Shown here piece by piece: positions 1 to 64,000 of a stretch of 64,000 bases of DNA (its first letter is position 1; each line of letters starts with the position of its first letter). Below the pieces are notes generated by a model. The model made no database searches, was not told the origin of the DNA, and was given only the letters and a program-made list of their open reading frames with translations. The stretch lies in NCBI GenBank assembly GCA_012862575.1, contig BLSF01000012.1, forward strand, positions 558,001 to 622,000, read 5' to 3'. A program made the position numbers and the translations under genes. Source of the DNA: Parietichytrium sp. I65-24A. Its lineage: Eukaryota > Sar > Bigyra > Thraustochytrida > Thraustochytriidae.

Positions 1-297
1 TTTTCCATGTTGCTCTTGATGCTCTCAGGCTGCCTTGGCGCACCAACTTCAGCATCGACACCCCACACCCCACACCCATCCCTAACTCTAACCATCTCTA
101 ACCTTCGGGCGATTAAACATCACTCACCCATCCACCACATTCCGAGTGAGCGCCAAAGTCACGTGTAACTCGCGTCTGTTCGCAGCCCTTGTCTTTTGAA
201 GCAGAAAACGGGAATACGGAGTGCAGAGTGCAGAGTGCAGAGTGGATTAACAGGGCATAGAGAGCGGAGAGCAGAGAGCAGCAGGATCGCGTCGAGG
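1..297. other. Left-edge non-coding stretch upstream of PPWD1
   Basis: I see no gene here. It holds C/A-rich simple sequence (CCCCACACC-type, about 60-80) and a short direct repeat of GCAGAGT units around 225-242. The reading frame of the next gene stays open back to about 196 but has no ATG before 298, so this is read as its 5' leader and promoter region. Confidence 0.5.
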
Positions 298-2316
298 ATG
301 AAGCGCGACTCGGGCTCCCGCAGCAGCTCGCCGCGGTCAAAACGTGCGCGGGACGATCCGGAGGAGCAAGCGAACCGGTCAGAGTCGTCGTCTGATTCTG
401 AAGATGAGGCTGGGCCAAAACCGGCGGCGCTGAGCATCCAAGCCCGGAAGGCGCAGGCGCAGGAGCAGCTGCGGGCAGAGAGAGAAGCGCTGACAAAGCT
501 GTACCTGGAAAGGCTGCCGAACGGGGAGCTGTACGAGAAGAGCTACATGCACAGGACGCAGGTGGTGCATACGTTGGTGTCGACTGCATGCAGCTTCATC
601 GTAACGGCGAGCGCGGACGGGCAGCTCAAGTTTTGGAAGATTATGAAACAGGAGGTCATGTTTGTCAAAATGTACCAGGCCCATTTGGAAGGCATTACGT
701 CACTGTCCAAGAGCGTGGATGAGCTGCGCATTTGCAGCACGTCCACGGATAAGCACATCAAGGTGTTTGATGTGAACGGGTTCGACATGATCAACATCAT
801 TGAAACGGGCGTGACGCCGTCGTGCAGCACTTGGTTACGATCCAAGCCTTCACACATGTGCAAGCACTGGATCGCCGTCGCAGATCGAGAGTCTCCAAAA
901 ATCGTGCTTTATGACTGTGAAGGAAGTGGCGAATTGCTTGCAGAGGTCAACATACACAACAAGCCGGTGACTTGCATGGCGTACAACCCTCAAGCACACT
1001 GCGTAATTAGCGGCGATGCCGCAGGATTTGTGGAGTACTGGACGAATGAGGACGGTGGAAAGGATTTCTCATTTCCGAAAGGTGGTGGTGACCGCGAAAA
1101 TGCAAAAATAACCTTTTCGTACAAGATGGAGACGGACCTTTTTGAGCTCTGCAAGAAGAAAACCTGGCCTCTAGGGATATCCATAGCTCAGGACGGATCA
1201 AAATTTGCTCTCACCTGCGCGAGCGGTATGATATATGTTTATAAGTTCTCCTCAGGCGTAGTGTCGAGCAAGTTTGACGAGTCGCTAGAACAAATTGAGC
1301 ACAAGGCTGAAAGGGGTGAAGTGGTGTGCCCCGGCATCGACGACGTCGACCTTGGGCGCAGAATGGCGTTGGAAAATATCTATTTAGAGAAAGTGCGCAT
1401 GCACGAGGCGCCGCTGTCCATCGCTGTCTTCGACGAGTCTGGTACTTTCATTATTTTACCAACTCTTGCTGGCATCAAGATAATCAATTTAGATTCCGGT
1501 GAGACAAGTCGAATTCTTGGCAAACTCGAAGCTACCGAGCGTTTTGCAGCGCTGAGTGTTTACCAAGGAGTTCCAAAGGTCGACTACCAGATGCAGCGGG
1601 CTTTGAAAGGAGCCGACAAATCGGCTCGCGGTGACGGTAGCGGGAGCAACAATGCCAACAAGGTGCAGCCCATAATTGTTTGTGCGTCCTTTACCAAGGA
1701 ACGGTTCTACTTGTTTACCGATCGGGAGCCGTCTATGGAAGACGAGTCGCGAGACGTCTTCAACGAACGCCTTGACGTTGGTCAAGCTGCAAAGGCTAAA
1801 GGCTGGAAGCCTGGGACCGGGCCCAAAATTCTCGCGCAACAGGCCACGATTCACACGACGATGGGGGACATTGTCGTCAAGTTGTTTCCGAATGAAACGC
1901 CGAGAACAGTGGAGAACTTTGGCACTCATGCGTCCAAGGGTTATTATGATGGACTTATCTTTCACCGAGTAATAAAAGGGTTCATGATTCAAGGAGGTTG
2001 CCCAGACGGCGATGGGACTGGGGGGGAGTCGATTTGGGGCGGCAATTTTGAGGATGAGATCAACACAAAAGTTCTGCGCCACGATCGGCCATTCACTCTC
2101 TCCATGGCAAACGCGGGGCCTGACACGAACGGCTCACAATTTTTTATCACCACAGTAGCCACGCCCTGGCTGGACGGCAAGCACACGGTATTTGGCCGCG
2201 TCATTCGCGGCGCCGATGTAGTGGCCGAGATAGAGAAGGTGAAGGTATCAAGCACTGACAAGCCCCTAGAGCCTGTTAAAATTCTCAGCATCTCCACGAG
2301 CGTTGTCGCGCCTTGA
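298..2316 (+). CDS. PPWD1: PPWD1-type WD40-repeat cyclophilin (peptidyl-prolyl isomerase)
   Basis: A 672-aa protein close in length and architecture to the spliceosome-associated cyclophilin PPWD1 (about 646 aa in human). A charged, Ser/Arg-rich N-terminus with a KRAR-type basic motif is followed by a WD40 propeller (about residues 85-480) and a C-terminal cyclophilin domain (about 516-672). In the isomerase domain the catalytic Arg is present in [13 protein letters not shown] (R557), as are NGSQFFI and the cyclosporin-site Trp in WLDGKH (W624), so it should be active. The family catalyses proline cis-trans isomerisation and acts in the nucleus on spliceosomal complexes. The first in-frame ATG is at 298; the frame is open upstream but without an ATG. 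No intron is needed. Identification is strong. Confidence 0.93.
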
Positions 2317-2874
2317 GCCACCCAAAAACACGCCTTTCGCCTGCTCGCCACGTACCTGCTTCCCTGCCTGCTTAAAAACAACGACCTCAAAGCAGGCTAC
2401 GACAATGTCGATATCCAATCCCAAAACAAGAAATTCATTGCCTGCCAATCCCTCGGCGCGAGCAACGCTCGCATTCACCAGTATCTTCAAAGTCAATCCA
2501 CTCAACGATCCAAACCAGCTTTCTGCCTTTTCCCTCTATCCTCAATCAACATTTCACGCTCCGCATCGAGAGAGACATCGAGGCCATTCGAGGCCCCACC
2601 AAAGTAAAGGTTTCCAACACAACACAATTTTTCCACCTCAAAGAAGAAAGTTAAACCCCGCCGTCCCTGTCTCTACCATTTCTAGTAATGGTACTAAACC
2701 ATCGCTGCCACCACACTTAAAAAAGAGTCACATTGGCGTCCTCATGCGCCAAGCCTCTGAGATCATCTGAGATCTCTGAGATGTGGGTGGGTAAGTGTTC
2801 ACTGAAGCAAGAAGACGGAGAGGTAAGGCAAAGAAACAAAGAAGCAAAGAAGAGGGCGAACAGACGGTGGCGCA
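2317..2874. other. Spacer between PPWD1 and the MED20 candidate
   Basis: No convincing gene. A 155-codon open frame at 2303-2770 lacks an ATG at its start and has low-complexity composition. A short imperfect inverted and direct repeat of GAGATCTCTGAG type lies near 2755-2782. Presumed 3' UTR of PPWD1 and promoter of the next gene. Confidence 0.4.
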
Positions 2875-3599
2875 ATGAGCTACACGTGGCATTGGGAGAC
2901 TCGTAGCGAGTCGCAGGACTTGGAGAGCGTGAGGCAGGAGATCATCAAGCTTGATCGCGGGCTAGTGGTGGAGAGCGAGGAGAATAAGCCACAGCCGTGG
3001 AAGCTAAAGTGCGCGCTGCTGTTCCGGCGAAAGGGGAAAGAGACCAAGGAGTCGCGCCAGCGAGCAATGGCGAGACGAACAAAATATTTCGCGTAGAGTC
3101 TCCGAGCGGATGGCCGCTGGAGGAGGTGCTCATTCTCCCGGGAAGGAAGCTGGCGAACAACCCTGCAAATCCTGGGCAAGCGACCGGGCCAGGCGGCGCG
3201 AGTGCTGCAAGCGTGAATGTTCCGCACAAGGTCCTGCAGGCGAGCAAAGCAATTCAAGCGCTGCCGTTTTATTCCGAATTCGCGCCTCGAAAGGAAATTG
3301 TGGTAGAAGGGCAGACGTTTGTCATAGGCGACTTTCAGATTAATTTGGGCGTGTGCAGGGTGGCGCCTCTCGCTTACGTGGTTGTGCAGGCGAGGCATCT
3401 TCCCTGCGAGCTTAAACTTAATGCGGCAGCATATCAAAGTGTCGGTGACGCCATCGGCATCGGGCGGAAGTTTCCAAACCACGCGGTTATACCTCATTTC
3501 GAGGATTATAGTGACATTCTTCCTGATTCCTACGGACCGATGCATCAAGCTATTGAAGCTGTTGAGCTTTTCGCCACACTGATGACCACTCTGCAGTAG
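2875..3599 (+). CDS. MED20: Probable Mediator complex subunit 20, with a frame change near 3010-3065
   Basis: Two overlapping open frames together look like MED20, a Mediator head subunit that bridges activators to RNA polymerase II. The first starts at ATG 2875 (SYTWHWETRSESQDLESV...) and stops at 3096. The second is open from about 2997 to 3599 and has no usable ATG of its own. The second frame carries the recognisable core: NKIFRVESPSGWPL, then VEGQTFVIGDFQINLGV, then a final SYGPMHQAIEAVELF. This resembles the MED20 'YCDFLVKVG...' strand and its terminal 'YGPADTMVQYMELF' segment from memory of the family. The frames could be joined by a 56-nt GT-AG intron (3009-3064) or by correcting a one-base error. 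MED18 is a less good alternative. The family call is moderate; the exon structure is unresolved. Confidence 0.5.
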
Positions 3600-4319
3600 C
3601 TCGAACACATTGGCGCACGATCCCTTTTGTGTCCTGACCACCGACTGAGAAAACGCATTGTATATCCAAATCGTCGTTGCAGGGAAAGGGGTGATTTATG
3701 ACACTTTTACTATTTTCGCGAGGCGCGCGAACCTTTGTCTCCACCCCGTGTTAACTCGATGTGTCGGCGGGTCTTGTAGTTCTAAGAGACCACTTCTGAT
3801 AGCGGGGTACCTCTTTCGTTGTTTTTAAAAGGCTCTCTCTGTAACCAACTTTCAACTCTCCTTTTCAAATCGACGCCCGGGGGTGCATACAAGAAAGAAT
3901 CTCACCTGAACTCGTCTCAAGTTAGAATCGCTTTTACAATTTTGCTCAATCCATCAATCAAACAAGAACTCGCAGTCGTACATACACTCTATCATCCTAT
4001 CATCCAAAATCGCCACGCCAAACGCCAACATCAATCAGTTCAGCTCCTCTTCTGAAGGGTAATACACCTCTGGGTACTGTGAGTACATAATAGTATGGAG
4101 AAGATCGAACGCCATTCTTAACCACATAGAGCATTTTCCTTGAGAGTGCAGGGGAGGGCCAGTCCAGCTCTGAGTCCCGAACACCACGTAGGTCCGCGCT
4201 TCTGCGAGTACGCTCTTGCGCTAAGGCCAGGTATCGGAGGAGTTCAGAGGTGGCCCAGAAGCTGAGAAGCTGAGATAGCTGAGATAGCTGAGAAAGTGGT
4301 AATTAGCGAAGGTGGGACC
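3600..4319. other. Spacer upstream of the two-TM protein
   Basis: About 720 bp with no supported gene. Immediately before the next start codon lies a small tandem repeat of GCTGAGA(TA) units (about 4259-4294), which would fall in the 5' leader of the gene at 4320. Confidence 0.4.
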
Positions 4320-4931
4320 ATGTTGGAGTTCGAGCCGCTGGAGGTAGAGGACTATGGAGACTCGAATCTGAACCTTTTGACGGACTCTGGAACGCTGTTC
4401 CCCGGAGGAACGCAAGTGTTTCCGTCCAAGTACAATTTTCAGCGGAGGGTGTGGCTGCTGAGCGGCGGCGCAGGCGCGTTCACGGTGCTGTGTCTGACAA
4501 TAGCTATCATCGCAGGTTTCGAGACCTCGGCGAGGAGCAAGCTTGCGTCGGCGTTTTTGATAGTCATGTTTGTGGGCGACATTGTGATGCTAGGTGTTGG
4601 TTACTTCTGGCACAAGCAGGACTATCTGACGTACTGCGATAAGGTGAGCCACGGGCTGTGGCTGGAAGGGGTGTTTGTGTTCTCCACAGGCGACGTCGTC
4701 ATTCGGTTCAACTCGATGCTCAAGAGAATGGAAATGGAGTTTGACAGTGGGTCCATCACAAGTGCTGTGCCTTCAGACGCTGAGAACAAGCTTATTATCA
4801 ACTATACGGATCAGCTCAGCGGCAGGGCCAGATCGTTTGTGCTCAATTGTGTTGAGCTCACAGAGACACCATCGAATATCGCCCAGTGTATCAACGCTCG
4901 AGGCGACTCAACTGACGAATACCGGCCATGA
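4320..4931 (+). CDS. Small protein with two predicted membrane segments, unknown function
   Basis: A 203-aa protein starting at ATG 4320 (MLEFEPLEVEDYG). The upstream part of the frame begins with a GTG and was not used. The acidic N-terminus is followed by two hydrophobic segments, about residues 45-65 (WLLSGGAGAFTVLCLTIAII) and 72-95 (KLASAFLIVMFVGDIVMLGV), and a soluble tail of about 105 residues. That tail contains a beta-strand-like pattern (GDVVIRFNSMLKRMEMEFD). There is no signal peptide and both termini are probably cytosolic. I do not recognise a family. The overall shape, a hairpin anchor followed by a small globular tail, resembles organelle-contact or PH-like membrane adaptors, but this is only a shape argument. 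Confidence 0.6.
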   Translation: MLEFEPLEVEDYGDSNLNLLTDSGTLFPGGTQVFPSKYNFQRRVWLLSGGAGAFTVLCLTIAIIAGFETSARSKLASAFLIVMFVGDIVMLGVGYFWHKQDYLTYCDKVSHGLWLEGVFVFSTGDVVIRFNSMLKRMEMEFDSGSITSAVPSDAENKLIINYTDQLSGRARSFVLNCVELTETPSNIAQCINARGDSTDEYRP

Positions 4932-5373
4932 GCATCCATGAGTCATCTATGTACTGCTCCCTTTTTGTAAATAAGATAGAATTAATTCTCAGTTCGATGC
5001 TCTTCTTTTTTTCCCCTTTCAGAGAAAGGATTTTCAACCTAACCTGCTCCGAACACAGAACAAAGGTCAACATTTTAAAGAGATCCGCAGCAAGCCCACA
5101 CTTAACAGTCCATTGACCATGTACCGGTACAATACTCACTGTCGTGCCGGTTCTCGTTTTCTCCACGCAAGTTTGCTGGGTGGTTAGATCAGATTTGATA
5201 GCTGCCAAATCAATAAATAGACAAGAGAGACCTGATCACAAAGCGGCCTCGGTCGCAGGCGGAAGTGGTGTTCACAGGCGTAGCGAGAGTAGCGAGGGTC
5301 GCTTTAGGAAAAAATGGGGGTGCCAGAGCTTCACACGAGGTTGAGGTCGCGTTGCACGCTGCTTTCGATTTTT
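4932..5373. other. Spacer and left flank of the transposon
   Basis: No gene seen. The stretch from about 5221 to the transposase stop (5374) may belong to the mobile element: a sequence at 5221-5234 matches, with two mismatches, the reverse complement of 7487-7500 beyond the other end of the transposase gene. Confidence 0.35.
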
Positions 5374-7348
5374 TTACAAGGAGTGCTGTGGATTGACGGT
5401 GGGACTCGATGTCTCCGTGCTTTTGCACAGGTTAGGTTTCCTGAGTTGCCCATTGTTTATACCATTGAGAAACATTGAGACTTGCAGAGCTGGGTAGATC
5501 AAATCAATCTGGTGTAAGGGAATTTCGCGCCGAAACCAACGGAAGGACTTAAGTTGGGCAAAGGCGCGCTCGACTTCGATTCGCGGACTACTTGTGGGGT
5601 AAGCATGTTCAGTTTCCTCTGGAGTAAACACGTCGTCCTTTGATGTTTGCCTTGGAGGTGTGTACAGTTTGCACCCATTATTGCCAAGAAGATGAGACAC
5701 TGTAAAGCCGCGATCTGCCACTACCACTTGACCGCGGTGCGCACATTGATCACAAAACCCGGAAACCTCTGTGAGCTTCGGGTCAGTAATGCTTCCTGGA
5801 TACACGTCAGACATATAGCACAACGTGCCACTAGAAGCCACCGCTCCAAGAGCCTTCACTGTTGAATAGCTCTTGTGCGCGGAGTGAAAACTCTTCTGTG
5901 CTTGCTTGTCCTCTGGTGTTTGCACTCGAAACTCCACTGTGTCAAGAAAATACGATACGGTTCCACCAAACTTTTGTTTCAGCGAGGCAGGGCATGTTGC
6001 TTCCAAGTCTTCCTTTCGCAAGGGGGGAAACAAAAGTCGCCCAAGATGATATATCGACATGATGGCTAGCTCGAAACAGCTTCGCACTTGCCATGTCGAT
6101 ACTGAAAAGACCTGAGCAGCACAGTCTTCCGTCACTCCTGTTCTAAAAACAAACAACCCAATAAAGACTTTATCATGCAAAGTCAAATTCGAGCGATTTG
6201 CACGAGTTCTCGGGGTTGACGTATCGCCATCGCCATCGCCATCGCCATCGCCATCGCCATCGCCATCGCCATCGCCATCCGTTTCATCATTCGTGTAGGC
6301 AGCCCATGCCTCTCTCGACATAACTTTATCGTCCCCTAAAATCTGCATCAGGTGAACAAGTGCATTAAAACTACTTGCGAGCCTTACCCCAGTCATCGAT
6401 CGAAGGCCTTCCACAAGTTTTGGGTTCTCAAGAACTGTTTCCCAACGCAGACCCTCCCATGAGGCTTCCATGCACTTTGGTAAAGTTTCGTTCGTGACTT
6501 TTTCGATTTCGTCCTCCAACTTCTCCACCTTCATCTTAAGTTCGCCAACTTCCTCCCTCCTCCGGGCTTCAAGCTCTTCCCGCATCGTTCGGAACGCAAC
6601 TACTGCTTTGGGCACCAAAGTGGCTAATTTGCATCGCTCGTTTTCGAGATCAATTGCAAACTTCTCTCGCGATTGCCCCAACTCGAGTTCTCGAAGAGCA
6701 ATTTTGTTCTTGGCGGCACGTAGCTCCTCTTCAATTCCATGCAGATGCGAGTACTTTTCCTCCATCGTAGATTGAAATTGCTTTAGGTGAGATAAGGCAC
6801 GCTGGTGTCCAGCAAGGCTGGTCTCCAACTTAGTCAGCGCTAACTCAATTTTTGACTTCCTCTTTTTCCCTTGTTTTGCAGGACTAGGTGGCGTCAAGGT
6901 CGAGTGCGTTCGCTTGAGCAAAGAGCTGGAACCAGACGGAACTGTGACAACTTCTTGCCACTCATGGGAGTTCCACACGGCCTGGACGCCTGGCGGAGGC
7001 GGACTCTGCTTCGTTTCCGATAAAATGATAGAGTTCACGACCCAACCGGGTTCTTTTCGTTTAGCATTTCTACTGAAGTCCTCCTCGTTTTTCCATCGGA
7101 AGGACTCGGGCCGCAAGTGCCAGTACAGAAACCTTGCTTGGTCTTCTCTCCAAAGTTGCGCTCTCGCCATTCCAAAGCTTCTTCTTGATACGTTCTCTAT
7201 CTCTTTGTGCGGCCTCAGAGTTGCCTGTTGGCATACTAAACGTTCGTTTATCGGCTTCAGCAGGCACAGCTGCATCTCGCGCCCGAGCACACCATGCCAG
7301 CAAACAATCGCAAGAATCGAACGTTCGTTTCCCTGTTCTCTTCGCCAT
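5374..7348 (-). CDS. THAP-like/HTH_Tnp_4/DDE_Tnp_4 transposase with an N-terminal frame break
   Basis: The main frame (from 7386 downward, 670 codons) has a central coiled coil (about codons 180-300), a GATGGC-repeat-encoded Asp-Gly tract, a helix-turn-helix (LTLHDKVFIGLFVFRTG, codon 401 on) and a DDE_Tnp_4 nuclease. All three acidic residues are visible: D in FLDTVEF (about 5941-5943), D in VADRGF (about 5713-5715) and E in RIEVERAF (about 5569-5571). The natural ATG (7346-7348) lies in a different frame, where MAKRTGKRTF...CDCLLAWC...RTFSMP looks like the start of a THAP zinc finger. Its second half (WHLRPESF) is in the main frame and lacks the expected Cys. The gene therefore needs a frame change around 7150-7200: decay, an intron or an error. 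Such THAP plus DDE_Tnp_4 proteins mobilise IS4EU/ISL2EU-like DNA transposons. Confidence 0.75.
6223..6279. repeat. ATCGCC hexanucleotide microsatellite inside the transposase
   Basis: About 9.5 copies of ATCGCC on the plus strand, encoding an alternating Asp-Gly tract in the transposase on the minus strand. It sits between the coiled coil and the helix-turn-helix, where it would act as a flexible acidic linker. Its length is expected to vary between copies. Confidence 0.95.
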
Positions 7349-7500
7349 TTTCTCGCGCACAAGCCGCTGTAAGCGATCTGCGCCACACGTACAGCTGCTC
7401 AATTAATTTCAGAATTCAGAATCTGACAAAATCTGGGTACTAACAGGGGCGTCCATGTTGATAGGTAAAATTCAAGGTATTACTCACAGGTCTCAATTGT

Positions 7501-8414
7501 CTTTGCTTCGATGAGTTGATTTGAGTTGATTGAGCCCGAACGAGTTCATTACCGTGACGGTACTCACAGTACCTGTACGTACTCGGTGCTGAGTACCACT
7601 GGTACTGTACTCAGTACCAATCCAAATTCCGCAATGAATGCGCCCAAGGCGCTCAAATCTTTGGGGAAGTAAGTTAGTCTCTCAATCTGGCAGTGAATTC
7701 CGGTCCACGTCCACGCCATCGTGGGTGCATACTCTCTGTATCCTTTATTATACACAACTATTATCTCCGAGGAGTCCACTTTTGTGAGGGATGCAAAACG
7801 ACGCAGTCCACTCATGCCCCCCAGTTCCGCTACTTCTCGCACGATGCATTCTACCGTGTGGCAGCCCACACATCGGCGCAGTGCTTCTTACGCGACACCG
7901 CGCAGCGCAGGCGTCTGCGGATTAGTGCAATACGCAATGCGCAATGCTGCCCTGGCAAAAGATAGCTTCTAACTCATAGCCTATTTATTTCATACTGCAG
8001 TTTAGAGTTTTAGAGATAGGTCAGAGTGCCACAGTGGAGAACGAGGAGGACGTGGATCAATAAGCTTACTTGCACAGAACGTAAGCTCAGCTCAGAAGAT
8101 TCTCACTCACTCACTCTCAACAATCAATCAATCAATCAATCAACAGATCCACTTACATACAATCTGTACTGGTGTACTGGTGTAGCAGGCGCAAGTTCGC
8201 CGACAAGAGCGAGAGCGAAAGCGGAGTGAGAAAGTGAGAGAGTGCAGAGGAAACAGAGCCATCAAAATCGGGAGCGACGTCTGGGAGAGAATATCGCTGG
8301 CGGCGCTGGAAAACTGGATAGGAAGCGGAAGTACGCAGCGCGGCATCCGTGCGTGGCGAAGGGAGATCGGGAAGCGAGGTGAAGAGACGGCCTGGGCATA
8401 GCGCGAGAAGAAAG
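7501..8414. other. Spacer upstream of pyruvate kinase, with a GTAC-rich palindromic cluster
   Basis: No gene supported. At 7557-7620 there is a dense cluster of overlapping GTAC and AGTAC/GTACT palindromes able to form hairpins. At 8121-8143 lies an (AATC)n microsatellite. The 170 bp before the ATG at 8415 are purine-rich (GAGAG/AAAG), a composition also seen upstream of several other genes in the window. The frame of pyruvate kinase is open upstream of 8415 but without an ATG. Confidence 0.5.
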
Positions 8415-10031
8415 ATGGCGGAAACGAACACGTTGAAGAACAGCAACATCACGCTGGAGAGTATTCTGACTCCGGCGAAGAATGAGCGCAAGACGAAGGT
8501 GGTGTGCACGATCGGGCCGAGCTGCTGGAGCAAGGAGATGCTCATGAACCTGATCGACGCAGGAATGAACGTGGCGAGGCTCAACTTCTCTCACGGGGAC
8601 CACAAGGTGCACGCAAACACTGTGGCAAACATTAGGGCTGCGGCTGCTGAAAAGAATGCCAATATTGCGATCATGCTTGACACGAAAGGCCCGGAAATCC
8701 GGACCGGATTTCTGGAGAATGAAAAGGCCGTAGAGCTCAAGAAAGGGTCTCTGGTGGAAATCACCACCGACTACGACTTTAAAGGGAACTCGTCCAAGAT
8801 CAGCTGCAGCTACAAGAAGTTACCGCAGTCAACCAAAGTAGGATCGACAATCTTGTGCGCAGACGGCTCGCTCACCATGAAAGTGACAGAGATTCGTGAA
8901 ACCTCCGTGGTCGTCGAGATGCTCAACACTGGCGTACTTGGGGAGCGCAAAAACATGAACTTGCCAGGTATTATCGTTGACCTGCCGACAATTACAGAGA
9001 AAGACAAGGACGACCTGCAAAACTTTGCCGTTCTGCTTGGTATCGACATTGTCGCGGCCTCGTTCATCCGTCGCCCCTCCGACATCCAAACAATTCGTGA
9101 CACCCTAGGCCCGCGAGGACGCAATATCAAGATCATCGCGAAAATCGAGAACCAGGAGGGCCTCGAGAACTTTGACTCGATTTTGGAGGCTACCGACGGC
9201 ATCATGGTCGCTCGTGGTGATCTTGGCATGGAGATCCCCGCCGAGAAGGTGTTTTTGGCGCAAAAGCTCATGATACGAAAGTGCAACATCGCCGGAAAGC
9301 CAGTCATCACAGCCACCCAGATGCTTGAGAGTATGATCAAGAACCCAAGGCCTACCCGCGCAGAGTGCACCGACGTTGCAAACGCTGTCTTGGATGGCAC
9401 CGACGCTGTCATGTTGAGTGGTGAGACCGCTGGCGGTGACTGGCCCATCGAGGCATGCACAATCATGGCAAGCATCTGTCGCGAGGCCGAAGGTGCGGTG
9501 AACTGCGATAAGCTCTATGTTGCCATGAGAAACACTGTCAACCTCGCCAAGATGGGCGAGCCGCTCAGTACCACCGAAGCGATCGGCAGCTCCGCAGTCA
9601 AAACCTCGATTGACATGCAAGCCAAGATGATCGTGGTGCTAACGGAGACCGGAACCACACCCCGCTTGGTTGCTAAATATCGCCCATCCGTTCCAATTTT
9701 GATTCTCACCGCCGACCCCATGATTGCACGCCAATGCAGTGGAATCTTGCGCGGCGCGAGAGCAGAGTGTATCGGATCCATGATTGGTACCAACTCGATC
9801 CTTTACCGTGCAGCATCGATCGGAGTAGATCTCGGCTACGTGCGCCCAGGTGACCTGATTATCGCTGTGCACGGGATGCGCGACGCTCAGTCTGGAGCAA
9901 CCAATCAGCTCAAGGTCCTCGAAGTCCCAAACACAACCGACCTCCCATCCGTTCAGTCGAGCAATCCATACAACATGGCGGAGGACGCTGATGAAGAGGT
10001 GGACCCAGACCTCCAGGATCTCTTGGAATAA
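8415..10031 (+). CDS. PYK: Pyruvate kinase
   Basis: A 538-aa pyruvate kinase of usual eukaryotic length, catalysing phosphoenolpyruvate + ADP to pyruvate + ATP in glycolysis. Visible signatures include KVVCTIGPSCWSKE near the N-terminus, NFSHGDH, LDTKGPEIRTG, the active-site IIAKIENQEG (K243), MVARGDLGMEIP (264-275), TATQMLESM, and LSGETAGGDWP of the A domain. The C-terminal allosteric domain is present, followed by an acidic tail (EDADEEVDPDLQDLLE) beyond the usual fold. There is no obvious transit peptide, so it is probably cytosolic. The start is the ATG at 8415; upstream in-frame codons begin with GTG. It is intronless with strongly biased codon choice late in the gene, as expected for a highly expressed gene. 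Confidence 0.97.
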   Translation: MAETNTLKNSNITLESILTPAKNERKTKVVCTIGPSCWSKEMLMNLIDAGMNVARLNFSHGDHKVHANTVANIRAAAAEKNANIAIMLDTKGPEIRTGFLENEKAVELKKGSLVEITTDYDFKGNSSKISCSYKKLPQSTKVGSTILCADGSLTMKVTEIRETSVVVEMLNTGVLGERKNMNLPGIIVDLPTITEKDKDDLQNFAVLLGIDIVAASFIRRPSDIQTIRDTLGPRGRNIKIIAKIENQEGLENFDSILEATDGIMVARGDLGMEIPAEKVFLAQKLMIRKCNIAGKPVITATQMLESMIKNPRPTRAECTDVANAVLDGTDAVMLSGETAGGDWPIEACTIMASICREAEGAVNCDKLYVAMRNTVNLAKMGEPLSTTEAIGSSAVKTSIDMQAKMIVVLTETGTTPRLVAKYRPSVPILILTADPMIARQCSGILRGARAECIGSMIGTNSILYRAASIGVDLGYVRPGDLIIAVHGMRDAQSGATNQLKVLEVPNTTDLPSVQSSNPYNMAEDADEEVDPDLQDLLE

Positions 10032-10310
10032 TTACATATTTATACGCAGCTTCGTTTCACAAATTTATGAATGTCTTCGCATCCTCTCAACCAATTTATC
10101 GCCTTCCAAAAGAAGCTACTCTTGCTGACGGGAATCCATAAACTCCGAAAGATTTCCTTCCCTTCCTTAGTATTCACAATAGCTCATACTCTAAAACTAT
10201 CCGTTGGTTTAGAGGTCACGCTGTTTATCGTCGGAGTGGGGAAAACACATCGCTCCCAGCCGTGCGAAATCGGATCAGGAAGGTTGGAAGGTGGTAATGC
10301 ACGCAACAGG

Positions 10311-12464
10311 ATGGAAACAAACCCTGCTTCAGAAGCACACCATGAGCGCCATGAACTAAGCGACACGAGCTCCCCTGGTGGGAGATGCTTGAGCTTCGGA
10401 GCAGCCTGCGAGCCAGAACATGGCAAGGATGGAGAGGCCGAAGGTCACATGGCCAGTCTCTCATCAGGTGCGGAAGCCGACTTAGAAAGGGACCTGCAAA
10501 AGACGAAGCGGGAACTCGCGACGGTGGTGTCGCGTACTCCGCTGTCCATCGACCTGCTCGCCCGTCCACCGTTCAAGTATATTTTCGACCTTTTCACGGA
10601 GATTCAGGAGAGGACGGGCCGAAAGGCTATATCGAATGAGAGCTATCAAGATGCCAGTGCTTCGAAGGCGACAAAGCTCAAGTGGCTGAAGCGCGTGATT
10701 GAAGATGTAAGCGCTTTGTTGGGAATGGACATGTGCCATATCAACCCGATAAAAATCGCTGCTGGGAAGCGCGTTCAAGAGACGCTGTTTCTGCTACGGA
10801 TGCTTGTCAAGGCTTCAAGGGTGAGTGCCAATTCAAGTACTGGTCAGCAGGTTTCGCAAAACTCTCACACATTCATGCCAACAAACATGGCTCCTCTTCG
10901 GAGACACTCGCTGAAAAAAAGAGCAGCTTCTTTGCCAGTACATATTGATCTGTCAGGTGCCCAAGAAACACAACTAAGGCGCTGCAAGGTTCGCCTGAGT
11001 TTGTCCTCACGCCACTTTGCTAACCTTCTCCCCGCGGGCCCAAATGACGGAGCGACCAGACATCCGCACGAAGAGTGTGTCTTGCGCATGCTACTTTCGA
11101 AGCACAATGCTGCAACACTGGACCCACTCTCGACAAGAAGACGTCAAAGTGATTTTGCTCGGAAAATATCTGACACTGATCTTTTCACAATGCAGAATAT
11201 ATCTCAGATTTTCATATTTCCCATCAAGCAAGGGGAGGTACATCTCGAACGTGTCCCACGGGAAATTTTCCACTGTGCCCATGTTCCGTATCTGCGATCC
11301 GTCAGTCTTGTGGGCTTGCAACTTGAAGACTACGCTTTCCCCGACGATATAAAGATCCCGGCTACGCTTTGTTCACTCGCTCTTTCGAGAAATAATCTGA
11401 CTCGGATACCACGCGCGTTTTCAGGAATCATTTCCCTGGGAGAGCTTCGGATTGACCATAATCAGCTAAAGAGCATAGAATGCAGCGGCTTTCCAAATTT
11501 ACAGAGGCTCCATGCGTCACACAATTATTTGACAGACATTCCGACGCATATGGAAAAACTCAAAAATCTGCTGTATCTTGATGTTCGGCAGAATCCTTTC
11601 TATGGACGTGTTCACGTGAGGAACTTTGTCCTGTCCTCAACTCTTGTTTTATTGCAAGACGAATCTTCATTCGTGGAACCTGAGCTCGAGCCAGATCCCC
11701 AAGGCGACAGTACTGTATATGACGGACTTCAAGAAACAATGTTATGCGATCGCGTGAACGTCTCAAGTGATGAGAAAGCAGCATCCCCTAACCAAGGAAT
11801 TCAAGATTCCGGAGTCGAGCGAAGAAAGAGTGTTGAGAGTGAGGCCTTGGCGCAAGATCTTGAGGCGGCAGCTTCCATAGAAAGTCGTGCACAGACAACT
11901 ATCGAGATGCCTTCATGCGAAGAAACCAGACAGCCTGATATCGACTCACTGTCGCTTGAACCTCCATGCGATGAACACGGCAGAGGCTCCAAAGGCGTAC
12001 TGGGAGACAATCAGCAAACACACAGTCTCAACGTGCTCGACCTTCGAACTTTCGAGGAGAGTATGGTTGCAAGCGACAACATGTCGACCTATGAAAAGGT
12101 CATTGTCAGCGCATCTCAAATCTACGTGGAATTGCAGTGGCTTGGCTCGAAGCGAACAGTCGAGATAAATGAAATCACGCAAAGACTTTTCTCGATGCCG
12201 TGGCTGCACACCATCTACCTCGACTTGCGCAATCCAAAACTCAGGTCCGCAGACTCTGGCGAGCTTGTGGAATCACCGGCAAATGTTTGTTTGGCCAAGG
12301 CTTCGAATCAACCCCGAAATTGGTCTCTGTTACCGTACCCGAAAGCATTAATTCGGGTGCATCGTCAGCTCAATCTCGGATTCCGAATCATCAATGAGCA
12401 GATTCTGGAAGGTGGGTACGTAAAGCTGGTGGTGTTGCCTAGAACTCCCTCCATTGCAGATTGA
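10311..12464 (+). CDS. IFT54-type CH domain fused to an LRR1-like leucine-rich-repeat protein
   Basis: The open frame runs from ATG 10071, only 40 bp after pyruvate kinase. I prefer ATG 10311 (717 aa) because the first 80 codons look untranslated. Residues about 64-170 match the N-terminal CH-like domain of IFT54/TRAF3IP1: TKRELATVVSRTPLSIDLLARPPFKYIFDL... with ALLGMD and the final helix. Residues about 220-325 resemble the N-terminal beta domain of LRR1 (PIF1), a CUL2 substrate receptor (CKVRLSLSSRHFANLLP; NISQIFIFPIKQGEVHL). Residues 325-435 hold about four leucine-rich repeats (LCSLALSRNNLTRIP; LGELRIDHNQL). The last 270 residues are unassigned. A donor-like AGGGTGAGT at 10818-10826, just after the CH domain, leaves open that two transcripts or genes share this frame. 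The CH call is good; the LRR1 relation is tentative. Confidence 0.7.
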   Translation: METNPASEAHHERHELSDTSSPGGRCLSFGAACEPEHGKDGEAEGHMASLSSGAEADLERDLQKTKRELATVVSRTPLSIDLLARPPFKYIFDLFTEIQERTGRKAISNESYQDASASKATKLKWLKRVIEDVSALLGMDMCHINPIKIAAGKRVQETLFLLRMLVKASRVSANSSTGQQVSQNSHTFMPTNMAPLRRHSLKKRAASLPVHIDLSGAQETQLRRCKVRLSLSSRHFANLLPAGPNDGATRHPHEECVLRMLLSKHNAATLDPLSTRRRQSDFARKISDTDLFTMQNISQIFIFPIKQGEVHLERVPREIFHCAHVPYLRSVSLVGLQLEDYAFPDDIKIPATLCSLALSRNNLTRIPRAFSGIISLGELRIDHNQLKSIECSGFPNLQRLHASHNYLTDIPTHMEKLKNLLYLDVRQNPFYGRVHVRNFVLSSTLVLLQDESSFVEPELEPDPQGDSTVYDGLQETMLCDRVNVSSDEKAASPNQGIQDSGVERRKSVESEALAQDLEAAASIESRAQTTIEMPSCEETRQPDIDSLSLEPPCDEHGRGSKGVLGDNQQTHSLNVLDLRTFEESMVASDNMSTYEKVIVSASQIYVELQWLGSKRTVEINEITQRLFSMPWLHTIYLDLRNPKLRSADSGELVESPANVCLAKASNQPRNWSLLPYPKALIRVHRQLNLGFRIINEQILEGGYVKLVVLPRTPSIAD

Positions 12465-12620
12465 TACGACTGAAAATGTATCTCCGTCGCATTTCTCGAA
12501 TAATTTTTTCCTTCTATTAAAATTAAAATTAACAAAACAATCCTAATTTTTGGGTCGACTCAGTGGTAATAATCAAGCTCAATTCTATTCGAAGCTTCAG
12601 ATGCCACTATGAACTCACAG

Positions 12621-14018
12621 CTATGCATGCACAGTTTGGTTGCAATGTCGGTCCCACCCAAGAACAATTTCACTGCGAATTTTTTCGTAGCACACTTGAG
12701 CAAGCACCTTCTCTGCACTCGAAAAGTAGAACCTTTTTGAAAGATAGCTTAGGACCCTCTTCGTCTGGTCGAAGTCGAGTTGCCTGCTTTGTCTGCCAAG
12801 ACCAGAGGCAACCATCGCAAAGCAAATATCGACATCACGAGATCTCGAATTGTGCATGCGCTTCTCCCCCATTAAACCACATTCTGAGCACAGTTTCTTG
12901 AGTTTGTAACAGCTAATGTGCGTCACATTGGCTTTGTCTCCGAAGGAGCAATAGTATTTAAAAAGATACTTGAGGACCTCTTCTTGCTCTGCTGCGGTTG
13001 AGCCAAACGGACGCTGCTCCGGTTGCCGTTGTCTTCTTTCCCTTGTAATTTTGTTTTGGGCTTCCAGACTATTGGTCCCCAAAGTGCGAAAGAAGAAGTC
13101 GAGTCGCTGAGGAATTGACGGATACCTCAGTAAAAATTCGGGGTCTCCTTTTGACACCAATAAGCTCGCCGATGTCAACGCGTGGACGAATCCTGGAAGA
13201 TTGAGACCAAGCTTGTCTTCGTTTTGAGTTGCGTGGTGACGAAATATGTTGATCAGGGCTCGTTGAGGAAGAAGGGTGTTCAACACACCAGCGTAGCCAC
13301 ACATATGTAGCCAACTGGGAAGGTCAAGACACTCGGACCCGCTTCCGTCACCTGAAATAACAAATTTGTCGTAAAGCTTGGCCAAAATCCCGCGGTGTCG
13401 AATCACCACGTTCGACGTTTCTCCTTGGTTGCGAAAGAGGGCCATGATGTCCTCTTCTGTTTCCTGGTGACAAACCTCTTCCTCACTGCTGAGATCGTCC
13501 GTGTAGAAGGCTTCATCAGCCTTGGACTCTCTTTCGAACGAGCCCGTCTGACCTTCACCTAGGACTATCGCCTCCTCCTCGCAATTCTGCCTTCCCCAAG
13601 CAGTTTCGCGGTCGTAGTCTCGGCCCTGAACGGGGGTGTCAAAGGCGATATCACCTTCCTCCGACTCCGTGTCAGGAAAGTCGCTTTGGGAAGAAGGCTG
13701 TCGCGGCAGCAGCGAGGTGTTCCCTGCGTTCAAAAGCTCTGCGCTCGCCAGCTGTTCCGTGATGTCGATGAGTCTATCTTGCAACTCTCTCACCTTCGAA
13801 CTGTGGAGCTGCAACTCCTCTTCGACTCTATTTGCGAAAGAAACTTTTGCCCATTGTGCCAAGCACCTTTGCTTGCGACGTCTTTCGGCGCTTCGCACTA
13901 CAGAATTAAGCAGAACGGCAAAGCACGCAAGCGGTGGCAGCTGTGTGCTCTGTTGAGAGTCTTTCCGCTTTCGCGTGATAAATGTAAAGCGCCTCCCGCT
14001 CCCGTCGCCGCTCGTCAT
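12621..14018 (-). CDS. Protein with two p25-alpha (TPPP-like) modules, probably microtubule/cilium-associated
   Basis: A 465-aa protein from ATG at 14016-14018. A basic N-terminus with a coiled coil (residues about 40-95) precedes an acidic linker (115-190). Two related alpha-helical modules follow, at about 208-285 (AKLYDKFVISGDGS...LDLPSWLHMCGYAGVL) and 348-432 (YYCSFGDKANVTHISCYKLK...SRDVDICFAMV...LSYLSKRFYF). The second follows the p25-alpha/TPPP pattern: F..GD, KLCxxCGL, DVDIxF, and a final helix ending in KRF. The family promotes microtubule polymerisation and is found mainly in organisms with cilia or flagella. It faces the IFT54-like gene, 156 bp away, end to end. The duplication of the module is unusual. 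Intronless. Confidence 0.65.
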   Translation of the reverse strand: MTSGDGSGRRFTFITRKRKDSQQSTQLPPLACFAVLLNSVVRSAERRRKQRCLAQWAKVSFANRVEEELQLHSSKVRELQDRLIDITEQLASAELLNAGNTSLLPRQPSSQSDFPDTESEEGDIAFDTPVQGRDYDRETAWGRQNCEEEAIVLGEGQTGSFERESKADEAFYTDDLSSEEEVCHQETEEDIMALFRNQGETSNVVIRHRGILAKLYDKFVISGDGSGSECLDLPSWLHMCGYAGVLNTLLPQRALINIFRHHATQNEDKLGLNLPGFVHALTSASLLVSKGDPEFLLRYPSIPQRLDFFFRTLGTNSLEAQNKITRERRQRQPEQRPFGSTAAEQEEVLKYLFKYYCSFGDKANVTHISCYKLKKLCSECGLMGEKRMHNSRSRDVDICFAMVASGLGRQSRQLDFDQTKRVLSYLSKRFYFSSAEKVLAQVCYEKIRSEIVLGWDRHCNQTVHA

Positions 14019-15375
14019 TTCTCCTCTCCGTCAACTCCAAGCCCCCCTGTCTCGCGCTTTCCACTTTCCGCTTTCCCTGCCGTGTTTCACCAACACGCAA
14101 ACCTTCAATGCGTGTGCACACTCAAGTCGAGGAGCCCTCAACTACTCTTCAGATATTTTCCTTAATCCAATTTGCATTAGATGGAGCGCGCTACCGATGC
14201 CCATGAAAACCTGGAGTAACGAACATACCCGCGCCAAAGTTGCTAAAGAAAGGTCCATCCAAAGATCGGCAAGCTAGCTCTCTCTACAGGACATACAGGA
14301 ATTCGAGACTCACAGTGCTGAATGGCTGGAATCATCTACCCTTCGCCTTCGAATGTGCAAAGAAATAAGATGTGCAAAGGCCTGGCCGGAGCTGGAAAAC
14401 CCACGGACGCTAGACGCCGGACGCGCCCGCTCATCTCTGTCAATTTCTATCGCTCCGGCCATGTAAGACTCATCGATCGAGTTTAATTTGGACTGCTGTC
14501 AAGGTCTCCAAGAGAACCTCCAAGTTGATCTAAGTCTCTTTTTGTCTCTTGTCTCTTGTCTCTTGCATCTGCAATTTGCGAGATTGGCAATAGATCCGTT
14601 CTCGCCGACAATTCAATTCGAAGTTCAAGACTTGAAGCAATACATATAGGAGTCAAATCAGGTACTTCACTAGGAGCTGCCGTACCCTACTCGCCGTTTA
14701 GCAAAGGGCTATGATGGGGTGGTGTACTGACTCGCAATTTACGAATTTTTATTTTAAAGTAGTCGTAGTAGTCGTACTTTAAGTGAAATGGTTATAGTAA
14801 TCCGTACTAGTAGCTATAGCCCTCCCGAAGTAAACACAGAATGCGTTATCGAGTTGGGTGAGGGCTGGCGTTGTCGTGTGAGATGAATGAGATGGAGCGC
14901 AACGCCTCTGCGGTGCTTCCAAGAGTGGACGGAAATCTAATGAATACTACCCCGACACGAAGCTGCAGGGTCCTCAATGCAGGACCCGAAAGTGGTAGGA
15001 GAGGTTGATGATCTTATGAGACATGAGAGATTGGGAATTGAAAACGATGAAATTCGTGCGCATTTGTACCTGCGCGCTTAGAGGGCAGGGCAATTCTGAG
15101 CTGGAAGTTTGGAGGTTGCGGTGAGAGAATTGTTGGCTTTGTGAAAGTTGAGTGTAAGTCGCTTGACAATGGACTAACTAGCTGTGTTGCCCGGATCACT
15201 ACTAATTTGAAGACATTACGTTTACTTGTCCTCCTTTTCCTCTCAATTCGTCTCTACGAGCTAGCGGAGCGAGAAAGTGGAGGAAAGTTTTGTGTTTACA
15301 CAACGAAACGAGACTGCCCTCGTCGAGTCGCGGGCTCAGATGCTGAGCCACGGGATTCGCTCCTGAAGGCCAAGC
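14019..15375. other. Divergent promoter spacer (p25-alpha gene / 7TM gene)
   Basis: About 1.36 kb between two outward-transcribed genes, with no coding signal on either strand. It includes a (TC/GTC)TCTT tract near 14540-14570 and repeated AGTCGTAGTAGTCGTACTTTAA-like sequence at 14760-14790. CTAG/GTAC palindromes lie around 14800-14820. Presumed bidirectional regulatory region. Confidence 0.5.
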
Positions 15376-16611
15376 ATGGCAGATAGCAGCACCTGCACGG
15401 ACACGTTGCCGGACACTTCTTGCGGCCACGGCACCTGCGAAGCGGATGCGTGTGTTTGCGAAAGCGGGTGGGAGCAGAATGGAGAGTTCACTCTCGGCAA
15501 CTCTTGCACAGCACACGCGACGACGCTCAAAGTACTGTATTCGTTCTCTTTCGCACTCTGCCTAACTTCTTTTGCGGCATTTCTTATTCGAATGTGGAAG
15601 CACTCGGGCTCAAAGCGGTTGAGGCTGATTCGCAAAGCGTGGACTATTATTTTGTGCACTGTGGTTCTCTTGATCGGGGTTGGTTTGCGCTTGAGTGGAA
15701 GTCGCTTTGGGTCAACTTCGTCGTGCACCGCACTTGTCGCAAACGGTATGGCCCTTTATTTCAAGTCAACTTTTGACTACGGCCTTAAATTTGTTGCATA
15801 TCGAAGATACAAGGTGAAAGGGGACTTGAGCAAGTTTCGAACCAATTCGGGACTCCTCAGAAACAGACTGATTTACAATCATTTGCCAAGCTCACAGACC
15901 TTGAAGACGGTCATGCAGTATGCCAACGTCCTTTTCCATCTGAGTTATAATGTGTTTACAATTGCCTCGGTCTTGCCTAATGAGGAGGCGCGGCTCCTGA
16001 CCGAGAGGATCGGATTGGGGCTTTGTGCAGGATGCCTGCTGATAACTGGATCGGTGACTGTGTTCCTTTTGCAACCTCTCATCGACGACTTCTTGGAGAT
16101 GCTGAGTCTAGAGGAAAGCTTTCGCCAAAGGCGGCCTGCTCAGCAACTTCTCCACCCTACATTGCTCGACACATTGACCTTATATCGACGAAAGCTCCGG
16201 AATATAATATACATTCGGAACGGGGCTGTTCTCGCACAGTTCATGCTTCTCGTTGCTGACTTGACGGCAAGCTTATCTCCGGCATTTATAAAGTTTTATC
16301 AGTACTGGCTTCCCGTGAAGCTCTTTATTATGTCTCTGGTTATGTTCGGGTCAAACATACTCACTAGCAATTCCCGAAATTCCAGATACCGTGTCAAAAT
16401 TTCACGGACAACCTCGGCGAGAATGGCAACGGGGAAAGTGAGCTCATCGATTCACCCTTCAAGTACGATGGACAACTTACTTGCAAACAATGCTGTCAGC
16501 ACCGGCTTTGAAGTGTCAAGTTCTGTTATGAGCATGGCCGAGGCGGAGCAGAGACAACATTCACGAGCCACTGTCTCAGCCGTTGGCGATCCATCCAAGC
16601 CAGTCCAATAG
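15376..16611 (+). CDS. Seven-transmembrane protein with an N-terminal EGF-like cysteine cluster
   Basis: A 411-aa protein from ATG 15376. The first 45 residues hold an EGF-like pattern (CGHGTCEADACVCESGW, then a later Cys). Seven hydrophobic segments follow, at about residues 52-73, 86-105, 117-140, 184-202, 214-238, 282-303 and 312-332, then an 80-residue Ser-rich cytosolic tail. An extracellular EGF-like head with seven helices suggests an orphan receptor-type protein, although no conserved GPCR motif (such as DRY or NPxxY) is visible. There is no classical signal peptide; the first helix could act as the signal anchor. Convergent with the FN3/EF-hand gene 209 bp downstream. Intronless. Confidence 0.65.
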   Translation: MADSSTCTDTLPDTSCGHGTCEADACVCESGWEQNGEFTLGNSCTAHATTLKVLYSFSFALCLTSFAAFLIRMWKHSGSKRLRLIRKAWTIILCTVVLLIGVGLRLSGSRFGSTSSCTALVANGMALYFKSTFDYGLKFVAYRRYKVKGDLSKFRTNSGLLRNRLIYNHLPSSQTLKTVMQYANVLFHLSYNVFTIASVLPNEEARLLTERIGLGLCAGCLLITGSVTVFLLQPLIDDFLEMLSLEESFRQRRPAQQLLHPTLLDTLTLYRRKLRNIIYIRNGAVLAQFMLLVADLTASLSPAFIKFYQYWLPVKLFIMSLVMFGSNILTSNSRNSRYRVKISRTTSARMATGKVSSSIHPSSTMDNLLANNAVSTGFEVSSSVMSMAEAEQRQHSRATVSAVGDPSKPVQ

Positions 16612-16820
16612 TTTTGCGTATCTAATCGGAAGAGGCTGCAGGGTGATACAGTTCTGATCTCTTCAATCCAATCATCCTTGAAGACCACATTTCCATTTCC
16701 TTGCCTAGTATCACTCCTCTCATTGCCAGCAAATTAATGAGAAGAGTAAACAAATAAATGAGAAGAGTAGACTAAACACCATCATTTTGGTGAACTGCAA
16801 GTACTTAATTTTCTATATTA

Positions 16821-19800
16821 CTATAATCCCTCTGAGATGTGCTCCTGCTCCTCATCAAATGTCCATCTGTTTTGCTCTTGGAGCCATGGAGCCCTGAAGG
16901 TCTCAAATTTGAAGATTTCTGCATCTAATCTAGATATTGGGAGTCCAGTGCGCAGTACAAACTCGTCACCACAAGTCCTGCTTGAAACGCTTGACCACAC
17001 AACTTCAAAGTTCAGTGTGCAGCCTTTCTTGGTCTGTGAATAACCGACGCAACGCGCTGCGACAGTTCTTTCCGTTACAAATTCCCGGCCTAACTCATCA
17101 CGACTCAGCATTGACAGAGATTGTTGAGATAGCGCTGATTTTTGAGTGCCAGAAAAAGACTTGCGCTTTGACATACCGCGAGTAGAAGCTAGACCAGCAT
17201 TTGACTTCCTACGCCCTTGCGTTTTCTCCTCCTCCCCATCTACCTTGCGGAATACTCGCTCTGTGAACAAGACCGTATCGCCAGGTACAACATCTCCTGC
17301 GCATTCGATAGTGAAATAATTGGGAGCATTGTGCTCCGAAGTCACCCGATCAATGTTAAAGTCGGTAGCTGCGGTCTCAAACTGCGTTGGGAGTGATGGG
17401 GATGACGCGACGCCCTCTTTGTTTACGGCTTTGACCCGGAGTCGGTAGACGCACTGAGGAGTGAGGTCTGGCAACACTACCAGTGTCTTTGACACCGTGA
17501 TTTCCTGTGTCTTCCTCTCAGGGGCTGCTTTGTCCCTTCGCTTGCCCAAATTTTCCACCAAAGTGAGCTCCAGAGTGTACTTGTCAGCGCCCAGTGCACC
17601 TGGGTACCACTTCACTCTCGCATGCCTTGGGCCGGCTTCGATGACAACGGGCTGTTGCGGCGTTTCGGGTGCAGTCCAGATGACTAGCTCGCGAGACTTC
17701 GCAGATAATACTTTGCGACGCTCAATTTGGAGAATGAAAGAGTGGGAAGAATTAGGCGCTAGACCAGAAAGCTTTGCCCACTGGCGCTCTCCTCTGTACA
17801 CAACGCTGTACTTGTTGTCATGTTCGCTCCGATGAAGCAATACAAACTTTTGGTCATTCTCTACCCACCAGTGGTACAGCTCCTCAAAGGAGACCGTTCC
17901 GTCCTTGTTGGTATCAAGCGCAGTAATGGCTTCTGCAAGGGCAGGCCCTTTCGTAGAAAGACCGAGGTCACGGAACAATTCAACGAGCTCGTTGGCCTCT
18001 AAGCGTTTGCTGCCGTCTCGGTCGTATCGCATAAAGAGCTTCTGCAGGGTAGCCATATTCGCTCCAGCATTTTCTTCGTTTGGTTCCTTAACCCAACTTC
18101 CAACAACCTGTTCCCAGTCCCTTCCCGATTCTTTCCTTTCGAGCTTTTCAGCTCCCCAAACCAGGTGCACAGAGTCTGTGGTGATGGTGTCCTTTCTTGC
18201 GCGAGGTGGTTCCGGGCCAACTTCGGGGATGTTTACGATGATTGGTTGACTGAGCTGGCTTGATATTCCTTCCTTGTTGCTGAGCATAGCAAGACGAAAC
18301 TGATACGGTTTGCCCGGTTCGAGGCCCGTGACTGTCGCATATTGATCCAGACCCACATAGGCCTGCTCGTAGACCTCTAGATGGGACACTGGCTCCTTCA
18401 AGTCCCCAACGTACTGGGCGTCCGCGAGCTTTTGCTTGCTCTTGGCAACCACGACCTTGAGTGCTGGTTTCTCATTTGCTTTGGAGGAGTGCTGTGGGTA
18501 CTCCACGAGCTGAAGTTTTGGCAGATCGAGCTGGTCTTGCTGGCCAAGCTGCTCAAACCACTTGGAGCCTTTCAGCACAGACTGGGCCACATCTTTGCTA
18601 GACTTGTCCTTGAGCAATGCTCCGTCCGTTCTGCTATCAATAAACTCATCGCTTATGCACCGGCACAATACGAATTGAAACTCTCTGAACTGGAATAGCT
18701 TGCTACCAGTGGTGGTGTCCAATTCAGCAGTATCCCAAGCCCCTTTTGCTGCCGCAGACGAGGACTGCGCTAACATATCTTGAATATGCTGCCACTGGAT
18801 TGGCTCGTCAACGTCGCCTTGTGTCTCGATCAGGTCAAGCACCGACGTGTCAGGCAGCGTCGCACTTGGAAGCTCGTCGAGTTTCTTTAGTAGCCGCGGA
18901 TGATGCTCTTCCAGCAAGTTTAGCAGTTGTTCACGGTCGACGGTGCCCCGTCCTTTTACATCTAGAGACAAAAAGACATCTCGAAGTTCTCTAGACAAAG
19001 ATTTTGCGTTTGACTCCGCCCCTCCCCATGACAGTGTTACAGAATTTGGAGTCACCGCCTTCATAACTGGAACCGGCGGCTGCATTGGAACCGTTAAAAA
19101 GCTTGCATGCGTGAAAGGGGACGTCCCAAAGCTGTTGTAAGCGCGAACGCGGAAATGATATTTTGTAGCTGGCTTACGGCCCTTCCAAACAAATTTGCAC
19201 ATTTGCTTAGCATCTGCCGATAATTTTGGGGGATCCCGTACCAGCAACTTGTACTCGTGATTCCGGTGGCTTTTGCCCCCGTCCCTTCCAGCCGTCTCTA
19301 CTTCGTAAAACGCAACAAACGAACTATTCTCCTGTGGCCCCCAAGACAACACGATGCAGTCTTCAGTCACCTGGGCCATTAGGGTTGGCGCCAACGGAGG
19401 ATCTGACTTCGGAGCTTCGAGGGGTACAAATCGATCTGCCAATGTTTCCAGCCCATCGAGAGCAGTGAGTCTCTGGTCATTTGACCAAGTAGAGAACTCG
19501 CATGATTTTGGGGGGTCTTGGAAAAACTCCTTTGAGGTCAAATCGCCGAGCTTGACCAGTTTCTCGATCCGCTTATCCAGTCCAGGAAGTGGAACGCGGA
19601 CCCACCCTTTCTTGATTTTCCCGGAGCAAAGTCGAAGTGGAAGCCGACGAGCATATGGCTGGAGACTTGATTGTTCCTTGTCGGTCTCAAACCCGTCTTC
19701 TGTGCCATAGTAGTCATCGTCTTCCTCAGCTTTGCTCTTCTTACGTGCAGCGTCATCTTCAAGGTCAGATTGCAATACTTCGTAGGCGCTGGAGAGCCCT

Positions 19801-21677
19801 GTTGCGTGGCAGCAAGCTTCCCAACAGCAGAAGGACCCACCACGCAGCCACTGAAGGGCATCGCCTCGGGCGCCAGGCCTTGGGTCGTAGCCTGAAAACC
19901 TGAGAAATTCCTTGCGAGAAATTAGCCCATCTCCGTTTTCGTCAAACAAGGTGGTTAGGATTCGCACTTCATGTTCTTGAAGCTTGATTCCCGCATCGCG
20001 CATCATCTTGCGGAACTTTCTCGAGTTGAGTTGCAAAGAGTCCTCGACCTGTTCCTTTTCCTCCTCGGTAGCCTCGGAAAGGTCTCGACCGTCGCTGGCC
20101 ATGTTTTCTCGGAGTTTGTCCATGACTGCAATGTCAAATACTTCAACAAAGTTGACGCCCGGTCGATTTAAGAGCTTGATGAGAGTGGCATGGACTGCAG
20201 AAGATGGGCAGCAGGTATCGCACTGCTTTGGCGGCAGAGCATCCCATTTTGTCTTGCACTGTCCAGATGACTTGAAATTTTCGGACCACTCGCACCACTC
20301 CCGCAACAAGCTTTGGTCGATAGATTTCAGCTGCTCGCCTACAAACTGCCAGTGTTCTTCCCTTTTCGCCCTAGATTCACCAAGAGTCGCGGGTTTTGCG
20401 ATAAATTTGAGAGCCTCTAGAGCTCGGATGCGTATATCCTTCTGAAGCTTCCATTGCTCATACGACTCTGCGGCTTTTCTCTCGCGATCGGAAATTATGT
20501 CTTTGAGCCGGTCCCCGTGGTTTCTGCTCTTTGCGGCAACAAAGTCATCCCTGAGGATGTCTCCGTCCTCGTCTTTAAAGTTCTCGAGATGCACAAAGCC
20601 GCTTTTTGCGAGACGCTTCCTGGCATTTTCGAGGTCTTCTCGATTCGTTGCGTAGACATACTTTCGCGGTGTCGTGCTTGAAAGCAGATCGACAGAGTTA
20701 TTGACTGCGCCTGAGCCCTTCCTGCGAAACGAGCCACGCTTACCTTTTGCAAACGTCATGTTTGCGGGAGAATTCTCCTTTTTGGCAAGCAAGACCTTCT
20801 TCCGCCGCTTCAGTAGCTCATCCTCCTCTTCGCTATTTGCCTCGTCTGGGAGCCGAATTTTCATTCTGTCCTTCTTGGCGACAAAACCCGCATGGACTTT
20901 TTTACTTTGCTCCCTATCTGCCTCTTTCCTCCGGCGCTCGATCTCCTCTGCGTTAATAGCATCGTCTTCTACCCACTTGGCAAGCTTGTTCAGCCCCAAG
21001 AGTGCGTAAGCCTGCTTCTCAGCTTTTTCGAGAGGCAGTTTGTTCATTCGGGAAACGACCTTGTCCATTCTGACGCGCATTTCGTCGTATGCGCGAAGGT
21101 ATTCTTGCTTGAGAAGCTTGGCATAAATGCGGTTGTAAATCTTGGTGTCAGGATTGTTCAGATTCCTCTTATCCGTAATTGCCTGCTTTTGTCGCGGCCT
21201 CGAATACTTAAGGGAAGGAATCACAAACTCTCCTGGTCGGTCCATCTGCTCCGCGTATTCCCCCATTATCTCTTGGGTGTTGAGCGTGAAGGTCCTGGCT
21301 AGCTCCTTGGTCACGGGCACGTCACTGAACTCGTACCCCTCCTTGCTCCATCTATAAAACACCCCAGCTAAAGTCTTGGCCGGGTCCGCGTCGTTGGGAT
21401 CGATGCCTCGCTGAGCATCCACTGCGTTGAGCGCCACGGCTACCTCGAACCAGTCATCGGTCTCTTGCCTGCGGGTCTCTCCGAGCTTAAATATTAGGTT
21501 TACTGCCCGTTCATACGAGTCTTTGAAGCCGAGCCAGCTCTTGAACTGCTCCTCGCTTTTCTCTTTCCTCGCTTGTTTTTGGAGCTCCTCCTTCCGGCGC
21601 TGGAGCTGCTCTTCGTAACGCCTGTCCTCCAGGTCCCGCTCCTTCTGCTCGCTCCATTCTCGATGCGACAGTTTCAT
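16821..21677 (-). CDS. Large FN3/EF-hand coiled-coil protein (1618 aa)
   Basis: Starts at ATG 21675-21677 and is intronless. Residues 1-450 are charged and coiled-coil. An EF-hand lies at about 578-590 (DENGDGLISRKEF). Fibronectin type III domains follow. FN3-1 is at about 761-864 (IVLSWGP...YHFRVRAYNSFG). FN3-2 begins at 867-888 (SVTLSWGG) and resumes at 1075-1150 (YQFRLAMLSNKEG), with an EF-hand-like helical insert between. FN3-3 begins at 1155-1178 (SVHLVWGA) and resumes at 1285-1340, with a canonical EF-hand pair (DRDGSKRLEANE 1219-1230; DTNKDGTVSFEE 1255-1266) inserted. FN3-4 is at about 1342-1437. The absence of signal peptide and TM segment makes it cytosolic. Calcium-responsive FN3/coiled-coil proteins of this kind are common in flagella, so an axonemal or cortical scaffold is likely but inferred. 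Confidence 0.75.
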   Translation of the reverse strand: MKLSHREWSEQKERDLEDRRYEEQLQRRKEELQKQARKEKSEEQFKSWLGFKDSYERAVNLIFKLGETRRQETDDWFEVAVALNAVDAQRGIDPNDADPAKTLAGVFYRWSKEGYEFSDVPVTKELARTFTLNTQEIMGEYAEQMDRPGEFVIPSLKYSRPRQKQAITDKRNLNNPDTKIYNRIYAKLLKQEYLRAYDEMRVRMDKVVSRMNKLPLEKAEKQAYALLGLNKLAKWVEDDAINAEEIERRRKEADREQSKKVHAGFVAKKDRMKIRLPDEANSEEEDELLKRRKKVLLAKKENSPANMTFAKGKRGSFRRKGSGAVNNSVDLLSSTTPRKYVYATNREDLENARKRLAKSGFVHLENFKDEDGDILRDDFVAAKSRNHGDRLKDIISDRERKAAESYEQWKLQKDIRIRALEALKFIAKPATLGESRAKREEHWQFVGEQLKSIDQSLLREWCEWSENFKSSGQCKTKWDALPPKQCDTCCPSSAVHATLIKLLNRPGVNFVEVFDIAVMDKLRENMASDGRDLSEATEEEKEQVEDSLQLNSRKFRKMMRDAGIKLQEHEVRILTTLFDENGDGLISRKEFLRFSGYDPRPGARGDALQWLRGGSFCCWEACCHATGLSSAYEVLQSDLEDDAARKKSKAEEDDDYYGTEDGFETDKEQSSLQPYARRLPLRLCSGKIKKGWVRVPLPGLDKRIEKLVKLGDLTSKEFFQDPPKSCEFSTWSNDQRLTALDGLETLADRFVPLEAPKSDPPLAPTLMAQVTEDCIVLSWGPQENSSFVAFYEVETAGRDGGKSHRNHEYKLLVRDPPKLSADAKQMCKFVWKGRKPATKYHFRVRAYNSFGTSPFTHASFLTVPMQPPVPVMKAVTPNSVTLSWGGAESNAKSLSRELRDVFLSLDVKGRGTVDREQLLNLLEEHHPRLLKKLDELPSATLPDTSVLDLIETQGDVDEPIQWQHIQDMLAQSSSAAAKGAWDTAELDTTTGSKLFQFREFQFVLCRCISDEFIDSRTDGALLKDKSSKDVAQSVLKGSKWFEQLGQQDQLDLPKLQLVEYPQHSSKANEKPALKVVVAKSKQKLADAQYVGDLKEPVSHLEVYEQAYVGLDQYATVTGLEPGKPYQFRLAMLSNKEGISSQLSQPIIVNIPEVGPEPPRARKDTITTDSVHLVWGAEKLERKESGRDWEQVVGSWVKEPNEENAGANMATLQKLFMRYDRDGSKRLEANELVELFRDLGLSTKGPALAEAITALDTNKDGTVSFEELYHWWVENDQKFVLLHRSEHDNKYSVVYRGERQWAKLSGLAPNSSHSFILQIERRKVLSAKSRELVIWTAPETPQQPVVIEAGPRHARVKWYPGALGADKYTLELTLVENLGKRRDKAAPERKTQEITVSKTLVVLPDLTPQCVYRLRVKAVNKEGVASSPSLPTQFETAATDFNIDRVTSEHNAPNYFTIECAGDVVPGDTVLFTERVFRKVDGEEEKTQGRRKSNAGLASTRGMSKRKSFSGTQKSALSQQSLSMLSRDELGREFVTERTVAARCVGYSQTKKGCTLNFEVVWSSVSSRTCGDEFVLRTGLPISRLDAEIFKFETFRAPWLQEQNRWTFDEEQEHISEGL

Positions 21678-23469
21678 TCTTGACGACGCCCAGCGCGCTC
21701 CTCGCCAGTAGCCACTTTCCGCCCTTTCGAATCGGTTGCTCTCTCTTCCCCGCGCGGTGGCGTCCTCCTCTCGCTTCCTGCCGATCTCACGTGGTTCGCC
21801 GCGCGTTGTGCTATTGCAGTTTGCAGTTGCGCGTAGCTGAGTGTAATGTCGACTCCGGAGAAAAGTTTTTATGTTGAGGTTTACTTACTATTGCCACAGT
21901 CTCGGTGCAGGGCAGAGTTTGCAGCCCGTTTGATCCACTCGCTCCTATTTCCCTGCCAATTGCTCCCTGCACATCCATGCACGCAAACTCCTTTCATGAA
22001 CAAAACAGCCAACGCACTCTCCCCTTTGTCTTGCCAGTCGAACTATTCCCAGCTTGGACAGCTCTTTCCTTTCTGAATTGTGCTGTTCACCTTTTACTTT
22101 TACTTTTTGTTTTGCTTTGTTTCATTCCCGCCCAACCTTAGAAGTTGGGAAGATGGGAGAATGATGGACGGTGTGAAGGTAGACCTAAAAAGTTCCAACT
22201 CCAAGTCTGACCATTGCCAAAGCTTTCTGAACCACCTCCACACGGCCACATGAAGATGAATGATGATGGTCAATAACCAGTGTCATCTTCACGTTCACGT
22301 TCACGTTCGTCAATTTCTGAATTCTGAAATTTCGACTCAAGTCCTGAGCCAAGTTGAGTCCACTCTCATCGCAACGGTCATTTTATCCCTCGCACAATAG
22401 TTCTTATAACGGTACGTAATGGTTATTGTACCATAAGACCATGCTCTTATTCGTACTCGTACTCATACTTGTACTCGTACTCGTCCACGTAGTAAGTGCT
22501 ATGTCCTCTTGGTGTCAGTGCGTTACTACTAGCTAGGCTAGTCGTACGCGCTGAGATCGATAGAGAACAAAGAGCTCTTCGTTCACTGTGTTACACAAGT
22601 TTCAAGTTGAATGTCAACACAACGTACAACGTGCAGTTTGTTGATTGCAAAGTTTGTTGATGTGATGGGATGCGGGATCCAACTATTACTATGCATGGGA
22701 ATGCGGAGCAGCGCGGCTTGCACGAACGTGAACGCGGGGTGTCTGAGAGCTTGATGCGTGGCGGAATATTGAAATTGTGGGTTCTCGCGGGCTATGCTAA
22801 GGTTTTGGAACATTCACTCTGGCCAGAAAGGTCTTGCGGCCGATGCGCAGTCGTCTTGGTACGATTTTGGCTTCCTGGTCTCGGACTCTCCGCCTGAATG
22901 GCGTCAATGGAGAGTCCCATTTTAATCATTCACTACCCGCATCTTTCTGTTGAAGCTTCCGCTGCGACGAAGCGGTTGCCCAAGCCACGAGAACGCAGTC
23001 GACGTAATATCACACAAACGCCTATGGTGCAGAGCTTGCGAACGCTTTCCATGTCTCGACGGCCCAATTTCACCGTTTCTCGCGCCGCCGTTCGGGCACT
23101 TTCTTAAGCTAGCTAAGCGCTCTCTGTCCATCTCGTGGGCCCGTAGACCCGCGTCTCAAGCGCCAAGTGCGCAGCATTTCATCCGCCATCTATCCATCCA
23201 TCCATCCACTCATACTCACTCATTCATTCATCAAGAAGGCCGGTTCCATCGGTGACCATCCCAAGAACTCAGAATCTCCAGAACTACTAATTCAGAATCC
23301 GGGTTCTCCACACTACCGTTTACGGTAGCTACCATCCATCGGAAGAGTTCAAGAGTGAAGAAAGAGAGAGAAGACGCAACCTCCCTATCTTCGGTGCTGT
23401 GCTCAGTACTGTACTCTACTGTGCATCGCAGAATCGCGTACACCCGTGGTAGGTACTTCCGATAGCACT

Positions 23470-23516
23470 CTCCTGATCTCCTGATCTCCTGATCTCCTGA
23501 TCTCCTGATCTCCTGA
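23470..23516. repeat. CTCCTGAT 8-bp tandem repeat
   Basis: About six perfect copies of CTCCTGAT just upstream of the site-2 protease gene, 110-160 bp before its ATG. Its position makes it part of the proximal promoter or 5' leader. Confidence 0.95.
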
Positions 23517-23594
23517 GAGGTGTCCCGTTGGCGGTGGTAACCGTGCTGGTAAAGCGCGAAGTAAGACACAAGGATTGGGGCGTGAGGCGGTGGC

Positions 23595-23619
23595 GGATCG
23601 GATCGGATCGGATCGGATC
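23595..23619. repeat. GGATC pentanucleotide array
   Basis: Five perfect copies of GGATC ending 10 bp before the ATG of the site-2 protease gene. It lies in the open frame upstream of the ATG, so a length change could alter an N-terminal extension if a non-ATG start were used. Confidence 0.9.
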
Positions 23620-23629
23620 ATTGCGGAGA

Positions 23630-24760
23630 ATGTGGTTGGCGAGCAGGAATTTTGCGGTCGGTGCGGGGCTCCGGCAGGTTGGAAAGCATTCGCGCGCGAG
23701 CTTGGGCTTGCGTTGGTCGGCGTTGCAGAAGAATGGCTTAGAAGTGGGACTTCGGCCGAGGTTTGTGGAGAAGAAGGTCGTGCCGGCGGGAGTGCAGCTG
23801 CGGTATCTCTCGGACAGGAGAGATGATGAGTATCGCAGACAGCAGCAAGGCGGATTGATGAGCAGGGGCATCGGCGCTGCGACCACCGGCGCGCTGTTGC
23901 TGTGGGGAAAGACCAAGTGGCTTTTGGCAGGTGTCAAGTTCATGAAGCTGATGCCGATGATGTCCATGCTCGCGTCCACAGGAGCGTATGCATTCTTCTT
24001 TGGGTGGCCATATGCCGTCGGCATGGTGGGACAGATTGCTATTCATGAGAGCGGGCATTTAGCGGCCATGAAAATGCTCGGCATCCCGGCTGGGCCGATG
24101 GTGTTCATCCCGTTTATGGGAGCATCGATTGAAATGAAGGATCGCCCAAAGGATGTGAAAGAGGAGGCGATTGTGGCGTTTGGTGGGCCTGTGTTTGGCG
24201 GGGCCGCAGCGATCGCGCTCAGCGTTGCTGGAGCGGCCACCAATTCGCAGCTCATGATCGCCTTGGCCGATTTCGGGTTGATGATTAACCTTTTCAACTT
24301 GCTGCCGATTGGTTCCCTGGACGGTGGGCGAATAGGAGGCGCGATTTCTCGTTGGGTCCTCGCGGCTGGCCTTGTTGGCGGCGTTGGGCTCGCATACAAC
24401 CAGATTATCACGAGCCCAATATTTTACCTCGTTCTCATCTTTGGGACATTTTCTACGTTTGAGCGGTTCTTTGGCCAAGGAACTCACGGTTCGTATTACA
24501 GGATCCCTGCTGGCCAGCGCGGAGCCATCACCGGAGCATACGCTTTGCTAATTGCGGTGCTTTTGGCCGCCATGGCGTGGAACCAAGAGCATAAGAAATC
24601 CCTTTCGCAACTCCGCCGCGAGAATCCAGGGCGTCAGCTTGGAGAGTACGGTCGCCGCCTCGAGCACTATGCTAGCGAATGGGCGGATGACGGAGCTGCA
24701 CAGGTCGCTCAAGACGAAGATGCTTTCATCAGGCGCCATTTCGGCGACCGCAGCTTTTAA
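23630..24760 (+). CDS. Site-2 protease (M50) family intramembrane metalloprotease homologue, probably organellar
   Basis: A 376-aa polytopic membrane protein from ATG 23630. The first 50 residues are Arg/Ser-rich without acidic residues (MWLASRNFAVGAGLRQVGK...), fitting a mitochondrial or plastid presequence. The zinc motif HESGH is at residues 139-143 inside a hydrophobic segment. The third ligand motif is in NLLPIGSLDGGRI (LDGGR 230-234). Both are diagnostic of M50 enzymes that cut substrates within the membrane. The rest shows several more helices (240-262, 262-290, 310-330) and a charged C-terminal tail. It resembles bacterial-type M50B proteases without a PDZ domain. All catalytic residues are present, so it should be active. 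Substrates are unknown. Intronless. Confidence 0.85.
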   Translation: MWLASRNFAVGAGLRQVGKHSRASLGLRWSALQKNGLEVGLRPRFVEKKVVPAGVQLRYLSDRRDDEYRRQQQGGLMSRGIGAATTGALLLWGKTKWLLAGVKFMKLMPMMSMLASTGAYAFFFGWPYAVGMVGQIAIHESGHLAAMKMLGIPAGPMVFIPFMGASIEMKDRPKDVKEEAIVAFGGPVFGGAAAIALSVAGAATNSQLMIALADFGLMINLFNLLPIGSLDGGRIGGAISRWVLAAGLVGGVGLAYNQIITSPIFYLVLIFGTFSTFERFFGQGTHGSYYRIPAGQRGAITGAYALLIAVLLAAMAWNQEHKKSLSQLRRENPGRQLGEYGRRLEHYASEWADDGAAQVAQDEDAFIRRHFGDRSF

Positions 24761-25563
24761 TTCAAGCCTCTGCGCCTAAATTGGTACTTTACCGTTTATT
24801 CACAATTGAAATTCATGCACATATTCTCTCCCCGTCCTACATCCGAACGTTCAAACTTGTTTTAAATCGAAACTTGAGCTACTCCGCTTTGAGAATTATA
24901 TCTCTCCATTTCTCCACCTTCCTGTTGACGCTTTCACGAAAGACGCTAATCCATCGAAGGAAAAGGACTCGGTTACATACAGCTCTTCATTGTTTTAATT
25001 TTCAACCAAAAACATTGGCACTACTTTAAAAATTTTCATCACTTGGAGACTTAAGACTAAATAACAACTACTGCCGGGACCAGTTTTTTCCAACTGTACA
25101 ACAGGCTGCAGAACACGAGCCCTCTCTCAAACAATGGCGCACCACCCATTCACTCACCCCTCTTACCACCCACGGCTACTCCTCCGTATAGCACGCCACT
25201 ACGAACAGTCCTCGAGTACTAACTACTCGTACCGGTCCTCGAGTACCGAGTACCAAGCCCCCCACACGAAAACGGAGGTACAATCCTACCGATACTTGTA
25301 TTCGCCCAATTAGAGAGACAGAGTGCGCGACGTCTGCGTTCGATTTTCGACTTTCGATTTTCGATTTTCGCGTGGGCCACTGGCAATACAACTTGAAAGA
25401 AAGAAAGGACACCTTCGGAGAGTTTTGGAGAGCTTTTGTAGAGTGGGGGAGAGAAAGTGAAGTGTCCTCGGTTGTTGGTGGTTGGTGTGGGTAAAGAGCG
25501 ACTGGCAAAGTGCGGGGTTTAGGTGCGTGGCGTCTCTGCGCAAGGCAGTTGCAAGGTGCAAGG
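24761..25563. other. Spacer between the M50 protease and PUS1 genes
   Basis: About 800 bp without a gene. At 25205-25255 there is a cluster of CTCGAGTAC/GTACTCG palindromes like that at 7557-7620. A short direct repeat of TTCGATTTTCGA (about 25340-25368) lies in the leader region. The PUS1 frame extends upstream of its ATG only through GTG. Confidence 0.45.
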
Positions 25564-27162
25564 ATGTCGGAAAAGGCGCCGAAGAAGCGTTTCGTTCTTG
25601 CGCTGGGGTACAAGGGTGAAAAGTATCACGGTCTTCAGATCAACGGGGATCTGCCCACGGTGGAGAAGGTGCTGTGGGAGGCGCTGCAAAAGTGCGATAA
25701 TGCCGTGCACGAGCGGAATAGCACGATGCAGAAGATTGGCTGGAACCGCGCCGCGAGAACCGACAAGGGCGTGAATGCGATCGGACAGGTGGTGAGCGTC
25801 AAGCTGTGCGTTGGGGATACCGAGCCGGAGATTGAGGCGTTCAGGAAGCAACTACAGAGTAACTTGCCCGAGGACATTGAGGTGTTTGACGTCTTGCGCG
25901 TGACGAAAAGCTTCGATTCAAAGAGGAGATGCTTTTCCAGGGTGTACGAGTACGTTCTCCCAACTTATATTCTTGCACCGTACGCTCTGCCGAAGGATAT
26001 GGGCGCCGAAGAACCTGAGCCTTCTGCGGCTAGTTCCACTACTGATACCAAGACTGATGCTGTCAAGGAGCAGGGCAAAGAAGAAGAAGAAGAAGAAGAG
26101 GGGGATGAGGATGATGACGCCGCGCTCAATAAAATCAAGGCGTTGGACGAGGAAGTGCGCTCGAAAGCCTTTGAGAAGTTTCGCAAGGAAAAGTCCGAGT
26201 CATACAAGCTGTCTCCAGAGGACCACGAGCGTTTCAAAACGATTCTGCAAGAGTATCTCGGCACGCACAATTACCACAACTTTACCCCCAAGGTTTCTCA
26301 TGATGACGCAAGCGCCAAACGTTACATCATTCGCGTGGAGCTAGACCAGCCTTTTATGATTGGGGACCTGGAGTTCGTTCGTATCAACATCGAAGGACAA
26401 AGCTTTATGCTCAATCAAATTCGCAAAATGGTCGGCACCGCTGTGGAAGTGTTTCGCCGTAACATGAGCCCGGATATTATCCCGACCATGTTCCTCACCA
26501 AGGACCGTCGCCCGACACCCATGATTCCTGGCGAGGGACTGATGTTGCGTGCTTGCGTTTATACTCCGTACAATGAGCGGTATACTGTTGTTGCCACCGA
26601 TACTAGACATACCGTCCTGTATCCAGAGATCAATTTTTTCAAACCTGGAATTAAGGAGCGGTGCGACGAGTTTAGAAATAAACAGATCTACCCACTGCTG
26701 CTTGAGCAAGAGATGACTCGTAACGTGTTCTCCAGCTATGCGTACCGTCAGAATTACGTTGCGTTCCCGGGAAAAAAGCTCAAGCAATACAAGCCTTTTG
26801 ACGCCGAAAAGAGCAAGCAGGAGAAGATCGATTACCGGAACCTTAGAATGGATAGGAAGCGTAGGCACGATGATGATGTGGAAGAGTTTTTGGACGCTAA
26901 AATTCGACACGTAGATGAAGATTCAATCTCGCCTGAAGAAACGAAGGACACGCAGATCAAGGCCGAACAAGCTGAGGAGCAAGTCTCGGAGGCAGCAGAT
27001 CAAGTGAAGATGGAGGTATCCGAGCCAGCAGATCAAGTGAAAAACGAGCAGGTATCCGAGCCAGCAGATCAAGCGAAAATGGAGGTATCTGAGCCAGCAG
27101 ATCAATCCGACAAACCGGTTCCAGAACCAGCAAACCCATCTGTCACTTCGGGATCGTCTTAA
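25564..27162 (+). CDS. PUS1: PUS1-like tRNA pseudouridine synthase (TruA family)
   Basis: A 532-aa enzyme that isomerises uridine to pseudouridine in tRNA (and, in this family, some mRNA and snRNA). The start is ATG 25564. The TruA fold opens with FVLALGYKGEKYHGLQIN and the active-site loop NRAARTDKGVNAIGQ contains the catalytic Asp (D67). Further family motifs are CFSRVYEYVLPTYI, THNYHNFTPK, INIEGQSFMLNQIRKMVG and the later IYPLLLEQEMTR. An acidic insertion (about residues 155-190, with a run of Glu and Asp) interrupts the catalytic domain, as in other eukaryotic PUS1 proteins. The last 60 residues are a low-complexity tail made of VSEPADQ(V/A)K units. A basic patch (DRKRRHDDD) could direct it to the nucleus. 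Intronless. Confidence 0.92.
   Translation: MSEKAPKKRFVLALGYKGEKYHGLQINGDLPTVEKVLWEALQKCDNAVHERNSTMQKIGWNRAARTDKGVNAIGQVVSVKLCVGDTEPEIEAFRKQLQSNLPEDIEVFDVLRVTKSFDSKRRCFSRVYEYVLPTYILAPYALPKDMGAEEPEPSAASSTTDTKTDAVKEQGKEEEEEEEGDEDDDAALNKIKALDEEVRSKAFEKFRKEKSESYKLSPEDHERFKTILQEYLGTHNYHNFTPKVSHDDASAKRYIIRVELDQPFMIGDLEFVRINIEGQSFMLNQIRKMVGTAVEVFRRNMSPDIIPTMFLTKDRRPTPMIPGEGLMLRACVYTPYNERYTVVATDTRHTVLYPEINFFKPGIKERCDEFRNKQIYPLLLEQEMTRNVFSSYAYRQNYVAFPGKKLKQYKPFDAEKSKQEKIDYRNLRMDRKRRHDDDVEEFLDAKIRHVDEDSISPEETKDTQIKAEQAEEQVSEAADQVKMEVSEPADQVKNEQVSEPADQAKMEVSEPADQSDKPVPEPANPSVTSGSS
26985..27110 (+). repeat. In-frame tandem repeats encoding the PUS1 tail
   Basis: Four imperfect copies of a roughly 30-36 bp unit (GTATCCGAGCCAGCAGATCA-type) encode VSEPADQ followed by VKME or VKNEQ. 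The units remain in frame, and variation is mostly synonymous or spacer length, which suggests recent expansion. Confidence 0.85.
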
Positions 27163-27418
27163 AAAACAAAGTCAACAGAGCATGTTCGCCTTCTTTTGAA
27201 ACTGTTCAGCAAGTCGCACTTTTTACCAAACGTGAAAACAAGGTGATCATCCCGCTTGTTTGCTTGCTGATCGGAAAACCCGGAAATATTTCCTCTTTAA
27301 AACCGATATATATGTTGCCATACCTCCATAGTTTTTTGCAGATGTCGCGAGCAATGCTCTTCTCTTTTGCCCTTTTCTGACTCGTGAAAATACAGACTCT
27401 GCCAAAACTCACTTCTCT

Positions 27419-30400
27419 CTACTTAAAAAGAATAATAAATAGCTGAAGGCACACTACGACTCCGAGAAGAAGGTGTTGCAGCTTTTGCGGGTTTGTGCTT
27501 TGGGTCCAGCACGCAACGTAAAAGTTTGCATCCGAAAGTCTGTTCCACTCAAATGGTTCAGGCTCCACGACCGCGGAGGATTTTGAACGTTGCATTGGTA
27601 GCTCTGGCAGTTTCTCATCAACCGTTGCAATTTCAGGGCGCGGTGAAATACCTCCGTCTGACTGCGAGGAATCTGATAGGATGTCGTGAGCCACTTCGTT
27701 CCAAGCCTCCATGTTCTTCTTGCCGGTCTGTATATTTTCCTTTTCGATCTTGCCTTTCAAAAATGGTACAGACACGGTTTTGAGCCACACAATGCGACAC
27801 GATGCTTGGAAATTGCACCAGTGTTCATCCGGGTGGGCTTTATTTACATTGGCGAGTCCTGTGAGGACATAGCGCGAACGCACAACGAAAGAGTCCGAAT
27901 AGGGGAACCCGCTAAGCGAAGTGTCACAGCAAAGGATGACTGATGAATTGTCACGCACTCGGACGCGCTGGTCTTGGGCGTCAACTCGACAGCCCCACAC
28001 GCGCTGTAGTTGCGTAGATTTGGCCACCTGCTTTCCGAACGGCGTGTTTCCGAGCGGATGGCTGAATGTTACAACTCGAAACAGAACGCTCTCGTCCGGC
28101 CCGGTCTCGCCAGCTTCGTGGATTGGTTTCACTGCGGTGAAACCATCGCGCTGGTGCTGGAGCCATTCCTCCGAGCCATTACTTTGCTGGAAGACAGGAA
28201 AGTCCTGCTCGTAGTCTCCGAGCTTTTCTCCAAGAATCAGTGCAGCGTCTTTCCCTCTCTTCTGAGACAAAACGGGCGGAGATGCCAAGCCCAAGAACAG
28301 CATTCCGGTAAGATTCTCGAGGGAACCTCGAAATGTCTCGGTGCTTAATAATGTGTGGTCAGGTGGAAGCGCGTCTTTTGCCACAGGGGCTGCTTTCCAG
28401 CATTTGCAAGGCTTTGGACCGGGCTTGCTCTTGCACATCTTGCAAGGCATTGAGTACGGCGAACCTTCAACCGAGCTCTGGGCATCCTTAGATACGGGTT
28501 TAGCATTCGTCTCCGTCTCACCGGTAGAAACAATGTCTCGCTCTTCGGAGGAAGGGTCAGCTTTCGCTTCCACAGACTGTATACTGCTTTGCGCCAAAGG
28601 TGAGCCGGCTGTGCTGGACGCTTCCGTATTGTTGGTCTTGGACTGCACCAAGCGCATAAATCCACTGTTGCGTTTCTTCTTCTTGTCCGCTGTCGGAGTG
28701 CCTTCCTTTCCAGCTAAAAGTAGCGTGTTTCCTGTGTACAAATCGCCCATTCGCGGATCGAGTGGTCTCCACCGATCGTCTGCTTCGTTCTCAAGGGTTT
28801 TCCCCTTTTGCTGAGATGCAAGGCTTGTGATCTTGTCATAGCACCGATCTCTAAAGAACAGGGAGGTGAAGTAGAGCTCAGTTTGGTTCTGATCGTCAGC
28901 CGTAGGTCGCAGATGCACCACGAGCGAATTAGCGACCAGCCCCCAAGCCGATGCAGCCTTTGAGACTGTCTCCACATCAGCTAGAGGAACAACGACCTTG
29001 CAACTGCCAAACATGGGCTGGTAGACCCCGAGTGTGGAAAAGCAAAGGAAACGCTGCGTGCACACCAATCGACCCTGCTGTGGAACTTTGCCAGGAAGAT
29101 AAGCGCAAGAAAAGGAAGCCACCATGACTTCTTCTGGAGGCAGGTGAAATCCATGCAAATCGTCCAGGGAAGCGGTGCGGGCCAATGACTTTCTGCTTGA
29201 CATGACCGGGGAAGGCTCATCTAGAATGTCTTCGTCATCCTCCGAGTCGACAAGATTTGCGTCATGGCCGTCTGGGCCGTCCTTTGTGGGTAGCGGACCG
29301 ATGATTACGGGCTGCTCAGTGTTCGGTACTGGAGACGGCTTGGACTCGAGGAAATACTGAATATCCTTTTGGGTGTCGATGCTAGAGAGCTCGGCCATCC
29401 ATTTGTTTTGAAGTTGGCGGATTGTGGTGATGTACTCAGCAGCTCCGTGCACCACCAGCTCAAGGGTGCTTTTGAGTTCCCGAAGGCGGTTGACGTGTGC
29501 GGATACAAAACCAGATACCGTGCCGGCGATCTGTACCGCATAAGCCTTGATTTGCGACTCTAGTCTCTCTGTTGTTGCCTGCAAGTCCAACTTGAAAGCG
29601 TCTCGTTGCTCTGTAGCGAGCTGGACGTTCAAAGCCGCCTTTGCTAGCTTATCCTCGGCCTCTGCCAACTGGTCTTCGATAGGCTGGCTCGAGAGTCCGA
29701 AAAAGCGCTGAACAACGTTTCCGCCAGAGGTTCTACCTCCTTGGCCGGCGGTGGTGGGGGCACTTCCTTCCCCCTCCGAGCTACCGCCGTCAAAGGATTT
29801 GCGTGGCTTCGGCAGAACTCCATCTTCTTGGCCATTTGTCTCACCCTCTGTCACTTCGCTTTGGGCGGTGGTCGCAGCGCTGGTTCCTCCTCCTCCTCCT
29901 CCTCCTCCTCCAGCACGCTGAGCGGCTTTCTGCGCGGCCTTCTCTTTTTTGGCCTTGATGTCTGCAACGTCAGCCTCAGCTCGTTCCACCGCCAGCTCGG
30001 CGCGATGCAAGGATTCCTCACTCGAATCAAGTCTCGACCGTACATCCTTGAGATTCGTCGCAACGAGTTGAAGTTCTTTCTGGGCGGCGCTCCGAGCGGC
30101 AAGAACCTGTTGCTTGGCTCGGTCATGCATGCTCGCCAACTGGGAGAACTTATTTGCATGAGCAGTCATCTTGGAGCTGAGATCGGCCAAGACCATGGAG
30201 CTTTGCTTCATTATCACCATGAACATCCTCCACGCGCGGCGCTCCGTTTCCTTGGTCTGGTCTTCAGAGTATACATCAGAGAACTCGCAACTAACCCGCA
30301 GGTGGCTCAGGGGCAGCTTGGACGCCAGGGCGTCGAGGTCTTTCCCTCTCTGCTCGAACGCTGCGGCAAGCTCGGACGCGATGCCATGCGCGACCTGGCA

Positions 30401-31582
30401 CAGCGTCGACGAGTTGTGGCAAATGCTTACGACCGCGTCCACGCTGGCGGACGCCGCGTCGGGTTCCGCCGAGCCTAGCACCTCGTACACCTTGCCTGCG
30501 AGAGTGGCTCCGATCAATTCGGACGACCTGGCCTTGACCACCGCCTTGGGTCTGCTGCTGGCACTCGAACTCCCCTGTTTGCTGTTCGCGTCGCGGCTGA
30601 TCTGCGATTGCACACCGCCCTCCTCCTTCGTTTCTTCCAAAGAGCTTGACGACGGGGCATGGGCTCGCTCCTCCTCCTCCTGCTGACGCCGCTTGTTGCG
30701 CTGGTCGTGCAGCAGCGCCTCAGGATCCTCTTTCAGAATCTGCGCCACCTCCAGCCGCGCCTCCATCTCCGTGTCAATCGCGTCCACGATGGACTCGAGC
30801 GCCGTCACCACTTCGTCGTTAAAGTCCAGCACCTCACGGTTCGCATCCAGAATCACCGCCACGCTCTTGCGCAACACCTGGTCCCTGCGCACCCACGCCG
30901 CGTGCACCCTCGCGAGGAACCCTTTCAGCGCTGTCTTCTGCGCCCGTACCTGCCGCTCGTATGCAGCCTCCTCCTCGTCGCCTCCCTGTGCGGCGCCATG
31001 GCTTTGTCCGTGAATGTGCTGCCCCGCATTCTGGGTCTGCTGCTGCTGCTGCTGCTGCTGTGCTTTGACCATGGCCGTGCGCAGCGCCTGTGCCTCCTTC
31101 TGGACGGCCACCTGATCCGCCACGGCTGTCTCGAGATCCTTCTTGACGTCCTTCGCCACGGCGGCCAGCGGTCCTGTCAACTCCGCAACGCAGCATTGAT
31201 GCAAGCCCAAGTGATGCTTTCCCAGCCCTTGAAACGATCCCACCACCGCCGCCAGCGCGGAGACCAGACCGCTGGCCCCGCGGAGAGAGTTGAGCTCGTT
31301 GGCGCTCACGACGATGCGGTCCAGCGCGGAACCGTACGCTTGTTCGGCGGCGGCCCATTTCCCCAGCACGCTGCCCACGTCTGCGAGCTCGTGCAGCTTT
31401 TGCAACGCTTGTCTCCGAGCTCGCTCGCCACCGGATGGGAACAGCGCTGCAACGAATGCACGCTCCTGCTGCGAGCTGTGGCTCTGCCCGCGCCTCGTCA
31501 GCGAACGATCCGCAGTTCCTCCGGTTCCTCCGGTTCCTCCGGTTCCTCCAGTTCCTCCGCTTCCTGCTGCCTTGTCGCCCAT
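27419..31582 (-). CDS. BAR/GRAM/VASt membrane-anchored sterol-transfer protein (Lam/Aster-like)
   Basis: A 1387-aa protein from ATG 31580-31582. A Gly-Gly-Thr repeat N-terminus precedes a helical BAR-like region (about 40-285, with a poly-Gln loop near 174-182). A second helical region follows (about 375-735, split by a Gly-rich linker at 557-635). A GRAM domain is at about 812-922 (EEVMVASFSCAYLPGKVPQQ; RFLCFST). A Cys cluster (CKMCKSKPGPKPCKCW) lies at about 1047-1062. A VASt/StART-like domain is at about 1074-1300 (LSTETFRGSLENLTGMLF; CDTSLSGFPYSDSFVV). A C-terminal membrane helix ends in LLLGVVVCLQLFIILFK. This order matches the yeast Sip3/Ysp1 (Lam3/Lam1) class, which sits in the ER at plasma-membrane contacts and moves sterols. 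Intronless. Convergent with PUS1, 256 bp apart. Confidence 0.85.
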   Translation of the reverse strand: MGDKAAGSGGTGGTGGTGGTGGTADRSLTRRGQSHSSQQERAFVAALFPSGGERARRQALQKLHELADVGSVLGKWAAAEQAYGSALDRIVVSANELNSLRGASGLVSALAAVVGSFQGLGKHHLGLHQCCVAELTGPLAAVAKDVKKDLETAVADQVAVQKEAQALRTAMVKAQQQQQQQQTQNAGQHIHGQSHGAAQGGDEEEAAYERQVRAQKTALKGFLARVHAAWVRRDQVLRKSVAVILDANREVLDFNDEVVTALESIVDAIDTEMEARLEVAQILKEDPEALLHDQRNKRRQQEEEERAHAPSSSSLEETKEEGGVQSQISRDANSKQGSSSASSRPKAVVKARSSELIGATLAGKVYEVLGSAEPDAASASVDAVVSICHNSSTLCQVAHGIASELAAAFEQRGKDLDALASKLPLSHLRVSCEFSDVYSEDQTKETERRAWRMFMVIMKQSSMVLADLSSKMTAHANKFSQLASMHDRAKQQVLAARSAAQKELQLVATNLKDVRSRLDSSEESLHRAELAVERAEADVADIKAKKEKAAQKAAQRAGGGGGGGGGTSAATTAQSEVTEGETNGQEDGVLPKPRKSFDGGSSEGEGSAPTTAGQGGRTSGGNVVQRFFGLSSQPIEDQLAEAEDKLAKAALNVQLATEQRDAFKLDLQATTERLESQIKAYAVQIAGTVSGFVSAHVNRLRELKSTLELVVHGAAEYITTIRQLQNKWMAELSSIDTQKDIQYFLESKPSPVPNTEQPVIIGPLPTKDGPDGHDANLVDSEDDEDILDEPSPVMSSRKSLARTASLDDLHGFHLPPEEVMVASFSCAYLPGKVPQQGRLVCTQRFLCFSTLGVYQPMFGSCKVVVPLADVETVSKAASAWGLVANSLVVHLRPTADDQNQTELYFTSLFFRDRCYDKITSLASQQKGKTLENEADDRWRPLDPRMGDLYTGNTLLLAGKEGTPTADKKKKRNSGFMRLVQSKTNNTEASSTAGSPLAQSSIQSVEAKADPSSEERDIVSTGETETNAKPVSKDAQSSVEGSPYSMPCKMCKSKPGPKPCKCWKAAPVAKDALPPDHTLLSTETFRGSLENLTGMLFLGLASPPVLSQKRGKDAALILGEKLGDYEQDFPVFQQSNGSEEWLQHQRDGFTAVKPIHEAGETGPDESVLFRVVTFSHPLGNTPFGKQVAKSTQLQRVWGCRVDAQDQRVRVRDNSSVILCCDTSLSGFPYSDSFVVRSRYVLTGLANVNKAHPDEHWCNFQASCRIVWLKTVSVPFLKGKIEKENIQTGKKNMEAWNEVAHDILSDSSQSDGGISPRPEIATVDEKLPELPMQRSKSSAVVEPEPFEWNRLSDANFYVACWTQSTNPQKLQHLLLGVVVCLQLFIILFK
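31026..31060. repeat. CTG/CAG trinucleotide repeat encoding poly-Gln
   Basis: About eight GCT/CTG units on the plus strand encode a poly-Gln stretch in the minus-strand BAR/GRAM/VASt gene, in a loop of the first helical region. Confidence 0.85.
31514..31561. repeat. 9-bp tandem repeat (GGTTCCTCC) encoding Gly-Gly-Thr
   Basis: Five copies of a 9-bp unit near the 5' end of the BAR/GRAM/VASt gene. They encode the GGTGGTGGT run at residues 9-23, just after the start codon. Confidence 0.9.
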
Positions 31583-32971
31583 GTCTCCGAGGCCAAGTAT
31601 CTGCGAGCGTATATGTGTGTATGTATGTGTGTATGTATGGAGCTGGTCGGGCTGGTGGAGCTCTTGCCAGGGCGGCGCGTTATTCAGCGAAGATTTCTTC
31701 GCGCTGCTCGCAGGTTGCTGGGTTGCCTTCGTGGCGCGGATGTGCGCCGGTATATGTGTATTTTATGTATATTGGAATGGAGAGGGAGAGAGTGTTTGTG
31801 AGTGAGCAACAAATTTATTGAGTCGGGCGACTGAACTCAAGCTTCCCGGAAACTTGAACTTTTGAAAGTTTGAATGTTTGAATTTTGAAAAGGGTCCGCG
31901 CGGCTGAGTCCCTGCCTCGAGCGCGTGGTCCGCGGACAGTCCTTCTCCGCAGTGTGGCCAACCTGCGCAGCACCTCTCACGCTGAGTTCGGAACCCTGAT
32001 CCCGGACACTCCACGAGCCCGGTTCCAGCTATTCCAGCGGGTTCCTCTTGTTCCTCGCCCTGATCGGTCACTGTACGCGCGGACCTTGTGCGAGGACAGC
32101 GCAAAACACCGCTCCTGTGGGGCGCGGGAGGAGGAAGGAGGAAGGAGGAAGGAGGAGTGTTCAGTCATCGCCGACTCTAGTAATTTCCGTTGGAGCTCCT
32201 ACTAGGACGTATAGGGGTTTGTAGTAGGGAATCCTTAGGGATCGCTTCCTCCTGAATCAGAAAGATATTTCGTGAGTACAAACTACTACGTGGGTGGTAG
32301 AAGTATGTACAGTAAACGTTCTTAGTGATTCCTATAATTTACCAAGTATTGCTCTATGCGATTTAGGAATGGCGTAACTAGTATGAAAGGAGTTGTGTTT
32401 CAGCTTCAAAGGTAGTAGTTTACTAGCCGGGCGTTGGAAAGTTGTGTAGGGCTTGCTTAAGAAATGCTAAGTGTTCCTACATTTCTTAAGAATGCAATAG
32501 TATTGTAAGTCACCCATTTTTTGCAGGTGTTTTTTCTTTGGTGTTTTTGAACCGATTTCGAGGGTCAAAAGAGAAAGAAAGAAGCAAAGCAATTCGTAGT
32601 TTCCTTTTGCTTTGGATGTGCTCAAGGATTATGTGTCCGGATAGTTGGAAAGCGCAGATATTGCCACAGTCGAGTGGAGAGGCGTGGAAGTATGCCAAAT
32701 CGCGGTGCCTGAATCAAACACCTATCTAAATATTTCATGTTCAACACTTCGCACTCCTTTCGTCGCATACGCGTGCCTCGACTAAGATAGTCTTTTCGCT
32801 GCTTGGAATTTATGAAAAGCCATGATCAAGATCCAGAGTTCAGAGAAAAAGAATGGACACCTCCCACTGGTGTGTTGAACGGATGAAGCGAGCTTTGCTA
32901 ATTGGGATGGACCTTGGAAATTCGTAATTCTTCTTTGCATTCATTTCAAGAGAAAAAAAATAGTAAACGCC
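31583..32971. other. Spacer between the sterol-transfer gene and the peroxiredoxin gene
   Basis: About 1.4 kb, with no supported gene on either strand. It starts with a TATGTGTG microsatellite (31610-31640), then a GGAGGAA run (32130-32155). AT-rich sequence with CTAG/GTAC palindromes lies at 32200-32500. The short open frames here begin at non-ATG codons or have poor composition. Confidence 0.45.
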
Positions 32972-33935
32972 TCACTTCGAAGGATCCGGGGTGTTGCGAA
33001 GATACTTCTTTCCGGACGGTACATCGACAGTATGGACGCCTTTTGGGAAGAGCTGTGTGGCCTGCTCGTCAGAGAGAGATGGCAGCACCATGCAGTTCTG
33101 GCCGGACTGCCAGTTGGCAGGTGTCGCGACTTTCTTGGTGGCTGTAAGCTGCAGCGAATCGAGCACGCGGACAATTTCGTCAAAGTTTCGGCCAGTCGTT
33201 GCAGGATAGAGCAGCGAAAGAGCGAGCTTCTTGTCGGGATTGATGATGAACACAGCGCGCGCACTCATTGGCAGGCCTTGTGAATTGGTTTCTGCTGGGT
33301 CCAACATACCAAGCTCGGTGGCCAATTTGCGGTCCGGATCGGCGATGATTGGGTAAGGAAGGTCCTCTCCGGACAGCCCTTGCGAGGCAATGATGTCCTT
33401 AATCCAGCCTTTGTGCTAAACGCCGTGAAGTCCACCGAGTCAGTCGTGATTTTTCACCGGATGAGAGTTGCAAAAGAACATCCATCACTTACAGATTCCA
33501 CATCGTTGCAGGAAAGTGCAGCAAGAACACAGTCCCGCTTTTGGAACTCCTCCGCGTACTTGGCAACCGTGCCAAGCTCAGTGGTGCACACCGGGGTGTA
33601 GTCTTGGGTGCGCAGGACGGGTCAAAGTCAGCGATTGTGAGGAGAGGCGACATTGAAACGCCACAGGAGCTCCGAAAGGTCACTTACCAGCAGGATGCGA
33701 GAAGAGTATGGCCCATTTGCTACATCACCATGCCCGAGAGCAATATACACCACAGAGTCAGTTTACCGCCGCGCACGACCGCCTCTCCACCCTCCCGTAC
33801 CTCGGCCTCCGCCCGCCCTTACTTATTGATGTAGTCGTGCCATTTGATGCTGCCTTGGGAGGTCTCCGCCGAAAAGTTGATAAACTTGTCGCCTAGCTTT
33901 GGCGGCCCGCCAACTTTTGATTCTGCGCTGCCCAT
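32972..33935 (-). CDS. PRDX6: 1-Cys peroxiredoxin (PRDX6-like), four exons
   Basis: Exons, in transcription order, are 33935-33823, 33719-33688 (only 32 nt), 33602-33493 and 33415-32972. They join in frame to 232 aa, close to the 224 of human PRDX6. Introns are 103, 85 and 77 nt, with GTAAG donors, AG acceptors and a CTGAC motif upstream of each acceptor. The peroxidatic cysteine lies in HPADYTPVCTTELG (C54, across the exon 2/3 junction). LAALSCNDVESHKGWIKDI crosses the exon 3/4 junction, and RAVFIINPDKKL and the 1-Cys C-terminal domain (TPANWQSGQNCMVLP) follow. The enzyme reduces H2O2 and lipid hydroperoxides. No targeting signal is obvious. It is the most intron-rich gene in the window. Product and exon model are both well supported because each junction restores conserved sequence. 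Confidence 0.95.
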
Positions 33936-34417
33936 CTTCTTGCTGCGGCGACTTGTGACTTATCACTTATGACTTGCGACTTGTGAGCGACCCGTGACCG
34001 GTGTAACTGTGCTCGCACTTGACTCTCTCTCTCTCTCTCTTTCTCTCCAATCTTTGGAAAGATAGCCACTTAAGGTACCTTACTCTGTACACAGTACTTT
34101 TCACTATGAATCTCGTTTCTATCTTTCCCTTGTTCATTTTCTTTTTCAAGAATTTTGATGATTGAAAGCGAAGAGATGGAGTCGCCAGAGTGTAAGTGAA
34201 AGGTAACTTGAACGTGAACGTAAACGTAAAAGGGAACGTGAAAGTGAAAGTGAGCTTTTTGTTGCATATGATTCTATATTGCTCGCTTTCGGAACTCTAC
34301 CGTGACCGGACGGCGAGTTGTCGTGCATGGTACATTTACTGTTAGTTGGGTTCTCGCGCGTGTTGTGCTTTGATACATCCAATGATCACTGTGAATTCGG
34401 GTCCTTTACAACGCGAG
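33936..34417. other. Spacer upstream of peroxiredoxin
   Basis: No gene seen. It carries a (TGACTTGCGACTTGTGA)-type imperfect direct repeat at about 33953-33988, a CT microsatellite at 34022-34044, an AACGTGAA-type repeat (34208-34252) and GGTACC/GTACAC palindromes near 34075-34100. It should hold the promoter of peroxiredoxin and the 3' UTR of the RGS gene. Confidence 0.45.
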
Positions 34418-35770
34418 CTAATGCAAGGCCACCTCGAGAGAGAGTTGCTTTTTCATGGTAGGGTGTCCAGATTCGCAACTCTGAAAGAGAAATGGTCGCA
34501 GAAAATGGAGCTGAAGATAGCTGTACACCTCAAGTTTTGCGTCCACAAAGAGGTGCTTTGGGCAAGTTTTGGAGCCTACCAATCTGGCCTGGGTGCTCTT
34601 GGAGAGCATGATTTTGCATGGAGCCTCATCAACGACGAATCTGGAAATGATCTTCTTGGCTTCCGACTCCCTCCAGCGCTTGTCTGGGGCGTTCTCATAC
34701 ATTTCCACGCACTCGTAAAAGAATAAGGCCTCCGGACTGTGGCTTGCTTTGACAAAGCTGGAGAAGGCCTCTCGCTGGTGCGGATCCTGCAAGATATCCT
34801 TCAGCTGGATACGGTCAATCACTTCGCTTCCAGCGGCAGGGTTCGAAAGTTCCTTGTCGCCAATCGGCTTACCGATTTCCATATCCTCATCTTCCATTTC
34901 CACCTCGGTCAGTTGCGTTTTGCGCATCCAAACGATGGCCAAAGCCACAAGCACCCAGGTAAGTAGCAAACAAAGAATGACGGCAATCTTGAAATACGAA
35001 AAGTACAATCCACTGTCACACACACAACTTTCCGAACCCTGATCACAAGTCTCTGGATCGAAATCAAGTGCTACGGCAGAGTTGATGTAGCTGACGTAGT
35101 TGCTCTCTTCTGCTCGGGCCTCAGCAACTTCGATCTCGTCGTCTGAGGAATCGAAATCATTGAATGTAAACACGATTCCATCGATGAAGAGGTCCTCATC
35201 CGACCCAACAGAGGCTTCTGCTGCGACGAAATAACCGTAGTCATCGCGATGGATCGCGAAAACAGTCACAGGGACGGAGGTACACCAAGTTGATTCAGCA
35301 GACTTCTCCAGCTGGACTACACTGTTCCCATTTTCCACCACAAGCTCCAAACCGCTCTTCTGAGCGAGGTATCGAAACGATACGCTCAACTGGCGAGAGG
35401 TGTCAACAACCTTTGGATTAATTTCCCATTCGGTGACTAGCTTCCCCTCACTTCGTGAATAGGTCTGACGCCTCGACCAGACAGCTACCTGCTCGGCTGT
35501 TGAGTCTGCCTTTCCCATTTGCGTCAGAGTGTTGAAGCCGGTTCTTGACGAGCACGTCTCGCGGAGTTTCCACAAATAGTCATGCTCGTTCTGTACGCAC
35601 TGCTGTCCCACGGTAGATGTCCCGTTGTCCGAGTCGAGCGCTGCGCACACGCTCTCTGTAAACGCGTCTTCCACATTGTCGAGCGCAACCGCACACCTCT
35701 CCAAACCCAATGTAAATGTCCACGTCCCGAGGAACGCGAGCGCCACGCCTTTCAAGCGACTTGGTCGCAT
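34418..35770 (-). CDS. Single-pass membrane protein with a cytosolic RGS domain
   Basis: A 450-aa protein starting at ATG 35768-35770. The open frame extends upstream without another ATG. A signal peptide (MRPSRLKGVALAFLGTWTFTLGL) leads an extracellular region of about 230 residues with several Cys and a Cys-rich end (CDQGSESCVCDSG). One membrane helix lies at about 260-283 (FKIAVILCLLLTWVLVALAI). After an acidic stretch comes an RGS domain at about 322-435 (LKDILQDPHQREAFSSFVKASHSPEALFFYECVEMY...). RGS domains speed GTP hydrolysis by G-alpha. Coupling to a non-7TM receptor shell is uncommon; in stramenopiles and plants the known membrane RGS proteins have seven helices. The ectodomain is not recognised. 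Intronless. Confidence 0.8.
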   Translation of the reverse strand: MRPSRLKGVALAFLGTWTFTLGLERCAVALDNVEDAFTESVCAALDSDNGTSTVGQQCVQNEHDYLWKLRETCSSRTGFNTLTQMGKADSTAEQVAVWSRRQTYSRSEGKLVTEWEINPKVVDTSRQLSVSFRYLAQKSGLELVVENGNSVVQLEKSAESTWCTSVPVTVFAIHRDDYGYFVAAEASVGSDEDLFIDGIVFTFNDFDSSDDEIEVAEARAEESNYVSYINSAVALDFDPETCDQGSESCVCDSGLYFSYFKIAVILCLLLTWVLVALAIVWMRKTQLTEVEMEDEDMEIGKPIGDKELSNPAAGSEVIDRIQLKDILQDPHQREAFSSFVKASHSPEALFFYECVEMYENAPDKRWRESEAKKIISRFVVDEAPCKIMLSKSTQARLVGSKTCPKHLFVDAKLEVYSYLQLHFLRPFLFQSCESGHPTMKKQLSLEVALH

Positions 35771-37602
35771 TTTCCTGACACGCCTCTTCGCCGATTCTCG
35801 AAGGACCTGACCGTGATTCGAGCTCTGCACTTTGCGAGACGGGCCCGGTACTCTCGTCAAGCTTGCGACACTTGTGTGCGTTCTCGATCTACACTAAATC
35901 TCACTGCTTGTCAACGGGGACTAGGGCTGATGTCCAGGAATAACTGTTTGGAGCTACAGAATGGACATCAGATGCGCGCCAAGCCGAGTGTAATTCTCCC
36001 TTGGTCAATTAGTGTGTCGGGGCCACCCTAACGTTCGAATTTGCGCTCCGCGCTGCACTCGTTTAAACCCAACTTGAGCCAATGGAGCGCATTCGAAGAG
36101 CTGCTTTTCACAAACTGTGCTCACGCGTCCTGCTCATCCTTCTTCGATCTGCAGCCTTCTTCTGCACTCATGCCAGTCGCCAACGCCATCTCCAAGACGG
36201 CTCCCATTCCATCGTTCTCATCCATGCATGTGATTAGGATAATTTTTCCAAAGTCGATTTTGCAAAAATCAAAGTCATACAAATCTCAAGGCTTCGTACG
36301 GATCTCTAAACCGATTGCAAGGCTTGCGCCACCTGAGACAGCTTCATTTCACGCTACGAACCCATTTCTCCCACTCACTGTCAATGTAGTCAATATGTCC
36401 AATTTCGTTTGCACTGCTTTGCACTGGCTTGGGTTTTACCCTTATCTGCACTACCAGTACATCATATCCCTCCTTAAGCTGTACCTACGTCTGCCTACCT
36501 CCATTTTTCCGACGCGGACTGGGCGGGAGGGTGCCTACCTCCGCGCTGTTTCAACCCTATCCTTTCCGGTAGTAATGACACTATCCAATATTAGCATCCT
36601 AGCCACCTTTAACAAAGACATGATTGGTATTAGCTAGCTCCTATATAGCACTTATTGGTAGCTAGCTCCTGCAGAATTCAGAATTCAGATTTTCTCAGAG
36701 CTGGAATGAGTTGGAAAACGTGGATTGGACAATTTGGAGCTTTTATGTTCAAAGGAGATAAATAAGTTTTCAGAGGCGTTTCTTCAAAGGCGAAATGACT
36801 GGCATGTGATATGAGGCAGAAGAGCGTTAGACGTGATGCGAAAGAGCACGTTGCATTGCCCCGGGGCCATGGGCAGTTAGTTCCGTTCGAAGAAGGTTTC
36901 AGATCCCAAGAAACCGTCGCCGTCAATGAATACTAACGTCATTCACCTCCAGACTTCGAGCAGGTTTGCGAACAGCAAGATGCACTGAGTTTGCCACTTG
37001 CCGCGCCGGCGGCTTCTGATCAAGGCATTCATTCGTCTATGAACTGTGTCTCGGAGTGTTGTCTTCGGGAAAGTTGGAATCGAGCTTCACATCAGATGTA
37101 ACACGAAGAACACAAAGTCAGTGTAGGATTTCGCCTTCCTCTTTGCGGTTGCGGGCATCCAACTCTCAATGCTCGCAGCTGACCACGCTCACTCAGGCCG
37201 ACCATCATCCGGCCCGTCGCAACTCGATGGACCTTGGCCGGCCGGGCAACCTCCTCGAACGCTGCAATTTCATTTATACTTTGTATAAAAAAACCGCGAT
37301 GTGATGCGCTCAAACTTGGCGCCACTGCAAACTCCGTGTGTCCGTCTCTTATCATTCACGACGATCGCCGTCATAATTCACTCGTCCTATTCTCCAGTGT
37401 CATCTTGTACATCATCCATCCTCTTTTACCACCAACTTGGCTTCAGTGTCCGGTGTCCAGTGTCTCAGCTTCCGGCGTCCCTCCACTACGGACTGCGCGT
37501 ACCCTCCCACTGTCCCCACTGTCCTCGCTGTCCCAACGTCCCAACGTCCTCGGCACAGCGGACGGAGAGAAAGAACGAAAAGGAAAGAGACGGAAAGAGA
37601 GG
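35771..37602. other. Divergent promoter spacer (RGS gene / ALF4-like gene)
   Basis: About 1.8 kb. An open frame of 198 codons at 36041-36637 starts with TTG, has no family resemblance and is not called. GAATTCAGAATTCAGA repeats occur at 36673-36690 and TAGCTAGCTCC repeats at 36632-36668. Otherwise I see no feature. Confidence 0.45.
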
Positions 37603-39520
37603 ATGGAGAAGGGGACCATGGTGACGCTGGACGCTGACTCGGAGGATGCTTTGTTAGTGGCGCTGTCGGGAGGCACGGTGCCGGACGAGACGTGGGACGT
37701 GCTCGGGAGATTGCTCGAGAGCGAGTCCGCGAAGAGCGCAGAGGTGAGTGGGTGGCGAGTTGCTTTCGGTTGTTGAAAGTTGCACGGTGTTGAGAAATAA
37801 GGTTTCTGTCTGGGAAGTGGGAAGTGGGAAGTGCGAAGTGGCGCGTTCAGTTCGTTCGGTTGGCGCAGGAGGAAGTGATGGATGGGGAATGGACACTGAA
37901 GAGACGCCGATTTGCCGATTTGCCGTGACGCCGTGTGGCTGGGCTGGGTGAATTTGTTTGTCTTTCGCACAGATAGTAGGGCATGTCGTGCGACTCTGCA
38001 GCGTGAAGGAGATCTTGATGATGTGCTGCGCTGCGCTGCACTCGCAGATTGTGAGCGTCGCTGGGAAAGCGAAGGTCTTGCGAATCGTCACAAAGAAGCT
38101 CGCGGAAGAGCGAGGCTCGGGCGCAACCATGACCCTCAAGAAGAGGAGCGCAGTGTTCAAGGATGCAGAGTGGATTGTCTTGGCGTGTATAGACTGGAAA
38201 GAGATTCAAAGGAACGAAGATGCGGCGCTTGAGACGATGGACTCAGCTGCTGGGGTTCTCGAGGAGCTGATTCGCATCTGTGCACAAGACGATACGAGAG
38301 TGGAGCTCAGCCGCGTTCTTTACTTGGTTTTCAGGATATTTGAGCGTTTGGTGCGCTGCTCAGAAGCTACCTTGCGACAGTGCTCCAGTCTTGTAGAGGT
38401 TGTCACGACTCCCACGGAACTCTCATTTGAAGATATCGTCACGGTATTCAAACTCCAGAAAACATATTCCGCAGAACGTGAGCTCGAGCCGCAGTACGTT
38501 GAGGCATGGAGGGAGGAGTACGAAGCTGAATTTGGCGAAGAAGGAGGAGAAGAACAAGCCGAAGAGGTGAATACCGGCCCTGCTATGTGGCCCGAGAAAG
38601 GAGTATCGTGTTTCGTGTACTGCGTTCTCCAGGTCTGCACGAACGGGGACAATATTTCTTTAGCAAGCTTTGAGAACCAGCTCGAGCTCATTCAGCCTTT
38701 CGCGCTGTGCCTTTTGAAGGAGCGAGAAAGCAAACTAGTGGCTTGGCGCGGAGCCCAGCTCTTTCGTCTCTTAGCGTCAGGGGAAACAAACTCTGTCGCG
38801 AGCTTAGATGATGAGGCCCTTGCGAAAGTGTTCCATCTCGTGGGCTCTATGCTAGACTACGTGTTGGCGCATCCAGAACGCGGTGTTAAATCTCAGGCAC
38901 TTCAGAGTGTGGCAGCGTTGGTCGCTCGACTTAGGCCTCAGCCCCGGCACAAATTGTTTCTGGCTCTATATTCGCAAACCCCGGTCCCTGCCATCAAAGC
39001 TTTATTGTTGGACATGTTCCGCAGGTTTTGTGTTCTCGAATTCGACGAGAGTGACTCTCCATTCTCGGGACGTGCAATGGCATCATTCGCTATTGTAGAG
39101 CTAGAGCGCTTTACTTCAGGCTTGGATGACTTCGAGCAAGGTATGGACATCGTTAACTCCCTCTTATTAGTCGCTCAGTTTGCTCTCCTCCGTCGCCTCA
39201 AGCTTTCCGGCACGGATATGGCCCGGATCAAAGCCGTTTTGGGTATTTTCCAGTCATTTTTGCAGTCAATATCCATCAGTGCACAAGCAAAACTTTCCGT
39301 CGAGCACGAGGACAGCCGCGTCGAGCTACGCGGCGAGATGCAGCCACCGGTATTACAGAGCCATAAAGAGGAGCTTGATGAACCTTTTCAGCCACCCATA
39401 GTGAAGGAAAGCACTCGAGCAGATCCCGCAGTCGTGCATGAATTGGCAACTCAAGAGCTGTTGCGAACTGACATGCTCAAAGTCCTCTGCCATCAGGTGC
39501 AGAGCCTATGTGATAATTAA
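37603..39520 (+). CDS. Helical-repeat protein resembling ALF4/glomulin (YAP-binding family), two exons
   Basis: Exon 1 is 37603-37743 (47 codons) and exon 2 is 37973-39520. The intron (37744-37972, 229 nt) has a GTGAGT donor and a TTTCGCACAG acceptor and is phase 0. The product has 562 aa. It is alpha-helical throughout, with an acidic loop (EEGGEEQAEE). A WPEKGVSCFVYCVLQVC segment and a later PERGVKSQALQSVAALVARLRP helix pair recall the ALF4/glomulin/YAP-binding group. In that family glomulin restrains the RBX1 subunit of cullin-RING ligases. The similarity is recalled from sequence pattern only, so an unrelated HEAT/ARM protein is possible. There is no signal peptide or TM segment. Convergent with tepsin, 189 bp apart. 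Confidence 0.65.
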
Positions 39521-39709
39521 AAGGGGTCCTGAACGTTCCGCTCTTGCATTGAAACTGCTTCGGGAGACTTCCGGGTACTTTGTGTGAAGAAACTTGATAA
39601 GAAGAGAGAGAGTTCAAAAGCATTTTGTGAAGAAAATATTTGTGCCTTTACAATGTATTGATATGCATTGCCGTCGCGCGAGCTGTGGCAAAAGAAAACT
39701 TGCTTTAAA

Positions 39710-42106
39710 TCACTTCATTTCAGCCATTGCCGACGACACAAAGTCAAACTTGTCCGGTTGCTTATTTGCCTTCGGGCTGGACACCTTGCCATTTCCAATT
39801 TTGCTAGCGGGCTGTTGAGGCTTGATGTTTAAGTTCATGGAATTTTGCCTGGAAGCCTGAAGAGCATGCTGCTGCATAGCATGCTGTTGCATCATCTGTT
39901 GCGCCATGAACTGCTGCTGCTGCATCATATACATCGGGTTGGCCTGCATCTGCTGCTGAAACATGGCCATCATGGCAGGGTCCATCGGAGGCATTCCAGC
40001 AGTTTGCATAGGTTGAGGAGCCAATCCGGTCGATCCCGCAAACCCAGGTAAATCTCGAAGCGGTTTGCTTTGGGCGCCGCCGGATGGAGGGCTCGCTGGG
40101 GAGGAAGGGTTGCGCGGAAGAAAAGCGTTTGGCTGAGTGGGGATGGGATTCTGCCTGTGCCCAATGTTGTTCTGCAAAAGCGAGTCAAAGGCGCTACCAA
40201 TGTGGTCCGCGCCCTGCGCGGATGAGGAGCTGCCTCCCGCCGTTGCCGGGTTGATAAATGAAAAGGCAGTGTTCTTCGCTGGCGCAGACTGCCCGCCTTC
40301 TGTGGTGAAGTTTAAATCCGCCAATTGATCGACTAAGGATCCAGTACTCGCGGCATGAGATCTTACGGTCTTTTCTTCCACTGCGTCCTCGCCTCCGTAC
40401 ATGAGGTCTTCGCCAGCGTTGCCGTTGCCTGTGTCCCCGCTGCTATTGCTGCTGTTGTTCAGAAAGCTAAAGTGAGATCCTTGCGCAGGAGCGGAGTTTT
40501 GCGGTACTGCTGCGTCGGAACCCGTGCTGTGTGTTTTGACTTGCATGTTTCCGAACAAAGAAGTCGCCTCGGACTTGTGACTCTGTTGTTGAGGCGCGAC
40601 ACCTTGGTCTTTCTGCGTGTTTGACACAGCCATCGCACCTTGAGCGGAAGAGCTGCCACCATCATCGAAATCCAGGAGGTTCATGTCCCCACCTGCGCTG
40701 GCTGAGGATGTGGATGCCTTTCTGCCAGATCCCTCAGGTGCTCCACCATCTTCACCTTGCTCGTCATACTCTTGGCCATACAACAATACCCACACCTTCT
40801 TGGCCTTGTTTCTCAGCGTTGGTTGGCCAGAGGCTTTCAGCTCTTCTACGATCTCAGCATGAGCATCAAGGTAGTCGACGTATTTTTCAAAGTCATCGCC
40901 GGCCTGGATGAGAGCTTCGAACACGCAAAGCGCTTTGTTCTGCACCTTCCAATCTGACGCCTTGAGCTTGTCATAGAGGAACGGCATCACATCTTCAGCT
41001 TTGAGGGTTCTACAAGCATCTAAGAAAGCGTTAATTTTGTCTTTCGCAGGAACCGGACGAACACCGCCTCGACTGCACAAATCGTCCACCAATCCGCGCT
41101 CATACGTGCCGTCGGAGAGTGTATTGCCAGCGGGCTTTCCGTAGTTACCCGGCCGAGGGCTGCGCGGGTCTGCAAAGCCGCCTGGCGCACCCCAAGTTGT
41201 TTGCGCTCCACTGCCCCCTTGTGAGTTCAAACTAGCAAACCCTCCGCCACCTTGGTAGGCAGCCGCGCCCTGGTATGACCCTGCGCTTTCTGCAGCCGAG
41301 TAGGTGTCAGGACCTCCCCGGTTCGCAGCGAGACTGTGCCCGCCAGGACCGCCTTTAGAATTCCCTAGCCAATCGCCGATGCCACTAGCTGCTACCGATT
41401 TTGTGGCAATGTCGGAATACTCCTCTACCCTATCCTTGACGCGCTCTAGAAAGCCTTTCGGCTGGTTGCGAGGATCCTTAAAATTCGGGTTCCCGATTCC
41501 CCCGTATTGACTTCCCGTGGCAGTCACAAAGCTCATGCCACTCGCTTCCGACGGCAACGCTCTGCCTCCGCTAAATGACGCTCCGCGAGAATCTTCGTAG
41601 TAGCCATTGCCTCCGGAAGTGAACGAAGTTGTAGGTGTAGAGTAAGAAGAAGACGTAGAATTTGAAGCAGCAGGTCCGGTGGGCTGTGAGCCATATCCCT
41701 GGATGCGCTGCGCCAAAGCGCTATTTGCTGGCGTCACATCAGACGACCCGTCATAGATTGCCTCGATGGCATCTTTGGCGGCATCGCGTACGGCCCTGTA
41801 AGGCTGATCGCCCTTCAGCGGATCCGGGGGACCAGTGCACTGCAAGCAAGCCTTGACTGCGGCCACGCGAGTCTGAATAGCCCTTCTGAAAGCCGGGACC
41901 CCTAGCCTGCATACTCTCTTAATGACCACCAGAGCCTTGAGCTTCACGGTTGGCTCTTTGCGCTGCAGTCTCTCCACCAAGATCACTGCGGTCTTTTCAG
42001 CAGCATCCGCAGTCTCCTGGGCAGCTTTGGCAATCTCCCCAAACAAATATCCCGGCGTGGGGCTGTCATCAGCCGATGTCGCCTTGCTGAGCAGGCTCCG
42101 GCTCAT
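39710..42106 (-). CDS. TEPSIN: Tepsin (ENTH/VHS-like AP-4 accessory protein)
   Basis: A 798-aa protein from ATG 42104-42106. The ENTH domain at about 5-120 shows the tepsin signature LLSKATSADDSPTPGYLFGEIAK and CTGPPDPLKGDQPYRAVRDAAKD. A second VHS-like helical domain is at about 332-445 (KINAFLDACRTL...VQNKALCVFEALI). The rest is disordered and Gly/Ser/Gln-rich. A clathrin-box-like NLLDFDD lies near 476. A sequence like the AP-4 beta-ear motif (LFGNMQV, about 517-523) and two like the epsilon-ear motif (SHFSFLN about 544-550; TAFSFIN about 613-619) follow. Tepsin is recruited by AP-4 to trans-Golgi vesicles. The Met/Gln-rich segment near 700-750 is prion-like. Intronless. Strong identification. 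Confidence 0.9.
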   Translation of the reverse strand: MSRSLLSKATSADDSPTPGYLFGEIAKAAQETADAAEKTAVILVERLQRKEPTVKLKALVVIKRVCRLGVPAFRRAIQTRVAAVKACLQCTGPPDPLKGDQPYRAVRDAAKDAIEAIYDGSSDVTPANSALAQRIQGYGSQPTGPAASNSTSSSYSTPTTSFTSGGNGYYEDSRGASFSGGRALPSEASGMSFVTATGSQYGGIGNPNFKDPRNQPKGFLERVKDRVEEYSDIATKSVAASGIGDWLGNSKGGPGGHSLAANRGGPDTYSAAESAGSYQGAAAYQGGGGFASLNSQGGSGAQTTWGAPGGFADPRSPRPGNYGKPAGNTLSDGTYERGLVDDLCSRGGVRPVPAKDKINAFLDACRTLKAEDVMPFLYDKLKASDWKVQNKALCVFEALIQAGDDFEKYVDYLDAHAEIVEELKASGQPTLRNKAKKVWVLLYGQEYDEQGEDGGAPEGSGRKASTSSASAGGDMNLLDFDDGGSSSAQGAMAVSNTQKDQGVAPQQQSHKSEATSLFGNMQVKTHSTGSDAAVPQNSAPAQGSHFSFLNNSSNSSGDTGNGNAGEDLMYGGEDAVEEKTVRSHAASTGSLVDQLADLNFTTEGGQSAPAKNTAFSFINPATAGGSSSSAQGADHIGSAFDSLLQNNIGHRQNPIPTQPNAFLPRNPSSPASPPSGGAQSKPLRDLPGFAGSTGLAPQPMQTAGMPPMDPAMMAMFQQQMQANPMYMMQQQQFMAQQMMQQHAMQQHALQASRQNSMNLNIKPQQPASKIGNGKVSSPKANKQPDKFDFVSSAMAEMK

Positions 42107-43278
42107 TTTCTGCTCGCTAACAGGGTGTATAGAGTTGCTTGCCACGTCTAAATTCGCGATGCACGCGAGGATTCAAGATCGGGTGACTCACTTGATTCCC
42201 AATCAGGCGGATGCCAACAGATACCAAAAGAAGGGATAAGCGATAAGCTCCCAATGAGTTCCAATGGATTTGAAGTCCAATACTCTTGCAAAGGGCACTT
42301 CACAAGCTTCAGCAAAGGTAAAGTGCCTCTCTGAATGATGACTCCTCCTTGAATGTATCCTGTATCCCGTGTCCAGCGCCCAGCACCCAGCACCGTCTCC
42401 AATTCTCGCACCACGAAACAAACTTGCCGACCAAACTCAAACTTCGATCAAACCATAAAAGTCGCGACCACCTTTGTAACGCCTCAAAAGCAACAAAAGA
42501 TGAAAAGATGAAAAGATGGAGGAACGGAATTCCTACTTTGCACTCCAGCCCGCCCTTCACCGAAACGAATCTAGTGTCAGCCGCTAAGCCCAGAGACTAA
42601 GGACAGCTACGGACAGCTTAAGAGCGCGGACGTTTATATTCCCTATTCACCGGTCCTCCTGTCCCCGCCGCGTACACCTGGGCACGGTACTAGAGCCTGT
42701 TGATACGGTTGGCTATTCCCCGAACTGTCGCTTCCTACCCCCCTTCTCTAGGCTATGTGGAGGTATTTTAGTAGGCAAGGGTAGGAAGAGGAGGGGTACT
42801 GAGCAAGATACTGCGCAATACGTGATTGCTTTTCGACGAACTCTTCGCGAACCCTTCAAAGTTGTTTTGTTCCTCCTCGTTCTCTGGTATTCGCTACTGT
42901 TGTCCGCATTCGACTACTACATACGCTCAGGTTCTACTGCTGCATAGTGTCATTAGTAACTAACTGAACAAAATAGCCAAATTCAAACAACGATCGCTAA
43001 TGTTACTCCTATCAACGCAGTAACGAACGACCTTCGTTTGTTTCGTTTTTCAATGAACTATAGTGTATATCTAGGGATATATCTAGCCTATTTTCAAAAC
43101 GAGGTTCTCCTCCTTCTCAAAACCGTCCTCAGTGTCCTCACTCCGCGCGGACCTCGTCGACCCTTGAATTTCAAGATCGCAACCCGCGCACCCTCCCCGC
43201 AGTGAGAGGCCCACTTTGCTGTACGCCCCCAATCAGCGTTTTCACTAGCAATACAACATCCTGAGCCTGAGCCTGACG
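42107..43278. other. Divergent promoter spacer (tepsin / CENP-H)
   Basis: About 1.17 kb without a supported gene. Contains CCCAGCACCCAGCACC (about 42380-42395), GATGAAAAGATGAAAAGATGG (42498-42520) and C/T-rich sequence at 42650-42760. Presumed bidirectional promoter region. Confidence 0.45.
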
Positions 43279-44243
43279 ATGAGGATGGCGCACCTGAGAA
43301 GGGTGCAGCAAGATGCAGCAGCACTGCTGGAGAGCGCGCTGGGAGTGAAGGTGGTGGTGCGCAGAAAGAGGGCGCGCACGAGCGAGGACGAGGAGAGATC
43401 CCGCAGCTGTAAAGTGGTGCGCGGACAAGACGTGGCGGCGCAGCAGAGGGAAGAAGCGGCGCTGCGGGAGAGGTACCAAAGGCGCGTGGCGGAGCAGGTG
43501 GAGGCGGATGTGGACTTTATAGATGCCGAGGAGAAGGCCGCGAATGCTGTCCAGAGGCTTAAAGTGAGTGGAGAGTGGAGAGTGGATTGGTTATGCTTGT
43601 GTCTTGGGTTTTGCTTGGCCGCTCGGTGTAGAGAGCTGACGTTTGTTGCGGTGTGCTTGTGGTGTTCCTGATTTGGTTTTGATTTTGGGTTTGGGTTTGG
43701 TTTGGGTTTGGGTTTTGGGTTTGGGTTTGGGTTTGATTTTGGTTTTGGTTTTGGTTTTGATTTTGGCTTTGGCTTTGGCTTTGGCTTTGGTAGGCGCAAG
43801 TGTTTGACAAGACGGTGGACCACCAGGTAATGTACACGCTTGCACACAGAGTGTCTTTGTCAGAGAGCGCTATTCTCGAGGCTAGGCGCGAGTTCCAGGA
43901 CGACGCCGAAGCCAGCGATGAAAGTGTCTTGCCTTCGACAAAAGTGTTCAAGAACCGTGACGAATTGGTAAAGAGAGTTCTGGGGCTGTATCATAAAATC
44001 GAAATCCTCAGATCCCAGGACATGGAGCTTCAAAGAGAGATTCGAGCCAAGCAAGACTTTTCCCGAAAGCTTTGGCAGTCCATCTCTGACAAGAAGGAAG
44101 CATCCCGAGATACTCCTGAGCAGGACGTCGCCGTTTCTGAGAGAGCTCAGTATCTACGACGGCTCCTCACAGCCCTGGTCCTCGAAGCCAAGATCAACTG
44201 GGCGACGGATCCTGTTTTGCGAGATTTGATTCTTGCTAACTGA
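43279..44243 (+). CDS. CENPH: CENP-H-like kinetochore protein, two exons
   Basis: Exon 1 is 43279-43563 (95 codons). Exon 2 is 43794-44243. The 230-nt phase-0 intron has a GTGAGT donor and a TTGGTAG acceptor. The product has 244 aa and is mostly coiled coil. The C-terminus LLTALVLEAKINWATDPVLRDLIL matches the CENP-H ending (human ...NLILGSKVNWAEDPALKEIVL, recalled), the most conserved part of the family. CENP-H belongs to the constitutive centromere-associated network (CENP-HIKM) that links CENP-A chromatin to the outer kinetochore. An alternative start is the ATG two codons later. The intron is filled with GGGTTT/GGTTTT repeats. Confidence 0.7.
43673..43792 (+). repeat. GGGTTT / GGTTTT / GGCTTT repeat array in the CENP-H intron
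   Basis: About 120 nt of short G/T repeats fill the 3' half of the intron up to the TAG acceptor. At least seven GGG tracts between 43687 and 43731 could form G-quadruplexes on the coding strand and thus in the pre-mRNA. The array changes from GGGTTT to GGTTTT to GGCTTT, as in stepwise expansions. Confidence 0.9.
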
Positions 44244-44465
44244 AGCACTTTTCACTCGGTCCATGCCTTTTGTAGAGCTAGATTTTTTCGTACGCTCAAC
44301 TAGTAGCTAGTAATTTGAAAGACAAGCTAATGCACTCCTCTTGTTTGACCGTGAAATATTACAGTTAATAAGTGTCCATGCGATCATGGCACTTCCGGGT
44401 CTTCCGAGGACTCGATCGAGAAGCGTTGGAACTTTTAGCCATTCTTGCAATATTCTTGCCATTTA

Positions 44466-44516
44466 AGTGAAGCCACGAAGTGAGAGCGTAAACAAACCCT
44501 ATCGGAAGGTGGGGTG
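44466..44516. repeat. 51-bp perfect direct repeat, copy 1
   Basis: Begins AGTGAAGCCACGAAGTGAGA and ends AAGGTGGGGTG. Identical over all 51 positions to 52053-52103, 7.6 kb away, with unrelated flanks. It has no open reading frame of note. Nature unknown: fragment of a dispersed element, a small RNA or a protein-binding site. Confidence 0.9.
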
Positions 44517-45254
44517 CTTGCCATGCTGAGTCATTGCTGATGCTCTTTCAGATCACTGCGAATCGATTTAGTTAATCCTATCTAGGCTAGACCTAGTATC
44601 TGCTAATGCCGCTGATGCGCGTGTGGTGCACACCTGCCCACTGTTACTAATATTCTAGGGAGCTCCAGTAGGACCCCGTTTCAAAGGTGTTCCAAATGCA
44701 GAGAATTTAGAGTCAGAGATGCATGGCAGGATTAGGAAGAGGTAAACTTTTCAGAAATCAGAAATTGCAGCATTTGGAGAGAGACGCGAGTCAGCAAAAA
44801 CACTTGCCCGTTCGATTCTTGATCGATTCTTGTCCGCAGGGTCCGCGAGCGCCACAAGATTAAACATTCATTTTAACTTTTTGCAGTGAAATTAACGAAA
44901 TACTTTATCTTATACCATAGCCTGATTTGGCGTGCCGAGCTCGCGGAAGGTCGGGGGACAGAGATGGACAAGGACGTAGCAGAAGAACAGAGCACTAGCA
45001 GCAAAGCGCAAGCTCGCACACAGAGATACACAGAGACACAGACACACTTTTACACGGAAACACAAGGCCTGCTTCTCCCATTCCACGCTCGCACGATCGC
45101 TCAAGTCGCCGTGGTCGCCATTCACTCTGAGTCGTTTGCATCAATGGCGTTCGCCAGACATGACCAGACTCCCAACTCCAATGAGCTCCGGAAGGTAGGC
45201 AAGTTGCACTTTTTCTATTTGCCTGTGCGCTCCTTTCTGGGCTCGTGCTTTTCA

Positions 45255-45320
45255 CTCATTCATTCATTCATTCATTCTTTCATTCTTTCATTCTTTCTTT
45301 CTTTCTTTCTTTCTTCTTTC
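45255..45320. repeat. ATTC/TTTC tetranucleotide microsatellite
   Basis: A run of CATT units passing into CTTT units, 65 bp, in the spacer upstream of the astacin gene. Confidence 0.9.
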
Positions 45321-45544
45321 TTGTCTTGTCTCTTGTGGTGCTACGCCGCAGTAAGTCTCTGCTCATCTCTGGACTAATACTTCCCAATTGATTGATTGAG
45401 ATTGATTGAGATGTGTGGTGGGTTAGAGTACATTCTCTTTTCTCTTTGTCTCTCGCAGTCTCTTCCTCTGTCTTGTGTCTTGTGTCATCGGGCGTAGGTT
45501 AGGGTGCTCGGAAGGGTGTCCTCGCCGAGGGGTGCGCGCGCGAG

Positions 45545-46948
45545 ATGGGTTCGACGTACATGGAGGGCGACATGGACGCCACGTACGAGGACGTGGCGGT
45601 GCTGTACGGGTCGTCGGTGGCAGACAGCTTGGTGTCGAACGGACTCCTCGCCTCAGGCACCGTGTCGCAGAGCGCGGACCAGCTTCGGTCCTCGATGCTG
45701 TGGACCACCCGCACAGCATACGGCGTGCAAGTGCCGTACACGTACGGGTCGGATCTGTCGGAATCGGACCAGGCTGTGATCCTCTCAGCGTTGACGGAAA
45801 TGGCCTCTAAAAGCGATAATGTAGTCACCTTCGTGGCATGGGATGGCTCGGAATCGGACTACATCTACATGCAGGGCGGGCAGACCGAGTGCTCGTCGCC
45901 AATCGGACGCAGGGGAGGCCAGCAGGTAATGCGGCTTGGATCTGCGTGCATGACGGTGGGCGGAGTGCAGCACCTCATGATGCACTCGCTCGGATTTCTG
46001 CACGAGCACACGCGCCCTGACAGGGACTTTTACATCACCGTCAACCAGGCCAACATCCCCGCGGCGGCTCTAGACTACTTCAGGACCACGCTGCTCATGC
46101 CGTCCGCGAACCTGTGGTACGACTACAGCTCCATCATGCACTTCGCGTCCACCGAGTACGCGTCCACCGGGGAGTCCATCACCTCGTCCTCGACCATCGG
46201 TCAGCGTGATGGACTAAGCACATTTGATGTTACGCGCCTGCGCCTGATGTACAGATGTGACGCGAACCCGCGCCCATACGAGAACGCTTGCACGGCAGAG
46301 TGCCCGTGCAAGTCGGGCGAGGACGGCACATGCCTGACTCACGAAGGATGCAAGTACCTAAGTCGGTGCGAGCACTGGAATACGGTGCAGAAGCGCTGCA
46401 AGGTGGTGTGGGATCTGTGCAAAGGCAGCAACCCGACTTGCCCGGCTGGAGAGGGGAGCTGTGACGATGACACCAACTGTGCGGACGGACTTGTTTGTTC
46501 AACTGAGCTGGACCAAATTGGCGCACGGCGGTGTACGTGGAAATCTGGGGAGGCACCAGTCGTCTCGGAGTGGGAATTTGTTTGGGTGGACACCATCAGC
46601 CCCACTAATGCACCTTCCTTCGCCCCGGTCACGGGATCCCCAACAACAACAACAGGTGAGTCTCTTGCACCCACGGGCGCAGGGGTTGGAATGGAAACAG
46701 AGGCGCCTACAAGTATAGGAGTTGGAAACATCCCAACCCCTCGGCCAACAGTTGCAAATTTATTTCCTGTGGTGGACTCTTCGACGTCTAACGCAACTTT
46801 TAATACCATAGAGTCGAAAAATGCAAATATTCCGGTCATTGTAACAGGTGTCCTGGGCGGAACATTGCTTGCATTACTTGCATGTGGCGTATTTTACATG
46901 CGCAAGCACAACATAAAGTCAATCTCTGCTTTGACTAACAGAGGCTGA
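45545..46948 (+). CDS. Membrane-anchored astacin-like protein lacking the catalytic glutamate
   Basis: A 467-aa open frame from ATG 45545. The astacin (M12A) domain spans about 50-240. The three zinc-ligand histidines are kept in HLMMHSLGFLHEHTRPDRD (143 on), as are the following Glu-His and Arg-x-Asp and the Met-turn YDYSSIMHFAS. The general-base Glu of HExxH, however, is Leu (codon CTC at 45974). A Cys-rich region (about 250-335) follows, then a Thr/Pro/Ser stalk (SPTNAPSFAPVTGSPTTTT) and one membrane helix (about 433-455) with a short basic tail. No signal peptide follows the ATG although topology demands one, so a first exon is probably missing. Active astacins are secreted zinc endopeptidases; this one should bind zinc but not cleave. 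The family is certain. Confidence 0.85.
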   Translation: MGSTYMEGDMDATYEDVAVLYGSSVADSLVSNGLLASGTVSQSADQLRSSMLWTTRTAYGVQVPYTYGSDLSESDQAVILSALTEMASKSDNVVTFVAWDGSESDYIYMQGGQTECSSPIGRRGGQQVMRLGSACMTVGGVQHLMMHSLGFLHEHTRPDRDFYITVNQANIPAAALDYFRTTLLMPSANLWYDYSSIMHFASTEYASTGESITSSSTIGQRDGLSTFDVTRLRLMYRCDANPRPYENACTAECPCKSGEDGTCLTHEGCKYLSRCEHWNTVQKRCKVVWDLCKGSNPTCPAGEGSCDDDTNCADGLVCSTELDQIGARRCTWKSGEAPVVSEWEFVWVDTISPTNAPSFAPVTGSPTTTTGESLAPTGAGVGMETEAPTSIGVGNIPTPRPTVANLFPVVDSSTSNATFNTIESKNANIPVIVTGVLGGTLLALLACGVFYMRKHNIKSISALTNRG

Positions 46949-47275
46949 TATTCTTTTTGGAACTGAAAAATTGCGCAAGCGTTTTTCCAGCGCTTGCAGC
47001 AAATGACTAATACAGAAATTTTGTTTTGTTTTTCACACACACATGAATCCTTTCTTATTGTTTATGTAACCCGAGAGTTTCTTGGGAGACAGCGACACGT
47101 CAGTGCGGCCATCGCCAAGGATCGAGCCGATTCCTTCTTTTTGATTGGGAAGTTCGGAAACACCTTCCAAAGCGATGACTCTAAAAGCTGTGTGCCGCCA
47201 TCCAACCCAGTTTAACGCGCCCCTTTTGCACCTTCGCCGACCCATAAAGACAGCAAAAGGTGGCGCATCAAACGT
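46949..47275. other. Convergent spacer (astacin / golgin-like gene)
   Basis: 327 bp between two gene ends; presumed 3' UTRs. Nothing else seen. Confidence 0.5.
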
Positions 47276-50200
47276 CTAGCCCTGCTGCTGTTGCAACTCA
47301 ATGTACCTGCCACCCTGCGGTGCTCTCCTAGACGAGTGTGTCAGCCTCGGGCTGGTGATCTCCGTCGTCGTGGTTGTTGATGGGGCGCTTGGCTCGCCTC
47401 GCGCGCGTATAAGACAATCGTCTACGGATCGTCTAATCGTGCGATACAAGATCGACCATGCACTTTTCTCCTCCACTGCAAGGTCGCATACCTTGCGAGC
47501 CTTCTCCAAAAGTCTGTGAAGAGATTCCACACTTTTTACTATCCTTCTTTGCAATTTCTCGACACGCATCGAAGATTGCTCAAGCATGCTTACGCGTGAC
47601 CCACCTGCGCCAGCCTCCTTTCGCCCAGAGCCTTCCAGGTCAAGATCCTCCTCACCCTCGCTCTCGCCTTCGCTACTGCTTGCATCGCTTTGCGAGGACA
47701 CGAAACTAGGGGATCGCACGATCGACCCCGGCGCCACAGTAGGCTGGTGCTGCGCTTCTACTACAGAGAGGGTGGCATCAAGATTCCACTCGAGTTCCTG
47801 AATTGAAGAGAGTAACTGTGCGGAGCGTGGCAGGATGCCTTCTTGCAGCGATCTCGTCAAAACAGCGATTGACATTGACTGGTCTTCCAACTTTTTGGCC
47901 AGAGCAAGGGTTTCCTGCTTCGCTGCTTGCCGAAGACGTTTGTGTTTCTCAGCCTCTGTAAGTTTTGACTGCACCATGGTCTGCATTTCTTGCTCGGTGT
48001 TTCGGATTGCTTCTGCCTCCCTTCGATTCCGGTTTAACGTGTCCATGTATTCTTGCTCAAGCGAAGCAATCCTTTCGTCCTTTGCCGAGAGCTGAGTCTG
48101 CAATGCCTCTTCTCTGCTCTGGCTTTCTGTTTCGAGCTTTTCCTGCATAGCGTTAAACTTGGATTGTTCCTTCAAAAGAGCCGCTTTAAGTGCCGCCTCA
48201 GTTTCCTTGCGGAAGTCGTCCAATTTTTGCTGGTGCTTTTTGTTTAGCGACTCTATGTAAGCCTTTGCTTGCCTCAGCTTTCCTTGAGTATCAGATTTGT
48301 CATTTGAAATTTCCAGCTGTAGACTCTCGATCTTGGCTTCCAGGTCAAGACGGGTAGCAACAGCCTCAGCTTGTTTTTCTTGTAAGCTTTGCAGCTCTTT
48401 GCGGTGTGTCTCTTTGGCTTCATGAAGGGCAGACTCGGCTTTGCGCAGCGCTTCGGAATGAACATCGTCGATGCCACTCAATGTTTGTTGCTTGGAGGCG
48501 AGCTCCTTTTCCAAGCTTTGCACTTTTGTGTTTATTTTTTCAAGAGCGGTAGCGAGCTCTTGGCGATCAGACTCGCTTTCCTCCATCTTGTGGGTTGCTA
48601 TAGAAGCTTGCTCGCTGATCCTCTCTGCCTTTGCGAGAAGCTCTTCTTTCTCCTGCTCCCAGGCCTCAGACAACGCCTTCAGTTTTGTGTTAAACTCTTC
48701 TTGCAGAGTCTCCCGTTGCTTTTCAAGCGCCGCTTGTTCGGCGTCCTGTGCATCGCGGCGAATACGAGCCACCAAAGAGTCGCCCTCGCGTCGAATGTCG
48801 CTTTGTTGAGTCTCAAAGCGCGTGGTCGTCTCCGCCAGCTCATCCTCAAGAGAAGCGATTCTCTGTTGCATTTCGGCGGTCACTTGCGCGCTTGTGCTTG
48901 CATTAGCCTCAAACTCTGCCTTCAGTGACTTGAGCGCCTCAAGTTCCAAACTTTGAGCGCTCCTCAAGGCCTCCAGTTCTTCTACGCGGGCTTCAAGTTG
49001 AGCCTTTTCTTTGGACATACTATCCTGCGCAGACATCAGCTGCTCGTTTCTAGAGTTGATCTCATGCAACTGGCTTTCGAGGTCTCTCTTAATATTTTTG
49101 CAGTGTTCAAGCTCATCGCGAAGGGTTTGCAGTTCCTCGAGCAAGCTTTTCTTGACTTCCTCCTCGTCCCCGTTCTCTACTTCACGCCCTGCAATGTGAT
49201 TCTCATCATCGTGGCCACCTCTTACTTTCTCTTCGAGGACAGCTAACGCACTTAGGGCCTCATCTAGAAGTCTAGCCTTTTCTTTCAATGCCGCCTCAAG
49301 CTCCTGGACTGAATCATTTCGGCTGGAAAGCTCTGTACTTGCTTTTTCAAGCTCTAGCTCCAAGGAGGCTAATTTCTGTTCTCTCTCTGCAGAGCCGCTC
49401 TCGCCTGCGTCCTGATGCTCGAATGCATTGTCGAGAGATTCACTCGCTTTGAACGAGCCTTCCTCTGAAGCTTCGGGAGCATCTCGCAAGGTCTCGAGTT
49501 CTCGTAACAAGTGTTGATAATCGTCTTGTTGCTTCACATTCGTCTCTTGAAGCTCCTTCAGGGTTTCTGAAAGTCTATCGTTTTCAGATTTCACTTCCTG
49601 TAGCGAAGCAAGAACGACCTCGAGCTCGGCAATCCGCTCTGCTTGTGCTGCCAGCTCCATTTCCGCAGCGTTGCTGGCAGTTTCAGGTGTGGCTCTGGAA
49701 TTTTCAAGCTCAGTGATTTGCGCCTCTAGCTCTGCGATGCGTCGTTCTTTCTCATTACTTTGCGTTTCGGCGACAGGTTGCGGCATCGGAGCTGAAAATG
49801 CATCAAAAAGGTCATTTTGGGATTCTGAGACGTCGACTTGCAAAAGCATGTCTTCCTGCGGGCTTTGACCGCTGTGACCACTCAGATCCAGCAGATTTTC
49901 AGACTCCGCCATCCCAGGTGAGCCCTCCTTTGAATTATTGCTTTGGACTTCCGTGCTCGAATATTGGGCTTTAAGCTTGCTAGATTCCTCAAGTGCCTCC
50001 GCGAGTTTTGCCTCAAGATCTACAATCTTTTTAGCGGCAATCTCATCAGCCTCTGTCTCTTCGCGGGATGCTGACTCTTCCAGTTGTGCTCGGAGCGAAT
50101 TGGACTCCTCGATAGCCTCTGTTAATTTTGTCTCAAGCTCCTCGATCCTCTGAGCTGCCATACCATCGGCATTATGATCTGTCTCTTCGCTAGGTGTCAA

Positions 50201-51439
50201 CTCTTCCAGTTGTACTCGTAGTGAGCTTGATTCCTCGAGAGCCTCTGAGAGCTTTGACTCAAGCTCCTCAATCTTTTGGGTCGCCTGTTTAATCTCATCA
50301 TCGTCGTCGTCGTCGTTGTCGCGAGCTGCTGACTCTTGCAGCTGTGTTCGGAGCGCGCTGGACTCCTCTAGGGCCTCTGCTAGTTTTGACTCAAGGTCCT
50401 CAATCCTTTGGGCTGCAATGATGCTGTTGTCTTCGGGAGGTACTGACTCTTCCAGTTGTCCTCGGAGCGAGTTGGATTCCTCGACAGCCTCTGCTAATTT
50501 CGCCTCAAGCTCCTCGATCCTTTGAGCTGTAATGCCATCAGCAGCTGTCTCTTTGCGGGATGCCGACTCTTCTAATTGTGCCCGTAGTGAATTTGATTCC
50601 TCAAGAGCATCTGAGAGCTTTGACTCAAGTTCCTCGAGTGTTTGGGTCGTCTGTTCGGCAGTGTTGTCAAATTCGCGAGGTGCCGACTCTTGCAGTTGTG
50701 TTCGGAGCGCATTGGACTCCTCGACAGCCTCTGATAATTTGGTCTCAAGCTCCTCGATCCTCTGAGCTGCGATGCCATCATTGCCTTCGCGATGTTCAGA
50801 TTCCTCCAGTCGTGCTCTGAGTGCATTGGACTCCTCGAGGGCCTCTGCCAGCTTCGACTCGAGCGAAATGATGGTTTCAGAAGCAGACTCGCTACTTTGA
50901 GCATTGTTCTTCGCGATTGACTCAAGTTCCCCGATCCGCTGCGAAAGTCTCGCGTTCTCCTCGTCGCTGCTCTTCACCTTCCCTGCTAAGGCATCGCGCT
51001 CTTCGCAAAGTGCAACCTTCTCGGCCTCCAGCTTGGAAGCTTTGTCTCTAAAGTTCTCCGCTTGCTCCAGAGCCCCTTCCAGCCTCCTCGAAACCTCTTC
51101 TGTTGCAAGTCCTTTGTCCTTCTCAAGCCTGAGCTCAGCCTCTAGCTCGCCCAGGCGCTCCTGCGCAGTGGCCAGTTCCAGCGTGAGATCCTTGGCTCTC
51201 TGGGCAAATTGGTCCTGCTCTTCCAGTTTGGCCTTCAACTTGATAAACTCCTGCTTGGCTCTCTCCTTGATCTCGCCCATGCGCTTCTCCTTCTCCTCCA
51301 GCCTGGCATCTTTTTCGGCCAGCTCCTCTTTCAGCTGCGACACAAACTGCTTGGTCTTCCTTTTGAGCTCCTCCAGCTGCCCTGTCTTTTCTGCTAGACG
51401 CCTCTCCAGATCACCCACAGCTCCCTCACCTTCTGCCAT
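47276..51439 (-). CDS. Giant coiled-coil protein with internal repeats (golgin-like), 1387 aa
   Basis: Starts at ATG 51437-51439 and is intronless. Nearly the whole length is heptad-patterned and rich in Glu, Ala, Leu and Lys. Residues about 1-95 (KQFVSQLKEELAEKDARLEE; RAKQEFIKLKAKLEEQD) resemble the N-terminal coil of golgin/TPR-type tethers. Residues about 190-500 are a tandem array of eight 37-43-aa units with the core ELESKLAEALEESNALRAQLEES. A less regular coiled coil follows to about 1240, then a Ser/acidic segment and a final helical part (VEKLQRRIVKSVESLHRLLEKARKVCDLA). The protein ends in a Thr-rich and poly-Gln tail. There is no TM segment, GRIP or GRAB motif that I can recognise. 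Role as a vesicle tether or structural rod is inferred from architecture only. Confidence 0.7.
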   Translation of the reverse strand: MAEGEGAVGDLERRLAEKTGQLEELKRKTKQFVSQLKEELAEKDARLEEKEKRMGEIKERAKQEFIKLKAKLEEQDQFAQRAKDLTLELATAQERLGELEAELRLEKDKGLATEEVSRRLEGALEQAENFRDKASKLEAEKVALCEERDALAGKVKSSDEENARLSQRIGELESIAKNNAQSSESASETIISLESKLAEALEESNALRARLEESEHREGNDGIAAQRIEELETKLSEAVEESNALRTQLQESAPREFDNTAEQTTQTLEELESKLSDALEESNSLRAQLEESASRKETAADGITAQRIEELEAKLAEAVEESNSLRGQLEESVPPEDNSIIAAQRIEDLESKLAEALEESSALRTQLQESAARDNDDDDDDEIKQATQKIEELESKLSEALEESSSLRVQLEELTPSEETDHNADGMAAQRIEELETKLTEAIEESNSLRAQLEESASREETEADEIAAKKIVDLEAKLAEALEESSKLKAQYSSTEVQSNNSKEGSPGMAESENLLDLSGHSGQSPQEDMLLQVDVSESQNDLFDAFSAPMPQPVAETQSNEKERRIAELEAQITELENSRATPETASNAAEMELAAQAERIAELEVVLASLQEVKSENDRLSETLKELQETNVKQQDDYQHLLRELETLRDAPEASEEGSFKASESLDNAFEHQDAGESGSAEREQKLASLELELEKASTELSSRNDSVQELEAALKEKARLLDEALSALAVLEEKVRGGHDDENHIAGREVENGDEEEVKKSLLEELQTLRDELEHCKNIKRDLESQLHEINSRNEQLMSAQDSMSKEKAQLEARVEELEALRSAQSLELEALKSLKAEFEANASTSAQVTAEMQQRIASLEDELAETTTRFETQQSDIRREGDSLVARIRRDAQDAEQAALEKQRETLQEEFNTKLKALSEAWEQEKEELLAKAERISEQASIATHKMEESESDRQELATALEKINTKVQSLEKELASKQQTLSGIDDVHSEALRKAESALHEAKETHRKELQSLQEKQAEAVATRLDLEAKIESLQLEISNDKSDTQGKLRQAKAYIESLNKKHQQKLDDFRKETEAALKAALLKEQSKFNAMQEKLETESQSREEALQTQLSAKDERIASLEQEYMDTLNRNRREAEAIRNTEQEMQTMVQSKLTEAEKHKRLRQAAKQETLALAKKLEDQSMSIAVLTRSLQEGILPRSAQLLSSIQELEWNLDATLSVVEAQHQPTVAPGSIVRSPSFVSSQSDASSSEGESEGEEDLDLEGSGRKEAGAGGSRVSMLEQSSMRVEKLQRRIVKSVESLHRLLEKARKVCDLAVEEKSAWSILYRTIRRSVDDCLIRARGEPSAPSTTTTTEITSPRLTHSSRRAPQGGRYIELQQQQG
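49950..50880 (-). repeat. Eight in-frame ~120-bp repeats in the coiled-coil gene
   Basis: Units of 111-129 bp encode ELE(S/T/A)KL(A/S)EA(L/V)EES(N/S)(A/S)LR(A/T)QL(E/Q)ES with a variable spacer rich in Glu, Asp and Thr. The conserved cores and divergent spacers suggest repeated unequal exchange followed by selection on the heptad core. Confidence 0.85.
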
Positions 51440-51540
51440 CGCCTCAACCGCATGTACTCACATACGAATCCCTACTTGTACTTGTTCTTTCCCTCTGCGC
51501 CTTTGTTCTTTTGATCGATCTACCAACTTCCTATACTGGG

Positions 51541-51588
51541 CCTGATCCTGATCCTGATCCTGATCCCGATCCTGATCCTGATCCTGAT
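51541..51588. repeat. GATCCT hexanucleotide microsatellite
   Basis: About eight copies of CCTGAT with one C substitution, roughly 100 bp upstream of the coiled-coil gene's start codon on the minus strand, so in its leader or promoter. Confidence 0.9.
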
Positions 51589-52052
51589 CTGGTCTGAGCT
51601 CCCTCCGCTCTCAGTCTCTGCTGCACCAAAAAACAGCAAACAGCAAACAAGAAGCAACAAACAACTTGAAGAAGACAAGCAACAAACAACGAACAACGAA
51701 CAAGGAATCACCGCGCCCAGAGAGCTTTCAACTGATCGTTCTCTAAACAGCCGTGCGCGGACCCAAGGTGTCCTCGCGTACCCCTCCTACCTTCTTCTGT
51801 CCGCGCTCCCACTCACTACTAGTGTACCAATGATATTCTCTATCTAGCAGTACCAATCCGCTACCACTCCCACAACCTTACTGTTTACAGTATTCGCCCG
51901 CAGTGCAGAGCCCTAGTCATTAGGATGTCTTAGGCTGCAGATTCTACCTGTAGAATGGGTTCCGGAAGAAAGATACTGTGTAGTTGGATGGGAGTGAGTG
52001 GGAGGATGTTTTGGGTAAAGCGTTCCGCAATGACACATCATCTCTTAGTACC

Positions 52053-52103
52053 AGTGAAGCCACGAAGTGAGAGCGTAAACAAACCCTATCGGAAGGTGGG
52101 GTG
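52053..52103. repeat. 51-bp perfect direct repeat, copy 2
   Basis: Identical to 44466-44516 and in the same orientation, in the divergent spacer upstream of the PhoD-like gene. Confidence 0.9.
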
Positions 52104-52457
52104 TCTTAGTACCCTCCAGCTTAGCGCAGAGGCTACTACTAGCGAACACTACTTTTCCGCTGAGTGTGTGAGTGAGTAGCTAAGAGAGAACAAACTTCCC
52201 TTCTACAGATTATTAATGTGTACATCTGTGTACGCGAAGAGGTCGTAGTAACGAACGCCTAAGAAGCGTACGCGCACGGGCCCACGCGAAGCTACTCATA
52301 GTTTACTTACAGTTAATCCCAGTTGTCAGTTAGAGAGTTTGGAAACTCTTTTCATGAACAGTGAGCACGAACAAGAATCTATATAGATAGAGAGAAGAAA
52401 GAAAAAGACTCTATCAAATCTTCGGACATCTTCGGACGGACAGAGACAAACAAAAAG

Positions 52458-54003
52458 ATGGGGAGACGTTGGAAGTTGGCATTGGCCGCGTGGCTGACTC
52501 TTGCGGTTGTTGAGGCAACATCGAATAAGTCAGCTGCTGGAGTAGAATCTGTTGGCGCGGACTTTGAGGTTCCGGATGTGACGGTGAGCAAGGTGGGCTT
52601 CGGGAGCTGCAGCAAGCAGTGGCTGGACCAGTCCATATACGACGGTGTGAAGAGCACGGGGCCGGATGTGTTTCTGCTGAATGGGGACGCGTTCTACACG
52701 GGCAAGAAGCAGTACACGGAGGCGGGCGAACCTACGTTTGCTCCGCGGAGTATGGAAGAGCTGCGCCATGCGATGAAAGTGGCGAAAAGTTCGGAGCCGC
52801 TGAGAATGCTGAATGCCTCGCTCAAGTATCCAATCATCGGAGTGTATGACGACCATGACCGCGGCGTGAATGACGGCGGCGGCGAACCAGGCGGGTTTCA
52901 CGACGAAGGTGTGGGAGACCGCGACGCGAGGAAGGACTTGTTTTTGGACTTTATTGGCGCTGAGCAGAACGATGTGAGGCGCGGCAGGGATGGCTTGTAT
53001 GCGAGCTACCTTTTCGGCAAGGGCCAACGGCGGGTGAAGGTTGTTGTCCTTGATACGCGGTACTCTCGCGCTCCGCATATTATTCCGTCAGTGGGGTCGT
53101 TTAAGGGCATGGCGGTCTTTGCGGTGCTCACGCGGCTCTTCAGTGCAATGACTGGCTTACTGTCGCTGCAGAGCGGAGCCATGCTTGGAGAGGCGCAATG
53201 GAAGTGGTTGGAGGGCCAGCTCGCTCATTCAAAAGAAGAAAGGATTCCAATCAATATTGTCGTTTCTTCCATTCAGGTGTTTACTGCGGTAAGTTGTGCC
53301 ACTGTTGGCACGTGCATGTGTGTAGGTTCTAGATTCTGGAAAATGTTCTGACTTTTGGTTTGTACTGTTTCATTTTATCATTTTCATATTTTACACGTGA
53401 ATATTCGGAACCACACAGAACCCTCTCATGGAAAGTTGGGGACACTTCCCAGAGGAGAAAAAGAAGCTTTTGGGGCTGCTACAGGAGTACCAGCCCGAGG
53501 GGTTGTTTATTTTGTCTGGGGACGTTCACGTCGGCGAATTAATAACGCTGGACGGATCCCTTGATCCAATAGAGTTCACTTCGAGTGGGCTGACTCATGA
53601 CTGCTCCGACGGAATGATTCCTGCACTGCTGTGCCGGTTCAGCTTTGGCCTCTTTGCGCAACATTGGCCTGCGTCTCTGCCGTCGTTCCTTCCAGAGCGG
53701 AACTTTGGACTGTTGAAAGTAGATTGGAGCCAGTCGGCGACTGGAACTTGCCCATACTCTAGTTTTCAGGTTGCGATATTCGATAGCTTGGCCGTGGAGC
53801 GGTTGATATTTGCCAAGTCGGCATGCCGCCTCCCTGAGGACATCTTACCGAGGGACCCGGAGTTCCGTCCCTTGTGGGCCATGCGGGACACCTCCTCTAG
53901 GATCCTGTGCACTCTGACAGTTGGGTTGGCAGGGATACTGGTGCTTTACGCCGCGTCGAGATTGTGCTGCCGAAAGTCCACCGCCAAGAGCAAGAGAGAG
54001 TAA
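52458..54003 (+). CDS. PhoD-like metallophosphatase, membrane-anchored, two exons
   Basis: Exon 1 is 52458-53288 (277 codons) and exon 2 is 53419-54003. The 130-nt phase-0 intron has a GTAAGT donor and a CACACAG acceptor. The product has 471 aa. A signal peptide (MGRRWKLALAAWLTLAVVEA) leads a PhoD-type phosphodiesterase/alkaline phosphatase domain. Metal-site motifs are GSCSKQ, NGDAFY (about 75-80), YDDHDRGVND (130-139; usually DDHExGxND), VVLDTRY and, in exon 2, SGDVHVGEL (about 310-318). A C-terminal helix (about 438-460, SSRILCTLTVGLAGILVLYAA) with a basic tail makes it a type I membrane protein. The active site faces outside or the lumen. Homologues hydrolyse phosphate esters at the cell surface, and expression is often phosphate-regulated, but I see no regulatory element that shows this. 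Confidence 0.88.
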
Positions 54004-54052
54004 CAATAGAGCCCCAGTCCACAGGAGCAAATTGAGCTAAACTCTGAATAAT

Positions 54053-55111
54053 TCACAGGGAGTATGCCAGAGGCTGGAAGCACATATGCTCATCTGCAAA
54101 ATGACGCGAATGAGAATACTGCTGAAGCTTTTCGCCCTCCACCAAGCTCTCACAAAAGACAAAACACCGAGAAAAGTCTAGCTGAGTAAATCTGTTGTGG
54201 AACTTGTTATCGGTGGGAAATTCATCGCTACGCTGAGACGGCGAGACAATTGGTTCGGGAATGCAAAGAGGATCTGGGCCGTTGGCCAATACACCGGCTT
54301 CCATAGAGGTATTTCCTGCCTGGTTACCAGTAGCTATGGCCTCTTGGGCTTGGTTCGAGCTGTGTGAACTAGAATTTGTTCTTCGTCTCTTTCCAGCCTG
54401 GTCCCAAACCTGAAAAAATTGCGTCTCAGACGGCGACTGTACCACCTCTCCGCGACTGTCCCTGCGAACAAGTTCATAATAGCAGCCCCCAAAGTCCAAA
54501 AGCTCTCCAGTCTTGCGATCCTTTTGGGCAAGCTCACGGAACCTAAGTCCAATCCCCGACCCATCTGGAAACCAGTGAAGCTTTTTAGTTGAACGCAATC
54601 TAACTGCTATTGTGTGTTGACCTCCGGCATCCGGCTGATATGACTCTGCCGTCTCGCTCAACTCTTTAGTCTGTACATAGAACGCCCTCGGCCCGTATCG
54701 GGGATGTTCCACCGGGCTGATGGCCGTTCTTCTTGGGAAGTGGGGCTGGAATCGTCGCTGCTCAACCTCCAAGAGGTAGTGCCTCACGTCTTCGAACGAG
54801 TGTGCTTGGTCTGGGGCAGGGTCATCTTTCGTGCCCTTCCGTCTCCGTCTCTGCTGCTTTGTGGCGCCGCTTTCAAAAGACAGCGAGCGCTTTCTCCGGT
54901 GTAAGTATTCGGGATTCCGATGTTCGTTCTCCTCTCGATACCCCTCGGAGTGTGTCTCGTGGTCTGCTGCTATAGCTATGTTTCCATCATCCATCACGGA
55001 TACGAGGGCATTCCGAGCTGCTCCGCCAAGTTCATCAGAAGCCTGAGCCTCCGTTTCGGTTCCATTCCGCCTTGCCTCAGAAAGGAGGGCGGCAATCTCG
55101 AGCCAGTTCAT
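54053..55111 (-). CDS. Unknown basic, nuclear-looking protein
   Basis: 352 aa from ATG 55109-55111; the frame is open further upstream but starts at TTG. Basic clusters (LHRRKRSLSF; TKQQRRRRKGTKDD; AGKRRRTN) look like nuclear-localisation signals. A central folded-looking block (about 120-235) contains RYGPRAFYVQTKEL, HTIAVRLRSTKKLHWFPDG and a GGCYYELVRRD segment ending in TQFFQVWD. The C-terminal part is low-complexity and then ends in an aromatic-rich stretch. I do not recognise a family. It ends only 49 bp from the end of the PhoD-like gene on the other strand, so their 3' UTRs probably overlap. Confidence 0.55.
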   Translation of the reverse strand: MNWLEIAALLSEARRNGTETEAQASDELGGAARNALVSVMDDGNIAIAADHETHSEGYREENEHRNPEYLHRRKRSLSFESGATKQQRRRRKGTKDDPAPDQAHSFEDVRHYLLEVEQRRFQPHFPRRTAISPVEHPRYGPRAFYVQTKELSETAESYQPDAGGQHTIAVRLRSTKKLHWFPDGSGIGLRFRELAQKDRKTGELLDFGGCYYELVRRDSRGEVVQSPSETQFFQVWDQAGKRRRTNSSSHSSNQAQEAIATGNQAGNTSMEAGVLANGPDPLCIPEPIVSPSQRSDEFPTDNKFHNRFTQLDFSRCFVFCESLVEGEKLQQYSHSRHFADEHMCFQPLAYSL

Positions 55112-55667
55112 GTGAGCTCTAAACACTGATGCGGCGCGCTTCGCAAGGTTTGGTTTTTGCAATGCTGTTTTGGCGGCCGAGCCGAGCCGTCAGTCAGGTC
55201 TCGATAGCTACAATCCGGATCTGAATTGCGTTGAGTGTAACCATTAGCCTTACAAGCTGTAGGGAGCGTTGGACATATGAGACTAATGGCTGCCCCACTT
55301 ACTCTGAGGAGTCCGAGCCGCGAATCTCTCTGTGCACCGTTGATACCGTGTGTATCTGAAAGCTGAAACAGTGCGAGATGATCAGATCTAAGAAACTGTC
55401 TGTGGAGCACAAACAACTGATACTCACTTCAGAAGACAAAGTCCAATTTGTACGTAAAAGTTCGTGTTTTGCAGCCAATTTTCGATCTCATACCCATAAG
55501 CAGCGCGAAGGACAGACGCATGGCTCGGAAGGAAGAAAGAAAGCATGAATGAAGGAAGGAAGGAAGGAAGAAAGAAAGAAAGAGAGCAGAGAAAAGTCTT
55601 GTATTTTGTTGCTCTCCCTGAAGCAATTGTCTGTGAGGAGTAATTTTTCGTTTTTTTTTTTTTTTTT

Positions 55668-55678
55668 NNNNNNNNNNN
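55668..55678. other. Assembly gap (11 N)
   Basis: Eleven N flanked by a run of 17 T on the left and TTTTT plus 11 G on the right. The homopolymers probably caused the break; true gap length is unknown. Confidence 0.98.
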
Positions 55679-57204
55679 TTTTTGGGGGGGGGGGCATGGT
55701 ATCGGAGAGAAGCCGGTTGAAAGGTGCAAGAGCGTAAAATTTCTTGGATAGACAGACAACGTTGCAGAAAGTTACGTTGGCATAGCAGTGAAGAGTGAAA
55801 GAGAGAAACTTTGCAGTGAAAAGTGGGAGAAAAATTTGTGCATAGTTAAATTCGGTTGTCGTCAAAGTCGTGAATGAGGGGTCGACTGTGAGTAAGTTAC
55901 CAGAAAGAAGCAAGAGTTGGCGAAGATCGAAGGTCGAGCGCGTAGAGGAAGATGGCAATCTCATTAGTGTTGGCACTTCCTAAAGTCCAGAAAACATTCA
56001 TGCTGTCTCTCTGTCTCTCTCTGTCCATCCAAAGTTTACGAGGTCTTCTTCGATGCGAGTGCGCTAAAGGCTCTGCTGCCCAATGCCCGAAAACAACAGC
56101 AATAATTGTTAAGCAAGGAAGGTGCTTTACAACGGTTTCGGATCGGAGGGTCAATCTAACCAGGATCATTTTCAAACGATCTAAAAGAATTTTTCACTAC
56201 AAAGACTCCGACTCGAATTTGGTGGATACAAAAACTGGAGCCTGATCACGGAACTCGGCGCGAAAACAGGCAGAGGGATCGAGATATGAGCAAGAGGGAC
56301 TCGTCTAGCAAGAGCACCATTCAAAAACTTGTGTGCTTTTGACACGTGCATCGCATCACCAGACACTACCGTACGAACCCGGAGCAACTCTAACCCGAGT
56401 TGTGGGAAATACTGATAGCTTTAGACTCCTGCAATTTTTTTTCGACAATCTCCACCGACCTGCACCATCCAATGTCTCTTGCCCGCAATGTTTGCGAAAC
56501 AGGGATGAGAAGACACTTTCCCGCCGCGCGGCTGTCACATACCGAACGGAACCGCAGTGTGCGACCATTCACTGCATCGACGTTGCAAAACATCGCCCAT
56601 AATCTCCCCAGACTTCCCTCGCTCGTCGCGCGGAAGCCGCTAGCGCCTTAGTATGCTGCAATATGCAGAGCCGCATCTATTTGTTTGCCTGGCAGCTGCT
56701 CAGCGAGAAAAGCTGCTCCTACTTTTTGCAGTAATTAGAGTCAGTGACACGAATTCAGGCAAATGGACAGTGCAAGAGTTCTAACCCCAAACTTGCTGGT
56801 CTCGATCGTTTGCCCCGAGCTCTTTGCGACTCTCTAAATTCCTTCGACGTGCTCGCTCGCAAAGTTTTTAGCCAATGCCAGTACGGAGCGGAAGTGCTCT
56901 TTGGTTTGACGTGTTAATACAACCGCCAATCGTCCTCGACAGCTTCGGAAGCAAAAAGCCAATTCCAAAGTTGCGTGAGATTTGGGCAAGGGCAATAAGT
57001 CCCTGAGTACAGTACTCGTACCCAACTTTGACAGGCCTCTCGAACTTGTGAGCTTTCACCTTTGAACTATGGCGTGAGTCGACTACGTCGTCCAACAAGG
57101 CAATATTACTTCGCTCTTGGGCTTCCTTTCACCCTGTGCTCCTTTTTCACTTTACCCTTGCCCAATGCACAATTTCACTTTAGCACCCACATCCCTCAAT
57201 CAAC

Positions 57205-57242
57205 GATGAACGATGAAAGATGAACGATGAACGATGAACGAT
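57205..57242. repeat. ATGAACG-type 7-bp tandem repeat
   Basis: Five imperfect copies of GATGAACGATGAAAG/ACG in the gene-poor region. No associated gene. Confidence 0.8.
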
Positions 57243-60200
57243 CACCCTTCTCTACCTCTGCGGAACAGAGTCTTTGAGAGAGATCGGAGACGTCTCAGCC
57301 GAGATAAACTTGTCGACTGAGAGGGCCGTGATAAACTGGGCACACGCCTCATCTGAACACCTTCAATCGCGCTCAACTTGCCGTTCAGTGGTCCCATACG
57401 CACAGAGCAACCCGGTGTGCGCGCCTCTAGTAAGTTACGACCTCCGGGAGAGCGCTTTACAGTTAGGGAGGCATGAACTAATACTGAAAAGACAGAACAG
57501 ACTTCAATTTTATCGCGAAGAGTTTGTCGTAAAGAGTGCTCCACAATGCAAGTGAGGCTCTTCCCCTCCACGCAGAGTACTAGTACAAGAGTTTTTTTAA
57601 AGCTTTTAGGTTAATTGAAACTTTAAAACTACTCGGCCGCGAGCACTTGCCAGTGATTCACGACGGCTCGAAAGGTTTGCGTTATGCGTTACTCTGGACT
57701 GAGTGCTTGCTTTCACTTGGCAAAGTTTTCAAAGTTAGCTGTGGATTCTCTCATCTTCATTCTCCTAGCTAATTAGCACTCACATTACTCCTTCCTTTCC
57801 TTGGGATGGATTGAAAAAGTGAGGAAAAATCTCATTTGTTCGCAGAAGGCGGAAATTATTTCACTTAGTCGCCAGCTATTGAGGTATGATAGTTTGTCAA
57901 TCAAAAAACATCATGCGGTGAGCGCTTGTATTACCGGACTCATGGATTCTGTTTGGCGGAAGAAGAGTGAGGCAAGTTGAGGTGTCGCAAGAAGGTCCTC
58001 CTCGCGCACCGCGAAGCTTTTTATTAGGGAGAAAAAAGAACATGGACTTTGCAGACCTCTGACAGACTGACAAATAGACAGACAGGTACAAAATCAGGCA
58101 TTTGTGCAGTAGCTCCCGTTGGAAAAGTTGCGATGGCAGGAGGCACAGATGGTCCAATCACATCGAGAGCCCCCTTGCCAGGCTGATGCCTGCCGAATGA
58201 ATGACTGACACTGTGAGTACTGAGTACCGCGGAGTCCTTTGCAACGCTTTACATTCGAATTCGCGTGCATATCAGCTCACAACTCGAGTGTGCGCCAAGG
58301 CAACCGACTCCGTGCCAATTGATGTTTGGCACCGAGGCTAGGTGGCAAATGCTGAAGTGGCTTTCGATACCGCGCAAATAAGAGCCGAGTATCGATCGAA
58401 ATTCGAGCAAATTCTGGTATGAAGTTTGCAGTTGGTACCAGTGTTGCTTGTTTTCAACCCGGCCTCACCGTCTGTCAACTACCGTGCCCGGACTCTCTTC
58501 TACCAGGCCATGTGTGGTGGATGAATGCAATAAAACTTGCTGATTGAACCGTCTTTCTGCTTCTGAGGGAGGACTGAGCCATGCGGTGATGGCTGCAATT
58601 TTGGAACATTGGCCATGGCGTTCGGTGCAGCAGTAGAAATTGAGGAATTTGTGAATTTCTTCTTAATCAACTCCGAGTAGCTTTGCCAGTAGCCACAGCA
58701 AGAGACCAATCGCAGGGCCTGCATGGTATTCAATGCTGTCACCGTGCTCTGTGCAGTGACAACGTTCAACTTCGATGCACCTCTAGCCCACATGTGCGCT
58801 ATACTTCAAGATTTTCATGTTTACTGAGAGATTCAATTGAGTTGTGAGAGAGTTACTTGGTTGGGAGGAGTGCGTTCTTTTACGGAGCTAAATGTGAAGA
58901 TCCAAATTCCACAAGACTTACTGCTGCAGCTAGCTTCCCTAATGCTGCACTTGGTGCTTACTTAGCCTCTTGTACCTCTTGTCTCGTGAGATTGAAGAGC
59001 CACTTACGCCGTGAACAGGAGGAGAGACTAATTACACTGCTCACTTCACTGCGCTCATATGCAGGAAAGTAGCGTGAGAGAAGCGCTCTCTGCAACAGAG
59101 TGTGCGTGGCACACGACAGTGTACACGAATGCGCAATGCCTCGCAAGCGTCGGATACGTGTCGTCATTGCCCAACACGCACGCACACAGAAAGTAGAGCA
59201 CTGAGCTCTAAGGCCAGAGCAAGTTCCAATCAAAGCTGGAGCGACGCTGCCTATCGCCGCACTGTGGCAGAGGCAATAGCTTGAATCAGCTACCAGGTTT
59301 GCGACCCAGCGCATTCGTATTGTCTGGAGCGAGTCTCGCGGCTTGCGCTAGCAAATGGAACGATTCATACTAGCTTAGCTTGTCGGAGCGCAAAAGGACG
59401 ATGCAAGCCTTAGGATCTCAAGTTCTCAGCCTGAAACAAACTTGCAAATGATTAATTGAAATCAACACTTCAAAACAAATGAACAATTAACAAATGAGGA
59501 AGGCGCAAACTTGCTGTAATGGCGAGCTCGCACAAATGTTTACGCCATGCGTGGTGCTAGTTCTAGCACAACGACTCACTGTGGGTAGAGTACTCTTTAC
59601 CAGTAAGCTACCGCTCTGCTCCTTCATTCTTTCCTCTTTCCGCTGGCAAACTATCTGCCTCCACCAGGGGCGGGAAGAAGAAGGAGGTAACGCCGTAGGG
59701 AATACATGCTCATTGATTAATGGAAGGTCAGGGGCCGGAGACAGCGCACACCTGTTCTAGGGGACCAGGTATTTAGTGCTAGTGGCTGGTATGAAAAGAG
59801 GTGCTTTCATACGAGACTGGTGAAGCGAAAGAGCTGTGAGGGGAAGGCAGGTCTTGTGAGGCGAAGGTAGCTCTTGTGAGAGAGGCCCTCACTGGAGGAA
59901 AGTGCAGAGATGTGAGCGAGTGCAATACGCTGCTCCTCCTTTTGGATCAAAGTTTTCCAACCGTTGACGTTTGGGTTGAATTGGGTCGATGGAATTGGTT
60001 GGCCTAATCGAAATAGTATGGAAGATAAACAAGAAAACATCGAAAGAAGAGTCGAGTTGGCCTGAGTTTGGCGTTGAAAGCAAGTCTTTCCTCATCTCTT
60101 TCTCTCTCTCTTCCTCTCATTCAACCCACCCCTGAGTCCGTCCCAGCGAAAGCTCAAGTCAACCGATTCGGACTCACAAATCGCCGAATTCTTTCTCACA

Positions 60201-60847
60201 GCTGCTCAGCTCAGCTCAGCTCTGTTCTTACTTTGATCTGGAATGATTATGAGCTACTCGAGCTACTATGGTATTGCTAACTTCTTGAGCTGGCTCGGAA
60301 CATCGGCCGGCTTTGTGATGAATCAGACGGAAGAGCAAGAATGAGAACGAGGACGAGAATGAGAATGAGAATTAGAATAAAAGAAAGGCAAGAACTTGAA
60401 CCGGAGGTAGAAAGCGGAAGCGTTTGGCTTTTATTTCGAGCTAGCTGCCCGAAGTGCCTCCATTACAGGCTTGTCGAGAACTCGCTGAGTCAGTACTTGG
60501 TTTTGGAAAGTAGGAGGAAGTGCATTCTTTCGGTGCCCTTGCGACCCCTCTTCGTGTCTTGGCGCGCTTTCACTCTCATACCCATACCTGCATCTTGTTG
60601 CCCTTCTGTCTCCTCCCTCCTCTCTCCTCTCTCTTGTTTGAGTTTGAGTTTCAGTTGACCGGATAACTCAACGCCACGGGAGAGGGAACTATGGACCAAG
60701 TGGGAGATGGAAGGACGAGCCCGCTAAGAAACGGCATCTTTTTTCCTCCTGCCGCGAAGAAGGAAGAAGTTGATCGGGCATGCTGGGAAACGACTGAGTG
60801 GCAGAACAAGTTCTTCAGAGATGAGATCGAAACAAAAATACTTCGCA

Positions 60848-63800
60848 TTAAATATTGCGGTTCAAATAATCTTGCACTAACAAGGCAAAGTAGTTCACGG
60901 GATCGAGTAGCAGCGCGGTGTCCACGCAGGAGAGAGCGGCCTTCATGTCTTTAGCGGCATGGTGGTGCACGAGTGCTAAATGTGCATGTGCTGTGGCTCG
61001 GCACACCGTGCCATGAGCAGGCTCTGCAGACAATCTCTCGAGGACGCTGACTAGTTTGTGGTTCCTGGAATGAAAAAAGAGCTCGCCGTTTCGCTCCAGG
61101 CAGTCCAGAGCCTCCACTTTCTCCTCCCGGCTCGGGTTTTCGAGAGTGTTGCGTGGTTCTTTCTCGGTTTGCAAAATCCCAAGTGCCACAAAGTGGAGAG
61201 CAAAGCAGCACTTGATATCTCTAAGCATAGAGCGCGTTGTGAAATACTGCATCGCCGTGGTATAATCCTTATACGCAAGAGCTGAATTTCGTGCGTGGTG
61301 AGCCCAAGCACTCCGGAGATGAAAGAAACCGATGGTAGACCGCCTGGAATTCTGATTTGTGCTTTCCAAACGGAAGTGTAACGCACGAACCCACTTCGCT
61401 TGAACAGGAGTCTCGCTTTTCAAAACGGAACTCACGGGCCGGTGTCGTTCTCTCCAGAATCGTTGCACACGCGAGCTGCAGATCCTCGCTCTCAAAAATT
61501 GAGCTCTGCATAGGACAGCGTTTTGGGCACAAAGCACAGAAACCAATTGATCCTTGATTCTGCCATCACAATAAAGTAGTGAAAGCTCCGCGTATTTGTG
61601 TGCTTGAATAGAGTCGGACAAGATCGAGCGCGCTGCAACAGAGGCCAAAAGGAGTGCGATTGCTGACTCGCAGTACAAGCTTGCTGCAAGTTCAAACGAC
61701 CCTGCAAAAGCTCTTTTGAACGACTCCCTCTCCGGAGCGTGTATATTCCACGGTAGCCGGGTCTTGTGTGAAGGCAACGGAAAGAGGGTCAATTGGTCTG
61801 TGGAGCCAACTTGTACTAGTTGACGCAAGTCATCGATAATTGCGAATGCACATAAATTCTCCGCTTGCCAAGGTGCGCCCTCCAGTTCGACTTGATATTC
61901 TGCATTCAGCCTTCCCAGAAGTTCTTGGACCGAAGCGTTATTGAGAACGAGGCCGTGGATGATTTGAAAAGCGTGGCGGCCGAGAGTATGTCTGGTCTGA
62001 GCGTATTGTAGCAGCTGGTATGACTTCCTCCGATCAGGTGTACCAAAGCATTCTTCGAGACGCACTCTACAAACCCTACGTCCGTTGTGAGCGCGCACAA
62101 TCCGCTGAATGTGTATTGCGCCTACCCTTTTTCTGTACTGAAGCGCCAGAGTGGCCCTGCGGCGCGGTAGCAACACCTTTACGCGCCATGCTGAGATGAT
62201 CTTGTCTGCGCAACGATTCAAGAACTTCTGGTATGCAATCCGCCTACCGATCTTTCCCCTCGCACATCGGTTGATATTTGTGGCAGCTACGTTCCTGCGA
62301 ACCTCGGCCATCCTGTCTTCTGTTTGCAGCATCGCCCTTCGCTTGCGCAGGTGCTGTCGGAACTGCTTGCCAAGGTCGGGTATCTCGCCTACTCGGACGC
62401 GAGGGGCCACCAACTCGAACTTCTCCTGAATGGAATGCATCGTACACAGTCGAAGGTCCTCAAGATCAACCCAGAACTCTCTGCTTGTCTGCAAAGAGAG
62501 CGTAAAGAGCAGCGACCCCTTCGGAGCCTTTTCGGTCATCTCCAGCACCCTGTACCTAAAGCCTTGCCGTTCGATTACCCGCCCCACCCGGTACCAACGC
62601 TCATTTTTCTCGGGAGTTGCACCTGCATCTTCACCATCTCCAGCTTTCTTGTAGGCTCGCTGCAGCTCGCGCTCGTACCTTTCCCTCCAGAGCGGATCGA
62701 TGGTGACTACGTAATCGTCCACTGACGGAATTTCCACATTCACAACGTCAATCAGGGAAACCAGACGCGAAAATAACGGCCTGCACTTGCGCCGCCACGC
62801 TGGCCGAAATCTCCAGCGGAGGAGGAGGTATTCATCCGCGAACAAGCTCTCCATCTGGCTGGAGCTGACATTGAGAGAGTACTCTTCATTAATTGCGTGG
62901 TCGGCGATTGTGAGGTTCAGATCTGAGGGAAATGGACTTTGCGGATTTGACGGAACTACAACTACTGACAGAAAGGCGCCACTGGAAGGGGCAATGTGAG
63001 TAAGTTTCAGAAAGGGCTCTTGGCGAAAGTGTGTCGTTAGCCTTGCATCGGTTGCCGATAGCTTCAGCATGCCTACGAGCAGCTCTCCTAGCAGCAAGTG
63101 GTTAGAATGATTCACAAGCTCACGTTGATCAAGCTGTTCGATGACCCCTCGCACCTCCTTGCTTCGTAAAATTAATTCGGCGCGCATGGTTTTCGGACGC
63201 GGTCCTTGTAGGCTGCTTCTCCGAGCTTGCTTGACGTTCCCTCCTTCCCCAGAGAGAGCATTTCTGTTCTTCTGTGCTCGAAGCTGGCTACCTGCCTCCA
63301 CCACGTGCACATATGTAAACACAAAACGGAAATTCAGTCCTCTCTTCCACCCGGAGAGACTACCCTTGATTTTATTGATCTCATAATCTGGCTTGTCCAC
63401 AAAGAGATTCTTGAATGACCCAGCCGAGATCTCTCGTTGGTATCTGCCGAGGTAACGTTCAGCTATCCTTTTCCCTCCTTGAAGCGCTGCCACTGGAAGC
63501 TTCAGCTTGTCTTCTCCCAAGGCTTCCTCTATCTCTAACTTATTTATACAATCTTCGAAGGCATCCATCGCGTCTTCCTCCTTTTCGCTATCGCCCTGCA
63601 GGATTAACAAGAGGCCTTGATACAATCGCACCAGGCCAGGTGACTTGCTCTTTTGTAAACCAGACCGGAGGATGTGCTCAAGAATCCCTAAAGAGGTACT
63701 TTGTGTGTCAAGGCTCTTCGCGCGGTCGTGATAGCTCACTGCCCCTTGCTCGTCTTTCTCGCCAACAAGGCTCAACAGCGCTCTGCCGTATGACAAAGCC

Positions 63801-64000
63801 GCGCTTTCGGGCCACTTGAGCATGGCTTCGCGGTAGCGATCGCGCATGTATGGCACGCTGTCGGCGTGAGCGCCCTCGACGAGATGCATACAAACAAGTT
63901 GAACGTCGGGGCTGCTGAGATGACGCTGAAACTCTTGATAAAGCCTTCTCTTTTCGGTGCCGACTCTTCTTCCGAGCATTCCTCGAAATGAGCTCTGGAT
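60848..64000 (-). CDS. IQ-motif/TPR-like protein, 5' end beyond the window
   Basis: At least 1050 codons. The first ATG inside the window is at 63977-63979, but the frame stays open to the right edge. The edge codons read IQSSFRGMLGRR, a good IQ (calmodulin-binding) motif, so the gene almost certainly continues past 64000. Residues about 45-180 from that ATG have TPR-like helix pairs (YREAMLKWPESAALSYGRALLSL). A beta-rich middle with an RVSFR/RYRVLEMTEK segment follows. A second basic IQ-like region lies at about 595-690 (ATNINRCARGKIGRRIAYQKF; GAIHIQRIVRAHNGRR). C-terminal helical repeats then include AYKDYTTAMQYF and ALSCVDTALLLDPVNYFAL. It is probably a calmodulin-regulated scaffold, and such proteins are frequent in flagellated protists. 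No introns are evident. Confidence 0.75.
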   Translation of the reverse strand: MQSSFRGMLGRRVGTEKRRLYQEFQRHLSSPDVQLVCMHLVEGAHADSVPYMRDRYREAMLKWPESAALSYGRALLSLVGEKDEQGAVSYHDRAKSLDTQSTSLGILEHILRSGLQKSKSPGLVRLYQGLLLILQGDSEKEEDAMDAFEDCINKLEIEEALGEDKLKLPVAALQGGKRIAERYLGRYQREISAGSFKNLFVDKPDYEINKIKGSLSGWKRGLNFRFVFTYVHVVEAGSQLRAQKNRNALSGEGGNVKQARRSSLQGPRPKTMRAELILRSKEVRGVIEQLDQRELVNHSNHLLLGELLVGMLKLSATDARLTTHFRQEPFLKLTHIAPSSGAFLSVVVVPSNPQSPFPSDLNLTIADHAINEEYSLNVSSSQMESLFADEYLLLRWRFRPAWRRKCRPLFSRLVSLIDVVNVEIPSVDDYVVTIDPLWRERYERELQRAYKKAGDGEDAGATPEKNERWYRVGRVIERQGFRYRVLEMTEKAPKGSLLFTLSLQTSREFWVDLEDLRLCTMHSIQEKFELVAPRVRVGEIPDLGKQFRQHLRKRRAMLQTEDRMAEVRRNVAATNINRCARGKIGRRIAYQKFLNRCADKIISAWRVKVLLPRRRATLALQYRKRVGAIHIQRIVRAHNGRRVCRVRLEECFGTPDRRKSYQLLQYAQTRHTLGRHAFQIIHGLVLNNASVQELLGRLNAEYQVELEGAPWQAENLCAFAIIDDLRQLVQVGSTDQLTLFPLPSHKTRLPWNIHAPERESFKRAFAGSFELAASLYCESAIALLLASVAARSILSDSIQAHKYAELSLLYCDGRIKDQLVSVLCAQNAVLCRAQFLRARICSSRVQRFWRERHRPVSSVLKSETPVQAKWVRALHFRLESTNQNSRRSTIGFFHLRSAWAHHARNSALAYKDYTTAMQYFTTRSMLRDIKCCFALHFVALGILQTEKEPRNTLENPSREEKVEALDCLERNGELFFHSRNHKLVSVLERLSAEPAHGTVCRATAHAHLALVHHHAAKDMKAALSCVDTALLLDPVNYFALLVQDYLNRNI

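What the first reader, a model, noticed from the sequence alone, without database searches (positions are those of the whole stretch)
45971..46009. Astacin-family ectoprotein with Leu replacing the catalytic Glu: a pseudo-protease
The motif reads H-L-M-M-H-S-L-G-F-L-H-E instead of H-E-x-x-H-x-x-G-x-x-H-E. All three zinc histidines, the downstream R-x-D and the Met-turn (SIMHF) are kept, so zinc binding and fold look preserved while the general base is gone. The codon is CTC, three changes from GAG, so a single-base error does not explain it. With a Cys-rich module, Thr/Pro-rich stalk and membrane anchor, this could be a zinc-dependent binding or adhesion receptor made from a protease fold.
Basis: partly seen in the sequence, partly recalled or inferred. 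Interest (0 to 1): 0.75.

Follow-up and report, generated by a model that had tools for sequence, protein, structure and literature searches.

The report
Membrane-anchored astacin lacking catalytic residues
A gene in an unnamed eukaryote encodes a protein-cutting enzyme fold that keeps its zinc-binding histidines but has lost two residues needed for cutting, so it probably binds rather than cuts.

Summary
The motif is real. An open frame of 481 codons (45503-46948, +) holds one astacin domain (PF01400, E 7e-39). After the first zinc histidine stands Leu (CTC, 45974-45976), where 84 of 84 other astacin loci examined here have Glu (3 from the same genome, 80 prokaryotic, 1 from the viral collection). 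The three histidines, the family glutamate, RxDRD, the Met-turn Met and two domain cysteines are kept. The fold is predicted confidently and matches solved astacins (3vtg, rmsd 1.4). A pseudo-protease is the best reading.

Weak points: no orthologue could be examined. The gene's branch is long (1.82, against 0.45 and 0.52 for the two closest paralogues). No clear signal peptide was found, so a surface location rests on a C-terminal membrane segment, a Cys-rich module and a Pro/Thr/Ser-rich stalk. A gene in decay remains a rival. Zinc binding and receptor function are inferred.

Pseudo-metzincins that keep the three histidines are known (ADAM7, HQLGHNLGMQHD). My text searches found no published pseudo-astacin. 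New variant of a known kind.

The parts
45545..46948 (+). Pseudo-astacin reading frame from first ATG to stop (467 aa); the frame is open from 45503
45545..45697 (+). Pro-segment (boundaries approximate), with the EGDMD motif at 45563-45577 that aligns with QGDM/EGDI/QGDI of the three paralogues
   Evidence: alignment; coordinates; role as aspartate switch is from the family literature, not tested
45728..46258 (+). Astacin domain (Pfam match, residues 62-238)
   Evidence: structure model
45971..46006 (+). Zinc motif HLMMHSLGFLHE; general-base Glu replaced by Leu at 45974-45976
46130..46144 (+). Met-turn SIMHF; zinc-ligand Tyr replaced by Phe at 46142-46144
46289..46540 (+). Cys-rich module (residues 249-332, 13 Cys); its two ends align with the CPC...GQxSC...DGLxC module of paralogues L002 and L003, with about 45 extra residues between
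   Evidence: no Pfam or PDB match
46595..46828 (+). Pro/Thr/Ser-rich stalk (residues 351-428)
46829..46891 (+). Predicted membrane segment IPVIVTGVLGGTLLALLACGV (residues 429-449), then a tail of 18 residues with basic residues first
   Evidence: hydropathy
45144..45194 (+). Possible upstream coding exon (donor CGGAAG|GTAGGC at 45195, acceptor TTAG|GGT at 45503, phases fit); not shown to be used

Best explanation
A single-pass membrane pseudo-astacin. The domain folds like an astacin and keeps three zinc histidines, but general-base Glu is Leu and the tyrosine ligand is Phe, so peptide hydrolysis is very probably gone (shown: the sequence changes; inferred: inactivity). The cleft, perhaps still holding zinc and perhaps still covered by its pro-segment Asp, now works as a binding surface at the end of a stalk: it holds a peptide, glycoprotein or partner protein, for example substrates of the three intact paralogous astacins, as a receptor, adhesin or decoy (inferred, no direct evidence).
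For: Glu in 84 of 84 and Tyr in 84 of 84 other loci, Leu and Phe here. Three paralogues in the same genome keep both residues. Of 38 columns at least 85% conserved in a 54-row alignment the protein keeps 31; 6 of its 7 departures lie in the active-site helix or its extension (E144L, A148S, Q155H, S156T) or in the Met-turn stretch (Y200F, F205Y). Long open frame with position-specific G+C (0.525, 0.516, 0.681) like the paralogues. Astacin profile score 136.6 bits in the genome search, close to the intact paralogues at 136.7, 142.1 and 148.1. Confident domain model (blocks of residues 61-180 at pLDDT 91-98), closest to solved astacins (3lqb E 4.0e-19; 3vtg rmsd 1.4, TM by target 0.86). Two of three paralogues have an arginine/lysine pair between pro-segment and domain (RR in L002, KRR in L004); this protein has a lone R there (by eye).
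Against: End branch 1.82 against 0.45 and 0.52 for L002 and L003 (bootstrap not settled). It is one of the five most departing rows of 54 at conserved columns, and paralogue L003 departs at as many (7) with its catalytic residues intact. No orthologue seen. No convincing signal peptide in any ATG-started frame upstream or in the two joins that fit in phase, so it may not enter the secretory pathway as drawn. No expression, zinc or activity data. The domain is modelled without metal, and the Cys module, stalk and membrane segment are not modelled with confidence (pLDDT mostly below 50 from residue 241).
Confidence: 0.6

Rival explanations
1. A gene losing function: an astacin copy under relaxed constraint, still open by chance or recency, whose catalytic residues and signal peptide have already gone.
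For: Long branch; no clear signal peptide although the three paralogues begin with a signal-like stretch in the same exon (by eye); 7 of 38 conserved columns changed.
Against: 1404 bases from ATG without a stop or frameshift at 28-37% identity from the paralogues (the percentages are 37, 31, 26), codon-position G+C still structured, fold residues and cysteines kept, changes gathered at the catalytic site.
Confidence: 0.25
2. Still an active peptidase that uses another base, with Leu and Phe tolerated.
For: All three zinc histidines kept; some 'pseudo-enzymes' proved active with shifted residues (said in the abstract of PMC10211241, listing only).
Against: The helix reads HLMMH, with no acidic residue near the lost one; the transition-state tyrosine is lost too; the family literature calls the Glu the general base required for catalysis (PMC9848320 passages).
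Confidence: 0.08
3. A sequencing or assembly error at the motif.
For: One assembly only; no reads on hand.
Against: Three bases differ at the Glu codon and the Tyr codon is changed 168 bases away, frame open throughout; the genome search found one full-length copy, so no second version contradicts it.
Confidence: 0.03

Closest known systems
Astacins (MEROPS M12A, PF01400): hatching enzymes, crayfish astacin, BMP1, meprins
   Same: Domain fold, three zinc histidines, family Glu after the third, RxDRD, Met-turn Met, pro-segment GD motif
   Different: General-base Glu is Leu and the Met-turn Tyr is Phe
Pseudo-peptidase ADAMs (M12B), nearest ADAM7 (HQLGHNLGMQHD)
   Same: Membrane-anchored metzincin; ADAM7 keeps three histidines while Glu is replaced (table passage of PMC11266112)
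   Different: Another metzincin family, with disintegrin and other modules; here an astacin with its own Cys module, and the astacin tyrosine is lost as well
Meprins (membrane or secreted astacins)
   Same: Astacin domain on a multidomain ectodomain
   Different: No MAM, TRAF or EGF-like match: Pfam found only Astacin; meprins are active

Membership tests
Astacin family (M12A), by descent | Match to PF01400 above the curated cut-off | tested here: met
   133.8 bits against 22.5
Astacin family (M12A), by descent | HExxHxxGxxHExxRxDRD with the family Glu after the third His | tested here: not met
   All but the general-base Glu is there: HLMMHSLGFLHEHTRPDRD
Astacin family (M12A), by descent | SIMHY Met-turn with zinc-ligand Tyr | tested here: not met
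   SIMHF; Met kept, Tyr lost
Astacin family (M12A), by descent | Astacin fold | tested here: met
   Model against PDB: top matches are astacins
Astacin family (M12A), by descent | Signal peptide | tested here: inconclusive
   None evident; no trained predictor and no transcript on hand
Active astacin peptidase | Cleaves peptide bonds, zinc dependent | not testable with these tools
   Needs purified protein
Pseudo-peptidase (inactive homologue) | Catalytic residues lost, fold kept | tested here: met
Pseudo-peptidase (inactive homologue) | Loss conserved in orthologues | tested here: inconclusive
   No orthologue in the collections searched; they hold few or no eukaryotes

The most novel reading that the evidence does not exclude
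A membrane-anchored astacin-derived receptor that still binds zinc with three histidines, permanently in a zymogen-like state, capturing the substrates of the active secreted paralogues: a pseudo-astacin counterpart of the pseudo-peptidase ADAMs, arisen independently outside animals.
Probability: 0.25. Interest if true: 0.6.

Novelty: new variant of a known kind. Interest (0 to 1): 0.4.

Why it matters
Pseudo-metzincins that I could find in print are ADAMs and relatives. An astacin outside animals that lost both catalytic residues but kept the zinc histidines would be an independent case of a protease fold turned into a binding module, and would let one ask whether zinc alone supports binding.

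Tried and rejected
Orthologue search with the protein in viral contigs: 1 stretch matched a pattern, none a relative. The same collection with the four-paralogue alignment: 1 relative, L089, with Glu and Tyr.

Organism: the small-subunit rRNA search failed twice through machine errors, and a conserved rRNA pattern had no exact match. No chlorophyll a/b-binding match. No PfaD match over the cut-off, only 4 weak ones. Gaps and withheld stretches mean these are not proofs of absence. I do not name the organism; a heterotrophic stramenopile is a guess from the Pro/Thr repeats (recalled).

Cys module: no Pfam match up to E 5, no PDB sequence match up to E 1.

Intron in the stalk: a strong donor (CAG|GTGAGT at 46656) exists and six of the nine later YAG acceptors examined keep the frame. 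An intron is possible; acceptors at 46682-46811 would leave the membrane segment whole. Not resolved.

Origin of the change: HELM occurs in 6 of the other loci (letters 3-4 'LM'), so HELMH to HLMMH by loss of GAG and gain of ATG is as conceivable as three substitutions; not testable here.

Text: searches listed no paper on a pseudo-astacin. Only top listings were seen, subscription journals are mostly missing, and MEROPS non-peptidase homologues of M12A exist by my recall. The C. elegans astacin paper (PMC2824743) and a scorpion paper (PMC4398375) were seen as passages and say nothing on it.

Full report
What is there. The window lies in an unnamed assembly of 42,540,916 bases in 172 contigs. 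On the + strand a frame is open from 45503 to the stop at 46948; its first ATG is at 45545. Pfam finds one family, Astacin, at residues 62-238, 133.8 bits against a cut-off of 22.5. By sequence alone the nearest solved structures are the fish hatching enzymes 3vtg and 3lqb (E 1.3e-28 and 3.7e-26). After the domain come 13 cysteines in residues 249-330, a Pro/Thr/Ser-rich stretch, one strong hydrophobic segment at residues 429-449, and a short tail that begins with basic residues.

The substitution. Codons 45971-46009 give HLMMHSLGFLHEH. The same genome has four astacin loci. The three others read HEFLHALGIFHE, HEVIHALSVFHE and HEFLHAAGMGHE, with Met-turns SVMHY, SVMHY and SLMMY. A scan of the bacterial and archaeal genome collection used two peptide patterns that do not cover the Glu position and that allow Tyr or Phe in the Met-turn. 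One more came from the viral collection. With the three paralogues that makes 84 loci: all 84 were alignable, 84 of 84 have Glu and 84 of 84 have Tyr, and this protein alone has Leu and Phe. The sample is the 80 closest to a normal astacin out of 533, so it understates how often such losses occur.

A second loss. In astacins the SIMHY tyrosine binds zinc and swings out to stabilise the reaction intermediate, and the Glu is the general base (PMC9848320, passages). Here it is SIMHF. Two independent catalytic residues are therefore gone.

What is kept. In a 54-row alignment (this protein plus 53 of the 80 long rows prepared) 38 columns are at least 85% conserved. This protein departs at 7: E144L, A148S, Q155H, S156T, Y200F, F205Y and a gap at T210. 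It keeps the other 31, and all ten columns invariant in the alignment (S118, G121, three His, E154, D159, R160, S196, M198). Five rows of 54, this one among them, depart at 7 or more. L003 also departs at 7, four of them where its row was cut short or gapped or altered near the end, so the number alone is not special; the places are.

Fold. AlphaFold2 on that alignment gives blocks of residues 61-180 at pLDDT 91-98, and an active-site helix at 138-148. The whole-protein mean is only 63.6, because residues beyond 240 are mostly below 50. Foldseek puts solved astacins first: 3lqb E 4.0e-19, 3vtg rmsd 1.4 with TM by target 0.86, 1ast TM 0.82. Metal is not modelled, and I had no coordinates with which to measure the site.

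Evidence against a stable function. In a maximum-likelihood tree of 54 domains the end branch of this protein is 1.82, against 0.45 and 0.52 for L002 and L003, 1.48 for L004, and a median of 0.3. The bootstrap had not settled and long branches are placed unsurely. The protein falls in an open six-row group with L002, L003 and three myxobacterial rows. Its Cys module and pro-segment also align best with L002 and L003. So it evolved fast, which fits both a new role and relaxed constraint. Open frame and codon-position G+C (0.525, 0.516, 0.681) argue against long neutral decay.

Topology. The three paralogues begin, by eye, with signal-like stretches in the same exon. This gene does not. Among ATG-started frames from 44250 on, only the one at 44378 has a strongly hydrophobic 12-residue stretch (mean 2.72), and it ends at a stop after 30 codons without a join in phase that I could find (join checked by hand). 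Two joins fit in phase: 45144-45194 to 45503, which gives no hydrophobic start, and 45144-45350 to 45503, which gives a long hydrophobic stretch encoded by a simple repeat. No transcript is on hand. The ectodomain picture therefore rests on the membrane segment, the basic tail after it, and the cysteines.

Mechanism. Best reading: a membrane-anchored binding protein made from an astacin, inactive as a protease, perhaps with zinc held by three histidines and by the Asp of the kept EGDMD pro-segment motif, where the paralogues have GD too (aspartate switch from passages of PMC9848320). Inactivity is strongly inferred; zinc binding is plausible; the ligand is unknown.

Known or new. Pseudo-peptidases of the ADAM family are reviewed in PMC11266112 (passages). 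ADAM7 keeps three histidines and loses the Glu. The only mention of astacins in that text is as a metzincin family. PMC9848320 reports fewer than 400 astacins in eukaryotes outside Holozoa, about 200 of them in Stramenopila, and has no occurrence of 'inactive' in the text held. My eight text searches listed no pseudo-astacin paper, within the limits stated in Tried and rejected. I rate it a new variant of a known kind, interest 0.4.

Noticed in passing
L002:2140-2643 and the matching stretch of L003: Two intact paralogues carry an insert of well over 100 residues inside the astacin domain, between the Met-turn and the C-terminal helix. In L002 it resembles a ricin-type lectin (PF00652, 26.1 bits, below the cut-off of 29); the L003 stretch matched no family.
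   Followed up: partly
L004: A third paralogue has SLMMY instead of SIMHY and HEQSSVDRD instead of HEQSRxDRD, but keeps Glu and Tyr.
   Followed up: no
45255-45330: Tetranucleotide repeats (CATT then CTTT type) upstream of the gene; in one frame they read as a long hydrophobic stretch.
   Followed up: partly
47276-51457 (-): Convergent neighbour with an open frame of 1393 codons, rich in Glu, Leu and Ser, that looks like a long coiled-coil protein.
   Followed up: no
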